A stretch of DNA of 64,000 nucleotides from Gammaproteobacteria bacterium (GTDB lineage Bacteria; Pseudomonadota; Gammaproteobacteria; Pseudomonadales; Azotimanducaceae), in assembly GCA_007694905.1 (NCBI GenBank), contig REEU01000200.1, positions 1 through 64,000 of the forward strand, in the 5' to 3' direction. The first letter of the stretch is position 1. Each line of letters begins with the position of its first letter. Below the pieces are notes generated by a model. It was not told the DNA's origin and searched no databases. It was given only the letters and a program-made list of their open reading frames with translations. A program made the translations under genes and the position numbers. This document shows, in pieces, positions 1-64,000 of the stretch.

Positions 1-214
1 CAAGCAAGCGCAACGCGGAGGCGGGCGCACCCTGAGGGCCCCGAAGGGCGGGCGTGTGCCGGGGCGTGGTCGGCTGTATGGACGCCGAAGTCGAGAGGGC
101 ATCCTGAAGGGAACAGGGGGAACACTGCCGTGGCTTCACATGCCCGGCTTAAAATTGATTATATACACAATATAAACAGGCTCTTATAAGATATTTGGAG
201 AATGTTTCGAGGGC

Positions 215-442
215 ATGATGGAATGCGTAATTGCCATCGAGGAGAGCACCCGCAATCTCCTGATGCTCATCACCTGGCTGCCGAGCCTGGCGGCGGCAGC
301 GGCGGTCTTCACCATGCTACTCCGATCCCGCCGTCCTGAGCAGGCCTTGAACCGCACTCTGTGGGCACTGGGCAGTAGCATCGTCACCCTGTTCACCACC
401 TGGGGCCTGCTGCTCTTGCTGGGTGGGCTGATCCTGTGCTGA
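215..442 (+). CDS. Small two-helix membrane protein, unknown
   Basis: This 75-residue protein is not one I recognise. It shows two hydrophobic stretches that look like membrane helices, at about residues 15-36 and 50-73, joined by a short basic loop with several arginines. A purine-rich GAGGG lies directly before the overlapping ATG codons at 215 and 218, so the start could be either. The upstream 60 bases are markedly AT-rich compared with the rest of the window and may hold its promoter. It is convergent with the crcB pair and ends 3 bases before it. It is short, but its composition is that of a real membrane protein rather than an antisense shadow. Confidence 0.5.
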   Translation: MMECVIAIEESTRNLLMLITWLPSLAAAAAVFTMLLRSRRPEQALNRTLWALGSSIVTLFTTWGLLLLLGGLILC

Positions 443-445
443 TGC

Positions 446-847
446 TCAGGCCGCCTTCCAGCGCGCACCGAGTGCATGGCCGAGCATCACGGCAAGCAAA
501 GCCAGGGTCAGGCCGCCCGCCAGATTCGCGGTGGCAGCGGCCAGCTGACCGTCGTCAATGAATGCGAGCGTCTCAGCGCTGAGAATCGAAAATGTGGTGA
601 AGCCGCCCAGATAGCCACCCAGAATGGCCTGTCGCCAGCGCACGCCCAAAGGCATGCGGCCGCCCGGCAGCGTCAGCGCATGCAGCAGACCCATGAGCAA
701 GGCGCCCGTGACATTGACCAAGGCCGTCGCCAGCCAGGGCGCTGTCGGGAACAGCATTGCGATGGCGACTCTGGACGCCCCGCCAAGGGCACTGCCGACG
801 GCAATGGCGCCCGCTGCGGTTAACTCTGATCGCCAGCGGTCACCCAA
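446..847 (-). CDS. crcB: Fluoride ion channel CrcB/FluC, first copy
   Basis: This 133-residue protein belongs to the CrcB/FluC family, small four-helix membrane channels that export fluoride as dual-topology dimers. It has the family's N-terminal glycine-rich GGASR, the polar asparagine in VNVTG of helix 2, and the signature GGYLGGFTTFSILSAE with the phenylalanines and TTFS that line the pore. Its start lies 8 bases inside the end of the second crcB copy, so the two are translationally coupled. Two adjacent different copies suggest a heterodimeric channel, as known in some bacteria. I saw no fluoride riboswitch upstream of the pair. Confidence 0.9.
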   Translation of the reverse strand: MGDRWRSELTAAGAIAVGSALGGASRVAIAMLFPTAPWLATALVNVTGALLMGLLHALTLPGGRMPLGVRWRQAILGGYLGGFTTFSILSAETLAFIDDGQLAAATANLAGGLTLALLAVMLGHALGARWKAA

Positions 848-1229
848 GGCTCGGGCTCCGCGTCAAGGCACGGGCGATCAGCAAGCCCGCGCTGGCCGCA
901 GCCAGGCACCCGAGTGCCGACAGCGCCACATAGCCGAGTGCGGGTCCCCAACGTTGCTCCTGGCTGAGGAACAGGCTTTGCAATGCGAAAGTCGAAACCG
1001 TGGTGTAGCTGCCCAGAAACCCGAGTACGAAAACGGCATAGCCAAAGCCTGCCTGGGGCGCTGCGCCGAGCCAGAGACCGATGGCCGCAGCACCGCTTAA
1101 GTTCACCACCAGGGTTCCCCAGGGAAATTGTTCGTCGAGGCGGCGCGCGATCCACTCCGATACGGCATAGCGCGCCGCACCTCCTGCGGCGCTGCCGATG
1201 ACAATGCAGATCGCGGTGGTCGCATCCAT
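840..1229 (-). CDS. crcB: Fluoride ion channel CrcB/FluC, second copy
   Basis: This 129-residue CrcB/FluC paralogue is the upstream gene of a two-gene operon with the copy at 446-847. It has the N-terminal GGAARY, the conserved VVNLSG of helix 2, and GFLGSYTTVSTFALQS, the equivalent of the GGFTTFST pore signature but with Gly-Phe replaced by Ser-Tyr. The divergence between the two copies fits a channel of two unlike subunits rather than a recent duplication. The gene is divergent from the CYP153 gene, and the 82 bases between them must carry both promoters. The family is well characterised, while the heterodimer is my inference. Confidence 0.9.
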   Translation of the reverse strand: MDATTAICIVIGSAAGGAARYAVSEWIARRLDEQFPWGTLVVNLSGAAAIGLWLGAAPQAGFGYAVFVLGFLGSYTTVSTFALQSLFLSQEQRWGPALGYVALSALGCLAAASAGLLIARALTRSPSLG

Positions 1230-1311
1230 CAGGTCAACCTGCCCCGACTCGCGCAGGCGGCCGCAATCCGTGCATCATGCCAGTCGACGCAGCACGCGAG
1301 GAGAGCAACCC

Positions 1312-2568
1312 ATGCGCATCCCATCCCCCGGAGTCGAGACCCTCGAAGACGCACGCGAGCATGCCTGGTCGATACCCATCGACGACATCAATGTCACCCA
1401 CTGGGACCTGTGGGAGAACGGTGTCGTCGGTCCCTACTTCGAACGCCTGCGGGCCGAGGATCCGGTGCACTTCCATCGGCACAGTCACAACGGCCCGTAC
1501 TGGTCCATCACCCGCCATGCCGACATCATGCACGTGGACACCCACCATAAGCAGTTCTCGTCCGAGGGCAGCATCGTACTGCTTGATCAGCCCGAGGACT
1601 TTCCCCTGGCCCAGTTCATCGCCATGGATCCGCCACGCCATGACGAGCAGCGCAATACGGTGTCTCCGGTGGTGGCGCCGCGCAACCTCGCAGCGCTCGA
1701 AGCGACGCTGCGCGAGCGGGTGGTCAACATCCTCGATGAACTCCCGGAGGGCGAGCCATTCAACTGGGTGGACGCCGTCTCGATCGAGCTCACGACCCAG
1801 ATGCTGGCGACGCTGTTCGACTTTCCGTTCGAGCAGCGACGCAAACTGACGCGCTGGTCCGATGTCGCCACAGGCGGTCCGGAAACCGGCGTGGTCTCCA
1901 GCCGCGAGCAGGCGCGCGCAGAGCTTCAGGAGTGCCTCGATGTCTTCACAGCCCTGCGTGAGGAGCGCGCCAAACGCCCTCCTGCGCCCGATCTGGTGTC
2001 GATGCTGGCCCACGGTCCGTCGACCCGGAACATGCCGCCCATGGAGTTTCTCGGCAATCTCATTCTGCTCATCGTCGGTGGCAACGATACCACCCGCAAT
2101 TCCATCAGCGGTGGCGTCCTCGCACTCAACCGTTTTCCGGATGAGTTCGCGAAACTGCGGGCGAATCCGGGACTGACCCGCAACCTGGTGGCCGAAATCA
2201 TCCGCTGGCAGACCCCGCTCGCTTACATGCGCCGGACGGCCACCGAAGACGTGGAAGTCGGCGGCAAGCTGATTCGAGAGGGGGACAAGGTGGCGATGTG
2301 GTACTACTCCGGCAACCGCGACGAGTACGTTTTCGATGATCCCGATGTGCTGAAAGTCGAGCGTCCAAACGCACGGCACCATGTTGCGTTCGGCTACGGC
2401 ATTCATCGCTGTATGGGGAACCGGCTCGCCGAAATGCAGCTACGTGTGATGTGGGAGGAACTGCTGCCCCGCTTCAAACGCATCGAAGTCGTTGGCGAGC
2501 CGGTGCGCATTCGATCCAACTTCATCAACGGCTACTCGGAGCTCCCCGTCGTCCTCAAGCGCGCCTGA
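1312..2568 (+). CDS. Cytochrome P450 of the CYP153 type (alkane hydroxylase), copy 1
   Basis: This 418-residue P450 resembles CYP153, soluble bacterial enzymes that hydroxylate the terminal carbon of alkanes and some cyclic compounds, using electrons from a ferredoxin and its reductase. Visible landmarks are GPYWSITR near the N terminus, FIAMDPPRHDEQR, the I-helix oxygen-activation motif VGGNDTTRNS, the ExxR of the K helix and the heme-binding FGYGIHRCMG, whose ligand cysteine is residue 367. I chose ATG 1312 because GAGGAGAG precedes it. The longer frame open from 1198 overlaps crcB. The N terminus carries about 25 extra residues compared with copy 2. No ferredoxin gene is adjacent. A REP-like palindrome pair follows the stop codon. 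Confidence 0.92.
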   Translation: MRIPSPGVETLEDAREHAWSIPIDDINVTHWDLWENGVVGPYFERLRAEDPVHFHRHSHNGPYWSITRHADIMHVDTHHKQFSSEGSIVLLDQPEDFPLAQFIAMDPPRHDEQRNTVSPVVAPRNLAALEATLRERVVNILDELPEGEPFNWVDAVSIELTTQMLATLFDFPFEQRRKLTRWSDVATGGPETGVVSSREQARAELQECLDVFTALREERAKRPPAPDLVSMLAHGPSTRNMPPMEFLGNLILLIVGGNDTTRNSISGGVLALNRFPDEFAKLRANPGLTRNLVAEIIRWQTPLAYMRRTATEDVEVGGKLIREGDKVAMWYYSGNRDEYVFDDPDVLKVERPNARHHVAFGYGIHRCMGNRLAEMQLRVMWEELLPRFKRIEVVGEPVRIRSNFINGYSELPVVLKRA

Positions 2569-2591
2569 CCTGGCTCGCACCCTGCGTGCCT

Positions 2592-2684
2592 GGCGGCGCG
2601 TACACGCGCTCGCCTACAAAGTAACGTCGAGCCCGATCTGTAGGCCCGAGCGCGTGCGCTCGGCCCGTATGTGGCACGCCTACA
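2592..2684. repeat. REP-like palindrome pair after the CYP153 gene
   Basis: Two palindromes sit in this 148-base gene-free gap. The first (2592-2614) is an imperfect hairpin, GGCGGCGCGT pairing with ACGCGCTCGCC with one bulge. The second (2639-2684) has outer arms TGTAGGC and GCCTACA and a perfect inner stem CCGAGCGC/GCGCTCGG (2646-2663). A nearly identical copy of bases 2592-2618 lies inside the dnaE2 coding region at 54210-54236 (26 of 27 bases match). Such paired extragenic palindromes can protect 3' mRNA ends or act as terminators. Confidence 0.65.
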
Positions 2685-2716
2685 ACGAAGCCCGGAGGCG
2701 CGGCCGGCGGCGACGG

Positions 2717-3598
2717 TCAGGTCGCTGACTTGGGCGGCAGCGGAACGAGCACTGAGGTGCGGTCGATGTAGGCACGATACTCGGGGTCGTCGCCCCAGCG
2801 CTTGCGGCCGCGCGCCTCCAGCATGGGGATGCCGCTGACCTTGGTGAGCAGGACGATCACGAACAGCGGCGACAGGATCGTCACCCACTGCCAGCCCACC
2901 AGGGCCGGCGCGGCAATCAAGAAGACCCCAATCCAGAGCGTGATCTCGCCGAAGTAGTTGGGATGCCGGGACCACGCCCAGAGTCCGCTCTGGATGAATC
3001 GCCCCTCGTTCGCCGGATCGTTGCGGAAGCTGCGCTTCTGCCGATCGGCGATCACTTCGATCACGAACCCGACCGCAAACACCACCACCCCGATGAGTGC
3101 CACCGGCTCCAGCGGGCCAGGTGCGCCGGAGGTCATGGCCACCAGCGCGGCGGACAGGGTGAGGAACACCCACAGGCCCTGCAGCGTCCAGGTCATCAGG
3201 AATCGCCAGAACTTGGGCTTGATCGCATCGAAGCGGCCATCGGAACCATCCTGTTTGACGCGCATGAACAGAAAGGACCCAAGACGCAGCGCCCAGACGC
3301 TGATCAAGGCCAACAGCAGCAACGAACGCGTGTCGCCGATGTCAGCCAGGAAGAACGCCATGAGCACCAGGGTCAGATATGTCAGACTTCCGGTCAGATC
3401 GAAGTAGTGTTCCGTCTGGGCGAACCAGGCAGGAATGAAGACGAGCCATTGGACCAGGAACGCCACCGCCGCGCAGAGAGCAAAGAGCGGCATGCCGCTG
3501 ACACGCACGCCGCCCTGGCTTCCGGCCCAGGCTACGGCAGCGCCGATCAGAAGCGTGACCAGGATGGCCACGATGGACTGCAGGTCCGACTTGCTCAT
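2717..3598 (-). CDS. DUF1295 / steroid 5-alpha-reductase-like membrane protein
   Basis: This 293-residue protein has about seven hydrophobic helices and belongs to the DUF1295 group, whose C-terminal part resembles steroid 5-alpha-reductases and isoprenylcysteine methyltransferases. The recognisable element is in the C-terminal third: GRFIQSGLWAWSRHPNYFGE, with the SRHPNYFGE motif that in relatives helps bind NADPH or another cofactor. Its substrate is unknown, and a lipid or steroid-like compound is an inference from the fold. It lies 35 bases downstream of the Baeyer-Villiger monooxygenase on the same strand and is probably co-transcribed with it, which suggests a shared lipophilic substrate. 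Confidence 0.8.
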   Translation of the reverse strand: MSKSDLQSIVAILVTLLIGAAVAWAGSQGGVRVSGMPLFALCAAVAFLVQWLVFIPAWFAQTEHYFDLTGSLTYLTLVLMAFFLADIGDTRSLLLLALISVWALRLGSFLFMRVKQDGSDGRFDAIKPKFWRFLMTWTLQGLWVFLTLSAALVAMTSGAPGPLEPVALIGVVVFAVGFVIEVIADRQKRSFRNDPANEGRFIQSGLWAWSRHPNYFGEITLWIGVFLIAAPALVGWQWVTILSPLFVIVLLTKVSGIPMLEARGRKRWGDDPEYRAYIDRTSVLVPLPPKSAT

Positions 3599-3633
3599 CA
3601 GTTGTGCTCCGAATTTGGCTGAATGGTGTGGAG

Positions 3634-5232
3634 TCAGCTCAGAACGAACCCTTCGTAGTTCCGCGCACGAACCTCGTTGCAGCGTGCCACGTACTCGGGG
3701 AAACCCAGGTAGGGCATGAACACCCGCGGCTTACCGGGCACGTTCGCTCCTAGATACCAGGAGTTGCAGTGGGTGAACAGCGTATGGCTGGCCATCGCGT
3801 TGACGTGCGCGACCCAATCCGCTTCCGCCTTGCCCGTAGCTTCGATGGTGGTGAGACCCCTGGCGCTGAGATCCGCGACGCAACCGGCAATCCAGTCCAC
3901 ATGCTGCTCGATGGAGTACAACATGTTGGTCAACACGGAAGGGCTGCCCGGTCCGGTGATGGTGAACAGGTTGGGAAAGCCTGCCACCTGCAGACCTAGA
4001 TAGGTCCTCGGGCCGTCCTCCCAGCGCTCCCGTAACGTCGTGCCGTCACGCCCGCGGATGTCGATGCGCGCCAGCGCGCCGGTCATGGCGTCGAACCCGG
4101 TGGCAAACACCAGGCTGTCGAGTTCGTACTCGCTTCCTGCGTGACGGATCCCTGCAGGCGTGATGCGCTCGATGGGTTCCCGACGCAGGTCCACCAGCGT
4201 CACGTGGGGCTGATTGAAAGTCTCGAAGTAACCGCTGTCTGCGCACAAACGTTTGCAGCCCACGACGGAGTCCGGAAGCAGCTTCTCCGCAACTTCGGGA
4301 TCCTCAACGACGCTGCGGATCTTGTCGCGGATGAACGCCTGCGCCAGCTCGTTGGCCTCGGTATTGACGAGGAGGTCACCGTAGGCTCGAAGGAACAGCA
4401 ACCCGCCGAGCTGCCAGTGATGTTCGAACTGCCGCTGCCGTTCCGCCTCGCTGGCCTCGAGCGCGGAGCCCTCGCAGCGCGGATGCCTGACACCGAACGC
4501 GCTTTGCATCTGGCCATTACGGGCACGGAAATCCGCATAACCCGCCTTGATCCTGGCTTCGAGCTCAGGGTCCATGGGCTCGTTGCGTGCCGGTACAGAA
4601 AAATTCGGCGTGCGCTGGAAGACGTACAGTTCCCGAGCCTGTCCGGCGATGATCGGAATCGACTGGATTGCAGATGAACCGGTGCCGATCACGCCCACGC
4701 GCTGACCGCTGAAGTCGACGCCCTCGTGGGGCCAGCGACCGGTATGAAAGGTGCTGCCGGTAAAACTGTCTGCGCCCTCGAGCGCGGGCCATGTGGGCAC
4801 CGACAGGCAGCCGGTGGCCATGATGCACCAGCGGGTAGAAAACTCGGCGGAGCTGTCCGTTTGGATATGCCACTCGACCGTCGTTGCGTCGAAGTGGGCT
4901 GCGGTGACTCGGGTGTCAAAACGAATGTCGCGACGAAGATCGAAGCGCTCTGCGACGTGGCGGATGTAGTCGAGAATCTCAGGCTGGGAAGCGTAGCGTT
5001 CCGTCCAGGACCACTCCTGCTGCAGATCCTCGTCGAACTGATAGGAATACTCAAGGCTTTCCACATCACAGCGCGCACCCGGATAGCGATTCCAGAACCA
5101 CGTTCCGCCGACGTCGGAACCGGCCTCGAGTACCCGGACTGACAGCCCCAGGCCTCGCAGACGATGCAGCATGTAGAGTCCGGCGAATCCCGCGCCAACC
5201 ACTACGGCGTCTACGCGTTGCGTCTGCGTCAT
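3634..5232 (-). CDS. Baeyer-Villiger type flavin monooxygenase (cyclohexanone monooxygenase-like)
   Basis: This 532-residue enzyme is a type I Baeyer-Villiger monooxygenase candidate, which would insert oxygen next to a ketone using FAD and NADPH. It shows the first Rossmann motif GAGFAGLY near the N terminus, DVGGTWFWNRYPGARCD, the family fingerprint FTGSTFHTGRWP (FxGxxxHxxxW) and a second dinucleotide motif GTGSSAIQ. Length and the WNRYPGARCD segment fit the cyclohexanone/cyclopentanone monooxygenase branch. I set the start at ATG 5232 (MTQTQRVDAVVVGAG), because the extra 30 residues of the longer frame look unlike the family. It precedes the DUF1295 gene. The substrate is not predictable from the sequence alone. 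Confidence 0.88.
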   Translation of the reverse strand: MTQTQRVDAVVVGAGFAGLYMLHRLRGLGLSVRVLEAGSDVGGTWFWNRYPGARCDVESLEYSYQFDEDLQQEWSWTERYASQPEILDYIRHVAERFDLRRDIRFDTRVTAAHFDATTVEWHIQTDSSAEFSTRWCIMATGCLSVPTWPALEGADSFTGSTFHTGRWPHEGVDFSGQRVGVIGTGSSAIQSIPIIAGQARELYVFQRTPNFSVPARNEPMDPELEARIKAGYADFRARNGQMQSAFGVRHPRCEGSALEASEAERQRQFEHHWQLGGLLFLRAYGDLLVNTEANELAQAFIRDKIRSVVEDPEVAEKLLPDSVVGCKRLCADSGYFETFNQPHVTLVDLRREPIERITPAGIRHAGSEYELDSLVFATGFDAMTGALARIDIRGRDGTTLRERWEDGPRTYLGLQVAGFPNLFTITGPGSPSVLTNMLYSIEQHVDWIAGCVADLSARGLTTIEATGKAEADWVAHVNAMASHTLFTHCNSWYLGANVPGKPRVFMPYLGFPEYVARCNEVRARNYEGFVLS

Positions 5233-5369
5233 CGCGTTCTCTTCGTCTGCTCCCGTGGTGAGCAAGAATACGGGACGCCGGGCTGTCAGGGGAACCGCTA
5301 CTCCCCCCTCCCCGGTTCTCACCCGTACAATGCGACGTCCTTCGATGTACCGCGTTCAATGGAGCTCAT

Positions 5370-6185
5370 ATGAAGCAGTCGTCCAGTGCCTTTCTGTCTC
5401 TCGTCCATCCTGTGGACACGCTGCGCTGGGCGTTGCCCGTGACGCCCGCCCAGACTGGAGGTCGCGGCTCGCTTTTCGGCGGCGTGGGGCTCGCGGCCGG
5501 CATCGTCGCGCTCGAGCAGGCGACGGGCAAGCCTGTGATCTGGGCAACAGGACAGTATCTTGCTCTCACTCAGCAGCCCGTCACCATCGATCTGGAGGTG
5601 GTGCTGCCTGCCGTGGGACGAAGCGTCACTCAGGGGCGGGTCGTCGGGCACGTCGGCGAGAAGGAGATCATCACCATTCTCGGAGCTGCCGGTGAACGCC
5701 CCTCGGATGCAGAAGGTTGCTGGGTCAGGTGCCCGCAGGCACCGCCACCGGAGGGCTGTCCGGAGGTGGATCGCCCACATGAGACCTCGACCATCCATGA
5801 TGAAGTCGAGCTGCGGCTGGCCCGCGGCAGCTTCGGATTCACCGGTTTCGGCACGCCGACGGACGATGGCCGCTCGTTGCTGTGGGCGCGGATGCCGCGC
5901 ATCGAGCACGATGCGGGCGCGCTCGCCATCATTGCCGACTACATGCCATCCGCCCTCGGCAACGCGCTGGGAACGCTCGCCTACTCCACCAGCCTCGACA
6001 ACACCATTCGCTTCGGGCAGATCCAGCCCACCGAGTGGGTGCTGTGTGACAACTATGTGGAGTACCTCGGTAATGGTTTCGGCCACGGCACCGTCCACCT
6101 CTGGAGCGATGCCGGGGTCCTCATGGCCACTGCGAGTCAGTCCATGATCGTGCGGGTTCCGGACGGTCCGGTGTCCGTCAGCTGA
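5370..6185 (+). CDS. Acyl-CoA thioesterase-like double hotdog protein
   Basis: This 271-residue protein looks like a thioesterase-superfamily member with two hotdog halves. The N-terminal half has GGRGSLFGGVGLAAGIVALE, typical of the helix of TesB-like hotdogs, followed by VIWATGQYLALTQQPV. The C-terminal half has LGNTLAYSTSLDNTIR-like and WVLCDNYVEYLGNGFGHG segments, matching the acidic-residue region of acyl-CoA thioesterase II relatives. Such enzymes hydrolyse acyl-CoA esters. GGAGC at 5361 fixes the ATG at 5370. It is divergent from the Baeyer-Villiger monooxygenase and convergent with the lipoprotein gene at 6186, one base away. The exact acyl substrate is unknown. Confidence 0.75.
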   Translation: MKQSSSAFLSLVHPVDTLRWALPVTPAQTGGRGSLFGGVGLAAGIVALEQATGKPVIWATGQYLALTQQPVTIDLEVVLPAVGRSVTQGRVVGHVGEKEIITILGAAGERPSDAEGCWVRCPQAPPPEGCPEVDRPHETSTIHDEVELRLARGSFGFTGFGTPTDDGRSLLWARMPRIEHDAGALAIIADYMPSALGNALGTLAYSTSLDNTIRFGQIQPTEWVLCDNYVEYLGNGFGHGTVHLWSDAGVLMATASQSMIVRVPDGPVSVS

Positions 6186-7103
6186 TCAGGGCTTGACGAA
6201 CTTGAGCGTCATGCGATCGGATTCGCCGATGGCCTGATACTCCTGACGGCACAGGTCCCGCTCAGCTTCATCCTCAATGTCGGCGCAGGCGCGAAAACTC
6301 GGCGGCAGAGTCCACACGCCGTGCTCGTGATCCGCGCTGTCCAGTGGGTTGGCGTTGATCTCACTGCGCGCTTCGAGTTCGAAGCCAGCGCCTTCGGCAG
6401 CTTCGATCACGAACGCCTCCGGGATATAGCCGGTGCGTTGGCCCGGATCAAAGTCCTGCTCCGGCGGCAACCGATGCTGGATCACGCCGAGCACGCCACC
6501 GGCTGCGAGCACTTCGAACGCTGCTGCCAGCACCTGGTCGTGAATGTCGCGGGCCACAAGGTTGTGGAAGTGCCTGGACAGCAGCACCAAGTCGGCGCTG
6601 CCCGCCGCACCCAGGGTCATCTGGTCCGGCGGAGCAAACGTCACCATGTTCACGCGGCCATAGACGTCCGGTTCCGCCTCGAGCTTGTCCACCAGCGCCT
6701 GTCCCATACGGGCGACGCCACCCGCCTCAGGGTCGGTGGTGAAGTTGGCCACCACGAGCTGGCCCTGGTCATGCAGCACGGGCGCGAGGATCTCGGTGTA
6801 CCAGCCTCCACCGGGCCAGATCTCGACCACCGTGTGATCGGGCTCGAGGCCGAAGAACGCGAGCGTCGCCACCGGATTGCGGTAACGGTCACGGGCGCGG
6901 TTCGACTCCGAGCGATGATCGCCCACCGTGGCTTCCTGCAGCAGGCTGCGAATGTCCTGGGCAGGCCGTCCGGGCCGCTCAGGCTCGCTGCGTTCCGGGC
7001 TCGCTGCCGGATCGGTCACCGGCGCAGGTTGGGGGGGGTCGGATGGGCCACAGGCTGTCATCAGGACTGCCACAAGGGGCAACAAAAGGTCACGCGGGCG
7101 CAT
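6186..7103 (-). CDS. Lipoprotein with class I methyltransferase-like domain
   Basis: This 305-residue protein starts with a lipoprotein signal (MRPRDLLLPLVAVLMTACG, lipobox TAC), so it is probably anchored to an envelope membrane. The remainder resembles the group of predicted SAM-dependent methyltransferases that carry export signals: VATLAFFGLEPDHTVVEIWP takes the place of the usual GxGxG, followed by PGGGWYTEILAP and a later DLVLLSRHFHNL. SAM is not normally available outside the cytoplasm, so the activity of this family is uncertain. The longer frame adds 14 residues upstream, but ATG 7103 gives a clean signal peptide. It is divergent from the phosphatase at 7291. Confidence 0.75.
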   Translation of the reverse strand: MRPRDLLLPLVAVLMTACGPSDPPQPAPVTDPAASPERSEPERPGRPAQDIRSLLQEATVGDHRSESNRARDRYRNPVATLAFFGLEPDHTVVEIWPGGGWYTEILAPVLHDQGQLVVANFTTDPEAGGVARMGQALVDKLEAEPDVYGRVNMVTFAPPDQMTLGAAGSADLVLLSRHFHNLVARDIHDQVLAAAFEVLAAGGVLGVIQHRLPPEQDFDPGQRTGYIPEAFVIEAAEGAGFELEARSEINANPLDSADHEHGVWTLPPSFRACADIEDEAERDLCRQEYQAIGESDRMTLKFVKP

Positions 7104-7290
7104 CGATGCTATCTCCGGAAGGATGACGAATCGTAACCGTAACACGATGTTATGCCTGCGGCGTCGTGATTGCCCAGCTCGCCCGGTGCCGGTATGTTGC
7201 CGGCTTCATGACCACCCTGGGGAATTGTTCATGCCCGGTCTGTTTCATACCGTACTCCTGATCCATGCAGATTCGGGTCGGGTCTGAGCT

Positions 7291-7989
7291 GTGACCACCA
7301 ATCAGCAGGAGTATCGTCAGCCGCGATTCGCGCCACCGCCTGGGGCGACTGAGGTGTTGCTGGTCCGGCACGGCGAGTCCAGGGCAGCAACGCCGGACAA
7401 TCCTTTTCCCCTGGTGGACGGCCATGGCGATCCAGAGTTGCATGCGAATGGCCGCGCCCAGGCGGAGCTGGTGGCACATCGGCTCTACAATGAGCCCCTG
7501 GCGGCGATCTACGTGTCGAACCTGCGCCGCACCGGCGAGACGGCCGCTCCGTTGTGCCGCCAGCTCGGATTGGAACCCCGCATCGATCCTGACCTGCGCG
7601 AGGTCTGTCTCGGCGACTGGGAAGGAGGCCTGTTCCGGATCAAGGCCCATGAGGGTGACCCGGTCTACCTGCGCATGCAGGCGGAGGAACGCTGGGACGT
7701 GATTCCCAACGGCGAATCCAACGATGCGCTGTCGGCCCGGCTCAGCGCCGCCCTCGCTCGCATCCGCCAAGCCCATCCTGATGCGCGGGTCGCGGCATTC
7801 GTTCACGGTGGCGTCATCGCCAACATTCTGCACATGGCCACCGGCTCCCGACCCTTTGCGTTCACGGGGGCGGCGAACGGTTCCATCAGCCACATCGTCC
7901 TCCTCGAGGATCGCATCATGGTGCGCAGTTTCAATGACTGCGCCCACTTGGCGGAGACCATCGTCCCCGGGGACAGCCAGCTGACCTGA
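7291..7989 (+). CDS. Histidine phosphatase family protein
   Basis: This 232-residue protein belongs to the histidine phosphatase (phosphoglycerate mutase-like) superfamily. It shows the catalytic LLVRHGES near residue 25, the supporting SNLRRTGETA with its arginine, the glutamate region LREVCLGDWEGG and the second catalytic histidine in AAFVHGGVIANIL. The enzyme would form a phosphohistidine intermediate on a small phosphorylated metabolite or an alcohol phosphate. The substrate is unknown. The frame starts with GTG at 7291, and no better start fits because the RHG motif begins soon after. It stands alone, with the amidohydrolase following 66 bases later on the same strand. Confidence 0.88.
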   Translation: MTTNQQEYRQPRFAPPPGATEVLLVRHGESRAATPDNPFPLVDGHGDPELHANGRAQAELVAHRLYNEPLAAIYVSNLRRTGETAAPLCRQLGLEPRIDPDLREVCLGDWEGGLFRIKAHEGDPVYLRMQAEERWDVIPNGESNDALSARLSAALARIRQAHPDARVAAFVHGGVIANILHMATGSRPFAFTGAANGSISHIVLLEDRIMVRSFNDCAHLAETIVPGDSQLT

Positions 7990-8055
7990 TTGCGCGGTCA
8001 AGCGTCCATTCAGGGTATCCTCAGGCCGTGAATGGAAGACGCGAGGTCTTACGTC

Positions 8056-9453
8056 ATGCTGGCCCCTGAGCGACACTGCATTGCGTTGCTGACCCTGTTG
8101 TTTGCGCTGGCCGAGGCGCTGGCCGCGGAACCACCAGTGGCGCAGGACATCGCCTTCATCAATGCCCGCGTCCTGACCATGAACGAGCCGGAGGCGCTCG
8201 ATGGGCAAACGGTCATCGTCCGCGATGGTCGCGTCCATGCCATCGGGCCGACCACCGAGTTGCCCCCCGGTCCAGAGGACAGGGTCATCGACGCCGGGGG
8301 ACGCACGCTGATGCCAGGGCTGGCAGAGATGCACGCCCACGTCCCCGTCCCTCAAGGTCCGAATCAGCCGCCCGGCTATACCCAGGACGTGCTCATGCTC
8401 TGGGTTGCTAACGGCGTGACCCTGGCGCGGGGTATGCTCGGCCATCCGCTGCATCTGGAGCTGCGCGATCAGCTCGAGCGCCATGAGATCCTCGGTCCGC
8501 GCCTGATCACCTCAGGGCCGTCGTTCAGCGGCCAGTCGGTCGATCACCTCGCAGCCGCTGCCCACCGGGTCGCCGCGCAGGCGGAAGCAGGTTACGACTT
8601 CCTCAAGATTCATCCCGGGCTCAGCCGGGAGCAGTATGACGCCATCGTTGCGGCCGCGGATGCTGCCGACATCCGGCTTGCCGGTCACGTGCCCGTTGAC
8701 GTGGGATTGCCGCGGGCGCTGCACGCCGGGCAGGAAACCATCGATCATCTCGATGGCTACATCCATGTGCTGGCCCAAGATCTCGATGAGCACGAGGCGG
8801 CCGCGCACGCCTTCTTCGGCGCCGCGCTCACGCCCCACGCCGATCGTGAGGCCATCGTCGCGGCGGCCGCCGAGACGCGTAACAGCGGTGCTGCAGTGGT
8901 GCCCACGGAAACCCTGTTCGAGAACTTTCTTGCCGCGGTGGAGGACTTCGATGCCCTCCGGGAGCGACCGGAAAACGTCTACCTGCCGCCGGCGCTGAAG
9001 GCGGCCTACATGGCGCGCCTGGCGCATGCCGGTGCCATGGCAGATAGCCTCGGGGACTTCGTGGCGCTGCGCAAGGAGATCATCGGCGCCTTGCATCGTG
9101 CCGGGGTTCCGATACTGCTCGGTGCCGACTCGCCACAGATCATGAATGTTCCGGGCTTTGCCACTCACAGGGAACTCGAGGCCATGGTCGCATCCGGTCT
9201 GAGTCCGTTTGCAGCGCTGGCATCGGGGACCGTTGCACCGGCACGTTTCTACGGGGCGGAGGGCCGCTACGGGAGCATCGTTCCCGGTGCCGATGCGGAT
9301 CTGATCCTGTTGCGCGAGGATCCGCTCGAGGATATCCGCCACACGCGCAGCATCGACGGCGTCATGGTCCGAGGACGCTGGCTGGAACGTGACTTTCTCG
9401 ATGCTGAGCTGAAAAGGATCCGGCAGCGCTACGCGGCGCTTCAGCATGAGTGA
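8056..9453 (+). CDS. Exported amidohydrolase family protein
   Basis: This 465-residue metal-dependent hydrolase has an N-terminal signal peptide (hydrophobic ALLTLLFALAEALA followed by a likely cleavage site) and then an amidohydrolase superfamily barrel. Metal-binding elements are EMHAHVPV (HxH), FLKIHPGL with a lysine that may be carboxylated, ADIRLAGHVPVDVG, the following histidine in TIDHLDGY, and the late aspartate in LLGADSPQ. The imidazolonepropionase/prolidase-like group hydrolyses cyclic amides or peptides in the periplasm. I chose ATG 8056, preceded by GAGG at 8043, over ATG 8032. The next thing downstream is a truncated gene and an IS fragment, so any original operon partner may be lost. 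Confidence 0.85.
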   Translation: MLAPERHCIALLTLLFALAEALAAEPPVAQDIAFINARVLTMNEPEALDGQTVIVRDGRVHAIGPTTELPPGPEDRVIDAGGRTLMPGLAEMHAHVPVPQGPNQPPGYTQDVLMLWVANGVTLARGMLGHPLHLELRDQLERHEILGPRLITSGPSFSGQSVDHLAAAAHRVAAQAEAGYDFLKIHPGLSREQYDAIVAAADAADIRLAGHVPVDVGLPRALHAGQETIDHLDGYIHVLAQDLDEHEAAAHAFFGAALTPHADREAIVAAAAETRNSGAAVVPTETLFENFLAAVEDFDALRERPENVYLPPALKAAYMARLAHAGAMADSLGDFVALRKEIIGALHRAGVPILLGADSPQIMNVPGFATHRELEAMVASGLSPFAALASGTVAPARFYGAEGRYGSIVPGADADLILLREDPLEDIRHTRSIDGVMVRGRWLERDFLDAELKRIRQRYAALQHE

Positions 9454-9482
9454 TGATGTTTGCCGATTTATCGAGCTGAGCC

Positions 9483-9600
9483 ATGGCCTCTCTCTTCGAG
9501 CGCCTCGCCCGTACCCTGCCGCCGCCGGCGATGGATCCCCATCGGCCCCCGGCGTGGCAGCGCGCGCCCGAGCGCATCGTGCTGCCTCCCGAGCTCGGTG
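9483..9600 (+). pseudogene. Gene start cut off by an IS3-family fragment
   Basis: Between the amidohydrolase and the insertion sequence remnant an open frame starts at ATG 9483 with GAGCTGAG before it. It encodes about 40 proline-rich residues (beginning MASLFERLART and including PPAWQRAPERIVLPPELG) and then runs straight into the IS end at 9601, where it stops within 15 codons. No continuation of it is visible beyond the IS fragment. I do not recognise the protein. It is best read as the N-terminal stub of a gene destroyed by the insertion and a later deletion, but so short a frame could also be chance. Confidence 0.4.
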
Positions 9601-9872
9601 TGACCTCTGAAATGGACCCCACCACCTGGACAGCGTGAACCCGCTGATAAGTGGAATCTTCTGCACTACAGTAAGCCAAGGCTCAGAGGAGCAGAAGATG
9701 ACCCGACGCAAACGACGCAATCACACTGCAAGCTTCAAGGCCAAGGTAGCCCTGGCCGCCCTGCGCGGTGACAAGACCGTCGCCGAGCTCGCCCAGCACT
9801 TCGATGTCCACACCAACCAAATCCAGGAGTGGAGGCGCCGCCTCCTGGAACAGGCCTATGATGTCTTCGAAG
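9601..9872 (+). mobile_element. Truncated IS3-family insertion sequence (left part only)
   Basis: The element begins with TGACCTCTGAAATGGACCCC at 9601, a TG-starting end typical of IS3-family terminal inverted repeats, followed by a short leader and the first part of orfA. Homology to OrfA fades near 9872. The orfB integrase and the right terminal repeat are missing, so it is an immobile remnant. It separates a truncated gene from the selenoprotein unit, so the present promoter of the latter may lie in or just after the IS sequence. The right boundary is approximate. Confidence 0.75.
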
Positions 9873-9907
9873 GTAAGGCCTCATCGTCAACGGGAGCACG
9901 ACTATGA
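9698..9907 (+). pseudogene. IS3-family transposase OrfA, 3'-truncated
   Basis: The frame from ATG 9698 (GAGGAGCAGAAG precedes it) encodes the N-terminal helix-turn-helix of an IS3-type Orf[21 protein letters not shown], then [19 protein letters not shown] and [14 protein letters not shown]. Intact OrfA proteins are about 90-100 residues long. Here the family match stops after about residue 58, the last dozen residues come from unrelated flanking DNA, and the stop overlaps the start of the selenoprotein gene by 4 bases. No orfB is present, so no functional transposase can be made. Confidence 0.8.
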
Positions 9908-10437
9908 TCCATTACCACGACCCGAGAGCACCCTCCGCCACGCCCGTGACGGCCTATGGCCTGCACACCGAGCTGCGCGGAAGCAATCAGTCCCACATCG
10001 GTTTCCTCGCCAACGGCTTCCCGGACTCCGAAGCCTTTCTCGAACAGGTGGCGAACGCCATGCAAACGCGCCTTCCTGGCATGACGCCTGCCTTCTGGAA
10101 CAAGGGCAACGCGTCCATTCCCGCGCCGGCGGACATGCTTGAGGATATTCAGGACCGCTGTTCTGCCCTTGTCGCCGCCTACGGGCACTGAGGCAGCTGC
10201 ACCACCGGCACCGTGCGTGACGGTATCGCAGCAGCTCGGCTCGGCATTCCCGCAGTGGCGCTCGTGACCGATGACTTCTGGTCCCAGGGTGACTTCGTCG
10301 CCCAATCCCTCGGTATGCCCGACGTGCCACGGGTGCGCCTGCCCCACCCCGTCGCCGGCACGGGAGCCGGCAACCTGAAGCTGGTGGCGGAAGCGGTGGC
10401 GGACGCCATCATCGATGCATTGGAGGGGCGCTCGTGA
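9904..10437 (+). CDS. UGSC-motif selenoprotein (TGA 10189-10191 read as selenocysteine)
   Basis: Read through the in-frame TGA at 10189-10191, this gene encodes 177 residues with selenocysteine at position 96 in the motif U-G-S-C (TGA GGC AGC TGC), followed by [20 protein letters not shown]. This matches the UGSC family, known from metagenomic selenoprotein surveys as a selenoprotein or cysteine-form protein of unknown, presumably redox, function. A bSECIS-like hairpin follows the TGA. The frame after it continues without a stop until it overlaps the next gene's GTG. GGGAG at 9892 supports ATG 9904. A plain gene caller would report two separate ORFs. Selenocysteine insertion needs selA, selB, selC and selD, none of which lies in this window. 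Confidence 0.88.
10189..10236 (+). promoter_or_regulatory. bSECIS-like element after the UGA codon
   Basis: Directly after the TGA lies a two-part stem: AGCTGC (10195-10200) pairs perfectly with GCAGCT (10231-10236), and inside it ACCGT (10210-10214) pairs perfectly with ACGGT (10220-10224) around the loop GCGTG. The apical loop begins with G and lies 23 bases after the UGA. Both features match the published bacterial SECIS pattern (a guanosine among the first two loop bases, loop about 16-37 bases from the codon). The inner region between the stems is unpaired. Confidence 0.75.
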
Positions 10438-11501
10438 ATTCGCTGCTCAGCGCGGAAAGTGAAGAAGCAGCCCTTGAACATCTCCATGCCGCGGGCTGCA
10501 CCGACGGACTGCCCGTGGTCGTGCCCACGCCGGAACGGGTGGAACGCATGCTGCTGGCCAGTGGCCTCGACGGCGATTTGCTGCTCGGCGAAATGGGACC
10601 GGGGGGCGGCGTGGCCAGCGCGCGCCATGTCGCCATCGCAGCCGTCATGGCGGGCTGCCTGCCGGACTACATGCCGGTGGTGGTGGCTGCGGTGAAAGCA
10701 GTCATTGATCCGCGCTTCGACCTCACCGAGATGCAGGCGACCACCCACTGCACGGCACCGCTGATCCTCGTCAACGGTCCGGCCCGCACCGACTGCGGTC
10801 CCATTGCGTCCGGATTCGGCGCCCTTGGCCCAGGCTTCCGCGCTAACGCGAGCATCGGCCGTGCCCTGCGGTTGGCGATGATCAATATCGGTGGCGGTCG
10901 ACCCGGAAGTTCCGACATGGCCCTGCTCGGTCATCCAGGGAAATTCACCTACTGCCTGGCCGAGGATGAAGAGCACTCGCCGCTGCCGCCGCTGCACGTC
11001 GGCCTCGGCTTCGAGGCCAACGACAGCGTCGTCACCGTCATCGGTGCCGAGGCACCCCACTCGGTGATCTTCAGTGCCACTGGTGACGCCAACGCGGATG
11101 CGGAGGGACTGCTGCACGCGCTTGCGGCGGCGCTCGGTCATCTCGGCGGCAACAACGCCATTCTCACCGGCGGCTCCGCCGTAGTCGTTCTCAATCCCGA
11201 TCATGCCCAGACCCTGGTCTCTGCGGGCCTTGATCGCGCCTCGATCCAGGCGCGGCTCCATGCCCTGTGCGCACATCCCGTCGGTACCCTGAAACGGCTG
11301 GCGCCGGCGTTCGCCCGCGGCGATGACGACAGCAAGCTGCGACATTGCTTCCAGGCGCCGGAGGACATTCTGGTGCTGATGGCGGGAGGGAGCGGCCTGT
11401 ACTCCATGGTCATGCCCACATGGTGCGCCGGGCCTCACCGCAATCGGGCGGTCAGCGTCAAAGTGGACCTGGATCTGTTCTGTGAACTACCGGGAGCCTG
11501 A
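10434..11501 (+). CDS. Partner protein of the UGSC selenoprotein
   Basis: This 355-residue protein starts with GTG 10434, which overlaps the selenoprotein stop (GTGA), with GGAGGGG eight bases upstream, so the two are translationally coupled. It has the pattern I associate with proteins encoded beside UGSC genes: CTDGLPVVVPTPERVERML at the start, AAVMAGCLPDYMPVVVAAVK, TTHCTAPLILVNGP, and GRALRLAMINIGGGRPGSSD with a later glycine-rich GGSAVVVLNPDHA. Several conserved cysteines are present (in AGCTDG, AGCLPD, TTHCTA and FTYCLAED). The function is unknown. A joint catalytic or redox role with the selenoprotein is an inference from the coupling. Confidence 0.8.
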   Translation: MNSLLSAESEEAALEHLHAAGCTDGLPVVVPTPERVERMLLASGLDGDLLLGEMGPGGGVASARHVAIAAVMAGCLPDYMPVVVAAVKAVIDPRFDLTEMQATTHCTAPLILVNGPARTDCGPIASGFGALGPGFRANASIGRALRLAMINIGGGRPGSSDMALLGHPGKFTYCLAEDEEHSPLPPLHVGLGFEANDSVVTVIGAEAPHSVIFSATGDANADAEGLLHALAAALGHLGGNNAILTGGSAVVVLNPDHAQTLVSAGLDRASIQARLHALCAHPVGTLKRLAPAFARGDDDSKLRHCFQAPEDILVLMAGGSGLYSMVMPTWCAGPHRNRAVSVKVDLDLFCELPGA

Positions 11502-11555
11502 AACCGGCCCACACCGGATGCATTCCTGCAGCATCCCGCGTAGTCTGGGCTCTGC

Positions 11556-11664
11556 ACGGAGCCGGGGTGGCCCGTGTGACCGAAGCCGAGGCGAGGTTGC
11601 ACAGGACCTGAGATCACACCCGCGAACCTGATCCGGATAATGCCGGCGCAGGGAGCAACGTTCG
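11556..11664 (+). promoter_or_regulatory. TPP riboswitch (THI element)
   Basis: The leader before thiD contains the conserved THI-box blocks in order: GGGGTG near the 5' end, CCTGAGATCACACCC, then GAACCTGATCCGGATAATG followed by CCGGCGCAGGGA. These are the pyrimidine- and pyrophosphate-sensing helices of the thiamine pyrophosphate riboswitch. About 60 bases separate it from the ATG at 11727. In proteobacteria it represses expression when TPP is abundant, by hiding the ribosome site or by termination. It should control the whole thiD-to-tenA operon. Confidence 0.93.
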
Positions 11665-11726
11665 CTTGCCGCAATGATCTCAAAGCCTCCGATCCGTGAC
11701 TGCGTTCAGCTGTCGCGAGGTCACCT

Positions 11727-12581
11727 ATGATCGCCACTACGCTCACAATCGCCGGCTCGGATTCCTCCGGTGGCGCCGGTATCCAGGCGGATCTCAAAGC
11801 CATTGCCGCCAACGGTGGCTATGGCGCCTCAGTGATCACGGCACTGACCGCCCAGAACACTCGCGGCGTCAGTCTCGCTGAGCCTGTATCCCTGACGATG
11901 CTCGACGCGCAGCTCACGGCGGTGTTCGAAGATCTTCATGTCCGTGCCGTAAAAACGGGGATGCTGCCGACGCCGGAAATCATCACCCGTGTCTCCCATG
12001 CGCTGCGTGAGCATCAGCCGGCCTCCTTCGTCCTCGATCCGGTGATGATCTCGAAGAGCGGCTTCGAACTGATCCCAGCCGAGAGCGTGAGCGCACTCGT
12101 CGATCACCTGTTGCCGCTGGCCACTCTGGTCACCCCCAACGTTCATGAAGCCCGGGCCCTTTCCGGCATGGCACCAATCAGGAATCTCGACGAGGCAGAA
12201 CTCGCCGCCCGGCGCATGCTTGCCAGCGGCGCCCAGGCCGTGCTCGTCAAGGGAGGGCATCTCGATCATCCGGAAGCCGTCGATTTGTTGGTGACGCCGC
12301 AAGGCAGCGAGGCGTTCTCGGCACCGCGCCTGCAAGTGCCCCATACCCACGGTACGGGGTGCACTTATGCTGCGGCCATTGCCACCTGGCTGGGACAGGG
12401 CGCTGGGCTCGAGCAGGCGATCCGAGGCGCCAAACGTTATCTTACGGAAGCCATCCGCAACGGTCTCGAGATCGGAGGCGGTATCGGTCCGACGGATCCC
12501 TTCTGGTTCCTAGACTCGCCCGAAGCTGCGTCCGACTGGGCCCGGCAACTGGCCGAGCTGCGCGAAGCGAGGAATGCATGA
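11727..12581 (+). CDS. thiD: Hydroxymethylpyrimidine / phosphomethylpyrimidine kinase ThiD
   Basis: This 284-residue ThiD phosphorylates HMP and then HMP-phosphate to HMP-diphosphate for thiamine synthesis. It has the ribokinase-fold signatures TIAGSDSSGGAGIQADLKAI at the N terminus, SVITALTAQNT, the VLDPVMISKSG segment and the C-terminal anion-hole motif HGTGCTYAAAIATWL. GCGAGG at 11715 supports the ATG. It is the first gene behind the TPP riboswitch and overlaps thiE by ATGA. The length is slightly above the usual 260-270 residues because of a short C-terminal extension. Confidence 0.95.
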   Translation: MIATTLTIAGSDSSGGAGIQADLKAIAANGGYGASVITALTAQNTRGVSLAEPVSLTMLDAQLTAVFEDLHVRAVKTGMLPTPEIITRVSHALREHQPASFVLDPVMISKSGFELIPAESVSALVDHLLPLATLVTPNVHEARALSGMAPIRNLDEAELAARRMLASGAQAVLVKGGHLDHPEAVDLLVTPQGSEAFSAPRLQVPHTHGTGCTYAAAIATWLGQGAGLEQAIRGAKRYLTEAIRNGLEIGGGIGPTDPFWFLDSPEAASDWARQLAELREARNA

Positions 12582-13225
12582 ATTCCCCTGCAGGTCGTCT
12601 GCATGTCCTCACCGACGTGGCGACGCAACAGCGTTTCGGTCACCTGGAACTGGCGCGACTGGCCGCTGCCGGTGGCGCCGACGTGGTGCAGCTCCGGGAC
12701 AAGCAGCTGCGCAGCACGCGCGTGCTGATCGAGCAGGCCGGCGCCATCACGGAGGCCTTGGCCGAACACACATGTGACCTGATCGTCGATGACCGTGTCG
12801 ACGTGGCGCTGGCCTGCGGCGCTGGCGTCCATCTCGGACGCGATGACCTGCCGGTCGCCCTCGCCCGCCGCATTCTCGGACTTGATGTGGTCATCGGCGG
12901 CACCGCCAACAGCCTGGCCGAGGCGGTTGCCGTCGCCCGCAGCGGCGTCGATTACCTCGGTGTTGGGCCGATCTACGGAACACGCAGCAAGGCCAACCCC
13001 GCCCCCGAGATGGGACTGGCGACCCTGGCGGCCATCGTCGATGCCGTGGACGTACCGGTGGTCGCCATCGGCAGTATCACGCCTGAGCGCATTGCCGATG
13101 TCATGGGCACCGGTGCCCATGGGATCGCCGTGCTCTCCGCCGTCGTCGCCGATCCGGATCCCGCTGCGGCCACCGCGCGCTGCCGGGAAGCGCTCGATGC
13201 CGCCTTAGCCAGGAGGACAGCATGA
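12578..13225 (+). CDS. thiE: Thiamine-phosphate synthase ThiE
   Basis: This 215-residue ThiE joins HMP-diphosphate and thiazole phosphate to thiamine phosphate. It shows the barrel motifs VVQLRDKQL (substrate-binding arginine and lysine), LIVDDRVDVALACGAGVHLG, the signature VGPIYGTRSKAN with the threonine-serine-lysine loop, and VVAIGSITPERI near the end. I chose the ATG that overlaps the thiD stop (ATGA). The upstream extension of this frame runs inside thiD and is not family-like. It overlaps thiO by ATGA as well. Confidence 0.95.
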   Translation: MNSPAGRLHVLTDVATQQRFGHLELARLAAAGGADVVQLRDKQLRSTRVLIEQAGAITEALAEHTCDLIVDDRVDVALACGAGVHLGRDDLPVALARRILGLDVVIGGTANSLAEAVAVARSGVDYLGVGPIYGTRSKANPAPEMGLATLAAIVDAVDVPVVAIGSITPERIADVMGTGAHGIAVLSAVVADPDPAAATARCREALDAALARRTA

Positions 13226-14342
13226 GAGATCCGGTGGTGATCGCAGGCGCCGGGGTCATCGGCTTGGCGCTGGCGTTCGAACTGCAGGAGCGCGGTGAGC
13301 GCGTGAAGATACTGATGCCCGAGGACGAGGCCGGTACGGCCACGCTGACCGCTGCCGGCATGCTGGCACCGGTATCGGAGGCGGACGTGGAGCACACTGA
13401 TCTGGTTCCGCTGGCGCTCGACAGCCTGGCCCGCTACCCCAATTTCATCGACCGGGTGCAGGCCGCGGCGGGCAGGCATTGTGACTATCGCACCGAAGGC
13501 ACCCTGTGGGTGGCCCTCCATCGCGATCATCGCGCTGAACTCGAACACCTGCTTGCCTTCATGAATCATCGCGGCCTGTCGGCCGAACGCCTTGACGCAC
13601 GCAGCCTGCGCCGGCTCGAACCCGGTCTTTCTCCGCGTACGGTGGGCGGCTACCGCATTTCCGCTGACCATCAGGTCGACCCCCGAGCGCTGCGCCTCGC
13701 CCTTCTCGAAGCACTCACGCTGCGTGGGGCAGAGTTGGAATCCAGCTGCCGTGCAGTGGGCCTCGAGTGCCGGGGCGGCGTGCTGACAGGCATCAAGGTA
13801 GCCTACGGTGATCGGCAAGCAGTGCTGCCCTGCACGCGAGCGGTCCTGGCCAACGGCGCCTGGCTCGGGCATGACTTCGACGGCGCGCTGCCTGACTGTG
13901 GCGTGCGGCCGGTCCGGGGACAGGTGCTGCGGCTGACGGGTCCTGTGCTGCTGCAGCATGTGATCCGCACGCCCGACGTGTATCTGGTGCCACGAGCCGA
14001 TGGGCGTCTGGTCGTAGGCGCCAGTTCCGAAGAGCGCGGTTTCGATGGCCGCAACAGCGCCGGCGCCACCCATGATCTGCTCCGCCATGCCATTGCCGCA
14101 GTCCCGGAGATTGCCGAACTCGAAATCGAAGAGATCTCCGTCGGTTTTAGACCCGCGACTCGGGACCACCTGCCGGTCATAGGCGCTACGGCCGTCTCCG
14201 GGCTGTTTCTTTGTGGCGGCCATTTCCGCAACGGTGTCCTGCTTGCGCCAGCCAGCGCCGCGCTGCTGGCGGAAACCATCCACCGTGAATGGGCCGACGC
14301 GGCGCTGGCCCCCTTTTCACCGCGGCGATTCGAGGTTCAGCC

Positions 14343-14361
<19 letters not shown>
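13222..14361 (+). CDS. thiO: Glycine oxidase ThiO
   Basis: This 379-residue FAD enzyme of the D-amino-acid oxidase family oxidises glycine to dehydroglycine for the thiazole ring, the aerobic alternative to ThiH. It has the N-terminal dinucleotide motif IAGAGVIGLALAFEL, TAAGMLAPVSEAD typical of ThiO, LRRLEPGLSP in the middle, VRPVRGQVLRL before the substrate domain and the C-terminal HFRNGVLLAPASA. It overlaps thiE by ATGA, and the thiS start lies 19 bases inside its 3' end. Its presence implies oxygen-dependent thiazole synthesis. Confidence 0.94.
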
Positions 14362-15353
<992 letters not shown>

Positions 15354-15354
<1 letters not shown>

Positions 15355-15959
15355 TGGCCGTGAACCTTCCCAGACTCCTGCTGGTCAGTGATCGCCAACG
15401 GGAGCGAAGAGGCGCGCTTCGAACGAGCATTCGCGCCGGCGCACCCTTCGTGCAGATACGCGAGAAGGATCTCGGTTCTGCCGCAATTACCGAACGCCTC
15501 GCAGCGCTTGCGTGCACACGGCAGGGGGACGCTCGCACCGGCCCGCTCGTTTGCGTCAACGGCCAGCCGGAATTGGCCCGCAGGCTGGGCATCGGTCTGC
15601 ATCTGCCTGCCGATCATCCTCCCGCCGACCGACAGGGCATCGTCCTCCTGGGTCGTTCGGTCCACGATACCGATGAAATCATGCGCGCACAGGACGAACG
15701 TGTTGACTACCTGATCGTCGGCACCCTGTTCGCCAGTGCGTCGAAGCCCGGCCGCGCACCCCTGGGCCTCGCTGCCTTCGAGCGGCTGGTTCGAGCGGCC
15801 GAGCCGCTGCCCGTGTTTGGCATCGGCGGTATCGGCCCCGACCAGGTGGCGGCAGTCAGAGATGCCGGTGCCCATGGCGTCGCCGTATGTGGCGCCATTC
15901 TCGAGGCCGCTGATCCATCTGCGGCCACCCGGCTGTTTCTCGAGGAGTTGTCCAGATGA
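15354..15959 (+). CDS. Second ThiE/TenI-family protein
   Basis: This 201-residue protein is a second member of the ThiE/TenI barrel family in the same operon. It has PFVQIREKDLGS, LARRLGIGLHLPAD, the phosphate-loop region DYLIVGTLFASASKPG and VFGIGGIGPDQV. The downstream motif reads SASKPG in place of TRSKAN of the first ThiE, and it lacks the family's usual VNDR segment, having VNGQPELA instead. TenI is a thiazole tautomerase that speeds aromatisation of the ThiG product, and a ThiG-adjacent position favours TenI over a redundant synthase. The exact activity is inferred. Confidence 0.82.
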
Positions 15960-16654
15960 CGAAGGCCCACGGATTCGACGTCCCCACCTTTGCGAAGGCC
16001 TGCATCGAGGCAGCAGGCAACAGCTGGGGCGCGTCATTCGAGCATCCATTCGTCCTCGCCCTTGCGGATGGCAGCCTCAGCCCGGAGCGCTTTCGCCACT
16101 ATCAGATGCAGGACGCCCGCTACCTGGAAGGCTTCTCGGACGCTGCTGCGCTGATCTCGCTGCACTGCCCCGACCCCGTCGACAAGCTCTGGTTCATCGA
16201 CGCGGCCCGAATGGCACTCGTGGTCGAGGGTGAATTGCATGCCGGCTATGGACGTAAGCTCGGCTACACGCCAGAGGACGTTGCAGCCGTGGAGCTCGGT
16301 CCCGTGACCCGCGCTTATCGGGACCACATGCTCGTGGCTGCCCAGACCGGCACGCTGGTCGAAGCGGTGGCCGCGCTGGCCCCGTGTCCTTGGCTTTACA
16401 CGGAGCTCGGGCAGCACGTACTCCAGCGGATCGGCCGCATCCCCGCTGACCATCCTTACGCAGACTGGCTTAGTCTTTACTCCAGCGCCGACTTCAGCGA
16501 TTACATGCAGCGCATGCTGGAACTGCTGCAGCGCGCGGCGGACGCCGCCGACGATGCCGCACGCAGCCGGGCGCTGATTGCCTTCCACACCAGCGCCCGT
16601 TACGAGTGGGCGTTCTGGGAGCAGGCCTGGCAGCAGGAAACGTGGCCCGTCTGA
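15956..16654 (+). CDS. tenA: Aminopyrimidine aminohydrolase TenA (thiaminase II family)
   Basis: This 232-residue all-helical protein matches TenA, which salvages HMP from degraded thiamine by hydrolysing aminomethyl-aminopyrimidine. Family features are SWGASFEHPFVLALADGSL, RHYQMQDARYLEGF with the substrate-binding tyrosine, the catalytic cysteine in LAPCPWLYTELG and the late glutamate in EWAFWEQAWQQE. It overlaps the previous gene by ATGA and closes the thiamine operon. Together with thiD it lets the cell use salvaged pyrimidine. Neither thiC nor other de novo pyrimidine genes are in this window. Confidence 0.92.
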   Translation: MTKAHGFDVPTFAKACIEAAGNSWGASFEHPFVLALADGSLSPERFRHYQMQDARYLEGFSDAAALISLHCPDPVDKLWFIDAARMALVVEGELHAGYGRKLGYTPEDVAAVELGPVTRAYRDHMLVAAQTGTLVEAVAALAPCPWLYTELGQHVLQRIGRIPADHPYADWLSLYSSADFSDYMQRMLELLQRAADAADDAARSRALIAFHTSARYEWAFWEQAWQQETWPV

Positions 16655-16723
16655 GGTGCGAGCGCCTTGCCGACCCCGGTCGCCTTGGGCAGGATGAAGG
16701 ACCTTCCCGCATCAGGACGTCAC

Positions 16724-17890
16724 ATGGATTTCAGCCTGTCCGAAGAACACCGCATGCTCGAGGACCTGGTCGCCAGGTTCGTACACGACGAGCTCATGCC
16801 GCTGGAAGCGGCGGTTCTCGAACGTGAGGCTTCCGGCCAGGGCGCACATCTCACCTCTGATGAGAAAGTGCCCATCGACGCCCGGGCCAAAGAGCTCGGG
16901 CTTTGGGGACTCGACGCGCCGGAGGAGGTGGGCGGTACCGATCTGCCCACCGAAGCCATGATCGGCGTCAACATCCACATGGGCCGCACGGTCACGCCCT
17001 ACACTCTGCCGCCTGATTCGCCGAATCTGCGCATGCTCATGGTGGCGGCGAACGAGGATCAGCGGGATCGCTACCTCGCGCCTTATGTACAAGGTGGCCT
17101 GATCTCCGCCATCGGCATCTCCGAGCCCGGAGCCGGCTCGGATCCGGCAGCCATGGTCACCCGCGCCGTGCGTGAGGGCGATGAGTGGATCATCAACGGC
17201 CGCAAGATCTGGATCAGCCGTGCCGCCGACGCGGACTTCACCATTCTCATGGCGGTCACGGACAAGGCCAAGGGTGCACGTGGCGGCATCTCCGCGTTCC
17301 TCATCGATCGCGATACCCCAGGCTTCAACGTCCTTCGCCGCATTCCGATGATCGGCGGCACGTTCACCTACGAGGTGGCCCTTGAGGATTGCCGGGTTCC
17401 TCATGCCAACCTGCTCGGAAGCGAGGGCAAGGGCTTCGCGCCGATGCAGGTCCGACTGTCCACCCGGCGGCTGCAGATGGTGGCGTGGTGTATCGGCATG
17501 GCCGAACGGGCACTGGAAATGATGTGTGACTATGCGCCGGAGCGCGTCACCTTCGGTGCTCCGCTTGCGGATCGTCAGACCATCCAGTGGTGGGTGGCGG
17601 ATGCAGCCACCCGCATCCGCGCTGCGCGCCTGCTCGCCTATCAGACGGCATGGAAGCTGGATCAGGGAGAGGATGTCCGTACCGATGTCTCCATGGCCAA
17701 AGCTTATGCCACGGAGATGGCCTGGGAGGTCCTCGACCATGCCATGCAGACCTTCGGCGCCATGGGTATGACGAAGGAGCTGCCGCTTCAGCTCATGGCC
17801 TCCCAGGTGCGCACGATGCGGATCTACGATGGTCCGACCGAAGTTCACCGCTGGGTGGTGGCCCGTGATCTTCTCGGACTCAAGCGCTGA
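16724..17890 (+). CDS. Acyl-CoA dehydrogenase family protein
   Basis: This 388-residue FAD enzyme belongs to the acyl-CoA dehydrogenases, which make the alpha-beta double bond in acyl-CoA. It starts MDFSLSEEHRMLEDLV, has the FAD/substrate loop IGISEPGAGSDPAAM, WIINGRKIWISRA, a MGMTKELPL segment and the C-terminal RIYDGPTEVHRWVVARDLL. AGGACG at 16714 supports ATG 16724 over the earlier in-frame ATG at 16667. The position of the catalytic base cannot be assigned safely without an alignment. It sits 69 bases after tenA and 5 bases before the lipid transport operon, but is not obviously part of either. Confidence 0.9.
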   Translation: MDFSLSEEHRMLEDLVARFVHDELMPLEAAVLEREASGQGAHLTSDEKVPIDARAKELGLWGLDAPEEVGGTDLPTEAMIGVNIHMGRTVTPYTLPPDSPNLRMLMVAANEDQRDRYLAPYVQGGLISAIGISEPGAGSDPAAMVTRAVREGDEWIINGRKIWISRAADADFTILMAVTDKAKGARGGISAFLIDRDTPGFNVLRRIPMIGGTFTYEVALEDCRVPHANLLGSEGKGFAPMQVRLSTRRLQMVAWCIGMAERALEMMCDYAPERVTFGAPLADRQTIQWWVADAATRIRAARLLAYQTAWKLDQGEDVRTDVSMAKAYATEMAWEVLDHAMQTFGAMGMTKELPLQLMASQVRTMRIYDGPTEVHRWVVARDLLGLKR

Positions 17891-17895
17891 CCTCA

Positions 17896-19020
17896 GTGAC
17901 GACCGCTGTTCCTGCCATTGATTACACTTCCGCTAAAGACGGCCCGCAATGTGTACTGCACGGTGATTGGGTGCTCAGCGCGCTTGCCCCCAACCTCCGT
18001 GAGATCTGTGACGCGCTCGACGCGGCATCCGCTCAGAGCGCAGCTCTGAAGTGGGATCTCTGCGCCGTGAACAACCTTGACAGTGCCGGGGCGCTGCTTC
18101 TGTGGCGAGCATGGGGGCGGTGCTTCCCAGACGATTTGGAGATGCGCGACGAGCACCGGCCTCTGTTCGACAAGTGGACCGAAGTCCGGCTCGATTTTCG
18201 CCACCCCCGCAAGCCTTGGTCTTCCCGCGCCCTCGCCTGGATGGCGCGATTCAGCCGCGCCGCGCTGGATCATGTGCGCGGCGGATTGGGGGTGATCGGC
18301 CAGTTCACGCTGGACTTCTTCATACTTGCCGGACATCCGAAACGGATTCCCTGGCGGGAGATGTCGAGCACCATTTTCAATGCCGGCGCGAAGGCGTTGG
18401 GTATCACCGCGCTGGTAGGCGTGCTGATCGGTATCGTCATCGCCTACCAATCCGCCATGCAGCTCAGGCTCTACGGCGGAGAGATCTTCATCGTCAACAT
18501 TCTCGCTTTCAGCGTGACCCGTGAGCTTGGACCCATACTCGCGGCCATCCTCGTGGCTGGGCGTTCGGGCTCGTCCATGACCGCACAGCTCGGGGTCATG
18601 CGCCTGACTCAGGAACTCGATGCCATGACGGTCCTCGGCATCTCGGCCAGCCAACGCCTGGTGTTCCCCAAGGTTGTGGGGCTGACCATCGCCCTGCCGC
18701 TGCTGACCATGTGGACCATCGTGCTCGCCACGCTTGGCGGTATGCTCGCGGCAAATATCGCGCTGGACATGCCCTATCGACAGTTCCTTCGCGCTCTGCC
18801 GGACACCATCCCGCTGGTGAATCTCTGGATCGGCCTTGGCAAGGCCGCGGTGTTCGGTGCCTTGATCGGATTCACTTCCGCCCACTTCGGACTCCGGGTG
18901 CAACCTAACACCCAGAGTCTTGCGTCCGAGACCACGCGTTCCGTGGTGACCGCCATCACCCTGGTCATCGTGCTCGACGCGATTTTTTCCGTCATCTTCC
19001 GCGAGGTAGGCTGGGCCTGA
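17896..19020 (+). CDS. MlaE-family ABC permease with N-terminal STAS domain
   Basis: This 374-residue protein is the inner-membrane permease of an Mla-like lipid ABC transporter. Residues 1 to about 110 resemble a STAS domain (NLDSAGALLLWRAWG), normally a separate subunit such as MlaB but here fused. The rest is the MlaE permease, with IGIVIAYQSAMQLRLYG, the strongly conserved TRELGPILAAILVAGRSGSS and the EELDAM-like coupling segment QELDAMTVLGI. The frame starts with GTG 17896. No strong ribosome site is seen, and coupling to the preceding gene is possible. It overlaps the ATPase gene by one base. Known family members move phospholipids between the two membranes. Confidence 0.9.
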   Translation: MTTAVPAIDYTSAKDGPQCVLHGDWVLSALAPNLREICDALDAASAQSAALKWDLCAVNNLDSAGALLLWRAWGRCFPDDLEMRDEHRPLFDKWTEVRLDFRHPRKPWSSRALAWMARFSRAALDHVRGGLGVIGQFTLDFFILAGHPKRIPWREMSSTIFNAGAKALGITALVGVLIGIVIAYQSAMQLRLYGGEIFIVNILAFSVTRELGPILAAILVAGRSGSSMTAQLGVMRLTQELDAMTVLGISASQRLVFPKVVGLTIALPLLTMWTIVLATLGGMLAANIALDMPYRQFLRALPDTIPLVNLWIGLGKAAVFGALIGFTSAHFGLRVQPNTQSLASETTRSVVTAITLVIVLDAIFSVIFREVGWA

Positions 19021-19802
19021 TGGAACGCGAAGTCGTCGTCGACATGCAGGGTATCAGTACGCATTTCGGCGATCTGGTGGTGCACAAGCACATCGATCTG
19101 AAGCTGCACCGCGGCGAGCGTCTTGGGCTGCTTGGGGGCTCAGGCAGCGGTAAGACCGTGCTCATGCGTGAGATGATCCGGCTGCATCGCCCCTCTTCGG
19201 GTCACGTCACGGTACTTGGGGAGCGACTGGACGACATTGGTGCCGCCGAACTGCAGCAGTTGCGCAACCGCTGCGGAGTCCTGTTCCAGCAGGGAGCGCT
19301 GTTCAGCGACCTGGACGTTTTCGAGAACGTTGCCCTGCCGCTGCGTGAACTTGGTCACCTCCCGGAACCCCTGATCGCCGACCTGGTTTGGATGAAAATC
19401 GAGCTGGTGGGTCTCGATCTCAAGGTGGGGAACCTTCGGCCTTCTGAGCTGTCTGGGGGAATGCTGAAGCGGGCAGGTCTCGCTCGCGCCCTCGCACTGG
19501 AGCCTGAGCTGCTGTTCCTGGACGAACCCACTTCCGGCTTGGATCCGGTGTCCTCAGAGCGATTCGTGGATCTGCTGCAGGCCCTGCATCGTGATTTGGG
19601 ATTCAGCATGGTCATGATTACTCACGACCTGCATACACTGCGTGACCTCTGCGATACGGTGGCCGTTCTGGCCGAAGGCGAGTTGGTCGCACATGGCACA
19701 CTGGCGGAAGTCCGCCGCAACGACCATCCATTCGTGCAGGACATGCTGGGTGGCCGTCGCGCCTCACGTGTACTCGGTAGCGGAACGGAAACTGATGGGT
19801 AA
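19020..19802 (+). CDS. MlaF-family ABC transporter ATPase
   Basis: This 260-residue ATPase powers the Mla-like transporter. It has the Walker A GGSGSGKTVLM, the Q loop in GVLFQQGALFSDLDVFENV typical of MlaF, the signature LSGGMLKRAGLARAL, Walker B LLFLDEPTSGLDPVS and the switch histidine in ITHDLHTL. It starts at the base shared with the permease stop and ends 8 bases inside the MCE gene, so the operon is tightly coupled. Confidence 0.93.
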   Translation: MEREVVVDMQGISTHFGDLVVHKHIDLKLHRGERLGLLGGSGSGKTVLMREMIRLHRPSSGHVTVLGERLDDIGAAELQQLRNRCGVLFQQGALFSDLDVFENVALPLRELGHLPEPLIADLVWMKIELVGLDLKVGNLRPSELSGGMLKRAGLARALALEPELLFLDEPTSGLDPVSSERFVDLLQALHRDLGFSMVMITHDLHTLRDLCDTVAVLAEGELVAHGTLAEVRRNDHPFVQDMLGGRRASRVLGSGTETDG

Positions 19803-20706
19803 TCGCTCCTATGCTCTGCTGACCGGGCTGTTCGTCCTGGTCCTCGGCACTGCCATCGGCGTCGCGGCGTGGTGGATGTCGGGCGGTCAGACCCAGCGCT
19901 CGCCTTATCTCGTCGTGAGCAAGACGGAAGTGTCCGGGCTCAACGACGCGTCAGCCGTGTTCTATCGAGGCGTTCGCGCCGGACGCGTCCTTGCAATCCG
20001 CTTCAATCCTGACGATGTGCGCGAGATCCTCATTGACATCGAAATCGATTCTGAGTTGCCGATCACCGAGGGCACCTGGGCAACACTGCGCCCTCAGGGT
20101 GTGACCGGGTTGTCACAGCTTGCGCTTCATGATGATGGATCCCAACCGATTCGGCTCACCACCAGCAGCGACGATCCTGCCCGGATTCCCATGCGGCCAG
20201 GCATTCTGGAACGTCTCATGTCGGACGGGGCGGATCTTTTCGACCGCGTCCAGCGCATCGGCGGCCAGATCGAGGAACTGTTCAGTGATGGTAATGTGGA
20301 TCGAATTGGCGTCATCCTGGAGCACCTCGAAGGCACTGCCGAGTGGCTCGTCGGCTTCGATCGTCGCTTCGACCCGGTATTCAATCGTCTACCCGCTCTT
20401 GCAGATGAGGCAAAGCTGGTGCTGGAAGAGACAAGGAGTCTTGTAACAGGACTTCAGGATCTGCCACCGGAACTCGAGGCGCTGACTCGCGACGCGAGGG
20501 AGCTTTCGAAAACGGGGCAGCGCATAGGCGAGGAACTGCACGCGGAGCTGACGCCAGCGCTGAAAGGTGCACTCGACGAACTTTCCCAGACCAGTCTTGA
20601 AATTCAGCGCCTTGCTCGCCAGCTGCAGAACCAACCTCAGAGTCTGTTACAGGGGCCGCAGGCACCCATGCCGGGTCCCGGCGAGGACGGCTATCGTAAG
20701 GAATGA
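19795..20706 (+). CDS. MCE-domain periplasmic lipid-binding protein (MlaD-like)
   Basis: This 303-residue protein has one N-terminal membrane helix (residues about 6-28), then a single MCE domain beginning PYLVVSKTEVSGLNDASAVF and including YRGVRAGRVLAIRFNPDD and GVTGLSQLALHDD, followed by a long helical tail. MCE proteins form hexameric rings that carry lipids across the periplasm. The helical tail is longer than in E. coli MlaD and more like proteins that build tunnels. The start overlaps the ATPase stop. The longer frame from 19642 lies inside the ATPase gene and was discarded. Confidence 0.9.
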   Translation: MGNRSYALLTGLFVLVLGTAIGVAAWWMSGGQTQRSPYLVVSKTEVSGLNDASAVFYRGVRAGRVLAIRFNPDDVREILIDIEIDSELPITEGTWATLRPQGVTGLSQLALHDDGSQPIRLTTSSDDPARIPMRPGILERLMSDGADLFDRVQRIGGQIEELFSDGNVDRIGVILEHLEGTAEWLVGFDRRFDPVFNRLPALADEAKLVLEETRSLVTGLQDLPPELEALTRDARELSKTGQRIGEELHAELTPALKGALDELSQTSLEIQRLARQLQNQPQSLLQGPQAPMPGPGEDGYRKE

Positions 20707-21299
20707 ATATGACGGTGCTTCAGGTGGCGATCCGGATGTTGCTGGTGTCGATGCTTGCCCTCATCACTGCCTGCGGTCCGCTCCTTCCTGAGCCGACAGC
20801 ACCACCGCAGCTGTTCGACCTTGGACCGTTGCCAGAAGCGGACAGCTTCACAACTGCCGGGGTGCAGCTCCAGACGTTGCGAGCACCAAGCTGGCTGTCC
20901 GGGCCGCGAATTCCCTACCGGCAGCTACACCGGCAGCCTGAAGCGGTTCAGCACTACGCCAGGCACGCGTGGGTGGCACCGCCAGCAGAACTTCTGCGGC
21001 AGAGGTTGGAGTATCAGCTCGCGGCGACTCCCCGAGGGCCCGGGTGGTGGCTGCTCGAAATCGACCTGCTCACCTTCGAACAGGTCTACGAGAGCGAGAA
21101 CCACGCCCGGGCGGAAATCAGCCTGCGCGCATCACTGCATGAGCGCCGCGGTGAGGGACGGATCTTGCTGCGCAACATTCGCGTCGTCAGACCCGTAGAC
21201 CCCGAGGTTCGAGGTGCCGTGTCCGGACTCCCCGCTGTTGCCAACGAAGCACTCGATGAACTGGTTGCCTGGCTCAAAGAGGTTACGAGCGAGGGTTAG
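20703..21299 (+). CDS. ABC transport auxiliary lipoprotein (PqiC-like)
   Basis: This 198-residue lipoprotein has a signal peptide with the lipobox in MLALITACGPLLPEP and the fold of the ABC-type transport auxiliary component family: YRQLHRQPEAVQHYARHAWV and LLRQRLEYQLAATP. Relatives such as PqiC form an outer-membrane-anchored ring around the tip of an MCE tunnel. The start overlaps the MCE gene stop (ATGA). It ends 17 bases inside the 3' end of the convergent RND pseudogene. It completes a four-gene operon of permease, ATPase, MCE protein and lipoprotein. Confidence 0.85.
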   Translation: MNMTVLQVAIRMLLVSMLALITACGPLLPEPTAPPQLFDLGPLPEADSFTTAGVQLQTLRAPSWLSGPRIPYRQLHRQPEAVQHYARHAWVAPPAELLRQRLEYQLAATPRGPGWWLLEIDLLTFEQVYESENHARAEISLRASLHERRGEGRILLRNIRVVRPVDPEVRGAVSGLPAVANEALDELVAWLKEVTSEG

Positions 21300-23532
21300 T
21301 CTCCACCATGTCAGCAAGCCGCTCATCGAGAATGGTGCTGATGTTGAATTTCAGACGAGCAAAGATGTTGGGAAAGAACTTCAGGTCTTTCTGCATCCTT
21401 TCACAGTCGAAGCGCAGTACTGAGACCGGCCTGGATGCACGCACGTCCGCGGTCCGCTCCTCCGCGCGGATGTAGCCGATCTCGCCGAAAACCTCCCCCG
21501 GGCCAAGGGTCGCCAGCACCCGTTCGCCATCCGGATCGCGACGCACCACCTCTGCTTGCCCGTCGAGAACGAGAAACATGCTGCGCCCCCGTGTGCCCTG
21601 CTCGATGAGCCGCTCGCCGGTATCGAACTCGTTGGTTTCCGAAATCAGAATCGCCTTGCGTCGCTGATACTCACTCATGCCGGCGAACAAGGGACTCTTC
21701 TGAAGCACTTCCTGGTTCGTCGACTTCGCCAGAATCTGATAGAGCCCTACGAGTCGAACGCGGGCCATCACGCTGGGCGTGATCAGAAGACTGGCCAGAA
21801 TGGAGAACAGTATGGTTGCCGCCGCCAGGGCACCAAGCTGTGCGACTACCATGAAATTCGAGAACAGCAACACCCCGAAACCCAGCGCACGCGCGCGGCT
21901 CGACACGATGAGCGGGGTCGCTTCCTCCTCCACCGCCAGATGCACCGCACCCACGTAGTCCGACGTGCGCCGACAGAGTTCGTTGTAACGCGCGAGCAGG
22001 TGGATCGTGCCGTCGACGGCGATGCCCACGGCTATGATGGCCACCATGTCAGTGCCTGGATTGAGGGGTATGCCCAGCAGCCCCATGATTCCGAACATCA
22101 GAGCTAAGGAATTGATCAGCACTTCCCTAACGGAATCACAGCAGGAATCAGCGCAATAGCACCGCCCTTGAAGGATATGAACATGGCCGACATGATCAGG
22201 AAGATCAGGACAAGCAATATTCCGAGCGCCTTGACCTGCCCGCGAAGCAGGTTTTCGGCCGCGCGGTTCACCAGCAGGTTCTCACCGGTGATCGTGACCT
22301 TGAGTTCCGGCGAGGCGACATGATTGATCACGTCTTCGAGCTCGCGAATGCGGGTGTTCAGGGCGTGCGAGTCATTGATGTTGTGTCTGACCACGATGTT
22401 CGCCCGTCGATAGTCATGACTGACGTAGCTCTCCAGGTCGGCGCGGTGAAAGATAAGCAGATACTGCGCGATCAGTTGTCGCGTCTCGGGTAGCGCGAGT
22501 GCCGAGAAGCGCCCGGCGAATTCACGATGCACGAAGGCCAGGTGGTCCGCGATGGAGAGGCTCGAGTCGAAGGCCCCCTGCCGCTCAATGAAGCGCTGAA
22601 TCCCGGCCACACGCACGATGTTGGCCGGCTCCTGAAAGGCCCGGTCGTGATCGCCTTCCAACGCGATGATTTCGCTGAAGAGATTCGAGGCAAAGCCGAG
22701 CGTAGTGGTCAAGACCGTGAGCACGAGAGGCAGGCCCATGTGTCGTGTCATGAAGTGCACTGCATTCAGACGCGTATGCTCGACGGTTTCACCTTTTGCC
22801 AGGCCGCGAAAGTATGCAGCGACGATGTGGGTATCCTCGGTCGAGCCGATGACGATGATGAGAGCCTGTATCATGGCGCTGAGGATGTTCAGCGGTAAGC
22901 CGGTCCAGCCCAGCAGGCCGAGGGTCCAGATCACCGTGAGCGCCGACGTGATCACCGGTAGCAGGGCGGCCATGGCACTGCGCAGGAACAGCACAATGGC
23001 CACGATCAGGACCAGCGCCGCAAGCGGTCCGAGCAGCACCATGTCGGCAAACAGACTCCGGGTCAGTTCGACGCTAATGCGTGGCGGGCCGACTTGAAAG
23101 ACACGTTCGAAATCTCCGCCGTGGACCGCAAGCACTTTCTCGATGCCCTCGAACACGCGGCCGGCGGCGCCGGGCTGTTCCTCGATCTCCTCCAGAGTGA
23201 CCACCAGGGTCGTGACGTACCCGTCAGCGAAGAAGAAATTCTGGCGATACATCGGATTCGCCAAGGCGCGGTCGCGCGCGGCCAAAGCCTGGTCGCGGGT
23301 TTCAGGGACGCTGTCGAGCAGGAGCTGGGCATCCACCCTGCCACGCCGGCCCTCCACGGTCCGTAGATTGAACAGGCCATCCACGCGCGCCACATGAGCC
23401 ACTTCCCGCAAACCCCGTTGCAGTGCTTCCAGGCTGCCCAGGTGCTCAGGGGTCCAGAGATTCGCATCGCGAACGTAGATCAACGTGCGGTTATCGGAAC
23501 CAAACTCGTTGGCAACGCGCTGGTAGATTGGC
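21283..23532 (-). pseudogene. Broken RND-family exporter with C-terminal cyclic-nucleotide-binding domain
   Basis: The remains of an RND (MMPL-like) exporter are spread over two frames. The first frame gives YQRVANEFGSDNRTLIYVRD, the helix region VLLGPLAALVLIVAIVLFLR and, without the expected further helices, a second periplasmic domain. It ends at IPAVIPLGKC. The second frame resumes MFGIMGLLGIPLNPGTD and IAVDGTIHLLARYNE and ends with a cyclic-nucleotide-binding-like domain (SMFLVLDGQAEVVRR, LGPGEVFGEIGYI). Three lesions are visible: loss of the N terminus by fusion to pqiB, an internal deletion after FASNLFSEII, and a 23-base shift from a small insertion at 22108-22127. It cannot make a working transporter. 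Confidence 0.85.
22108..22127. mobile_element. Exact 20-bp insertion with TAA target duplication, copy 1
   Basis: The 20-mer GGAATTGATCAGCACTTCCC is flanked by TAA on both sides (22105-22107 and 22128-22130). Removing the 20-mer and one TAA restores the RND reading frame and the family-typical junction IPAVIPLALMFGIMG, so this is an insertion with a 3-base target duplication. The identical 26 bases occur at 43953-43978. The ends GGGAA and GGAA are near-symmetric around TGATCA, as if the two ends of an IS were fused. Confidence 0.8.
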
Positions 23533-24355
23533 GGCGATCGCGTCCAAGGCCACGGCACTGAGCTGGCCGACCAGTTTCTCGATGGACGCGGTGATGGTCT
23601 CTACGGCACCAGGGACCGTCGGCAGCTCGGGATACGGCAGCTCGCCCGCACCGCGCTGGACGAACTCGGTATCCGGGTACATGTTCAACTCCACGAACAG
23701 CATGCCGGTAATGAGACTGCCGGTCTGCAGGCAAGCGCGCATGCTCCGCTCCACGAGGGTCTCGAGTACCTGCTCGGGAGGTGGTCCGGTGTTTGCATCC
23801 ATGATCCGCTCCGGTTCGATTTCGATCACGACTGGCAGGCGGAATTCGAGGCTCTCCGGATCCAGCGCCAGGCTGACGTCACGCACGGTCCCAATCCGGA
23901 TGCCTCGGAACTCGACCGGAGCGCCAGCAGCCAGGCCCCGCACCGAGCCATCGAAAAAGTACGTAGTTGAGCTTGCGGATGTAGGCCCGCTCCTCGATCT
24001 CCCGATAGCTGCCGTGCAGGGTAAACAGGAGGTCCGAGACGTCGGCCGTCATCTGCTCCGCCTCCAGCGACGTCTCGAACGCGATACCTCCGAACACAAG
24101 CGATTGCAGCGATTCCATGCGGACTTCCGGCCCGTCTGCGCCGAAGCCGACGTCGATACCGCCAAGACGTTCCGTGACCAGGGTGATGGTCTTGCCCGGT
24201 TCGTCGGCCGTGATCAGCGGCTGCTGCTCCAGGCCGACAAAATGAGGCTGGGGGGATCCTGGTCCTGGATCAATCTGGATGTAGGCGCCAGAGATCAGGG
24301 TCTCGAGCCCGGAGGCGCCACGTAGACTGAACTCCGGCCGCACCACGATCGCCGC
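23530..24355 (-). pseudogene. pqiB: Broken pqiB (MCE-domain intermembrane transport protein)
   Basis: Fragments of a PqiB-like multi-MCE protein occur in two frames. The upstream fragment has VRPEFSLRGASGLETLISGA and FVGLEQQPLITADEPG, from the first MCE region. After a frameshift near 23960 the second has YFFDGSVRGLAAGAPVEFRG, VIEIEPERIMD and LPTVPGAVETITASIEKL. The N terminus, including the membrane anchor, has been lost by a deletion joining it to pqiA. The C-terminal helical part is fused out of frame to the RND remnant near 23530. It is clearly non-functional. Confidence 0.85.
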
Positions 24356-25351
24356 TCCACGGATTTGAGAAGCCAGGCAAGGCTCGCCAGCTTGGCCACT
24401 GGCACCATGATACTGACGAAGAAGACCAGCAGACCCAGGACCCAGAAGCCGGCCCCGATCAGCTTGATGACACCGCTGAGTATGCTGTCAGCCTCTCCCT
24501 GACCGAACTGGATGACCTCCATGACCGGAAACACATTGGCCGGGATGAACAGCAACGACGCCGCGATCAGCAGCGCCCAGGTGCGATGCACGCTGTCCGT
24601 CTTGCGATGATGCATGCGCGAGCCACAGCGTGGGCAGCAGCGGTGAAGTCCGTCGCTCAGAGGCCGGAGCAGACCGCAGGCGTGACAGGTATGCAGCGCA
24701 GCGCCGGTCCGGGCAGCATCCGCTCTGAGTTGACGGATAGGTGAGCCTGCCCATAGCTGGCGCGGATCAAAATTCGCCCGCCCCGCGGCGTACGTAGACA
24801 TGGAGGCTGCGAATGCGAACAGCGCCACGCCAGGAATGAAGTTTGCCAGATCCTGCAGCTTGATCACCGCAACCAGGGTGCCGAGCAGGAACACCCCCCA
24901 ACAGGCTCCAGGGCATGAGGCCATTCACCAGACGCCACACCGGCCCCATCCCGGGAGGCCTTTCGCCGTACCGAAGGGAAATCAGCAGATAGAGCATGCC
25001 GAGCACGGTCAGCAGCGGAAACGCAATGCTGGTTAGAAAGACCAGCAGCCCGAGTTCACCCATGCCCATCTCGTAAAGCGCCCAGCCGCCGCTGATCAGC
25101 AGATTGCTTTCGACGCGACCACCAAACTCGAGCGCGAGAAACGGAAAACTGTTGGCGATGATGAAAAGCAGCAGTGCACTGAGATACAGCGCCAGAGCGC
25201 GATTCAGGGAATCAGGAATGTCCCGGTATAGGACAGCGCCACATTTGCTGCAGTCTGCGCGTCCGCCCGGAGGCAGTTCTGCCTGCCAATGCAGTCGATC
25301 GTACTCGTGACAGGCCACCAATTCACCCACAGCGTCTGCCATGTGCCCCAT
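24355..25351 (-). pseudogene. pqiA: Broken pqiA (frameshift and C-terminal deletion)
   Basis: The frame from 25351 gives a PqiA-like zinc-ribbon membrane protein: LVACHEYDRLHW, CSKCGAVLYRDIPDSLNRAL, YLSALLLFIIANSFPFLALE, GLMPWSL. A one-base shift at the C6 run 24894-24899 moves it to the second frame, which continues VFLLGTLVAVIKLQDLANF, then CHACGLLRPLSDGLHRCCPR-type second zinc ribbon and VPVAKLASLAWLLKSVERRS. After that the last helices are missing and the sequence joins pqiB. PqiA is the inner-membrane partner of the PqiABC paraquat-inducible lipid transport system. Confidence 0.88.
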
Positions 25352-25368
25352 TCCCCGCTGGTGCCCCT

Positions 25369-25383
25369 CAGCCTATCAGGCTG
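25369..25383. promoter_or_regulatory. Inverted repeat upstream of the monooxygenase-CYP153 operon
   Basis: CAGCCT-ATC-AGGCTG is a perfect 6+6 inverted repeat with a 3-base spacer in the divergent gap between the pqiA remnant and the flavin monooxygenase. A perfect -35-like TTGACA follows at 25416-25421, but no convincing -10 box is spaced correctly. It could be an operator or just a short hairpin. Confidence 0.3.
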
Positions 25384-25492
25384 TCGACAATCTGATCATG
25401 GCCCACAGGTCGGTCTTGACAACAGCCCTTCCGGACACCATGGCCTTCCGGTAGCGTAGTCACATGCTCTGCCGGCAGAAGGTCGATACACC

Positions 25493-26959
25493 ATGCTCAC
25501 GGACAATGGCTCTCATTACCGCGTCGCCGTTCTCGGAGCCGGCATGTCGGGCTTGTGCATGGGCATTCAATTGCGCAAACAGGGCATAGGTGACTTCGTC
25601 ATCCTCGAGAAAGCTGCCGGCATTGGTGGAACCTGGCGTGAGAACACCTACCCAGGCGTTGCCTGCGATGTTCCCTCCCACGTCTACTCCTTCTCCTTCG
25701 AGCTCAACCCGGACTGGAGCCATGCTTTCTCCGGGGGTGGGGAGATCAGGTCCTACTGCGAGCGCTGCGTCGAGACCTATGGGCTGGCCCCGCATCTGGA
25801 GTTCGGTGCAGAAATCCGGCAGCTGAATTTCGACGGCGACCGCTGGCAGATCGGCCTCGCCGATGGACGTAAGCTCAGCGCGGACGTGGTGGTGAGCGGT
25901 CTCGGCGGTCTGCACCAACCGCAACACGCCCGCATCGAGGGGCGCGCGAGCTTCAAGGGGCGCATGTTTCATACTGCAAAGTGGGACCATGGCCATGATC
26001 TCGGCGGCCGCCGCGTCGCCATCATCGGTACCGGCGCCAGCGCGGCCCAGGTGCTGCCCAGCATCGCGCCGGAGGTGGAGCAGGTCACCGTGTTTCAGCG
26101 CTCGGCAGCATGGGTGTTCCCGCGGATGGCCAAGGACATACCGCCGGAACGGCGCGCACGCTACCGGCGCTTCCCGGCGCTCATGCGCCTCCACCGCTGG
26201 TCCATCTGGCTGCTCATGGACGTCCTCGGCACACTGTCACTGCGCCGCGGCAGCTGGCTCAATCGCCGTATCGAGCGCGCTGCGCTGGAGTTTCTCGAAC
26301 GTGAGGTCCACGACCCGGAGACGCGGCGCAAGCTGACACCCGACTACACGGCCGGCTGCAAACGGCGCTGCATTTCCGACGATTACCTGGCCGCATTCAA
26401 CCGCAACAACGTCCATCTGGTGACCGATGCCATCACGCAGATCGAACCCAACGGAATCCGCGACGCCAGCGGGCAGCTGCATGAAGTGGACACGATCATC
26501 GAGGCAACCGGCTTCAAACCTTTCGACATCCACGAGTATTTGGACATTCGCGGTCGCAACGGGCGCAGCCTGCAGGAGCAGTGGCGCCACCGCGTGGAGT
26601 CGTACCGCACCGTGATGGCACCCGGCTTTCCGAACTTTTTCATGCTCCTCGGTCCCAACAGCGCCACCGGGCACACGTCTGCCCTGATCATGATCGAGGC
26701 CCAGGCCCGATTCGTCACCCGATGCATGCGCCTGTTGGCCAGGCAGGGTGCACGTCACGTCGAGCCCACGACCGATGCCACGGACCGTTTCAATGCGCGC
26801 ATCCAGCGCGACATGAAGCAAATGGTTTTCAGTGGCGGGTGCCAGTCCTGGTACACCGACGAGAACGATCACAACTTTACGCTCTGGCCCTACTCCGCAA
26901 TGCGATTCTGCGCGGAATTCCTGCGCCCGAAGCGCAGCGAGCTGAAAACCGGGAGCTGA
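25493..26959 (+). CDS. Flavin-containing monooxygenase, Baeyer-Villiger type, in operon with CYP153
   Basis: This 488-residue FAD/NADPH monooxygenase has the first Rossmann motif VLGAGMSGLCMGIQL, GIGGTWRENTYPGVACDVPS, the Baeyer-Villiger fingerprint FKGRMFHTAKWD (FxGxxxHxxxW) and the second motif IIGTGASAAQVLP. It belongs to the shorter branch of these enzymes, without an N-terminal extension. It ends 21 bases before a CYP153 gene, so the two are very likely co-transcribed. A P450-plus-ketone-monooxygenase pair could act in sequence on a cyclic or subterminal hydrocarbon, but that order is inference. ATG 25493 has a weak GAAGG upstream. Confidence 0.88.
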   Translation: MLTDNGSHYRVAVLGAGMSGLCMGIQLRKQGIGDFVILEKAAGIGGTWRENTYPGVACDVPSHVYSFSFELNPDWSHAFSGGGEIRSYCERCVETYGLAPHLEFGAEIRQLNFDGDRWQIGLADGRKLSADVVVSGLGGLHQPQHARIEGRASFKGRMFHTAKWDHGHDLGGRRVAIIGTGASAAQVLPSIAPEVEQVTVFQRSAAWVFPRMAKDIPPERRARYRRFPALMRLHRWSIWLLMDVLGTLSLRRGSWLNRRIERAALEFLEREVHDPETRRKLTPDYTAGCKRRCISDDYLAAFNRNNVHLVTDAITQIEPNGIRDASGQLHEVDTIIEATGFKPFDIHEYLDIRGRNGRSLQEQWRHRVESYRTVMAPGFPNFFMLLGPNSATGHTSALIMIEAQARFVTRCMRLLARQGARHVEPTTDATDRFNARIQRDMKQMVFSGGCQSWYTDENDHNFTLWPYSAMRFCAEFLRPKRSELKTGS

Positions 26960-26980
26960 GCGACAACGGGAGAGACCGCC

Positions 26981-28222
26981 ATGAGCGAGGCACCACAGAT
27001 CAACGATCGTATCGAGGACGTCGATGTCAGCCGCTCCGAGCTCTACGGCAATGACAGCGTCGGCAAACTGTTCGCTCGCCTGCGCCGAGAGGATCCTGTC
27101 CACTTCTGCCGGGACAGCAGCAACGGGCCGTACTGGTCCATCACCCGCTTCGATGACATCAAGTACGTGGATATCAACCACAAGCTGTTCTCATCCGAGG
27201 TGGGCGGCATCACCATCGCCGACCGCGATGCCGAGCCGGAGGTGGAGCTTGAGAACTTCATCGCGATGGACCCACCCCGCCATGACGAACAGCGCAAGAC
27301 CGTCGCGCCCTCCGTCGCGCCTACGAATCTGGCCCGTCTGGAGCCGGTGATCCGGGAGCGGGCGGCCGACATCCTCGACCATCTGCCGGTGGGTGAAACG
27401 TTCAACTGGGTTCGGCATGTGTCGGTGGAGCTGACCGCACGCATGCTGGCGACGCTGTTCGATTTTCCCTACGCGGATCGTCAAAAGCTGATCCATTGGT
27501 CGGATGTGACCACAGCGTCGCCCCAGCTCATGGGCGAAGCCGGCATGCCAGCGGCGCAGCGCGCCGAGGAACTTACCGATTGCGTGCGCACGTTTACCGA
27601 GCTGTGGCAGGAGCGCGCCGCCAGGGCGCCGGGTAACGACCTGATCTCCATGCTCGCCCACGGCGAGTCGACCCGGGACATGATGACCCGGCCGAAGGAG
27701 TTTCTCGGCAATATCCTGCTGCTGATCGTCGGCGGCAATGACACCACGCGCAATTCCATCAGCGGCGGCGTCCTGGCCCTCAATCGCTTTCCCGACCAGT
27801 ACGCGAAGCTGCGGGAGCGCCCGGACCTGATTCCCAATGCCGTGGCCGAGATGATCCGCTGGCAGACGCCTGTAATTCACATGCGTCGCACGGCGGTCGA
27901 GGACGTGGACATGCGCGGCAAGACCATCCGCGCCGGCGACAAGGTGGTCATGTGGTACCTATCGGGAAACCGTGACGAAGATGTGTTCGAGGATGCCGAC
28001 ACGCTCATCGTCGACCGTCCCAACGCCCGTGCCCACGTCGCCTTCGGCTACGGACTGCATCGGTGCATGGGCAACCGACTGGCGGAACTTCAGCTGCGTG
28101 TGCTTTGGGAGGAAATTAACGCCCGCTTCAAGCTCGTGGAGGTGGTCGGCGAGCCGGTACGGGTCCCGAACAACTTCATCCGCGGTATTGCCGACCTGCC
28201 TGTACAGGTGCATCCGCATTGA
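26981..28222 (+). CDS. Cytochrome P450 of the CYP153 type, copy 2
   Basis: This 413-residue P450 is the second CYP153-like gene. It shows NGPYWSITRFDDIKYVDINH, FIAMDPPRHDEQRKT, the I-helix motif IVGGNDTTRNSISGG and the heme loop VAFGYGLHRCMG with ligand Cys362. GGGAGAG precedes ATG 26981. It differs from the other copies in a two-residue longer segment before the I helix (DMMTRPKEFLGN against NM-PMEFLGN). It is the second gene of a two-gene operon with a flavin monooxygenase, unlike copies 1 and 3, which stand alone. Confidence 0.92.
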   Translation: MSEAPQINDRIEDVDVSRSELYGNDSVGKLFARLRREDPVHFCRDSSNGPYWSITRFDDIKYVDINHKLFSSEVGGITIADRDAEPEVELENFIAMDPPRHDEQRKTVAPSVAPTNLARLEPVIRERAADILDHLPVGETFNWVRHVSVELTARMLATLFDFPYADRQKLIHWSDVTTASPQLMGEAGMPAAQRAEELTDCVRTFTELWQERAARAPGNDLISMLAHGESTRDMMTRPKEFLGNILLLIVGGNDTTRNSISGGVLALNRFPDQYAKLRERPDLIPNAVAEMIRWQTPVIHMRRTAVEDVDMRGKTIRAGDKVVMWYLSGNRDEDVFEDADTLIVDRPNARAHVAFGYGLHRCMGNRLAELQLRVLWEEINARFKLVEVVGEPVRVPNNFIRGIADLPVQVHPH

Positions 28223-28349
28223 CGCCGACTCAGTGGAGTCTTGCATGACATCACTGGGAGCCGGCGTCGCGATCGCGGACTGGCCCAGACTGGAGCGTAG
28301 TACCTGAAAGCTCGTTACGTCCGCGCTAGCGCCCGGCTTGGACCGTGCT

Positions 28350-28369
28350 GCGCGCCATTCCTGGCGCGC
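28350..28369. terminator. Hairpin after the CYP153 operon
   Basis: GCGCGCCA-TTCC-TGGCGCGC forms a perfect 8-bp stem with a 4-base loop, about 130 bases after the CYP153 stop and between it and the convergent aldehyde dehydrogenase. There is no T run next to it, so termination would be inefficient or Rho-assisted. The remaining 290 bases of this gap show no gene. An AT-rich stretch lies at 28390-28415. Confidence 0.5.
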
Positions 28370-28514
28370 GCCCCTCTCATAGCTTCGTCAACAGCTTATT
28401 TTTTAGCTTTTGACAACCCTTTGGGTTCACGAGACGGTCGAACTTCGGGGCGGACTGCGTGCGACGCGAATCGTTCCCGACGAGTCGCGCCCACGGGTCG
28501 ACCGAAGCCGTGCG

Positions 28515-29918
28515 TCAGCGCGCCATATTGATGATCTTCAGCTGAGTGAACTCCGCCAGGCCTTCTGCACCGAGTTCGGTACCGATACCGGACTGCTTCG
28601 AGCCCCCAAACGGAATCGCCGGATTCAGGTCGGCGTGCTGATTGATCCAGATTGTGCCTGCGTCCATCTTCTTGGCCATAGCGTAAGCACGATCGAGATC
28701 CTTCGCCCACACCGACCCGCCGAGTCCGTAGGGTGATGCGTTCGCCTTTGCAACCACATCCTCGAAGTCGCTGTAACTGATCACCGGCAGCACCGGACCG
28801 AATTGCTCCTCATCCACCAGACGGGTACCGTCGGCAATGTCGCGCACGATGGTCGGACGGATGAAGTAACCCGGCTGATCAAGCACATCGCCGCCGGCGA
28901 TGATGCGGCCGTGCTGAGCAGCATCCTCGATGAGCTCTTTGACCTTCTCATACTGCATCCGGTTCTGCAGCGGACCGAGTCGTGTCCCCTGCTGCAGACC
29001 ATCGCCGACCACGGTGTCATTGGCGATGGTGGTGAGTTCATCGCAGATTTCGTCATAGATGGACTCGTGGACGTAGAGCCTCTTCATGGCGATACAGACC
29101 TGGCCACTGTTCTGGAATGCGCTCTGGAACAGCTTCGGTGCGACATCCTTGGGATCGACATCGTCGAGCACGATCCCGGCATCGTTGCCCCCGAGCTCCA
29201 GGGTGATGCGCTTGAGCAATCCCGCTGCGCCTGCCATGACCTTGCTGCCGGTCGCTGTGGAACCGGTGAAGGAGACCTTGCGCACGTCCGGGTGAGCCGT
29301 GAGCGCCGCGCCGAGATCATTGGCGTCGGTAATGACGTTCACAACGCCTGCGGGGACGACATCCCGGATCAGCTCACCGAGTCGCAGCGTCGTGAGGGGG
29401 GTGGTCGGAGCCGGTTTCACGATGAGCGTGTTGCCGGCGATGAGAGCGGGCGGCAGCTTGAACGCCATGAGGATCAGCGGGAAGTTCCACGGCACGATGG
29501 CGGCGACGACGCCGAGGGGCTTGCGATGGGCCTCGACGCGCTTGCCGTCACTGTCCTCGAGCACCTCCACCGGCAGGTCCAGGCTGGTGAAATAGCGGCA
29601 GAAAGCTGCCATGCCGTACACCTCGCCTGTGGCGTCTGGCAGGGGTTTGCCCTGCTCCTGGGTGAGCAGCTGGGCCAGCTCGTTGGCGTTCGCCTCGATG
29701 ACGTCGGCAATCGCGTTGACGACGCGCTTGCGCTCGTCGATAGATGTCTCGCCCCAGGCAGGAAATGCAGCCTTCGCGGCCGCGACTGCGGCGTTGAGCT
29801 GACCTTCTGATGCCCGGGAGCAGCGAGCCAGAACGGCCTCCGTAGCCGGGTTCAGAACATCCATGGATTGATCACCGGCAACCAGCTCTCCATTGATCAA
29901 CAGCTTGTAGTCGGACAC
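28515..29918 (-). CDS. NAD(P)-dependent aldehyde dehydrogenase, succinate-semialdehyde type
   Basis: This 467-residue aldehyde dehydrogenase has VVAAIVPWNFPLILMAFKL, the cofactor loop VSFTGSTATGSKV, the catalytic glutamate in ITLELGGNDAGIV and the catalytic cysteine in FQNSGQVCIAMKR, followed by EEQFGPVLPVISY. Its overall pattern resembles succinate-semialdehyde or lactaldehyde dehydrogenases more than fatty aldehyde enzymes, but substrate specificity cannot be read off. I prefer GTG 29918 (MSDYKLLING) with GGGAG upstream, because the 15 extra residues of the ATG-started frame are not family-like. In this context it may oxidise aldehydes formed from P450 alcohol products. Confidence 0.88.
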   Translation of the reverse strand: MSDYKLLINGELVAGDQSMDVLNPATEAVLARCSRASEGQLNAAVAAAKAAFPAWGETSIDERKRVVNAIADVIEANANELAQLLTQEQGKPLPDATGEVYGMAAFCRYFTSLDLPVEVLEDSDGKRVEAHRKPLGVVAAIVPWNFPLILMAFKLPPALIAGNTLIVKPAPTTPLTTLRLGELIRDVVPAGVVNVITDANDLGAALTAHPDVRKVSFTGSTATGSKVMAGAAGLLKRITLELGGNDAGIVLDDVDPKDVAPKLFQSAFQNSGQVCIAMKRLYVHESIYDEICDELTTIANDTVVGDGLQQGTRLGPLQNRMQYEKVKELIEDAAQHGRIIAGGDVLDQPGYFIRPTIVRDIADGTRLVDEEQFGPVLPVISYSDFEDVVAKANASPYGLGGSVWAKDLDRAYAMAKKMDAGTIWINQHADLNPAIPFGGSKQSGIGTELGAEGLAEFTQLKIINMAR

Positions 29919-30065
29919 GGTACGCGCTCCCAAGAATGAAAAACAGAGGGGGTATTGAAGCATTACGGCTCACAGAACGCACCAAAGTTGAGTTGAGCGC
30001 GCGGTCGATGGACAACACCACTCGGCCAACCTAGCCTTATCATGTCTACTGCCCGAGGAACGGCC

Positions 30066-31145
30066 ATGCAGATCTGGAACTGTGCAGGCTGCGATCACAC
30101 ATTGTATTTTGATAACGTGGCCTGTCTGCGCTGCAATGCCATGCTTGGGTTTCTGCCCGGTCGACTCGAGCTCGCGGCAATGCAGACTGCGGAGTGCGAC
30201 CTGTGGCACTGCGTCGGTGACCCGGATGGGTCTCACTACCGGCGCTGTGCCAATGGGCTTGTCCATGATGCATGCAACTGGATGGTGGCCGCGGATGATG
30301 ACGATCCGTTATGCCACGCCTGCCGCCTCAATCGCATCATCCCTGACCTCTCGGCAGGCAATAATCTGGTCCTGTGGAAGCGTCTGGAAGGTCAGAAGCG
30401 GCGATTGGTGTATGGCCTGTTGCGACTCGGGCTGCCGCTCCTGAGTAAGGCAGATGATCCCGAGCACGGTCTCGCGTTCGATTTCCTGGCGGAGGCCGAA
30501 CCTGAATTCAGGGAGGGCCCGGGAGTGGTCACCGGCCACGCCGATGGCTTGATCACGCTCAACGTCGCCGAGGCCGACCACGCGGTCAGGGAGCGTTTGC
30601 GGCAGCAAATGTCGGAACCTTACCGCACCATACTCGGCCACTTTCGCCACGAGTCCGGACACTACTACTGGGATCGCCTGGTCCGCGACAGCAACTGGCT
30701 TGATCCCGTCAGGGAATGCTTCGGCGATGACCAGCTCGACTATGGCTCGGCCCTGGATCAGCACTACGACAATGGCCCTCCGCCTGACTGGTCCGACCAT
30801 TTCGTCAGCAAATACGCGAGCAGTCATCCCTGGGAGGATTGGGCCGAGAGCTGGGCCCACCTCCTTCACATCGTCGACACTCTGGAGACCGCATGGCAGT
30901 TCGGGATGCGCGTCAGGCCCCAGGTGGAAGGCGGCGAGAGCGTCAGCTTCAGGGGCGCTAGCGACCCCTACAGGGAGGCTGATTTCGACGCCTTGATCAG
31001 CGCCTGGTTGCCGCTGACCCAGGCCTTGAACAACCTCAACCGAAGCATGGGCCAGCCGGATCTCTACCCGTTCGTGCTCGGATCTGAACCGGTGGCCAAA
31101 ATGCGGCTTGTCCACCAGATCGTCCAGGCACAGCGCGAGGATTGA
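30066..31145 (+). CDS. Putative zinc-binding metallopeptidase with N-terminal zinc ribbon
   Basis: This 359-residue protein begins with a zinc ribbon (WNCAGC and ACLRCNAMLGFLP) and a second cysteine cluster (RRCAN, DACNW, CHACRLNRI). The larger C-terminal part carries HFRHESGHYYWDRLV, an HExxH-like site with Ser-Gly between the glutamate and second histidine, and EDWAESWAHLLHIVDTL, which may supply the third ligand. This matches the family annotated as putative zinc-binding metallopeptidase, whose substrate is unknown. GAGGAA precedes ATG 30066, eight codons after the first possible start. It stands alone, convergent with the glutamate dehydrogenase gene. Confidence 0.8.
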   Translation: MQIWNCAGCDHTLYFDNVACLRCNAMLGFLPGRLELAAMQTAECDLWHCVGDPDGSHYRRCANGLVHDACNWMVAADDDDPLCHACRLNRIIPDLSAGNNLVLWKRLEGQKRRLVYGLLRLGLPLLSKADDPEHGLAFDFLAEAEPEFREGPGVVTGHADGLITLNVAEADHAVRERLRQQMSEPYRTILGHFRHESGHYYWDRLVRDSNWLDPVRECFGDDQLDYGSALDQHYDNGPPPDWSDHFVSKYASSHPWEDWAESWAHLLHIVDTLETAWQFGMRVRPQVEGGESVSFRGASDPYREADFDALISAWLPLTQALNNLNRSMGQPDLYPFVLGSEPVAKMRLVHQIVQAQRED

Positions 31146-31180
31146 TCCAGGGTCCCACACCGGGACTCGAGCGCGCTGGG

Positions 31181-34100
31181 CTACAGCGTTCGCAGCAGGT
31201 CGCCGAGCTTGCGCACAGCCATGGCGTACATGGAAAAATCGCTTTGCCCGTCCCGAAGCAGTTCAGCGACGATCTGTTCCCAGCTGCGCTCGAAAGCCGG
31301 TCGGGCATCGAGCCAGGCATCCGGATCTGGTTCGTCATCGTCCGCCAGGGCGTGACCGGCCAACATGCAGGTATGCGTCACCAGATCATCGAGGAGCGCG
31401 TCCCGCTCCATGGCTTGCCACAGGTTTTGAGGGTGAACCCGGATGAGCGCTCCGGTCACGGCAGCCTGATCCAACCGGGAAGCAAGCCGGGCATAGACTT
31501 CCGCGGTCGTCGTCACGGATCGTACTGCGCGTTCCGCCGCATCGATGATGGAGAGATCTTCTACAGCGCGGTTGGAGTGGGCAGCGATCATGACGAGATC
31601 CTTTGGTACACCCGCCGTCGTCAGCTGCTCCATGATCTCGACCTCGCCGGCATAAGCATGCAGCGACTGCAGCGTCGTGCGCATGCCGCGCAGCTCTGCA
31701 ATACGCGGTGCATAGAAAGAGACCTGTTCCCCAACTGCAAGCCGACCGCGTCGATGCCGAAGGAACCAACGGCCACCACGTCGGCCTAACCGCATCAGTT
31801 CCACCATGAGCTCCAACTGCAGGGTCATGGAGAGTTGCGTCCGCTGCGAATCGAGACGCTCGAACAGTCCTGCGATCCCGAAGACTTCACGCACGATCAG
31901 CAACGCGCGAACGACCTCTGCCGTGTCCCCGCCGATGTACTCCTGCAGGTGGGTCACGCAGGTGATGCCGAGATGATCCACCAGTTCGTTCGCCACCTGG
32001 GTCGCGACGATGTGTTCGAAAAGGTAGTGCCGGGACAGTTGACCCCGGAAGGCATGGTTGAAGGCCTCGGGAAACTGATGCTCCACGAATTGCGCCACTT
32101 CAGGATCCTGGGCGATACCGGAATCCACCAGTCGCTCCTTGATGAAGCTTTTCGCATACGAGAGCAGAACGGCCAGTTCAGGACGCGTGAAGGTGATTCC
32201 CGTACGCTGACGATCAGCCAGTTCGGTATCGGTCGGTAATTGCTCAAGGGTGCGATCGAGGCCCTGCTCTCGCTCCATACGATGGAGGAATCGCAGATAC
32301 TCGCTCAATCGGTCGGCACTGTGACGCTGGGCGATGGAGATGGCCTGGGTCTGGCGGGCATTGTTCTGCAGCACCAGATCAGCCACGGCATCGGTCATGT
32401 TCTCCAGCAGATAATTGCGCTGCTTGAGGGTCAGGTCGCCCGACGCCATGATGTCAGCCAGCAGGATCTTCAGATTGACTTCGTGGTCCGAACAGTCGAC
32501 GCCGCCCGCGTTGTCGATGAAGTCCGTATTCAGCCCGACGCCGCCCAGCGCCGCCTCGATCCGTGCCAGCTGCGTCAGACCGAGATTGCCGCCCTCCCCG
32601 ATCACCTTGCAGCAAAGCTCGGCGCCATCGATCCGCAGCCCGTCGTTCGCCTTGTCGCCAACGTCGGCATGAGACTCATTGCTCGCCTTGACGTAGGTGC
32701 CAATGCCACCGTTCCAGATCAGATCGACGGGCGCCTTCAGCAAGGCATGGATCAATTCATCAGGGGTCATGCGGTCGACCGCCAGCCCGAACCGGACGCG
32801 CATGGCTGGACTCACGGCAATGGATTTCTGCTGCCTGGGGAAGATGCCTCCGCCTGCAGAAACAAGGCGGGCGTCATAGTCGGCCCAGCTCGATCGCGGT
32901 AGCGCGAACAGCCGCTGGCGCTCGGAGAAAGACACAGCTGCATCCGGATCGGGATCGATGAAGATGTGCTGGTGATTGAAGGCCGCCACCAGCAGGATGC
33001 TTTCAGAGAGCAGCATGCCGTTGCCGAATACGTCGCCGGACATGTCTCCGATTCCGAGCGCAGTCACCGGATCGCGCTGCACATTCACGCCCCGCTCGAG
33101 AAAGTGGCGCTGCACCGACACCCACGCGCCGCGCGCTGTGATCCCCATTTTCTTGTGGTCGTAGCCTTGACTGCCGCCTGAAGCGAAGGCATCACCAAGC
33201 CAGAAATCGTATTCGGCCGCGATCCCGTTGGCGATGTCCGAAAAGGTCGCGGTGCCCTTGTCGGCGGCGACGACCAGGTAGGGATCGTCACCATCGTGAC
33301 GCCGAACACGGGGGGGCGCGACGACACGGCCCTCGATTCTGTTGTCGCTGATGTCCAGCATGCCGCGGACGAAACTCGAGTAGCAGGCGATGCCCAGCTT
33401 CTGCAGGCCGTCGCGGTCCAGGCCCTCTGTCGGCTGGCGAATGACGAAGCCACCCTTCGCGCCCTCCGGAACGATGACAGCGTTCTTGACCTGCTGTGCC
33501 TTGACCAGTCCGAGCACCTCCGTCCGATAGTCCTCCTTGCGGTCGGACCAGCGCAGACCGCCCCGTGCAATGGGTCCGGAACGCAGGTGCACGCCCTCCA
33601 CCTCAGGCGCGAACACGTAGATCTCGAACGGCAGCTCCGGCTTCGGCATGTCGGGGATGCTCGCCGAGCGCAGCTTGAAACTGAGGTGCCGCTTCGGCTG
33701 CCCCTCGGCATCGAGCTGAAAGAAATTCGTCCTCAAGGTCGCATCGATCAGATCAAGGTAGCGGCGCAGCACCCGGTCTTCGGTCAGCGACGGAATGGCG
33801 TCAAGGCCCTCGAGGATCTCGCCACGCAAGGACTCCGTATAGCTCTCCTTATCCGGATCATGCATGGCGTAGAAGTAGTCAACGAGTAGCGTCGTCAAAT
33901 CAGCATGGCGCACCAGGGTATCTGCGATGAAGTCCTGACTGAACGGAAAGCGAATCTGCTTCATGTAACGCCCGTAGGCACGCAGCATGGAGACGTCGCG
34001 CCAAGGAATCCCGGCGGCCAGCACCAGGCGATTGAGACGGTCGTTGTCGTTGTCGCCGCGCCAGGTACGGACGAAGGTCTCCTCGAATAGGTCGCCGACC

Positions 34101-35977
34101 TGGTTCAGATCGAGCTGCTGCTCGTAGCGCAGGGCGAAGTCGTAAATGGTCACCGCAAGAGGTTCCCGGCGGCCATCATCCCGGGCGATGGCATAGGGAT
34201 ACTGCTCCTGGACACGGACGCCAAGGTTCTCCAGCAACGGTAACGTATCCGAGAGCGGCAGAAATGGTCCGCAGTAGAAGACCTTCAGACGCAGCTGCTC
34301 GGGTGGATCCTCCAGGCGGCGGTACAGCCGCATGACGAGGTCTCCGGCACGTGTCAGCTTCTCCATGTGACGAATGTCGTAGACGGCCATGCGCGCGTCG
34401 AAGGCTTCACGATAGGCGGATGGAAAGGCTCTGCCATAGCGCAGCTGGAACGTGCGCATCGTGGACTCGCCCACTTCCTGAATCAGTGCGTCCCGGAGCG
34501 CGTCGTCCCAGTTCCTGGCCAGGGCACGAATGCGCTGCTCAATGCGCTGCTCATCCCAGGCCACCCTCACGTTAGGGTCGACACGAAGCATGAAGTGAGT
34601 CCGGATCAGCACCGATTCGGAGAAATAGGAGGTGAACTCCGCGTCCAGGGCCTGCAATTCTTCCGAGAGCACATCCTGAATCTGCTCCCGCAGGGCCGTG
34701 TTGTAGATCTCCCGGGGGGTATAGACGAGACAGGAAAAGAACAACCCGTAACGGTCCTGTCTCACGAACACCTGGACCTGGTTCCGCTCGTGATTACGGG
34801 TGATCCCGAGCGCGGTGTGGAACAGCTCATCGACCTCGGTCTGGAACAGTTCGTCCCGCGGATAAGTGGCCAGAACCTGCTTCAGGACTTTGCCGTCAAA
34901 GCCCGAAAGATCATACCCCGACCACTCGAGGACCTGGGCGACCCGCTGGCGCAGGATCGGGATCCGCTGCGGAAGCTCCTGGTAGACCACGGATGTGTAG
35001 AGGCCGAGGACGCCGGATTCGCCGATCACGTTGCCCTCGGTATCGAAGTGCTTGAGGGCGATGTAGTCGGGATATGCCGGCCGATGGACCCGCGACCGCG
35101 TCCCGCTCTTGGCGAATTGCAGGACCCGGGGGTCGAGCAGGTACTCCAGGGTGGAGGGCTCGAGGTCTTCGAGCAGGAGTGGCCGCGAAGGCCGGGACCG
35201 ATTGCGCGTAATGCCGAGCTCGGACCCCCCCACCTGGCGCAGTGTGCGGCCATCCGGCGCATCCACGATCTCGAAGCTGCGGGCACCGAGAAAGCAGAAA
35301 TTGTCATCGAGCAGCCAGTGCAGGAAGGCCCGGGCCTCGTCCACCTCTTCGGTTGGCTGCGGCAGCGGTGCCCGCTCCAGGGTCGCGATCATCTCCTCGA
35401 CGCGTCGACGCATCGCATCGAAATCGCCTACCGCGACGCGCACGTCCGCCAGGGTGGCCTCGAGGTCGGCGATGAATGCAGGGAACTCCGTGCGATCGAG
35501 GCGGTCGATTTCTGCATGAATGACGACCTCCTTCTGGCCGCCTTCTTCAGCCAGTTCGACGAAGCGCCCTTCGCCGTCCCGGAGCACCGGAAGCACGACG
35601 TTATGCATGCAGTGCAGGATGAGATCCTGCCGCGCCAGTGCCATCAGGAAGGAGTCGACGATGAAGGGCATGTCCGGGTGATGGATCTGGGCGATGGTGT
35701 GTCCCGACAGCCAGCCATGCTCTTCGAGTTGGGGATTAAAGACCGTGATCAGCGGCTTGCGGTCGAGGCGTCTTTCGAGGACGCTTCTGATACCGATGAT
35801 GGCGCCGTAAAGATCTTCCGGATTGCGCTCCTCGAGATCCTCGACGGCAGTCTGCGCATGGAAACGCCGGGCGAAGCTCGCCAGTTCCGCCGCCTGCTCA
35901 CCTGGCAGGTGGCGTTTGATGACGGCGTCGAGTCGGGCGAAACATTCCACCCTGCGATCGAACGTACTCGAGGTCAT
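31181..35977 (-). CDS. NAD-specific glutamate dehydrogenase, large (180 kDa) type
   Basis: This 1598-residue enzyme deaminates glutamate to 2-oxoglutarate with NAD. Its size and layout match the large NAD-GDH class found in Pseudomonas and actinobacteria: a long N-terminal regulatory region with ACT-like segments (HHPDMPFIVDSFLMAL), then the catalytic core with GPIARGGLRWSDRKEDYRTE, KNAVIVPEGAKGGFV carrying the catalytic lysine, and the dinucleotide domain with VVAADKGTATFSDIAN, GSQGYDHKKMGITARGAWVS and IGEGGNLGLTQLARIE. In known members it is used catabolically and controlled allosterically. A long open frame on the opposite strand (34367-36007) is a shadow. Confidence 0.95.
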   Translation of the reverse strand: MTSSTFDRRVECFARLDAVIKRHLPGEQAAELASFARRFHAQTAVEDLEERNPEDLYGAIIGIRSVLERRLDRKPLITVFNPQLEEHGWLSGHTIAQIHHPDMPFIVDSFLMALARQDLILHCMHNVVLPVLRDGEGRFVELAEEGGQKEVVIHAEIDRLDRTEFPAFIADLEATLADVRVAVGDFDAMRRRVEEMIATLERAPLPQPTEEVDEARAFLHWLLDDNFCFLGARSFEIVDAPDGRTLRQVGGSELGITRNRSRPSRPLLLEDLEPSTLEYLLDPRVLQFAKSGTRSRVHRPAYPDYIALKHFDTEGNVIGESGVLGLYTSVVYQELPQRIPILRQRVAQVLEWSGYDLSGFDGKVLKQVLATYPRDELFQTEVDELFHTALGITRNHERNQVQVFVRQDRYGLFFSCLVYTPREIYNTALREQIQDVLSEELQALDAEFTSYFSESVLIRTHFMLRVDPNVRVAWDEQRIEQRIRALARNWDDALRDALIQEVGESTMRTFQLRYGRAFPSAYREAFDARMAVYDIRHMEKLTRAGDLVMRLYRRLEDPPEQLRLKVFYCGPFLPLSDTLPLLENLGVRVQEQYPYAIARDDGRREPLAVTIYDFALRYEQQLDLNQVGDLFEETFVRTWRGDNDNDRLNRLVLAAGIPWRDVSMLRAYGRYMKQIRFPFSQDFIADTLVRHADLTTLLVDYFYAMHDPDKESYTESLRGEILEGLDAIPSLTEDRVLRRYLDLIDATLRTNFFQLDAEGQPKRHLSFKLRSASIPDMPKPELPFEIYVFAPEVEGVHLRSGPIARGGLRWSDRKEDYRTEVLGLVKAQQVKNAVIVPEGAKGGFVIRQPTEGLDRDGLQKLGIACYSSFVRGMLDISDNRIEGRVVAPPRVRRHDGDDPYLVVAADKGTATFSDIANGIAAEYDFWLGDAFASGGSQGYDHKKMGITARGAWVSVQRHFLERGVNVQRDPVTALGIGDMSGDVFGNGMLLSESILLVAAFNHQHIFIDPDPDAAVSFSERQRLFALPRSSWADYDARLVSAGGGIFPRQQKSIAVSPAMRVRFGLAVDRMTPDELIHALLKAPVDLIWNGGIGTYVKASNESHADVGDKANDGLRIDGAELCCKVIGEGGNLGLTQLARIEAALGGVGLNTDFIDNAGGVDCSDHEVNLKILLADIMASGDLTLKQRNYLLENMTDAVADLVLQNNARQTQAISIAQRHSADRLSEYLRFLHRMEREQGLDRTLEQLPTDTELADRQRTGITFTRPELAVLLSYAKSFIKERLVDSGIAQDPEVAQFVEHQFPEAFNHAFRGQLSRHYLFEHIVATQVANELVDHLGITCVTHLQEYIGGDTAEVVRALLIVREVFGIAGLFERLDSQRTQLSMTLQLELMVELMRLGRRGGRWFLRHRRGRLAVGEQVSFYAPRIAELRGMRTTLQSLHAYAGEVEIMEQLTTAGVPKDLVMIAAHSNRAVEDLSIIDAAERAVRSVTTTAEVYARLASRLDQAAVTGALIRVHPQNLWQAMERDALLDDLVTHTCMLAGHALADDDEPDPDAWLDARPAFERSWEQIVAELLRDGQSDFSMYAMAVRKLGDLLRTL

Positions 35978-36058
35978 GCGTGTCGCTCCCTTGATTCCCG
36001 CGCATAGCGTACGCCGTAACCCACCTCGGGGCGAAGCTGGCCTGTTGGAGACCGTCTC

Positions 36059-36568
36059 ATGAAGCGTCGCCGCCTGATCGAATCACTGCTCGCCGTGGGG
36101 ACCCTGCCCATCCTGATAGCCTGCGCTCCGGCCACCCGCGGCAATAGGACGAGTCCAACGCTCGCCATCGCCCGCAGCGAGTGGCGTGAAATCCTGCCTG
36201 CGGACCGCTTCGCAGTGCTGTTCGAGGAAGCCACGGAACGCCCCTGGAGCAGTCCGCTGAACGACGAAGAGCGACCCGGCACCTACATCTGTGCTGCGTG
36301 TCATCAACCTCTGTTCGAAAGCCGCCACAAGTACGACAGCGGTACCGGCTGGCCGAGCTTCACCCGGCCGATCGCCGATACCATGGGCACCAAGGCAGAC
36401 TACAAACTCCTGATGCGACGCACGGAATACCACTGCAACCGCTGTGGCGGGCATCAGGGGCACGTCTTCAACGATGGCCCGCCGCCGCGGGGTGAACGCT
36501 GGTGCAACAACGGACTTGCCCTGCTGTTCGTCGCCGAAGGCGAGCCCTTCCCCGAGCTGCGCGGTTGA
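36059..36568 (+). CDS. msrB: Peptide-methionine (R)-S-oxide reductase MsrB with lipoprotein signal
   Basis: This 169-residue MsrB reduces methionine-R-sulfoxide in proteins. It has the two zinc CxxC pairs (ICAACHQ and CNRCGGHQGHVFNDGP), the substrate site KYDSGTGWPSFTRPI and the catalytic cysteine in RWCNNGLAL. Unusually, the first 22 residues form a lipoprotein-like signal (RLIESLLAVGTLPILIACAP), so the enzyme is probably anchored in the envelope, where it could repair oxidised periplasmic proteins. Most single-domain MsrB proteins are cytoplasmic. It starts 81 bases from the divergent glutamate dehydrogenase gene. Confidence 0.93.
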   Translation: MKRRRLIESLLAVGTLPILIACAPATRGNRTSPTLAIARSEWREILPADRFAVLFEEATERPWSSPLNDEERPGTYICAACHQPLFESRHKYDSGTGWPSFTRPIADTMGTKADYKLLMRRTEYHCNRCGGHQGHVFNDGPPPRGERWCNNGLALLFVAEGEPFPELRG

Positions 36569-36611
36569 AGGCCCTGGCAAGCTGCCCGGCGCTCTGGCAG
36601 ATTTCGGCCCC

Positions 36612-38105
36612 ATGAACCCGATCACATTGCTTCATGCCGCTCTAATCGCTGCCTGCATGCTGTTGCTTGCCGGTACGTCCCGGGCCGATCTTCCCGAATC
36701 GGTTGCCAGGATCGCCACCGCACTCGGTGTCGATCACGCCGATGTCAGCGTCTGGGTGCAGGAACTCGGAGCGACCGAACCTCTGCTGGCGCATCTGCCT
36801 GACCAGCTCCGCACGCCCGCTTCCACCATGAAGCTGGTGAGCACCTTTGCCGCCCTGCAGGGACTCGGCCCTGCCTATCGCTGGCAGACCGAAGTCTATG
36901 CCCTCGGGCCCATCGACAATGGCGTGCTGGCGGGTGACCTCCTGCTGCGCGGCCAGGGCGATCCGTACCTCGTGAGCGAAGAGTTCTGGAAGCTGGTCCA
37001 GGGCATACGCCAGCGCGGTCTTGCACAGATCGACGGAGATCTGGTTTTCGACAGCAGCTACTACCAGCTTCCCGAGGAGTCCCCAGGGGATTTCGACGGT
37101 CAACCCGACCGCGTCTACAACCTGCTACCGCATCCGCTGCTGGTGAACTTCAACGCGGTGCGCTTCGAGTTCGAACCCAGCGATCGTCAGGTCCGGGTCA
37201 GAACCGATCCCGTGCTTCGGAACGTCGAAGTCCACAACCGGCTGCGGGTGCAACCCGGCGCCTGCGGGGGGTTCCAGCGTGGCATCGCGCTTAACGTTCT
37301 CGAACCGCCGAACCGGGATCGGGTGATGCTCGAAGGCGCTTTTCCCTCAGGCTGTCAGCGCTACGCGATGACTCGCAGCGTGCTGCAGCCCGAGTCCTAT
37401 GCCTTCGGCCTGTTCGAGAAATACTGGGGGCAGCTTGGAGGTGATTTGCGCGGCGGCTGGCGTCAGGGCGTCCTGCCGCCGCATCTGCGGTTGAGCCATG
37501 ACCTGCTGGAAGGCGTCGAGAACGGTGGCGAATCCTACGCTGCAGCCGATGGGTTGCTTCATGTCCACCACTCGCGCCCGCTGGGTGAACTGGTGCGAAT
37601 GGTCAACAAATACAGCAACAACGTCATGACCCGCCACCTGGAATTGACCTTGGGAGCAGAGCGCTTCGAGCCGCCGGCAACGCCCGAGAAGGGGCGTGCC
37701 GCGACCTTGGAGTTGCTGCGCGCTCATGGCATCGACACCCGCAACATGGTCATCGACAACCCGTCAGGCCTCTCCCGTACGGCACGGCTGTCTGCCCGGC
37801 AGCTCGGACAGCTCCTGCAGGCGGCCTGGGATGCCCCCTACATGCCCGAATTCGTGTCATCGCTGTCCCTCGCTGGCCTCGACGGGACCATGCGCCGTCG
37901 CTTCCAGGGCAGTCCGGAGGCTGGCCGCATGCATCTGAAGACCGGTACGCTGGACCACGTGTCCGCCGTGGCGGGCTACGTACAGACTCCGGACAACCGG
38001 CGTCTGGTCGTGGTGGTCCTGGTCAACGCGGAGAATGCTCACCGGGGGCCCGGCGAGGAAATCCAGGATGCCGTCTTGACATGGGTGTTCCGCCATACGT
38101 TCTAG
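36612..38105 (+). CDS. dacB: D-alanyl-D-alanine carboxypeptidase/endopeptidase PBP4
   Basis: This 497-residue penicillin-binding protein of the PBP4 (peptidase S13) class trims peptidoglycan cross-links in the periplasm. It has a signal peptide (residues 1-26), the nucleophile motif STMK with Ser71, the SNN motif in NKYSNNVMTRHLE and the KTG motif in MHLKTGTLDHVSAVAGY, all spaced as in PBP4. I chose ATG 36612 because it begins a proper signal sequence. The earlier frame overlaps msrB. It follows msrB by 43 bases and may be co-transcribed. Confidence 0.92.
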   Translation: MNPITLLHAALIAACMLLLAGTSRADLPESVARIATALGVDHADVSVWVQELGATEPLLAHLPDQLRTPASTMKLVSTFAALQGLGPAYRWQTEVYALGPIDNGVLAGDLLLRGQGDPYLVSEEFWKLVQGIRQRGLAQIDGDLVFDSSYYQLPEESPGDFDGQPDRVYNLLPHPLLVNFNAVRFEFEPSDRQVRVRTDPVLRNVEVHNRLRVQPGACGGFQRGIALNVLEPPNRDRVMLEGAFPSGCQRYAMTRSVLQPESYAFGLFEKYWGQLGGDLRGGWRQGVLPPHLRLSHDLLEGVENGGESYAAADGLLHVHHSRPLGELVRMVNKYSNNVMTRHLELTLGAERFEPPATPEKGRAATLELLRAHGIDTRNMVIDNPSGLSRTARLSARQLGQLLQAAWDAPYMPEFVSSLSLAGLDGTMRRRFQGSPEAGRMHLKTGTLDHVSAVAGYVQTPDNRRLVVVVLVNAENAHRGPGEEIQDAVLTWVFRHTF

Positions 38106-38281
38106 CCCGCAAGTGTCCTCGATTCACGGCTGCGGCCGAGGACAACCCGGCAAATCCTTCCGCTGCGCCGGTGCGGTTGCGCTCCGTTCGGTTGCTGTCG
38201 CACTTCCTTGGCTTGACCGGTATCGCCACGACCTTGCTTCGCGCATCGGTGAGATATGCCGGCTGGGCAACTGCGCGGCGG

Positions 38282-38677
38282 TCACAGGCCGAGTTCCTGC
38301 GACAGGCGTTGTCGCAGCTCGCTCTCGCCGGATTCGATCAGGCCACGGCCGAGCAGGGTCCCATCCGGCCCGAAAGTCATGACCACTCCTGAAAACGCCC
38401 GGTGCCGTTCGGCGAACGTCCGCCCCCTCGGGGTCCCGAGATCGGCCACGAGAAACAGAACCTGATCCCGATGATCCCGCCGCACCCGGTCGAGCAGCGC
38501 CATCGTTTCCATGCTCGCCGGTGCGTAGTTCTCGAATGCGAGTACCACGGCGGGCTGGCCCTGCCCGACCTGGGACACGTCACTGTCGTAACCGCCTTTG
38601 GGCAAAAGACCGATGATCAACACTGCGGAGAGAGTAACCACCACAGCGGTGATCAGCAGCTGCTTCGATTTCGACAC
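38282..38677 (-). CDS. Membrane-anchored thioredoxin-fold protein without CxxC
   Basis: This 131-residue protein has an N-terminal membrane anchor (KQLLITAVVVTLSAVLIIGL) and then a domain with a thioredoxin-like order of elements: PAVVLAFENYAPASMETMAL, where the usual WCxxC stands, then VLFLVADLGTPRGRTFAERH, and SGVVMTFGPDGTLLGRGLI resembling the cis-Pro to strand 4 region. No redox cysteines are present, so it is either non-catalytic or only superficially similar. I set the start at GTG 38677, which has GGAGA upstream, because the 36 residues before it lie in the divergent promoter region of the next gene. Confidence 0.6.
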   Translation of the reverse strand: MSKSKQLLITAVVVTLSAVLIIGLLPKGGYDSDVSQVGQGQPAVVLAFENYAPASMETMALLDRVRRDHRDQVLFLVADLGTPRGRTFAERHRAFSGVVMTFGPDGTLLGRGLIESGESELRQRLSQELGL

Positions 38678-38839
38678 GCTTGTCTCCGTCAATGCAGATC
38701 CGACCCGATCGGGAACGAATACTGCTAGGTACATGGCCGATTGGACTGGAAGCGTACCGCACCGTGCAGCAGGATGAAGCCCCAACGGATGCTAGAGTGC
38801 GGGTCCTTCGTCCTTCCTTCGTCGAGGAGAATCCCATTG

Positions 38840-40570
38840 ATGCGTTGGCTCACCGTGTTCGGACTGCTGTTTCTCGCGGGCTGCAATGGCGGCATCGAGA
38901 CCCCGGCCACGCAGGAAGATCCGCCGCGACACAGCGGGGAGGCCATGATTTCGGCGGCCAATCCCTATGCTTCGGCAGCGGGCATCGAGATCCTGCGGCG
39001 TGGCGGTTCTGCTGTGGATGCCGCCATTGCAGCGCATGCGGTGCTCGGCCTGGTGGAGCCACAGAGCTCGGGGCTCGGAGGCGGTGGCTTCATGCTGACC
39101 TATGCCGTGGAGGATGGCGGCGTGCTCGCCTTTGACGGACGCGAAACGGCGCCGGCGGGTGCGTATCCCGAGATGTTTCTCGACGAGGACGGTAAGGAAC
39201 TCCCCTTCTTCGAGCGCATTCAGAGCGGCCACGCCATCGGCGTGCCCAGCGTCGTTGCGCTTTACCACGCCGCGCACGAGCGCTTTGGGACCCTGCCCTG
39301 GAACAGCCTGTTCGAGCCCGCCATCACCCTGGCCGAGGAGGGATTCGAGGTCTCTCCGCGCCTGCACGGACTCTTGGGGCGCATCGCGCCCCTCACCCGC
39401 ATCGATGAGGATCCGGTGACTGCGAGTTACTTCTTCCCTGGCGGCGAACCGCTGCCGGTGGGCACGCTGCGAACCAATCCTGACTATGCCGAGACTCTGC
39501 GTCGCATCGCTGAGGAAGGTCCTCGAGGCTTCTATTCGGGACCGGTGGCCGCAAGCATCGTCGCCGGAGCATCGGCAGCGCCGCGACCGGGCACCCTGAC
39601 ACTGAGCGACCTCGAAGCCTACCGGCCGGTGGTGCGGGAGCCGGTGTGCGGACCCTATCGTGGCTATCGTATCTGCTCCATGCCGCCACCGTCGTCAGGC
39701 ACTGCGGTGGTGCAGATCCTCGGTCTGTTGGAGCAGCTTGCCCCGGATGGGGTCAGCAACACGCCGGCAGGCTGGGGTGCCTTCATCGATGCCATGAAAC
39801 TCGGCTACGCGGACCGGGACCACTACGTCGCCGATGCGGACTTCGTACCCGTTCCAATCGCCGCCCTGATCGATCCCGGCTACGTTGCCGCGCGGGCGGC
39901 GGAACGCAGCCCACCGGATGTCGACGTACTGCCCGGTGATCCTGGCTCTGTGCTGCACGATGATCCCATTCGCAGCCGCTGGGCCTTCGACGACAGCGGC
40001 GACGTCTCCGGTACCACCCATCTGTCCGTGGTGGACGCCGCGGGCAACGCCGTTTCGTTCACCGCATCGGTGGAAATGGCCTTTGGCAGTCAGCGCATGA
40101 CTGCCGGATTCCTCCTCAACAATCAGCTCACGGACTTCGCAGCCACGCCCACGGTCGACGGCGTCCCTGTGGCCAACGCCGTCGAGCCCGGCAAGCGCCC
40201 GCGCTCCTCGATGACGCCGGCGCTGGTGTTCGATGCCGACGGACAACTGTTTATGGCCACCGGCTCTCCAGGCGGAAACTCCATCATTGCCTACACGCTC
40301 AAGTCCCTGATCGGCGTGATCGACTTCGGGCTTGATGCCCAGGCCGCGGTGGATCTGCCTAACGTCATTGCCCGCAGGCTACCGGTTCAGGTGGAATCCG
40401 AGCGCGCTGATCCTGCCCTGCTGGACGGGCTTCGGGAGCTTGGCTATCCCCTCGACGAGCGTGGTGGCGAGAACTCGGGCATCCACAGCATCGTCATCCG
40501 CGACGGCCGCCTCGAAGGCGCGGCCGACCCGCGTCGGGAAGGCGTCATCGAGCGCGTCGGAACCCCCTGA
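38840..40570 (+). CDS. ggt: Gamma-glutamyltransferase, lipoprotein form
   Basis: This 576-residue proenzyme cleaves gamma-glutamyl bonds of glutathione and related compounds. It shows SAANPYASAAGIEILRRGGS and AVDAAIAAHAVLGLVEPQSS near the N terminus, SGLGGGGFMLTY, the autocleavage and nucleophile site SGTTHLSVVDAAGNAVSFT (nucleophile probably Thr392), and RPRSSMTPALVF. The signal ends in LFLAGCNG, a lipobox, so the mature enzyme may be a lipoprotein rather than freely periplasmic as in E. coli. GAGGAGA supports ATG 38840. Confidence 0.94.
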   Translation: MRWLTVFGLLFLAGCNGGIETPATQEDPPRHSGEAMISAANPYASAAGIEILRRGGSAVDAAIAAHAVLGLVEPQSSGLGGGGFMLTYAVEDGGVLAFDGRETAPAGAYPEMFLDEDGKELPFFERIQSGHAIGVPSVVALYHAAHERFGTLPWNSLFEPAITLAEEGFEVSPRLHGLLGRIAPLTRIDEDPVTASYFFPGGEPLPVGTLRTNPDYAETLRRIAEEGPRGFYSGPVAASIVAGASAAPRPGTLTLSDLEAYRPVVREPVCGPYRGYRICSMPPPSSGTAVVQILGLLEQLAPDGVSNTPAGWGAFIDAMKLGYADRDHYVADADFVPVPIAALIDPGYVAARAAERSPPDVDVLPGDPGSVLHDDPIRSRWAFDDSGDVSGTTHLSVVDAAGNAVSFTASVEMAFGSQRMTAGFLLNNQLTDFAATPTVDGVPVANAVEPGKRPRSSMTPALVFDADGQLFMATGSPGGNSIIAYTLKSLIGVIDFGLDAQAAVDLPNVIARRLPVQVESERADPALLDGLRELGYPLDERGGENSGIHSIVIRDGRLEGAADPRREGVIERVGTP

Positions 40571-40585
40571 GGCGACGCACTGGGA

Positions 40586-41218
40586 TCAGCATGCTTTCCG
40601 GAACACCAACGCGAAGTTGTTGGCTGGCATGGCTTCGAACCGGGCCAGTTCGAGGGCGTGGTCGCTGGCGACCCGTTCCATGTCGCCCAGGTCGCGAATG
40701 CCCCAGTCCGGATTCCGCGAACGCAGGTCAGCGTCGAAACGGGCATTGCTCGGCGCCGTGTGGCGACCATAACGCTTGTAGGGTCCATACAGCAGCAATA
40801 GCGCGCCACCGGGCAGGTAGCGACCCGCGCCCGCAAAAAGCCCCTCGGTGACGCTCCAGGGACTGATGTGCACGACGTTCAGGCACACGATGGCGATCAG
40901 ATCGTCGCCGCGTGGGCGCCCGGGCCCGTCGAGGGACCACTCCTCCGCGGCGGCATCCAGCGCAAACGGCGCCTCGACATTGGCGCCGCCCTCAAGCGCT
41001 CGCCATGCGTCGATACTGGCTCGCTGTGGGGCCTGCGGGTCCGTCGGCCACCAGCGCAGCGCAGGCCAGGTCCTTGCGAATGCCAACGCATGCTGACCGC
41101 TTCCGGAGCCGATCTCGAGGACATCGCCGCTGCGGCCGTCGAGCCACGGTGCAAACACTGCCGTGATCGGGGCGACATTGCGGTGGAAAGCAGGCGCATC
41201 GAGGCGCAAGTTGTTCAC
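40586..41218 (-). CDS. DUF938 family SAM-dependent methyltransferase-like protein
   Basis: This 210-residue protein belongs to DUF938. It has a SAM-binding motif I (VLEIGSGSGQHALAFA), an acidic end of strand 2 (WWPTDPQAP), the strand 4 region IVCLNVVHISPW and the family's LLLYGPYKRYGRHTAPSN followed by FDADLRSRNPDWGIRDL. The substrate of this family is unknown. It starts with GTG 41218, overlapping the nudC stop by GTGA, so the pair is translationally coupled. Confidence 0.88.
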   Translation of the reverse strand: MNNLRLDAPAFHRNVAPITAVFAPWLDGRSGDVLEIGSGSGQHALAFARTWPALRWWPTDPQAPQRASIDAWRALEGGANVEAPFALDAAAEEWSLDGPGRPRGDDLIAIVCLNVVHISPWSVTEGLFAGAGRYLPGGALLLLYGPYKRYGRHTAPSNARFDADLRSRNPDWGIRDLGDMERVASDHALELARFEAMPANNFALVFRKAC

Positions 41219-42138
41219 GCGCCCTCCGCCCAGTCCTTGATCAGGTGGTGGGCGATCGCGATGGGCCCCGGAAGGCGCAGATCCGGATGCTCACCGGCAA
41301 GGGCATCGAGGACCTCATGGCGGGTGAACCAGCGAACGTCATGCATCTCGTCCTCGTCGATGGTGATGTCCCGCGTCAGCGCTTTGGCGTGACAGCCGAT
41401 CATCAGCGATGACGGAAAGGGCCATGGCTGCGAGGAATGGTAGCGGACCTCGCCCACGCTGATGCCTGCCTCTTCCAGAATTTCGCGGCGCACCGCCTCC
41501 TCGATGGACTCGCCCTGATCGATGAATCCGGCCAGCGCCGAGAACATGCCAAAGCGCACGAGCGGACCATGCGACTGGCCGAGTAGACAGCGGTCGCTAT
41601 CCACGACCAGCATGATCGCCACCGGGTCGGTGCGCGGGAAATGCTCCGCTCCGCACTGCGGACAGCGGCGCAGATGACCGCCCTTCTCCTGCTCCGAGGG
41701 ATGGCCACAGGCACTGCAGTAGCGATGGCTCTTGTGCCAGCCGATCTGCGAGCGCGCCTGCGCCAGAATCCCGGTATCGGCCAGCGGCAGGGTCATGGCG
41801 GCCGCTCTCGACTCGGCGAACGCAAAGCCATTGCCCAGGGTCAGTTCATGGCTGGGGTCGTGCACTGCTGAGATATCCAGGGCGAAATGGGGCAACCCGT
41901 CCTTGAGCCCGAGAAAGACCGGCGGCACGCCAACATCCAGCCTGGCGACGTCCTGCTGACGCAGCCAGCCCAGCACCGGCGAGCCGGAGCTCTGCGAGTC
42001 CACCAGTACGTTCAGTTGCCACAGAGGCAGATAGCGCGCGTCCGGCGACTGCGCGGACGCTTCCAACCAGTCATCGTCGCGGCGCAGGGCGTCGGCGCGG
42101 TCGAGGGGATTGCCCGAAAAGATGTGTTGCATGGCCAA
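41215..42138 (-). CDS. nudC: NADH pyrophosphatase / decapping-type NUDIX hydrolase NudC
   Basis: This 307-residue NudC hydrolyses NADH and removes NAD caps from RNA. It has a four-cysteine zinc ribbon (YCSACGHPSEQEKGGHLRRC, CPQCGAEHFPR), the NUDIX box GFIDQGESIEEAVRREILEE with its E-x-x-E-E, and the family-specific SQPWPFPSSLMIG directly after. Two near starts exist (42138 and 42132), and the choice does not matter for function. It is the upstream gene of the pair with DUF938 and is divergent from isocitrate lyase. Confidence 0.95.
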   Translation of the reverse strand: MAMQHIFSGNPLDRADALRRDDDWLEASAQSPDARYLPLWQLNVLVDSQSSGSPVLGWLRQQDVARLDVGVPPVFLGLKDGLPHFALDISAVHDPSHELTLGNGFAFAESRAAAMTLPLADTGILAQARSQIGWHKSHRYCSACGHPSEQEKGGHLRRCPQCGAEHFPRTDPVAIMLVVDSDRCLLGQSHGPLVRFGMFSALAGFIDQGESIEEAVRREILEEAGISVGEVRYHSSQPWPFPSSLMIGCHAKALTRDITIDEDEMHDVRWFTRHEVLDALAGEHPDLRLPGPIAIAHHLIKDWAEGA

Positions 42139-42342
42139 AGCATGTCACTCCCTATGTCGACAAGCGCGGCATTGTACCCTCCCCGAACGCCATGGCTGAC
42201 GACCGCGGCCCTGGGCAGGCGCTGATCGGATAATACCTGAAGAACTCGCATATATTAGTTGCCTATCATTCCCTTTGTTCCTGGCGTCGTCGCTGTTAGG
42301 GTGCGCCCCTGTTCAGTCCATATCGCCAGCAAGGGGAGTTCC

Positions 42343-43944
42343 ATGGCCGAGTACCTGAAGGAAATCGAGGAAGTCACCGCTCTGCTCAAGCACAAGGACG
42401 AGTGGCGCGCCATCAACCCGGAGTACACCGTTCGGATGCGGCGTCAGAACCGCTTCAGGAACGGGCTCGAGATCGCGCAGTACACCGCCGACATCATGCG
42501 CCGCGACATGGCGGCTTATGATGCCGACTCCAGCAAGTACACCCAATCCCTCGGCTGCTGGCATGGCTACATCGCCCAGCAGGTGATGATGTCAATCAAG
42601 AAGCACCGCCAGACCACGGACCGCAACTACATTTATCTGTCCGGCTGGATGGTCGCCGCCCTGCGCTCGAAGTTCGGCCCCCTGCCCGATCAGTCCATGC
42701 ACGAGAAGACCACGGTCCCGGACCTGATCGAGGAGATCTACACCTTCCTGCGCCAGGCTGATGCCCGTGAGCTGCGCCACATCTTCGTGGAGCTCGATGA
42801 AGCCCGTGCCGCCGGCAAGAACACCGACGAGATCATCGCCCGCATCGACAACTACGAGACCCACGTGGTGCCGATGATCGCCGACATCGATGCCGGCTTC
42901 GGCAATGAAGAAGCCACCTACCTGCTGGCCAAGCGCATGATCGAGGCGGGTGCCTGCGCGATCCAGATCGAAAATCAGGTTTCCGATGCCAAGCAGTGCG
43001 GTCATCAGGCCGGCAAGGTGACCGTGCCCCACGAGGACTTCGTCTCCAAGATCAACGCCGTCCGTTACGCGTTTCTGGAACTCGGCATCGAGAACGGCAT
43101 CATCGTCGCCCGCACCGACTCCCTCGGCGCCGGCCTGACCCAGAAGATCCCGGTGCCCCAGAAGCCCGGCGACCTGGGCCAGAAGTACCTCGACTTCCTC
43201 GAAGCCGAGCCGGTGAGCGACGTCAGCCAGCTGCGCGACGGTGATGTCACCATCCACCAGAACGGTAAGCTCGCGCGGCCGAAGCGACTCGACAACGGTC
43301 TGTACGCGTTTCGCGAGAACACCGGCTTCGATCGAGTGGTACTCGATTGCATCACCAGTCTTGAGCATGGCGCCGACCTGCTCTGGATCGAGACCGAGCG
43401 GCCCCACGTGGGCCAGATCGCAGAGATGGTAGACGCCATTCGCAAGGTGCGTCCGGAAGCAAAGCTGGTCTACAACAACTCGCCGTCGTTCAACTGGACC
43501 CTGAAGTTCCGCGAGCAGGTCTATGCGGACTGGAAAGCGGAAGGCAAGGACGTGTCTGCCTATCCCGATCCCGCGAAAGTGGATAAGGGCCTGATGGATG
43601 CCAAGTTCGATGATTCCGAGCTTGGTATCGAAGCCGATCGACAGGTGCAGAGCTTCCAGAAGGATGCCGCCCGCGAAGCGGGGATCTTCCATCATCTGAT
43701 CACCCTGCCCACCTACCACACGGCGGCACTGTCCACCGATGTGCTGGCGGAAGGTTACTTCGGTGACAAGGGCATGCTTGCCTACGTCCGTGACGTCCAG
43801 CGGGCCGAGATTCGTCGCGGCCTGGCCGCCGTCAAGCACCAGGACCTCGCCGGCTCCAACATCGGCGACGACCACAAGGAGTACTTCCTCGGCGAGAAGG
43901 CCCTGCTCGCCGGCGGCACCGCGAACACCATGAATCAGTTCTGA
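42343..43944 (+). CDS. aceA: Isocitrate lyase
   Basis: This 533-residue isocitrate lyase splits isocitrate into glyoxylate and succinate, the first step of the glyoxylate shunt needed for growth on acetyl-CoA from fatty acids or alkanes. It has the metal and substrate loop VPMIADIDAGFGNEEATYLL, the catalytic cysteine motif AKQCGHQ (Cys219), EDFVSKINAVRYAF and the late VYNNSPSFNWTLKF. Length and sequence fit the longer type seen in Pseudomonas aeruginosa rather than the 430-residue E. coli type. AAGGGGAG fixes ATG 42343. The upstream gap is AT-rich near 42230-42270. Malate synthase is not in this window. Confidence 0.95.
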   Translation: MAEYLKEIEEVTALLKHKDEWRAINPEYTVRMRRQNRFRNGLEIAQYTADIMRRDMAAYDADSSKYTQSLGCWHGYIAQQVMMSIKKHRQTTDRNYIYLSGWMVAALRSKFGPLPDQSMHEKTTVPDLIEEIYTFLRQADARELRHIFVELDEARAAGKNTDEIIARIDNYETHVVPMIADIDAGFGNEEATYLLAKRMIEAGACAIQIENQVSDAKQCGHQAGKVTVPHEDFVSKINAVRYAFLELGIENGIIVARTDSLGAGLTQKIPVPQKPGDLGQKYLDFLEAEPVSDVSQLRDGDVTIHQNGKLARPKRLDNGLYAFRENTGFDRVVLDCITSLEHGADLLWIETERPHVGQIAEMVDAIRKVRPEAKLVYNNSPSFNWTLKFREQVYADWKAEGKDVSAYPDPAKVDKGLMDAKFDDSELGIEADRQVQSFQKDAAREAGIFHHLITLPTYHTAALSTDVLAEGYFGDKGMLAYVRDVQRAEIRRGLAAVKHQDLAGSNIGDDHKEYFLGEKALLAGGTANTMNQF

Positions 43945-43955
43945 TTCACGGTTAA

Positions 43956-43975
43956 GGAATTGATCAGCACTTCCC
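43956..43975. mobile_element. Exact 20-bp insertion with TAA target duplication, copy 2
   Basis: The same 20-mer as at 22108-22127, again flanked by TAA on both sides (43953-43955 and 43976-43978) and in the same orientation. It lies 11 bases after the isocitrate lyase stop and just before the terminator hairpin, so it harms no gene. Two identical copies with the same target triplet point to a recurrent element or to an IS whose interior is missing here. Confidence 0.75.
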
Positions 43976-43978
43976 TAA

Positions 43979-44004
43979 TGCGGGCGCCAGGGACGGCGCC
44001 CGCA
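43979..44004. terminator. Bidirectional terminator between aceA and the DsbA-like gene
   Basis: TGCGGGCGCC-AGGGAC-GGCGCCCGCA is a perfect 10-bp stem with a 6-base loop between two convergent genes. It lacks a long T run on either side, but its strength and position fit a shared transcription end. Confidence 0.7.
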
Positions 44005-44010
44005 GTCGGT

Positions 44011-44622
44011 TCATTCCGCTCGCAGCTGCCCGGTCAGCCGATCGGTGAGATCGAGCAGTTCTCTCAGTCCGCCCGCCGCGCCCGGGTCTGAAACGTAGTG
44101 CCCCGCCACCACCATGCTCGGCGTCGCCCGTACCTGATATTGCCGCGCGAGACGCTCTGCCCGCCTGATCTGACTGTCCACTGCAAAGGAATTCCAGGCC
44201 GCGTCGAACTCGTCACCGTCGACCCCGTTGCGGACGAACAGCTCACGAATCTCCGCTTCCGACTCCAGGAACCGCCGCTGCTGATGGATCGAGTCGAAGA
44301 TCTGGTTGTGCACCCGATCCGTGACGCCCAGCGCCTCGGCCGTGTAGAACGCCTTGCCGTGAAGGCGCCAGTTCGGGTTCAGCACTGCAGGCACCCGGGT
44401 GAATTTCACCCCTTCATCGAGGTCGGCCTTCCAGGCATCCACCAGTGGCGCGAACTGATAGCAGGCACCACAGCCGTACCAGAAGAACTCCAGGACCTCT
44501 ACCGGACCCTCAACCGTCGGTGTTTCCGAGCCGATCGTGCGATAGCCGCCTTGCTGAGCGACCGCACCGAGTGAAAGCGTAGCGAGAACGCCGAGCAGCA
44601 GGCTTCGTCTGAGCAACATCAT
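44011..44622 (-). CDS. dsbA: Thiol:disulfide interchange protein, DsbA family
   Basis: This 203-residue periplasmic oxidase introduces disulfide bonds into exported proteins. It has a signal peptide (RRSLLLGVLATLSLGAVAQ), the active site FFWYGCGACYQFAP (CGAC) and the cis-proline in VRATPSMVVAGHYV. The CGAC dipeptide and length are typical of DsbA in Pseudomonas-like bacteria. I chose ATG 44622, which opens a normal signal peptide. The longer frame from 44781 has a non-family extension. A DsbB partner is not present in this window. Confidence 0.92.
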   Translation of the reverse strand: MMLLRRSLLLGVLATLSLGAVAQQGGYRTIGSETPTVEGPVEVLEFFWYGCGACYQFAPLVDAWKADLDEGVKFTRVPAVLNPNWRLHGKAFYTAEALGVTDRVHNQIFDSIHQQRRFLESEAEIRELFVRNGVDGDEFDAAWNSFAVDSQIRRAERLARQYQVRATPSMVVAGHYVSDPGAAGGLRELLDLTDRLTGQLRAE

Positions 44623-44828
44623 GGACTTGAACACTCCTGGTATTCGAAATGGTGAGGCCATTGCGCCATGGTCAGGCTGAACCGGGCATGAGCAGAGACG
44701 CTTCCCCGGCGTCGCATCATGGGTGAGCCGATCATCGCTCCCGGCGTCGCGCATCTGCTCCTGCGAGTCGCATCCGCGCAACTTAGCAAAGTCGGCGCCT
44801 GCGCGGCAGCCAGCGTATCTCGTTTTCG

Positions 44829-44845
44829 GCAGTGTGAAGCACTGC
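44829..44845. promoter_or_regulatory. Inverted repeat upstream of the TPR regulator-like gene
   Basis: GCAGTG-TGAAG-CACTGC is a perfect 6+6 inverted repeat with a 5-base spacer, 56 bases before the ATG at 44902. It sits where an operator would be expected in this 279-base divergent gap. There is no matching copy elsewhere in the window. Confidence 0.35.
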
Positions 44846-44901
44846 TTGTTGCGGCGGTCAACGATCCGTTAGAGTTGGTCGAAAGGGTGGCGTAGGCCGC
44901 G

Positions 44902-46929
44902 ATGTCCACGACCAAAAAAAGCTCGAGTGAAGGGATTCTAACGACACAAAAACTTAAGGCGCTGCTCGACTCCGGGCTGGGCGGTCCTGCCTGCAGTCGC
45001 AAGACGCTGGCTGAAGCCATGAGCCGGGCGGGATTGCCTATTTCCGTGCACGGCATCGATGCCTGGTTCAAGCACGTCGATTCCAACTATGCGATTCCGC
45101 GAGCGTCGGTGGACCACCACCGCCGCAGCTACCCCATCCCGGCGCAGCGCTGGCCGGTGCTGCTGCAGATTTTCGGCATCGACCTGAACGATCTCGAACT
45201 CGATGACGCCCGGTTCCGCCAGTGGTGCTTTGCACGTCGCCGCAGACAGTGTGTCCGGCGCGCCGAGGCGACCCTGGATCTGCACCTTGTGCACTGGGCA
45301 TCTGCAGGGCCCGACGACTTCGTCGCTGCAGAACGGGCCTGGCTCACTGAGCTCGGCTGCCGGGTCGAAGACGCCCACGATCTGGCCAGGCAATCTGACA
45401 CCGCGCTGGTGCGCGCCTTGCAGCAGTGTCATGCAGTGCTCTGGCATCTATCGCCGGCAGGAACCATCACTCGAAGCGATGCCGGTGTGCTCGACTACGT
45501 GCTGTCCCAGCAGCTCCCTCTGCTCGTCAGCAGTGATGCCGCCACCAGTGCGCCACGGGATATCCAGCCTGACCGCATGATTCCGCGGCCCCTGCGATTC
45601 GGCCGCCGTTACCAGCAGCACCTGCTCGCCGGACTCACCGCCGTCGCAGGCGAGCCCCTCGAGGCGCAGCAGAACGGAGCGTTCTGGGCGACTCAAGAGC
45701 CGATCACGGACCGGCCGTCGATTGCTGTCCTGCCCTTCGTCAATCTCACCGGAAGCGACGCACACGAGATCCTCGCCGAGAGCATGACCGAGGAGCTCAC
45801 CACGCTGCTCGCGCGCATTCCCGAATTCTTCGTGATCGCCCACGCGACGACCCGGATCTATCGCCATGCCCTCCCCGACCCCCAGACCGTGCGCCGCCAG
45901 CTCGGCATACACTACGTCCTCGAAGGCAGTATCCGCAGTGCCGGGCAGCAACTCCGGATCAGCGCCCAGCTCGTGGATGCACAGAGCGGTGCCGAGGTCT
46001 GGTCACATCGATTCGATCGGGTCTTCGCTGCGCCTTTCGCCGCCCAGGATGAACTCACTGCTGCCATCTGCGCTCAGCTCGAACCTCGACTGCGGCTCGA
46101 CGACATGGCCTACGGTGCCCGCAGCGGCAACCTCAGCGCTTGGCGGCTGTGGCAGGAAGGCTGGTATTGGCTGTTCGTCGACGCCCCGGCGCCCAAACCC
46201 GAGCGTTCGCTGGAACGCTTCCGGCAGGCACTGGAACTGGAGCCGGACTTCGGCCTCGCGGAAGCCGGTATCGCCATCAGCCTGGCCACCGCCCTCCTCT
46301 GGGGCGGAGATGGCCGCGAGGTGCTGCCGACGGCGCGGCGCCATGCCGAGCGTGCCTTTCAGCTCCTGCCCGAGCATCCGGTGGCCCTGTATGCCATGGG
46401 CATGATCACGTTCACGCAACCCGGTGGTCTGGCCCCGACGCTGGAGTATCTGGAAAGGGCTGTGCAGCTTGAGCCGAGCAATGCCATGTATCAGGGGGTG
46501 TGCGGCTATCTGATCGCGAATCTCGGCCGCAGCGAAGAAGGACTCGAGCGCTGTCGCTATGCCATGCGCCTGTCGCCCAAGGATTCCCGCGAACCGTTTT
46601 TGTGCTACATGCTCGGCAACGCGTGCATCGCCAACGGCCGGTACGAGGAGGCCATCGAGGTGATGGCCCGCTGCCGGCGCTTCTCGGAAGTGGACTTCAT
46701 CTGGATCATGCTGGGATTCGCCTACGCACAGCTGGGCGAGCAGCGGCGTGCGCTCGGGTGTCTGCGCCAGATCGAGCAGCCACGCCCCTACCGTTTCTAC
46801 CGTTTCGCGGTCATGGAATCGCTCTGGCTCGGCATCCCCAAAGCGGACAAGGAAGCCTACCTGAGCCTGCTGCCTCAGGCGGGCATCAGCGCTCAGGCAT
46901 CAGGCTTTGAACCCAGGCCAGGCACTTGA
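44902..46929 (+). CDS. Large TPR protein with FlgO/CadC-like domain, possible signalling regulator
   Basis: This 675-residue protein has three parts. Residues 1-120 look like a DNA-binding or adaptor region (LKALLDSGLGGPACSRKTLA, with HGIDAWFKH and a basic FARRRRQCVRR), but I do not recognise the fold. Residues about 125-235 resemble a small alpha/beta domain (LDLHLVHWASAGPDDFVAAE, CHAVLWHLSPAGTITRS) that may be TIR-like. Residues about 270-395 match the domain found in CadC- and adenylate-cyclase-linked TPR proteins (RPSIAVLPFVNLTGSDAHEI, VLEGSIRSAGQQLRISAQLV, DAQSGAEVWSHRFDR). The C-terminal half holds TPR repeats (FRQALELEPDFGLAEAG, YLERAVQLEPSNAMYQG). No membrane helix is evident. It overlaps the 3' end of the FAD enzyme gene by 44 bases. 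Confidence 0.75.
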   Translation: MSTTKKSSSEGILTTQKLKALLDSGLGGPACSRKTLAEAMSRAGLPISVHGIDAWFKHVDSNYAIPRASVDHHRRSYPIPAQRWPVLLQIFGIDLNDLELDDARFRQWCFARRRRQCVRRAEATLDLHLVHWASAGPDDFVAAERAWLTELGCRVEDAHDLARQSDTALVRALQQCHAVLWHLSPAGTITRSDAGVLDYVLSQQLPLLVSSDAATSAPRDIQPDRMIPRPLRFGRRYQQHLLAGLTAVAGEPLEAQQNGAFWATQEPITDRPSIAVLPFVNLTGSDAHEILAESMTEELTTLLARIPEFFVIAHATTRIYRHALPDPQTVRRQLGIHYVLEGSIRSAGQQLRISAQLVDAQSGAEVWSHRFDRVFAAPFAAQDELTAAICAQLEPRLRLDDMAYGARSGNLSAWRLWQEGWYWLFVDAPAPKPERSLERFRQALELEPDFGLAEAGIAISLATALLWGGDGREVLPTARRHAERAFQLLPEHPVALYAMGMITFTQPGGLAPTLEYLERAVQLEPSNAMYQGVCGYLIANLGRSEEGLERCRYAMRLSPKDSREPFLCYMLGNACIANGRYEEAIEVMARCRRFSEVDFIWIMLGFAYAQLGEQRRALGCLRQIEQPRPYRFYRFAVMESLWLGIPKADKEAYLSLLPQAGISAQASGFEPRPGT

Positions 46930-48424
46930 GCCGGGCTGCCATCGGATCCTGGGGCCAGAGTTCGATCAGTTCCTCGATTTCCGGGGGCACCCTGACCTCG
47001 TCGATGATCGCAACCGGCCGCTCATGAGAGACGCAGGCCGCACGCAGGGCTTCTGCTGCGAGCAGTCCGGAGCGTACGGCACCCTCCATGGAGGTGACGT
47101 CAGTGGCGTTGCGCACGTAGTCCCCGGCGAAGTAGACCCCCGGCAGGCGCGACGCAGGCTCGGGCCGGTGCGCCCAGGTGCCGACATCGTTCACGAACAG
47201 AGGCGCGTCTGAGTTCCGGTGCGGGACGTAAAAGGCCACGTTGCCCTCGAGATCCGGCAGATGCCGGAAGATCTCCCGTCTCATGACCTCCAGGAAACCG
47301 CGATTGTCGAGACCACCGAAGCCACGGCAGTCCGCCGCCACGAACTGCAGCACGCTGCGACCCAGCACCTCCAGCCGCGGCCATTGCCGGGAGATGTCGA
47401 ACCCGGTGATGCCGTGGGGTGACCCGATGAGCGTGAAGTGTTCGACCGGCAGGTTCGGCAGCCGCGTGGTGCAGTAGACATCCAGCGCCGAGAACGGATT
47501 GCTGCGCAGATAGAACAGTTTGGAGAGCCCTGCATCGCGCTCGAACAAAGCGGTGGAATCCATGCGCCGCAGCACTTCCGGCGGCAGTGCGAGGACCACC
47601 TGTGGTGCTTGCTTCGTGAGCTGACGTCCGTGGCGATCGCTGATGTGCACCGTCAGACCATGGTTCGGAAGCGGTTCCAGCGCCAGCACACGATGCCCCC
47701 GGAAGACTTCGAAACTGACGCCCGCCTCCCGGGCCGCGGCCTCGATACGCCGCTCCAGCGGATCGATCAGCTTCTCCGCGAGGCTGCCTCGCAGCGCATC
47801 CCAGTTGGACTCGGCGAAGACCGGCAGCCACTGCCGGAAGACGTTACGGATGGCGCGGGCGGAGACCTCCCGGTCGCCGATCGTGAGCGCATTGAGGATG
47901 AAGTCATTGAGGCTGATAGGTTGTCCTCGCGGCGCGTAGTCGCGGGCGCGCAGGAAGGCCTGCAGGGTGAGGTCGTCCACCTCGTCGTCGGTCTGCAGAA
48001 TCAGTTCGCAGATCGCCGCGAGCTGATGAATGCTCGGCGGCGACTTGGGCACATGGGGCTGACGGACGCCCTGCAGCGCCGGCGGCAGGTTGTAGTAGAT
48101 ACGTCCCGGATACACGTCGTGTTCCGGGTCGATCCCGATCTCCAGCCACAGCCGCCGCATGGTCGTGTACCACGCCGGAAACACGTGATAGCCGTGATCG
48201 CTGGCCACACCCTGCGGCAAAGACAGATTGGGATCAGGATCCAGGGAGGCGTTGTACAGAGGCGGGTCGTTATCGCTGCCGGCCTTGCCGCCCAGGCGGC
48301 CAAGCGCTTCGTGGAGCTGCACCGGAAAACCGAGCTTCACCAGCTCCAGGGCAGCGACCATGCCGGCCAGACCGCCACCCAGCACAGTGACTGGAGGGCG
48401 CGATGGCGGGTTGCTGGACGTCAT
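46886..48424 (-). CDS. FAD-dependent amine oxidase / desaturase-like protein
   Basis: This 512-residue flavoprotein has an N-terminal FAD motif VTVLGGGLAGMVAALELV, the following glutamate and GRLGGKAGS, then GYHVFPAWYTTMRRLW. The C-terminal FAD-binding part has PGVYFAGDYVRNATDVTSME and GAVRSGLLAAEALRA. This layout is that of the phytoene desaturase/hydroxysqualene oxidoreductase/amine oxidase superfamily. The substrate is unknown, and a terpenoid or carotenoid-like lipid is the usual guess for this branch. I chose ATG 48424 because the 44 residues before it are not family-like. Its 3' end overlaps the convergent TPR gene by 44 bases. Confidence 0.85.
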   Translation of the reverse strand: MTSSNPPSRPPVTVLGGGLAGMVAALELVKLGFPVQLHEALGRLGGKAGSDNDPPLYNASLDPDPNLSLPQGVASDHGYHVFPAWYTTMRRLWLEIGIDPEHDVYPGRIYYNLPPALQGVRQPHVPKSPPSIHQLAAICELILQTDDEVDDLTLQAFLRARDYAPRGQPISLNDFILNALTIGDREVSARAIRNVFRQWLPVFAESNWDALRGSLAEKLIDPLERRIEAAAREAGVSFEVFRGHRVLALEPLPNHGLTVHISDRHGRQLTKQAPQVVLALPPEVLRRMDSTALFERDAGLSKLFYLRSNPFSALDVYCTTRLPNLPVEHFTLIGSPHGITGFDISRQWPRLEVLGRSVLQFVAADCRGFGGLDNRGFLEVMRREIFRHLPDLEGNVAFYVPHRNSDAPLFVNDVGTWAHRPEPASRLPGVYFAGDYVRNATDVTSMEGAVRSGLLAAEALRAACVSHERPVAIIDEVRVPPEIEELIELWPQDPMAARLKCLAWVQSLMPER

Positions 48425-48908
48425 GCGCGGTTCCTTGCCTTGAAGTCTTGAGGCCCACCTCGGGTCGGCTGCAATCAGGTCACCTGAATAGCGATAGCAT
48501 ACGATGGAAATCCTGCAAGCGTGGCCGCCGATGGCGCGATCGCGGCTGCTTGCCACCCTGGTAACAGGGCTCCGAGGCGCGCGCGGGTCGATGCGCCCGG
48601 TCAGAAAGGCAATCTTTTTATCTCCGGATATCTACGGATAATTCTACAACACACTGTAATGAATGATTTTTTACGTTTTCTGGGCAAGCGGGCCCGTGTA
48701 CTTCACAAGGCCGACCGGCGCGGTATCCTGATCTCAAGACTGCAGTGACGGATCGCCGGGCAGTCTCCAGGTCGGGCCAGGGATGGCCCAACCGCTCTTT
48801 TGGATACGCCCCATCCTCTTCCTGGCCTGCATCCTGTTTCCCGGGTACGTGCCGTTTTCTGTCTGCAGTCTACCCGTTCTCGTAGCAGGACCCGCTTGCG
48901 GGCAAATG

Positions 48909-48924
48909 CTGTTCGCGTATACAG
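48909..48924. promoter_or_regulatory. LexA (SOS) box 1 upstream of imuA
   Basis: CTGTTCGCGTATACAG fits the CTGT-N8-ACAG LexA operator of gammaproteobacteria exactly at its conserved ends. It lies 35 bases before the imuA ATG, where a repressor would block transcription of the imuA-imuB-dnaE2 cassette until DNA damage. Confidence 0.88.
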
Positions 48925-48927
48925 TTA

Positions 48928-48943
48928 CTGTACATTCGGACAG
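48928..48943. promoter_or_regulatory. LexA (SOS) box 2 upstream of imuA
   Basis: CTGTACATTCGGACAG is a second exact CTGT-N8-ACAG box, 3 bases after the first, and ends 15 bases before the imuA ATG. Centre-to-centre spacing is 19 bases, so two LexA dimers could bind side by side. The core is less AT-rich than box 1 and so probably weaker. Confidence 0.8.
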
Positions 48944-48958
48944 AAAGCGGCCTGCATC

Positions 48959-49765
48959 ATGACCCAGTCCATCGAGAACCTCCTGCAGCAGCGGCACCTG
49001 TGGCGGGCCACGGACGGCCTGCACACTGAGCGCGGCACCTTGGCCACCGGCTTCCCCCAGCTCGATGCGCTCCTCGCCGGTGGCGGCTGGCCCGCAGACG
49101 GACTCACCGAGATCCTCGGCGACGTCCCCGGCGTGGGCGAATTGAGACTGTTGTTGCCGGCGCTGGCCGAACTCAGCCAGCGGCGGGCCCGCTGGATCGC
49201 CTGGGTAGCACCGCCCTGGCTGCCCTATGCACCGGCCCTGGCCGCAGCCGGCGTGGACGTGAGACGGGTGCTGCTGATCCATCCGAAGCATCATCAGGAT
49301 CTGCTCTGGGCCACCGAGCAGGCCTTGAAATCCGGCACCTGCAGTGCGGTCCTGAGCTGGCCGGACCCGCGCCATCTCCGTCATGGGGATCTCCGTCGTC
49401 TGCAGCTTGCTGCCCGGGAAGGGGACAGCTGGGGCGTGATGTTCCGCCCCGACACCGCGGCCGAACAGACATCACCGGCCGAACTGCGGTTGCAGCTGGA
49501 ACCGGAACCCGAGTGCATGGACGGCTCCGGGCTGAGGCTGCGGGTGGTCAAGCGCCGGGGTGGGTGGCCCAGCGAGGCTCTGCCGATCCGCTTCGGTGAT
49601 TGCCTGACCCGGCGCCTCGCCGGTCCGGAACAGACCGCCGCCCTGCGCCAGCTCGCACTCTGGCAGTCACCGCCACCGGCCCCGACCCAGCCGGCCCGTA
49701 CCCTGCGTCGCTCTGCAGCCAGGCTGCCGCGCGCGACCCCCATCCAGCGGAGCGCGCATCCGTGA
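48959..49765 (+). CDS. imuA: SOS mutagenesis protein ImuA (SulA/RecA-like)
   Basis: This 268-residue ImuA is the RecA-like accessory protein of the ImuA-ImuB-DnaE2 mutasome, which copies past DNA damage with errors. It shows RGTLATGFPQLDALLAGGGW and GLTEILGDVPGVGELRLLLP, the degenerate nucleotide-binding region, then ARWIAWVAPPWLPYAPALAA and AGVDVRRVLLIHP, all typical of ImuA. I chose ATG 48959, directly behind the LexA boxes. The longer frame from 48800 would run through the operators. ImuB follows after 18 bases. Confidence 0.92.
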   Translation: MTQSIENLLQQRHLWRATDGLHTERGTLATGFPQLDALLAGGGWPADGLTEILGDVPGVGELRLLLPALAELSQRRARWIAWVAPPWLPYAPALAAAGVDVRRVLLIHPKHHQDLLWATEQALKSGTCSAVLSWPDPRHLRHGDLRRLQLAAREGDSWGVMFRPDTAAEQTSPAELRLQLEPEPECMDGSGLRLRVVKRRGGWPSEALPIRFGDCLTRRLAGPEQTAALRQLALWQSPPPAPTQPARTLRRSAARLPRATPIQRSAHP

Positions 49766-49783
49766 GCGCCCCCCTGCCCTGGC

Positions 49784-51349
49784 ATGCAAACACGTCGTCA
49801 CGCCAAGGAACGCTCGCTCTGGTTCTGCCTGTACCTGCCGCGGCTGGGTCTGGAGTTGTTCACTCGCAGCCTGGAGGATGGTGCTGCGGCAAGACCGAGC
49901 GCCCTGGTGGCGCAGCACCGTCTCGTGCAGATCAATGCCGCCGCCCTGGCCCAGGGTCTGCGTCCAGGCCAAAGCCTCGCCACCGCGCAGAGCATCTGTC
50001 CGGATTTGGCCGTGGGCTGGCGCGATCCGGAGCGGGAGGCGGTCGCACTGCGTCACCTGGCCGACTGGGCATGGCGTTTCACACCCCAGGTCAGCCTTGC
50101 AGCTCCGGATACCCTGCTGCTGGAAATAGCCGGCAGCCTGCGCCTGTTCCGGGGACTCGATCGCCTGCAGCAGCAGATCCTCGCCGGCATTCGCGAACTC
50201 GGTTACTCCGGGCTGCCCGGCATCGCACCCACGCCGCTGGCGGCCCAGGCCCTGGCGCGGGCGGGCTGTTCGCCTGATCCGGAACGCCTCGCCGCCGAGA
50301 TCGAGTACGACAGCACAGGGGAAGACAGGTTGCGACGCGCCTGGTGTGACGCGGTGGCCGGCAGCGTGCGCCCCTTGCTGGCGGCCCTGCCCCTGCATCA
50401 CCTGGAACGTCCCATGGCAGAACAGGAACGTCTGGCGGCCATGGGATTCCGAACCCTGGCTGATCTGCTGCGCCTGCCGCGCAACGCCCTCGGCCGCCGT
50501 TTCGGACGCCAGTTGCTGGAGCACCTGGACCGCCTTACCGGGCGCCGGCCGGATCCCCGGGAAGCCCTGACACCGGCACCTGTATTCAATACTCGGCTGC
50601 ACTTCCTGGAGGACGTGACCCATACCGGAGCACTGGCTTTCCCCATGCGTCGGCTGATCGCTGAGTTGACGGACTGGCTGCGCGTGAGGCAGCTCGCCAG
50701 CAGTCGGCTGGATTGGATCCTGAGTCACCCGCGCCATGGCGAGTCCATCCTGGAGGTGCGCTGTGCCCGGGCCCAGCGGGACCCGGCTCGCTTCCTGGAG
50801 CTGAGCCGGCTGCAGCTGGAACGCAGCCGCGGCCTGCCCGAAGTCGCGACCCTCGCGCTGCGGGTGGAGGAACTGCAGGCGCACGGCGGCCAACCGGACA
50901 CGCTTTTTCCCCTCCCGGGTGAGGAAGATGGCGACCCGGCAGCACTGATCGATCTGCTGCATGCCCGCCTCGGCCGTGAAACCTGCCGGAGCATTCTGCC
51001 GGCGGACGACCACCGCCCTGAGTGGGCCTGGCGTCTCGTCCCGCCGGGGCTGTCAGCGCGGAACACGGAGGCACCGGAAGGCTGTATCCCCGGACCCCGT
51101 CCGCTGTGGTTACTGGACCCACCTCAGCCCCTGGCCAGCCCAGGGGGGCAACCGCACTGGCACGGTGCTCTGATCCTGCAGCGGGGGCCGGAGCGCCTCG
51201 ATCTCATGCCCTGGGGGGAAGAACGGCTGACTGAAGCATGCCGAGGCCCCCGGGACTACTGGGTGGCCCAACACCCCAAGGGAGGCCACTGCTGGGTCTT
51301 CCAGACGCTCACCGACCAGCGCTGGTTCCTCCATGGCCTGTTCGCATGA
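49784..51349 (+). CDS. imuB: Y-family DNA polymerase-like protein ImuB
   Basis: This 521-residue ImuB is a Y-family polymerase homologue without catalytic activity in characterised members. It acts as a hub linking DnaE2 to the sliding clamp. Family features are WFCLYLPRLGLELFTR at the N terminus, AAALAQGLRPGQSLATAQSI, FTPQVSLAAPDTLLLEIAGS and the helix-hairpin-helix-like region MGFRTLADLLRLPRNALGRR. The catalytic acidic pair of true polymerases is not present at the expected positions (LYLPRLGLE and LLLEIAGS). The start at ATG 49784 lacks a strong ribosome site. Confidence 0.92.
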   Translation: MQTRRHAKERSLWFCLYLPRLGLELFTRSLEDGAAARPSALVAQHRLVQINAAALAQGLRPGQSLATAQSICPDLAVGWRDPEREAVALRHLADWAWRFTPQVSLAAPDTLLLEIAGSLRLFRGLDRLQQQILAGIRELGYSGLPGIAPTPLAAQALARAGCSPDPERLAAEIEYDSTGEDRLRRAWCDAVAGSVRPLLAALPLHHLERPMAEQERLAAMGFRTLADLLRLPRNALGRRFGRQLLEHLDRLTGRRPDPREALTPAPVFNTRLHFLEDVTHTGALAFPMRRLIAELTDWLRVRQLASSRLDWILSHPRHGESILEVRCARAQRDPARFLELSRLQLERSRGLPEVATLALRVEELQAHGGQPDTLFPLPGEEDGDPAALIDLLHARLGRETCRSILPADDHRPEWAWRLVPPGLSARNTEAPEGCIPGPRPLWLLDPPQPLASPGGQPHWHGALILQRGPERLDLMPWGEERLTEACRGPRDYWVAQHPKGGHCWVFQTLTDQRWFLHGLFA

Positions 51350-51431
51350 AGCCGCTCCATACGCACTCAACAAAGTTTTGATCGCAAAATAAAACATATA
51401 GATAGGAAGCATACCTAAACAAAAAATCACT

Positions 51432-54400
51432 ATGGACTACGCTGAACTCCATTGCCTGAGCAACTACAGCTTTCTGCGCGGCGCCTCTCATCCAGAGGAG
51501 CTCGTCGCCCGGGCCGCGGCGCTCGGCTATCGCGCCCTCGCCCTCACTGACGAATGCTCCGTGGCCGGCGTGGTCAAGGCCCATCTCGCCGCCAGGGATG
51601 CCGGTCTGAAGCTGATCGTCGGCAGTGAGTTCCAGCTCGAGGATGGACCCAAGCTGGTCCTGCTGGCCCCGGACCGACGCGCCTACGGCCAGCTCAGCAC
51701 CCTCATCACCCTCGGGCGTCGTCGCAGTCCCAAGGGCCGCTATCAGCTCACCCTTGCCGATCTCGAACGCGGTCTCGACGCCTGCCTTGCCCTTTGGCTG
51801 CCCGACCCGCATCAATCCCGGGACGCCAACGACGATCTCGGCAGCCGTCTGAAAGCCGCGTTTCTGGACCGGCTGTGGATCGCTCTGGAGCTGTTCTGCG
51901 AGGGTGATGACCTCGACCGCACGGCAGAGCTCCTGACCCTGGCCATTCGTCTCGATCTGCCCATGACCGCCGCCGGTGACGTCCACCTGCACGATCCTGC
52001 CCGCAAGCCGCTGCAGGACATCCTCACCGCCATTCGCCTGCAGCGACCGGTGGCGGAACTCGGCCGCGCCATGCAGCCGAACCGGGAGCGCTGCCTGCAG
52101 CCCATCGAACGCCTGCGGCAGCGGCATCCTCCGGAGCTGCTCGCCGAGAGTGTCGCCATTGCCGAACGCTGCCAGTTCAGCCTCGACGAGCTGCGCTACG
52201 AGTACCCCGAGGAGCTCATTCCGCCGGGCACCACGGCCAGTGGGCACCTGCGCGCCCTCACCCTGGCCGGTGCCCGCCGCCGCTGGCCCGAAGGCATGCC
52301 GGCCCACGTCAGCGAACTGGTGGAAAAAGAACTCGCGCTGATCCGTGAGCTGGGCTACGAACATTTCTTCCTCACGGTCCACGACGTGGTGGCGTTTGCC
52401 CGCGACCGCGGCATTCTCTGCCAGGGCCGGGGATCCGCCGCCAACTCGGCGGTCTGCTATTGCCTCGGGATCACCGAGGTGGACCCGGGCCGCATGAGCG
52501 TTCTGTTCGAACGCTTCATCTCCAAGGAACGCAACGAACCGCCGGACATCGATGTGGACTTCGAACACCAGCGCCGGGAGGAGGTGATTCAGTACCTGTA
52601 TCGCCGCTACGGCCGCGATCGCGCCGCCCTGGCTGCGACCCTGATCACCTATCGACCGAAAAGTGCCATCCGCGACGTGGGCAAGGCCCTTGGTCTCGAC
52701 CCGACGCTGGTGGATGCGCTGGCCAAGTCCATGGCCTGGTGGGAAAAGCAGGACGAGCTCAAAGACCGCTTCGCCGCCGCCGGGGTCGATCCGGACAGTC
52801 CGGTGATTCGCCGCTGCCTGCATCTGGTCCGGGAGCTGCTCGGCTTCCCCCGCCATCTCTCCCAGCACGTGGGCGGCTTCGTCATTTCCCAGGGCCCCTT
52901 AGCCCAGCTCGTGCCCATCGAGAACGCGGCCATGGCCGAACGCACCCTGATCCAGTGGGACAAGGACGACCTTGATGCCCTGGGTCTGCTCAAGGTGGAC
53001 GTGCTCGCCCTGGGCATGCTGAGCGCCATCTCGCGCAGCCTCGCCCTGATCAGTGACTTTCGCGGCACGCCCATGGCCATGGAGGACGTGCCGGCGGAGG
53101 ATCCGGAGACCTATGCCATGCTGCAGAAGGCGGACTCAGTCGGCGTTTTCCAGGTGGAATCCCGGGCCCAGATGGCCATGCTGCCGCGCCTGAAACCCGA
53201 CTGCTTCTACGATCTGGTGGTGGAAGTGGCCATCGTCCGGCCCGGTCCGATCCAGGGCGACATGGTGCATCCCTACCTGCGCCGCCGGCAGGGACTCGAA
53301 CCAGTGACCTATCCGAACGAGGCCGTGCGCGGCGTGCTCGAGCGCACCCTCGGCGTGCCGATCTTTCAGGAACAGGTGATCCAGCTCGCCATGGTGGCCG
53401 CCGGCTTCAGTGGCGGCGAGGCGGACGCCCTGCGCCGGGCCATGGCTGCATGGCGCCGCCGCGGCGGCCTCGAACCGTTCCGGGACAAACTCGTGAACGG
53501 CATGCTCGAACGGGGCCACGATGCGGACTTCGCCGAGCGCCTGTTCGCCCAGATCTGCGGCTTCGGTGAGTACGGTTTTCCGGAGTCACACGCCGCCAGC
53601 TTCGCGCTGCTCGTGTACGTCTCCGCCTGGCTCAAGCGTCATGAACCGGCAGCGTTCTGCTGCGGGCTGCTCAACAGCCTGCCCATGGGCTTCTACTCCG
53701 CCTCTCAGCTCATCCAGGACGTCCGCCGTCATGGCGTCGAGGTCCGCCCCGTGGACGTGCTCGCCAGCCATTGGGATCACGGCCTGGAGCGTTCCGACGC
53801 AAGTCCGGGACCGGGCACCGGCCCGGATCCCTGTGGCTACCACTACCGGCGCCAGCAGGGAGCCATCCGGCTCGGATTGCGTCAGGTCACGGGATTCAAT
53901 CAGGCCGCGGGCGAACGCATCGTGGCGGCACGGGAGGTGCGTCCGTTCGAAACGGTGCAGGATCTCGCCCGGCGTGCCCGACTCGACGCCGGGGAACTCC
54001 GCTGTCTGGCCGAGGCGGATGCGCTGCGCCACCTCGCCGGCCATCGCCACCAGAGCCACTGGGAAACCGCCGCAGTGAAGCCGGATGCACCGTTGTGGGC
54101 CAGGGCAGCGGGCGGCGAGGTGCGCGATACGGCTGTAAGCGAGACCGTGTACGGTCCGCAGGGTCGGGGTGCGGATCAAGCGGACACGGATGGCGGTGCG
54201 TTCGCGTTGGGCGGCGCGTGCACGCGCTCGCCTACAGACGAGAGCCTGCACGGTCCGCAGGTGGGCAACGACACAGAGCCATCACATGCGGCAGTTGCTG
54301 ATGCGCCGCTCGATCATGCGGAGCATGGCGGGAGACTCCGGGATGGGCATGACGAAGGTGTCGAACTTCCGGCACCCACCCTCGGCTCCGATGTGCTGGC

Positions 54401-54797
54401 CGACTACGCCAGCCTCGGTCTGACGCTCAACGCCCACCCCATGGCCCTGCTCCGCCGGCTGCCCGCCTTTCGTGGCTGTCGTCAGGCCGGCGGACTCGGC
54501 ACCCTCAATCACGGCCGCTTCGTGCGCATCGCGGGACTCGTCACCGGCCGCCAACGACCGAGCTCAGCCTCCGGCGTCCTGTTCCTCACCCTGGAAGACG
54601 AGACGGGCAACCACAACGTGGTGATTTGGAACAGCGTTCTGGCGCGCTTTCGCGGCCCCATCCTCGGCGGTCGCCTGCTGCTGGTGAAGGGCGTCCTGGA
54701 GCGGGAGGGCCGGGTGATCCACGTGGTGGCCGGCCACGTGGCCGACTACTCCCACCACTTGGGCGAGCTGCGCTCCCAGTCCCGGGACTTTCACTGA
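51432..54797 (+). CDS. dnaE2: Error-prone DNA polymerase DnaE2 with an internal insert
   Basis: This 1121-residue C-family polymerase is the catalytic part of the SOS mutasome. It begins with a PHP domain (YAELHCLSNYSFLRGASHPE), has the polymerase active-site region GRGSAANSAVCYCLGITEVD and PPDIDVDFEHQRREEV with the catalytic aspartates, GGFVISQGPLAQLVPIENA, and an OB domain at the end (FVRIAGLVTGRQRPSSASG). Usual DnaE2 proteins have about 1030-1050 residues. Here residues about 895-975 are a Gly/Asp/His-rich insert of unknown origin containing a REP-like palindrome (54210-54236). The 82-base gap after imuB is AT-rich, so a separate promoter is possible. Confidence 0.94.
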   Translation: MDYAELHCLSNYSFLRGASHPEELVARAAALGYRALALTDECSVAGVVKAHLAARDAGLKLIVGSEFQLEDGPKLVLLAPDRRAYGQLSTLITLGRRRSPKGRYQLTLADLERGLDACLALWLPDPHQSRDANDDLGSRLKAAFLDRLWIALELFCEGDDLDRTAELLTLAIRLDLPMTAAGDVHLHDPARKPLQDILTAIRLQRPVAELGRAMQPNRERCLQPIERLRQRHPPELLAESVAIAERCQFSLDELRYEYPEELIPPGTTASGHLRALTLAGARRRWPEGMPAHVSELVEKELALIRELGYEHFFLTVHDVVAFARDRGILCQGRGSAANSAVCYCLGITEVDPGRMSVLFERFISKERNEPPDIDVDFEHQRREEVIQYLYRRYGRDRAALAATLITYRPKSAIRDVGKALGLDPTLVDALAKSMAWWEKQDELKDRFAAAGVDPDSPVIRRCLHLVRELLGFPRHLSQHVGGFVISQGPLAQLVPIENAAMAERTLIQWDKDDLDALGLLKVDVLALGMLSAISRSLALISDFRGTPMAMEDVPAEDPETYAMLQKADSVGVFQVESRAQMAMLPRLKPDCFYDLVVEVAIVRPGPIQGDMVHPYLRRRQGLEPVTYPNEAVRGVLERTLGVPIFQEQVIQLAMVAAGFSGGEADALRRAMAAWRRRGGLEPFRDKLVNGMLERGHDADFAERLFAQICGFGEYGFPESHAASFALLVYVSAWLKRHEPAAFCCGLLNSLPMGFYSASQLIQDVRRHGVEVRPVDVLASHWDHGLERSDASPGPGTGPDPCGYHYRRQQGAIRLGLRQVTGFNQAAGERIVAAREVRPFETVQDLARRARLDAGELRCLAEADALRHLAGHRHQSHWETAAVKPDAPLWARAAGGEVRDTAVSETVYGPQGRGADQADTDGGAFALGGACTRSPTDESLHGPQVGNDTEPSHAAVADAPLDHAEHGGRLRDGHDEGVELPAPTLGSDVLADYASLGLTLNAHPMALLRRLPAFRGCRQAGGLGTLNHGRFVRIAGLVTGRQRPSSASGVLFLTLEDETGNHNVVIWNSVLARFRGPILGGRLLLVKGVLEREGRVIHVVAGHVADYSHHLGELRSQSRDFH
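54210..54236. repeat. REP-like palindrome inside dnaE2
   Basis: These 27 bases match 2592-2618 downstream of the first CYP153 gene with one difference (GGCGGCGCGTGCACGCGCTC then GCCTACA). The palindrome is read in frame as GGACTRSPT within the DnaE2 insert. Nearby, a second short duplication is visible: CACGGTCCGCAG at 54249-54260 resembles TACGGTCCGCAG at 54151-54162. Confidence 0.7.
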
Positions 54798-54855
54798 TCC
54801 GCCCCGCCCTGCCGCCGCCCAAGCCACAGGCCGGCCCGCGCCGACCTGCGCTAAC

Positions 54856-56181
54856 TCATGTCTTGGTCTGAGCCTCCACGAACGCCTGCACGCGGTCGAG
54901 ATCCTCACGCAGCCAGCGGGCGGCGAAGAAATACAGCGCCGCACCGAGCAGCGTGAACATGGACAGGATCAGCAGGGCGTAACGCAGGGAGTCGACGCCG
55001 AACGTAGGCCGCAGCAGGTCGCTCAGAATGCCGGCGAACTGCGGACCGAGGCCGAGCCCGATGATGTTGATCACGAACAGCAGCACGGCGGCCGCGGTGG
55101 CGCGCATGGCCGGCGGCACCAGACCCTGGGTCATGGAGAACACCGGGCCGAGATAGAAGCTCGTGAGCATGGTCGGCAGCATCATGTAGACGAACGCCAT
55201 GCCGTAGGTCGGGGACAGGAAGATGCCGAAGAAAAACGGCGTCGCGAGGCCCGTGGCGAGCATGGGCAACCACATGTACCAGCGCCGGTCCCGCGTGCCG
55301 AGGCGATCGGCGAGGTAGCCACCGAAGAAGGTCCCAAGACCACCGAACAGGCCGATCACGAACGCCAGATAGGTGCCCACCTCGCCGGTGGACATCTCGT
55401 GACTGCGGATGAAGAACACCGGATACCACTGGGCGATACCGTAACCAACGAACGCATGCACGGCAGACGCCACGGCCATGAACCGGAACGAACGCTGGCC
55501 CCAGAGAAACGCGAATACGTCCTTTAGGGCGATCTCCGGATCACGGGTAGTTACCACGCCGTCGGCACTGCCCTTGCGCGGTTCTTTCACCGTGAACCAG
55601 ACGCCCACGGCGAGCAGGACGCCAGGTACGCCCACCAGCATGAACGTGATCCGCCAGCCGAAGAATTCGTTCGCCCAGCCACCGATGAACAGACCGAACA
55701 TCACCCCGATGGGAACCCCGAGCGCAAAGATCCCGAGCGCCGTGGCGCGTTCGTGCTCTTGGAAGTAGTCCGCGATCAGCGAGTGGGAAGGCGGACTGCC
55801 GCCGGCTTCCCCCACTGCGACGCCGATGCGGGCGATGAGCATCTGCCAAAAGTTCTGGGCCAGGCCGCACACGGCGGTCATCGCGCTCCAAACCGCGAGA
55901 CAGATGGAGATCACACCTGTCCGCGACGTCCGATCGGCGATGCGCGCGATGGGAATGCCGAGGGTTGCGTAGAACAATGCGAACGCGATACCGGAGAGGA
56001 AACCGAGCTGGGTGTCAGACAGGCCGAGTTCCAGGCGCACCGGCTCCATGAGGATGGAGAGGATCTGGCGGTCGATAAAATTGAAGACGTAGACCACCAG
56101 CAGTACGCCGAGGACGTAGTAGCGGTAACCCTTGCGCGCCGGTAAGGTGCCGTCCTCGGTCGCTGTCTGACTCACGCGCAA
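54856..56181 (-). CDS. MFS transporter (spinster-like group)
   Basis: This 441-residue protein has about twelve membrane helices and the major facilitator features: VVYVFNFIDRQILSILMEP in helix 1, the loop 2-3 motif GIPIARIADRTSRTGV and a GVAVGEAGGSPPSHSLIADY segment typical of the spinster-like group that handles lipids, hexuronates or aromatic acids. The direction and substrate of transport are unknown. It ends 58 bases from dnaE2, in convergent orientation, and is divergent from galE. Confidence 0.88.
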   Translation of the reverse strand: MRVSQTATEDGTLPARKGYRYYVLGVLLVVYVFNFIDRQILSILMEPVRLELGLSDTQLGFLSGIAFALFYATLGIPIARIADRTSRTGVISICLAVWSAMTAVCGLAQNFWQMLIARIGVAVGEAGGSPPSHSLIADYFQEHERATALGIFALGVPIGVMFGLFIGGWANEFFGWRITFMLVGVPGVLLAVGVWFTVKEPRKGSADGVVTTRDPEIALKDVFAFLWGQRSFRFMAVASAVHAFVGYGIAQWYPVFFIRSHEMSTGEVGTYLAFVIGLFGGLGTFFGGYLADRLGTRDRRWYMWLPMLATGLATPFFFGIFLSPTYGMAFVYMMLPTMLTSFYLGPVFSMTQGLVPPAMRATAAAVLLFVINIIGLGLGPQFAGILSDLLRPTFGVDSLRYALLILSMFTLLGAALYFFAARWLREDLDRVQAFVEAQTKT

Positions 56182-56308
56182 TCCCCCCTCAGAGTCGCCT
56201 GGCAGCCATCGTGATGCCCGCTACGGGCTGCAGCGCAGTATGCCAACCTCCCCGGGGACTTTGCACGCCCGTATACTCCACCGCTTCCATCACTTCGGGA
56301 GCATCGTC

Positions 56309-57325
56309 ATTCGTATTCTCGTCACCGGTGGCGCCGGTTACATCGGCAGCCACACCGTCGTCGAACTGCTCGCAGCCGGTCACAGCGTTGCGATCGTGGA
56401 TTCGCTGGTGAACGCCCATCCTGCCGTCCTGCCCCGCCTGGCAGAGCTTGGCGGCAAGGTGCCCGACTTTCATCAGCTGGACATCCGCGATCGCGCTGCC
56501 CTCGGAGCCGTGCTCGACGCCGGTTTCGACGCGGTTATTCATTTCGCGGGCCGCAAGGCCGTGGGTGAGTCCATCACCGACCCGCTCGGCTACTGGGACA
56601 CGAATGTGGTGGGCACCCTGGTGTTGCTGGAGGAAATGCGACGCACCGGCGTACGCACGCTGGTGTTCTCCTCTTCTGCCACCGTCTACGGCAACGACGC
56701 GGTGGCGCCCTTCGACGAATCCCTGCCGACGGCGCCGATCAATCCCTACGGCGAAACAAAGCTGGCCGTGGAACGCATGCTGGAAGCGCTGGCCAGGGCC
56801 GAACCCGAATGGCACATCTCGAGCCTTCGCTACTTCAATCCGGTCGGCGCCCATCCCTCCGGCAACATCGGGGAGGATCCGAACGGAATCCCTGACAATC
56901 TCATGCCTTACATCACGCAGGTAGCCGTGGGGCGCAGGGACAAGCTTCGGGTCTTCGGCGACGACTACGATACGCCGGACGGTACCGGCGTGCGGGACTA
57001 TATCCATGTGGTGGACCTGGCCCTCGGCCACATGGCTGCTCTGGAGTATCTCGCTCAGAACAGCGGCTATTGGGTGCATAACCTGGGAACCGGCCGCGGC
57101 CACAGCGTGCTCGAGGTGATTCAGGCGTTCGAGAAAGCCAGCGGGCGCCCCGTACCTTATGACATCACCGCCCGGCGAGAGGGAGACGCTGCCGCGGCCT
57201 GGGCTGATACCCAGCGCGCGGAAGCGGAACTGGCCTGGCGCGCGGAACGGGACATCGACGCCATGTGTAGGGACGCTTGGAACTGGCAGCGGCGCAATCC
57301 GAACGGGTTCGGCAACGAACCCTGA
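56309..57325 (+). CDS. galE: UDP-glucose 4-epimerase GalE, probable ATT start
   Basis: This GalE interconverts UDP-glucose and UDP-galactose for envelope polysaccharides. It has the NAD motif RILVTGGAGYIGSHTV, FAGRKAVGESITDPLGYWD, SSSATVYGND, the catalytic NPYGETKLAVE (YxxxK) and RYFNPVGAHPSGNIGE. Bacterial GalE starts directly before RxLVTGG. In this frame the codon there is ATT at 56309, preceded by GGGAG at a spacing of 8, and no ATG, GTG or TTG lies nearby. An ATT start gives 338 residues, the length of E. coli GalE. The only ATG (56240) would add 23 atypical residues (TLHARILHRFHHFG). Confidence 0.88.
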   Translation: MRILVTGGAGYIGSHTVVELLAAGHSVAIVDSLVNAHPAVLPRLAELGGKVPDFHQLDIRDRAALGAVLDAGFDAVIHFAGRKAVGESITDPLGYWDTNVVGTLVLLEEMRRTGVRTLVFSSSATVYGNDAVAPFDESLPTAPINPYGETKLAVERMLEALARAEPEWHISSLRYFNPVGAHPSGNIGEDPNGIPDNLMPYITQVAVGRRDKLRVFGDDYDTPDGTGVRDYIHVVDLALGHMAALEYLAQNSGYWVHNLGTGRGHSVLEVIQAFEKASGRPVPYDITARREGDAAAAWADTQRAEAELAWRAERDIDAMCRDAWNWQRRNPNGFGNEP

Positions 57326-57348
57326 ACGGAGCGGATCCACGCCCCGCG

Positions 57349-57864
57349 TCAGGCATCGGGCTCCAGCAGCTCTGCCAGTTCCGCGTGACCTTCCTGACGC
57401 GCCCAGTCTGCCGCGGTGCGGCCGGAGGCATCACGCATCTCGCGATCGGCACCAGCTTCGAGCAGTAGGCGAGTGATGACGTTGCGTCCGGCTTCGGCGG
57501 CGTGCATCAACGGCGTTCTGGCCTCGTCGTCGGTCACATTCACATCTGCGCCGCCTGCCAGCAGTCGTAACAGCACGGGGCCATTACCGTCGCGCGCCGC
57601 GACGCTGAGAGCCGGCAACTCTTCATCGCCCGGGGCCGCCGGCGGCGCAGCACTGAAGAGTTCGCCGATCGCCTCGAGCGTGCGCTCGAACTCCTCGTTC
57701 AGCGCGGACCACTCCGACCGCACCACGTCCAGCAGCGGATCGAAGTCCTCCGCATGACGCAGCATCAGCACGATGGATACGCAAGCCAGAAGCCCGCACA
57801 CCGCCAGAAAGGTGACTTCCGCGTTGCCGCGTCTGCGTTGATTCTTTGCAGCGTTGCTCATCAT
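57349..57864 (-). CDS. Membrane-anchored ankyrin repeat protein
   Basis: This 171-residue protein has one N-terminal membrane helix (VTFLAVCGLLACVSIVLML), a linker with charged helices, and about two and a half ankyrin repeats: LSVAARDGNGPVLLRLLAGG, ARTPLMHAAEAGRNVITRLL and SGRTAADWARQEGHAELAEL. Ankyrin repeats bind other proteins. The partner is unknown. A short N-terminal basic stretch before the helix suggests the repeats face the periplasm, but that is uncertain. It is convergent with galE and lies just downstream of folE on the same strand. Confidence 0.82.
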   Translation of the reverse strand: MMSNAAKNQRRRGNAEVTFLAVCGLLACVSIVLMLRHAEDFDPLLDVVRSEWSALNEEFERTLEAIGELFSAAPPAAPGDEELPALSVAARDGNGPVLLRLLAGGADVNVTDDEARTPLMHAAEAGRNVITRLLLEAGADREMRDASGRTAADWARQEGHAELAELLEPDA

Positions 57865-57895
57865 CCCCCAGCTTCCCGACGGAGCGTGGATGGTT

Positions 57896-58492
57896 TCAAA
57901 AGCCCATCAGGCGCATCAGTTCGTGCCGGGACTTCTCGTCGTCCCGGAAGCATCCCATCATGCGACTGGTGGTCATGATCACCCCTGGCGTTTCGACGCC
58001 ACGGCATGTCATGCAGGCATGCGTCGCTTCGATCACCACGCCTACACCGACGGGTTCAAGCACCTTGTTGATGCAGTCGGCGATCTCTGCGGTGAGTCGC
58101 TCCTGGACCTGCAGTCGTTTGGCATAGGCCTGCACGACACGCGCGAGCTTGCTGATGCCGACCACCCGGGTCTGCGGCAGATAGGCCACGTGGGCCTTGC
58201 CAATGATCGGCGCCATGTGGTGTTCACAGTGGGAATGAAACGGAATATCACGCAGCAGCACGATCTCGTCGTAGCCACCGACTTCTTCGAAGGTCTTCTG
58301 CAAATAGTCTTCGGGGACTTCCGAGTAACCGCGGAAATACTCCAGGTAGGCATCGACGACGCGCCGTGGCGTATCTGCGAGGCCCTCGCGCTCAGGATCT
58401 TCACCAACCCAACGCAGCAGTTCGCGCACGGCCTCGAGTGCCCGCTCCCGTGCTTCGTGGTCGTCCGACCTGGCGGCATCAGCCATGCGCAT
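57896..58492 (-). CDS. folE: GTP cyclohydrolase I FolE
   Basis: This 198-residue enzyme makes dihydroneopterin triphosphate from GTP, the first step to folate or tetrahydrobiopterin-type pterins. It has the zinc and active-site motif [39 protein letters not shown], the second zinc cysteine in [15 protein letters not shown] and the ending [16 protein letters not shown]. Length and motifs are standard. The ankyrin gene follows after 31 bases and may be co-transcribed. Confidence 0.95.
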
Positions 58493-58595
58493 CCTCTCTT
58501 ACGATCGTGCAGCCCTATGATCGCTCATTGTACGCGACCTCCAACGGCGTGGCCGCATGGACGCATGTGAGCCGAGCAGGTCCGCCCCGCCTGCC

Positions 58596-59798
58596 TCAGG
58601 CACGCTCGAAGATCGCAGCAATACCCTGTCCGCCGCCGACACACATGGTCTCGAGACCGTAGCGACCGCCTCGTCGGGCCAACTCATGCAACAGGGTCGT
58701 CATGATCCGCACACCGGTGGCGCCTATGGGGTGGCCGAGGGAAATGCCGGAGCCATTGACGTTCAGCCGGGCGCGATCGTCCCAGCCCCAGCCGGCGAGC
58801 ACGGCCAGCACCTGGGTGGCGAAGGCTTCGTTGAGTTCCACCAGATCGAGGTCATCCCAGCCGAGCCCGGTACGCTCGAACAGACGCGCGACGGCCGGGA
58901 CAGGCCCGATACCCATGGTTCCTGGATGGCACCCTGCGGCGGCCCACCCCACCAGATAACCCATGGGCGTGAGGTCAAGTGCCTCGAGTTGATCCTCCGC
59001 AACCACCAGACAGACTGCGGCCGCATCGTTCTGCTGGCTGGCATTACCGGCGGTGACGACGCCATCCTTCATGAGAGGACGCAACTTCGACAGCGACTCG
59101 GCGCTGGTCTCCGGCCGGATCCCTTCGTCGCGCCCAAAGCGCACGGCGTCACCCTTGCGTTGAGGCACCTCTACCGGGACGACTTCGGCATCGAAGCGAC
59201 CGGCGTCCCAGGCCGCCACCGCACGCTGGTGGCTCTCGGCCGCCCAGGCATCGGACGCATCGCGACTGATCTGATACTCCCGGGCCAGGTTCTCGGCGGT
59301 TTCGATCATTCCCGAGATCACACCGAATCGCTCCTCGGGCTGCGACCGCTCCCGGCCACGGTCCAGGCGATCGTAGAGTTGCACGCTTCCGGCCCGAGCG
59401 CCGCCACGCATGGCCGTGGTGTAGTACTCGATGTTGCTCATGCTTTCGACGCCGCCGGCAAGCACGACATCGGCGGCACCGGTCTGCACCATCATGGCCG
59501 CTGTGGTGATCGCCTGCAGGCCCCCACCACAGCGCCGATCCACCTGGAATCCCGGAACCTCGATAGGCAGGTCTGCGGCGAGAGCCGCCCAGCGCCCAAT
59601 GCATGGCGCCTCGCTGTTGGCGTAGCTCTGGGCCAGCACCACGTCGTCGATGCGACCCGGATCGACACCGCTGCGTTCGATCAGGGCCCGGATGGCGACG
59701 GCGGCCAGGGTCTCCGCCGGCAGGGACTGCAGCGATCCGAGGAACTTGCCCACGGGGGTGCGCAGAGGACTGACGATGGCAGCTCGACGCATGTTCAT
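58596..59798 (-). CDS. Thiolase (acetyl-CoA acyltransferase family)
   Basis: This 400-residue thiolase either cleaves 3-ketoacyl-CoA or condenses acetyl-CoA. It has AIVSPLRTPVGKFLGSL, the nucleophile cysteine in VDRRCGGGLQAITTAAM, VVLAGGVESMSNIEY, ELNEAFATQVLAVL, SGISLGHPIGATGVRIM with the catalytic histidine and the second cysteine in METMCVGGGQGIAAIFE-like ending. The nucleophile loop reads RRCGGGLQ instead of the usual NxxCxSGLQ, a moderate departure. Its ATG overlaps the monooxygenase stop (ATGA), which fixes the start and shows translational coupling with that gene. Confidence 0.92.
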   Translation of the reverse strand: MNMRRAAIVSPLRTPVGKFLGSLQSLPAETLAAVAIRALIERSGVDPGRIDDVVLAQSYANSEAPCIGRWAALAADLPIEVPGFQVDRRCGGGLQAITTAAMMVQTGAADVVLAGGVESMSNIEYYTTAMRGGARAGSVQLYDRLDRGRERSQPEERFGVISGMIETAENLAREYQISRDASDAWAAESHQRAVAAWDAGRFDAEVVPVEVPQRKGDAVRFGRDEGIRPETSAESLSKLRPLMKDGVVTAGNASQQNDAAAVCLVVAEDQLEALDLTPMGYLVGWAAAGCHPGTMGIGPVPAVARLFERTGLGWDDLDLVELNEAFATQVLAVLAGWGWDDRARLNVNGSGISLGHPIGATGVRIMTTLLHELARRGGRYGLETMCVGGGQGIAAIFERA

Positions 59799-61765
59799 GC
59801 CCGTTTCCGGGCCGGCTCGGGCGGCGGGATCAGATGATAGTCCGCCGGATCGGGGCGCCTGGTCCGCTCCCAGAACTCCTTCAGGGTAAACGGCCAATTC
59901 TGAGTCACCCGGCCTGCTTCATTCTTGTACCAGCTGCTCACGTTCGGGGCGCCCCACGCCATTTTGGAATTGCCCTCGTCGATGCGCTCGATGTAGGCAT
60001 CGTGCACTTCCTGACGACAATCCATGGCCGCGTGCCCATGCTCGAGGAGCAATGCAAGGCAGCCGAGGATGTAGCGCATTTCACACTCGGAGAAAAAGAT
60101 GATGCTGCCATTGACGACGATGTTCGTGTTCGGACCGTACATGAGGAACAGGTTCGGAAAGGCCGGAACAGACACGCCTAGATAGGCCTTGGGATCACCG
60201 GACCAGTGCTGCTGCAACTCCAGACCACCGACACCGTGGAACTCGATGGGCCAGGCGATGCGGTTGGCATAGAACCCGGTGCCGTAGATGATGACGTCGA
60301 CCTCGTGCAGGGCGCCGTCAGCGGTCACCAGCCCCTGCTCGGTGATCTCGGTGATCGGATTCTGGATCACCTGGACGTTGTCCCGCTTCAACGTCTGCAG
60401 CCACGTTCCGTCATCCACCAGCATGCGCTTGCCGGCCGGCGGGTATTGCGGTGTCTGGCTCTCGATCAGGTCGGGACGGTCTGCGAGTACCCCTTTGAGG
60501 AACTCCTCCAGCATGGCCCGCAGCTCGGCATTGCTGCGGCCCACGGCCAGATCCGTGTCATTCCAGTCGGGATCCTTGCGGGCATGGTCGAGCAACCCTT
60601 CCGCTGTGCGCCAGAACATGAGGAAGCGATACCACTTGGCGTAGTACGGCACATGGTTCAGCAGCCAGTGCTTGCCCTCGGGAATGTCCTGGTAGTACTC
60701 CTCGCGCGGCGCCACCCAGGGCGGCGACTTCTGGAAGATCACCACCTCTGCGGCGTCCGGGGCGATGCGCGGCACGAACTGGAACGCGCTGGCACCGGTG
60801 CCGACGACGGCAATCCGCTTCCCGGTGAGGTCGTGTTCGTGCTCCCAGCGGGCCGAGTGCCAGGACGGGCCCTTGAAACGGTCCCGTCCCGGGATGTCGG
60901 GAAGACGCGGCCGATTGAGCTGACCTACGGCGCAGATGATGGCGTTGCCCGTGAACGTCTCGGTGCCTCCCGCTTTGGTACGTACAGTCACCGTCCAGGT
61001 GGCGCTGGCTTCGTCGTAATCCGCCCGTTCCGCCTCCACCTCGAAGCGGATCGCGTCGCGTACATCCATCTCCTCGGCGCAGCGCTGAAAGTAGTCCAGC
61101 AGCACCGGCTGCTGTGAGTAGTGCTGAGGCCAGTCCTGAGGCGCGAAGGAGTAGGAGTAGGTGTGGTTCGGACTGTCGACCCGACAGCCTGGGTAGGTGT
61201 TCTCCAGCCAGGTCCCGCCCACGTCCGCATTCTTCTCGAGGATGGTGAAGGGAATCCCCGCCTGCTTGAGGCGGTAGCCGGCCAGCAATCCGGACATGCC
61301 CGCGCCGATGACGAGCACGCGGAAATCCCGCTTGCGCTCATCCGGGATCCGATCGATCTCTGGCGGCCAGTAGGGATCCTCGCCGCTCATCCCGAGCTCA
61401 CTCATGAGGAAGGCTTCGTAGTCCGCGGGCAGATCCTGGCCGGCGAGGAAGTCCATGATTTCCCGGATCACGGCATTCTCCGGGTCGGCTGGCAGCGTGC
61501 AGCCGCGGTCCCGATAAGCCTTCAGCGCATCCAGAGCGACGGCGCGGATCTTCGCCTGATCCGCCTCGCTGATCCCACCCTGGGGATCACCGAAGAACTC
61601 ACTGCCCGGACGGATGTCACCGTGAATCAGTGATGTATCGCCGGTGACATGCACCAGCGCCGCCATCAGCGCGGGGATGTTGGCCTCTTCGAGGGCGCGT
61701 GCGATGGTCGCATCGTCTGCCTCGATGGGGCGCCAGGTGTCGAACTTGTCCGCCAATCTCACCAT
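59795..61765 (-). CDS. Baeyer-Villiger monooxygenase with N-terminal extension (4-hydroxyacetophenone monooxygenase-like)
   Basis: This 656-residue FAD/NADPH monooxygenase has the first Rossmann motif VLVIGAGMSGLLAGYRL only after about 150 residues. This extended N terminus, without close motifs, and the total length are like 4-hydroxyacetophenone monooxygenase. Other features are DVGGTWLENTYPGCRVDSPN, the Baeyer-Villiger fingerprint FKGPSWHSARWE and GTGASAFQFVPRIAP. GGGAGAGG precedes ATG 61765. It is translationally coupled to a thiolase and divergent from CYP153 copy 3, suggesting a shared oxidation route for ketones. Whether the substrate is aromatic or aliphatic is not determined. Confidence 0.9.
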   Translation of the reverse strand: MVRLADKFDTWRPIEADDATIARALEEANIPALMAALVHVTGDTSLIHGDIRPGSEFFGDPQGGISEADQAKIRAVALDALKAYRDRGCTLPADPENAVIREIMDFLAGQDLPADYEAFLMSELGMSGEDPYWPPEIDRIPDERKRDFRVLVIGAGMSGLLAGYRLKQAGIPFTILEKNADVGGTWLENTYPGCRVDSPNHTYSYSFAPQDWPQHYSQQPVLLDYFQRCAEEMDVRDAIRFEVEAERADYDEASATWTVTVRTKAGGTETFTGNAIICAVGQLNRPRLPDIPGRDRFKGPSWHSARWEHEHDLTGKRIAVVGTGASAFQFVPRIAPDAAEVVIFQKSPPWVAPREEYYQDIPEGKHWLLNHVPYYAKWYRFLMFWRTAEGLLDHARKDPDWNDTDLAVGRSNAELRAMLEEFLKGVLADRPDLIESQTPQYPPAGKRMLVDDGTWLQTLKRDNVQVIQNPITEITEQGLVTADGALHEVDVIIYGTGFYANRIAWPIEFHGVGGLELQQHWSGDPKAYLGVSVPAFPNLFLMYGPNTNIVVNGSIIFFSECEMRYILGCLALLLEHGHAAMDCRQEVHDAYIERIDEGNSKMAWGAPNVSSWYKNEAGRVTQNWPFTLKEFWERTRRPDPADYHLIPPPEPARKRA

Positions 61766-61841
61766 ATACCTGCCTCTCCCTCATTTGTCCTGAGTCACGC
61801 GCATTAGCCTGCAAGCGTTACAGATGGCGGGCCCTGAGAGC

Positions 61842-61859
61842 AACTGATGTCGATCAGTT
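61842..61859. promoter_or_regulatory. Operator-like palindrome between monooxygenase and CYP153
   Basis: AACTGAT-GTCG-ATCAGTT is a perfect 7+7 inverted repeat with a 4-base spacer, nearly centred in the 185-base gap between two divergent genes. A perfect -35-like TTGACA follows at 61878-61883, facing the CYP153 gene, though the -10 region is poor. A TetR- or GntR-type regulator could control both directions from here. No such regulator gene is in the window. Confidence 0.5.
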
Positions 61860-61950
61860 CCGCACCCGCCGGAAGGTTTGACAAGCGCATCACGAATGAG
61901 GATCGTACTCCATCATGTGAGCATGGGCTCATTTTATTGCGGAGGACACC

Positions 61951-63204
61951 ATGAGCGAAGCGCGCGTCGAACCGACAGCGGGTAGCACAGCTGCCGGCTC
62001 TGCCTGGGATCTGCCCCTGGAGGCACTCGATCCCGCGCAGCCCGAACTGTTTCAGAACAACACGCACTGGGACACGTTCACCCGTCTGCGCAAAGAGGAT
62101 CCCGTCCACTTCACCGCCGAAAGCGAGTTTGGTCCGTACTGGTCCATCACCCGCTACGACGACATCATGTACGTGGACACCCACCACAAGATCTTCTCTT
62201 CCGAAGGCGGCATCACCATTGCCGACCAGGACGAGGATTTTCAGTTGCCCATGTTCATCGCCATGGATCCGCCCAAGCACGACGTGCAGCGGAACACGGT
62301 GGTGGGCGTCGTCGCACCGCGCAATCTGGCCCAGCTCGAACCGATCATTCGTGAGCGTGCCGGGAAGATTCTCGACGAGCTGCCGCGCAACGAGACGTTC
62401 GACTGGGTGGACCGGGTGTCCATCGAGCTCACCACGCAGATGTTGGCGACCCTGTTCGACTTCCCGTTCGAGGAGCGGCGCAAGCTCACGCGCTGGTCCG
62501 ATGTCGCCACCGCCCGTCCGGGCGCCGGCCTGATCGAAACCGAAGAGCAGCGGCGCGCCGAGTTGATCGAGTGCCTGGAGTACTTCACTGGGCTGTGGAA
62601 CGAGCGTGTCAACAAGGAGCCGGGCAACGATCTGGTCTCCATGCTGGCCCACGGCGAATCGACCAAGAACATGAGTCCCATGGAGTACCTGGGCAACCTG
62701 ATCCTGCTCATCGTCGGCGGCAACGATACGACCCGCAATTCCATCAGCGGTGGCGTCCTGGCGCTGAACCAGTTTCCGGATCAGTACGAGAAGCTGAAAC
62801 AGAACCCCGGCCTGATTCCGAACATGGTGGCGGAGATCATCCGCTGGCAGACCCCGCTGGCTCACATGCGGCGGCGTGCGCTGGAGGATCATGAGGTCAA
62901 CGGCAAGACCATTCGCGCCGGCGACAAGGTGGTGATGTGGTATGTCTCAGGCAACCGCGACGAGAGCGCCTGGGAGCGTCCGAACGATCTCATCATCGAC
63001 CGCAAGGATGCGCGCAAGCATGTTGCCTTCGGCTACGGTATTCACCGCTGCATGGGCAACCGACTCGCGGAGATGCAGTTGCGCATCGTCTGGGAGGAGA
63101 TCATGAAGCGGTTCAAGCATGTCGAGGTGATGGACGAGCCCGTCCGGACACCCTCCGCGTTCGTCAAGGGCTATCTGTCCCTGCCAGTGCGCATCCACGA
63201 GTGA
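61951..63204 (+). CDS. Cytochrome P450 of the CYP153 type, copy 3
   Basis: This 417-residue P450 is the third CYP153-like enzyme. It has FGPYWSITRYDDIMYVDTHH, FIAMDPPKHDVQRNTV, RVSIELTTQMLATLFDFPFE, the I-helix VGGNDTTRNS and the heme loop VAFGYGIHRCMG with ligand Cys367. GGAGG before ATG 61951 gives the strongest ribosome site of the three. It matches my memory of CYP153A alkane hydroxylases most closely of the three, especially in DWVDRVSIELTTQML. It stands alone and ends in a strong terminator. Ferredoxin and reductase partners must be elsewhere. Confidence 0.93.
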   Translation: MSEARVEPTAGSTAAGSAWDLPLEALDPAQPELFQNNTHWDTFTRLRKEDPVHFTAESEFGPYWSITRYDDIMYVDTHHKIFSSEGGITIADQDEDFQLPMFIAMDPPKHDVQRNTVVGVVAPRNLAQLEPIIRERAGKILDELPRNETFDWVDRVSIELTTQMLATLFDFPFEERRKLTRWSDVATARPGAGLIETEEQRRAELIECLEYFTGLWNERVNKEPGNDLVSMLAHGESTKNMSPMEYLGNLILLIVGGNDTTRNSISGGVLALNQFPDQYEKLKQNPGLIPNMVAEIIRWQTPLAHMRRRALEDHEVNGKTIRAGDKVVMWYVSGNRDESAWERPNDLIIDRKDARKHVAFGYGIHRCMGNRLAEMQLRIVWEEIMKRFKHVEVMDEPVRTPSAFVKGYLSLPVRIHE

Positions 63205-63538
63205 CCCGTCCGACCGGGGGAGGTGCCCTCCCCCGGTCGGATACCTGCGTTACCGGGACGACTGCGCATCCTCAAGTACTCCGCGCGGCCGTCCATCAGC
63301 GCCCTTGCGCTGGCCGCTGATCACGACTCCCGTACCCTCCCGTCTCCTCGCCCATCCCGCAAACGCGGTCTGCACGCGCGACGACGCGGCGACATCCGCG
63401 CCCATGTTCTACATTTGATGGGGCGCCTGCGATGGCAGCATGGCACTGATGCGCGCGATACGCTGCCAGCGCAAACCCGGCGCTGGGCTCTGAACGGACC
63501 GCCACCCTGCGCAGGACGATCGACAACGAGACCCATGG
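63205..63538. other. Gap between CYP153 and the Old Yellow Enzyme-like gene
   Basis: After the terminator this 334-base stretch contains no credible gene. Frames that cross it show no family features. It presumably holds the promoter of the gene at 63539, but I see no clear -35/-10 pair. Confidence 0.6.
63210..63240. terminator. Strong hairpin terminator after CYP153 copy 3
   Basis: CCGACCGGGGGAGG-TGC-CCTCCCCCGGTCGG is a perfect 14-bp stem with a 3-base loop, beginning 6 bases after the stop codon. A T run is absent, but the stem is the strongest seen in the window. Confidence 0.8.
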
Positions 63539-64000
63539 ATGACGACGCCCCTTTCCCATGTCCTGACTCCGCTGACGATCAAGCGCATCACCCTGAAGAA
63601 CCGGGTCGTAAGCACAGCCCACGGTACGAATCTGGGCCGCGGCGCTCTGTCAGATGATCTGATCGCCTACCACGTGGAGCGCGCGCGTGGCGGCGTCGGC
63701 CTGACCATCCTGGAAGCGTCCAGCGTGCACTGGAGCGGCCCCATGACGCTGCATGCCTGGAACGACGGGGTCATACCGCGCTACCGCAAGCTCATGGCGG
63801 CCGTGGCGCCCCACGGCATGCGAATCTTCAGCCAGCTCAATCATCTCGGCGTTTACCAGGGTGCACCCTGGTGCCGCCCCTGGTCGGCGTCCGAAGTGCT
63901 GCAACCAGTGACCGGGACACCGGCTCGCGCCATGACCGAGGCGGACATCGCGGAGGTCGTCGACGGGTTCGCCCAGGCCGCTGCACGCGCGCAGCAGGGA
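63539..64000 (+). CDS. Old Yellow Enzyme-family NADH:flavin oxidoreductase, partial
   Basis: The gene runs off the window end, and 154 codons are visible. It begins VLTPLTIKRITLKNRVVSTA with the typical start of FMN-dependent Old Yellow Enzyme proteins, then HGTNLGRGALSDDLIAYHVE, ERARGGVGLTILEASSVH and IFSQLNHLGVYQG, matching the (beta-alpha)8 barrel half that binds FMN, and AMTEADIAEVVDGFAQAAAR. The sequence lacks a stop up to base 64000. The larger 2,4-dienoyl-CoA reductase/trimethylamine dehydrogenase subgroup is possible, since HGTNL is typical there. The start is ATG 63539. Confidence 0.85.
   Translation, partial: MTTPLSHVLTPLTIKRITLKNRVVSTAHGTNLGRGALSDDLIAYHVERARGGVGLTILEASSVHWSGPMTLHAWNDGVIPRYRKLMAAVAPHGMRIFSQLNHLGVYQGAPWCRPWSASEVLQPVTGTPARAMTEADIAEVVDGFAQAAARAQQG

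Follow-up and report, generated by a model that had tools for sequence, protein, structure and literature searches.

The UGSC proteins were in print as a selenoprotein family by 2008 (PMC2398784) and are represented by models in both Pfam (PF24696) and NCBIfam (NF041046). In the 2008 article, UGSC ranks with the selenoprotein families that are most abundant in the Global Ocean Sampling data, is grouped with thioredoxin-like redox proteins, is expected to have a thioredoxin-like fold, and is reported fused to a conserved domain called 'Unknown_1'. Its function is still described as largely uncharacterised in PMC13188914, which also gives the motif of GrdB, the selenoprotein of glycine reductase, as UxxCxxC. 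The chain that feeds glycine reductase runs through thioredoxin reductase, thioredoxin, GrdA, and GrdB (PMC3091704). The thioredoxin feed is likewise stated in PMC10298544, where D-proline reductase is described as NADH-dependent and thioredoxin is ruled out for it. The accessible portions of the open-licence literature (including PMC2398784, PMC13188914, PMC9312934, PMC5029168, and PMC7539508) yielded no statement on a relation of UGSC to GrdB, on trxB neighbours, or on what UGSC does.

Here we analysed a stretch of 64,000 nucleotides (the window; contig REEU01000200.1 of assembly GCA_007694905.1, a gammaproteobacterium of the Azotimanducaceae) that carries a UGSC gene. The initial annotation, made from the letters of the window, put its interest in a hidden selenoprotein and thereby overrated the novelty, the family having been published and modelled. 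The interest of the locus lies in the partner gene next to UGSC and in the tie of UGSC to GrdB.

The UGSC gene and its predicted fold

The UGSC gene occupies 9904..10437 (+) and encodes 177 residues, with the in-frame TGA at 10189..10191 (+) as the codon of selenocysteine U96 of U-G-S-C and the TGA at 10435-10437 as stop. The layout given in the initial annotation was borne out: two open reading frames, 9904-10191 (95 aa and the TGA) and 10213-10437 (74 aa from a GTG), lie in the same frame, and the TGA and exactly seven codons (10192-10212) stand between them. The joined frame reads TTGTVRDGI directly after U96-G-S-C and stays open until its stop, with which the start codon of the following gene (GTG, 10434) overlaps. 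GGGAG at 9892..9896 (+), read by eye and present also in the relative L105, is the probable ribosome-binding site. The PF24696 match of the joined frame (144.9 bits, E 3.5e-42; Pfam gathering score 25) extends from residue 18 to residue 174 and so takes in both flanks of the TGA; in homologues of 55-90% identity, a TGA occupies the same place. Therefore, the split frame is not due to chance.

The window protein scored 96.9 bits with NF041046, the UGSC equivalog of NCBIfam, and its relatives with cysteine in place of selenocysteine, L082 and L083, scored 98.3 and 94.9 bits, all under the cut-off of 125. Members of other subgroups passed it (L041, 128.3 bits; L020, 147.7 bits). Since PF24696 was passed and the NF041046 cut-off was missed by the window protein, L082, and L083, the window protein is, by these sequence models, a member of the Pfam UGSC family outside the NCBIfam equivalog. 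The string TTGTVRDGI had been taken as the hallmark of the UGSC family; it is present here, but it marks the subgroup of the window only, the 31 loci L020-L050 reading UGSC(S/T)(T/S)CS(V/L)HD. Accordingly, the motif of the window's subgroup is UxxCxxG, with the third cysteine absent, and that of L020-L050 is UxxCxxC. The window protein thus adds to a kind of selenoprotein that is already known, and its subgroup falls short of the NCBIfam cut-off.

The AlphaFold2 model of UGSC (mean pLDDT 95.1) has five alternating strand-helix units, and U96 immediately precedes the third helix. The best Foldseek match had E 6e-4 and TM 0.48, and flavodoxin-like and other Rossmann-type folds were listed. The best VIA-align match, a designed protein, had Z 11.2 and rmsd 3.2 over 125 residues, followed by many rows of Z 9-10. 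The top structural matches were flavodoxin-like, PurE-like, or CheY-like. The thioredoxin fold has its elements in an order other than five alternating strand-helix units. These models suggest that the fold of UGSC is flavodoxin-like and probably not thioredoxin-like. Neither GrdB nor thioredoxin was among the structural matches listed for UGSC, an absence that excludes nothing. Searches of solved structures by sequence gave no match for UGSC at E<=1 and none for the GrdB/PrdB set.

We compared a profile of 48 UGSC proteins (alignment A1, drawn from 60) with one of 15 GrdB/PrdB-like proteins of the same bacterial family (alignment A3, drawn from 19) using hhalign. The alignment spans 91 columns (probability 92.5, E 4.9e-7), with selenocysteine falling on selenocysteine and HPVAG on HPLGD; this is one profile comparison and concerns the C-terminal half only. 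A full-length GrdB (L085) reached 17.9 bits (E 0.0035) with the UGSC Pfam model, below the cut-off. No PF07355 match was found in the window protein, for which PF24696 alone was reported, nor in its own genome. Among the 206 genomes of the family, 142 have PF07355 matches; 18 of the 19 read (L086-L104) are short PrdB-like selenoproteins with U-P-x-C, which match the part of the PF07355 model up to the selenocysteine. The sequence comparison suggests that UGSC is GrdB-like, and we think it probable that it is a relative of the selenocysteine domain of GrdB without being a member of PF07355.

Neighbouring genes and the partner gene

The gene downstream of UGSC, hereafter the partner, occupies 10434..11501 (+). 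To survey the surroundings of the pair, we used public plasmid records with a partner match, of which there are 24; 17 were opened, and two of them (L148, L152) show no annotated gene in the stretch. The selenocysteine position is occupied by Cys in 11 of the 17 plasmid loci and by TGA in three (L148, L149, L162). In the other three, tblastn found no UGSC: L156 and L158 are divergent fusions, and L151 has the partner alone. A TrxB relative was found in 7 of the 17 plasmid loci vs 4 of 44 other loci; three of the four share the genus label g29 and are perhaps one event, and the 44 count both L081 and L105, apparently one contig. In terms of sequence covered, the plasmid loci gave 7 matches over 297 kb and the other loci 4 over 532 kb, as raw counts without a formal control. 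The TrxB relative adjoins the pair in Roseovarius, Arthrobacter (trxB-trxA-partner-UGSC), Haloterrigena, and Neorhizobium (in an unannotated stretch). Four TrxB relatives were tested against the NCBIfam TrxB cut-off, two scoring over it and two below, and no trxB match was found within the window (E<=1e-5). In Arthrobacter sp. ERGS1:01 (L153 9015-9830), the UGSC protein encoded beside trxB and trxA is of the Cys type and carries a NifU-like domain (27.2 bits) at its C-terminus. We regard a link of UGSC to thioredoxin as an evenly balanced proposition.

The other plasmid neighbours comprise CoA transferases, CoA ester lyases, isocitrate-lyase-like enzymes, and amidohydrolases, together with solute-binding proteins of TRAP, tripartite, or ABC systems. 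This set of CoA enzymes, amidohydrolases, and solute-binding proteins indicates uptake and breakdown of organic acids. Of 41 loci, 11 have a cluster named by eye as acyl-CoA dehydrogenase and 10 have one named likewise as CoA transferase; such genes are common, and these are uncontrolled counts. Two more specific functions were considered and set aside. Thiamine was rejected because, in a comparison of 41 loci, no more than 5 had the downstream thi genes. A hydroxyproline/proline pathway, suggested by aconitase X (Vibrio, Sporomusa) and ornithine cyclodeaminase (Variovorax) near fused forms, was too thinly supported.

The UxxC motif and the trxB neighbours would also fit a UGSC that acts as a thioredoxin-like redox protein, the group in which the accessible portion of PMC2398784 places it. 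The predicted fold resembles flavodoxin-like folds, the profile alignment is to GrdB, and the neighbours at the plasmid loci are largely catabolic; given these points, we consider the thioredoxin-like reading unlikely, although it retains more weight than the other alternatives discussed below.

The partner encodes 355 aa of no named family and starts at a GTG overlapping the UGSC gene. Among the 206 same-family genomes, UGSC is present in 179, the partner in 181, and neither in 25; in these counts, the negatives include 7 and 5 genomes that the search output did not name and whose status was deduced from missing numbers, with consistent totals. The partner is present in all 179 UGSC-bearing genomes (179/179), and two of the 181 partner-bearing genomes have no UGSC (G008, a weak match, and G135). 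Loci picked by UGSC (L020-L050) have the partner in 30/31 cases, and loci picked by the partner (L051-L080) have UGSC in 28/30, the two misses lying at contig ends. In the fused frames L140 and L141, UGSC comes first, as in the gene order of the window. Fusions of 545-574 aa from Vibrio, Sporomusa, and Variovorax plasmids also have UGSC at the N-terminus, the Vibrio one at 24.9 bits vs the cut-off of 25. Unfused pairs with the partner first occur as well (L020, L022). UGSC and the partner are very probably linked as a pair, and the UGSC gene of the window is the first gene of a two-gene module of UGSC and partner. The 'Unknown_1' domain of the 2008 report (PMC2398784, accessible portion) is likely the present partner.

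Alignment A2, made from 43 of the 65 partner entries read, shows Cys75 and Cys174 to be near-invariant, each kept in 42/43 members. No credible Pfam match was obtained for the 43 members scanned, no NCBIfam match for the window copy, and nothing credible among solved structures by sequence. The predicted structure of the partner has pLDDT 89.7. Its best Foldseek match, at E 9.5e-4, is a fumarate hydratase, but with TM 0.26 and rmsd 15, and VIA matches did not exceed Z 5.5 (Z <=5.5). Fumarase and cyclic amide hydrolase folds, the best matches at low TM, were not accepted, and the partner is treated as unmatched. The roles in the pair could also be reversed, with the partner as the catalyst, weakly similar in structure to class I fumarase and perhaps a hydratase or lyase, and UGSC delivering electrons, sulfur, or a metal. 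The fumarate hydratase match, the two near-invariant cysteines, and the neighbours in acid metabolism speak for such an assignment; the TM, rmsd, and Z values of the structural matches are within chance likeness, and we consider it improbable.

Decoding of the TGA and state of the window copy

The minimum folding energy of four stretches around the TGA was no lower than that of shuffled sequences (z -1.04 to +1.09). Because the folds were no more stable than shuffles, we used conservation at synonymous sites instead, leaving out sequences with N or with at least 97% protein identity to one already kept, so that 26 of 28 sequences remained for the window's subgroup (window included) and 25 of 31 for L020-L050. 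Codons +6 to +10 past the TGA (GGC ACC GTG CGT GAC; 10207-10221) were identical in 26/26 sequences of the non-redundant subgroup, synonymous positions included. Mean codon identity in the subgroup was 0.765 for the 12 conserved residues at +1 to +13 vs 0.417 for the 68 that lie outside this stretch (p 5e-5 in a one-sided Mann-Whitney test). The second set, 25 sequences from L020-L050, gave 0.760 vs 0.402 (p 0.003), at the same place with different letters. Judged from these sequences, the frozen block probably sits where a bacterial SECIS should lie. Around it, CCG.CAC-CGUGC-GUG.CGG at 10205..10223 (+) forms the probable apical hairpin of a bacterial SECIS. This 6-bp hairpin with GU in the loop is common to the 15 sequences folded (alignment A5, 15 of 28 subgroup sequences), and it shows no covariation, its pairs being invariant or nearly so.

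Upstream of the UGSC gene, homology to the same-genus genome L105 (G056) ends at window position 9603 and resumes at 9890. The interval in the window, 9604..9889 (+), is a 286-bp remnant of an insertion sequence containing the start of transposase orfA (HTH_Tnp_1). It replaces about 2.9 kb of the relative, so that the window has lost the greater part of a 770-aa gene and the whole of another, of 239 aa, which in the relative ends 26 nt before UGSC. The window and L105 share 14 nt only before the UGSC ATG, GGGAG included, and a consensus scan found no sigma-70-like site upstream of the UGSC gene. Downstream of the pair, a TPP riboswitch at 11553-11671 (+) precedes thiD and a thi cluster; a default Rfam scan misses it because its score of 53.3 bits is just under the gathering score of 54.3.

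The same genome has a second UGSC-partner pair on contig C8 (L139; UGSC at 8076-8573, partner at 7069-8019), which belongs to another subgroup, has the partner first, and carries a TGA within UGSCTSCSLHD. The two UGSC copies, of different subgroups, are 23% identical. The window copy might be decaying or silent, its upstream genes and promoter having been replaced by the insertion sequence remnant and the work being done by the pair on C8; the lack of a sigma-70-like site in the consensus scan would agree with this. Against it, neither frame is disrupted, the ribosome-binding site and SECIS block persist, the partner is 93% identical to that of the relative, and the two UGSC copies belong to different subgroups. 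We doubt, on this evidence, that the window copy is decaying or silent.

The genome of the window (5.05 Mb in 315 contigs, 96.7% complete) contains the machinery for selenoprotein synthesis, in line with the prediction of the initial annotation that this organism makes selenoproteins: selA, selB, the gene for tRNA-Sec, and a gene for an Ndh-SelD fusion all lie within 7 kb on contig C189. SelA (TIGR00474, 545 bits) and SelB (TIGR00475, about 406 bits) scored over their cut-offs, the latter curated, and tRNA-Sec with the anticodon tca was detected by both Rfam (66.7 bits) and ARAGORN. The SelD part of the fusion scored 204 bits with TIGR00476 (cut-off 125), and the fusion scored 458 bits with TIGR04369 ('fusion_not_SelD'), under the model cut-off of 700. 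With selB and selC (tRNA-Sec) both present, the absence that had been named as a ground for refuting a selenoprotein was not found. In the family, 161/206 genomes have selB at E<=1e-70. At that strict threshold, 147/179 UGSC-bearing genomes have it and 32/179 are without it (G075, G076, G077, G079, and 28 others, some of them at least 90% complete); these may have a divergent or split selB, or may hold selenoprotein genes without the machinery.

Of 64 loci read, two copies of the window and L081 (whose contig appears to be that of L052) were set aside, and the codon at position 96 was compared among the remaining 61 distinct homologous loci. It is TGA in 58/61 and TGC in 3/61. The second ground for refutation, close relatives with truncated proteins and a sense codon other than that of Cys or Sec at this site, was likewise not encountered, TGC (Cys) being the sole non-TGA codon and the proteins being full-length. 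The three TGC loci belong to a Rhodospirillaceae MAG, Sphingobium subterraneum, and a Cryobacterium MAG (51, 40, and 33% identity, respectively), and the partner gene lies downstream of UGSC in all three. With the machinery in the genome, the TGA and TGC codons of the homologues, the synonymous constraint, and a second UGSC gene with TGA, we regard it as almost certain that 9904-10437 is one gene whose internal TGA is read as selenocysteine. That the TGA is a true stop, a sequencing error, or a recent nonsense mutation leaving a truncated gene would follow from the default genetic code alone, and this reading is already contradicted by the TGA at the same place in 58/61 distinct loci from many genomes and by the presence of selA, selB, selC, and selD, so we give it virtually no weight.

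As the initial annotation had anticipated, routine annotation splits such genes or cuts them short. Paracoccus ferrooxidans plasmid pFER4 (L162 7396-7965) lists two 'hypothetical proteins', and in Acidovorax sp. T1 plasmid p2-T1 (L149 8248-8538) the annotated gene goes no further than the TGA. On pFER4, selB is annotated about 4.4 kb from the UGSC gene.

Proposed function and comparison with known systems

Because of the trxB neighbours, the tie to GrdB, and the thioredoxin feed of glycine reductase, we favour, as the reading with rather better than even prospects, that UGSC and the partner form a (seleno)cysteine reductase of the GrdB-like type, fed by thioredoxin and engaged in the catabolism of organic acids. 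UGSC would work like the selenocysteine domain of GrdB. The selenolate of U96, placed just before a helix of the flavodoxin-like fold, would attack a substrate that the partner holds or shares with UGSC; U96 and C99 would then form a selenenylsulfide, which thioredoxin and thioredoxin reductase would reduce again. The Cys forms would perform the same chemistry with sulfur, and the pathway would most likely be the catabolism of some organic or amino acid. A further-reaching proposal, which we put forward only tentatively and hold to be doubtful as a whole, is that the pair represents a new two-component enzyme class: a (seleno)cysteine reductase derived from GrdB and fed by thioredoxin, with a partner of unmatched fold. 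In aerobic bacteria and haloarchaea, it would break a carbon-heteroatom bond during the degradation of organic or amino acids. The partner, present in every UGSC-bearing genome among the 206, the GrdB-like active-site domain, and the recurrent trxA/trxB neighbours turn a selenoprotein of unknown role into a hypothesis testable with two purified proteins.

Compared with the UGSC family of 2008 (PF24696, NF041046; PMC2398784, accessible portion), the window protein has in common the sequence family, the U-G-S-C motif, the occurrence of Sec/Cys pairs, and the fusion to a second domain. It differs in that its subgroup is without the third cysteine and scores below the NCBIfam cut-off. Trx/Prx-like selenoproteins have the UxxC active-site motif in common with UGSC, but the predicted fold of UGSC, being flavodoxin-like, differs. 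Unlike GrdB and PrdB (PF07355, TIGR04483), UGSC is without the N-terminal GRDB domain and has another partner and other neighbours, among which no pyruvoyl-type subunit was noticed. The UxxCxxG of the window's subgroup differs from the motif of GrdB, and PrdB-like proteins also read without the third cysteine. As for likenesses, UGSC aligns with the C-terminal selenocysteine domain of GrdB/PrdB and has UxxC, an HP-type motif, and a C-terminal helix in common with it; the UxxCxxC of GrdB recurs in other UGSC subgroups (L020-L050), and thioredoxin genes stand near UGSC in some relatives. If the proposed two-component class were real, glycine and proline reductase would have an aerobic counterpart in it.
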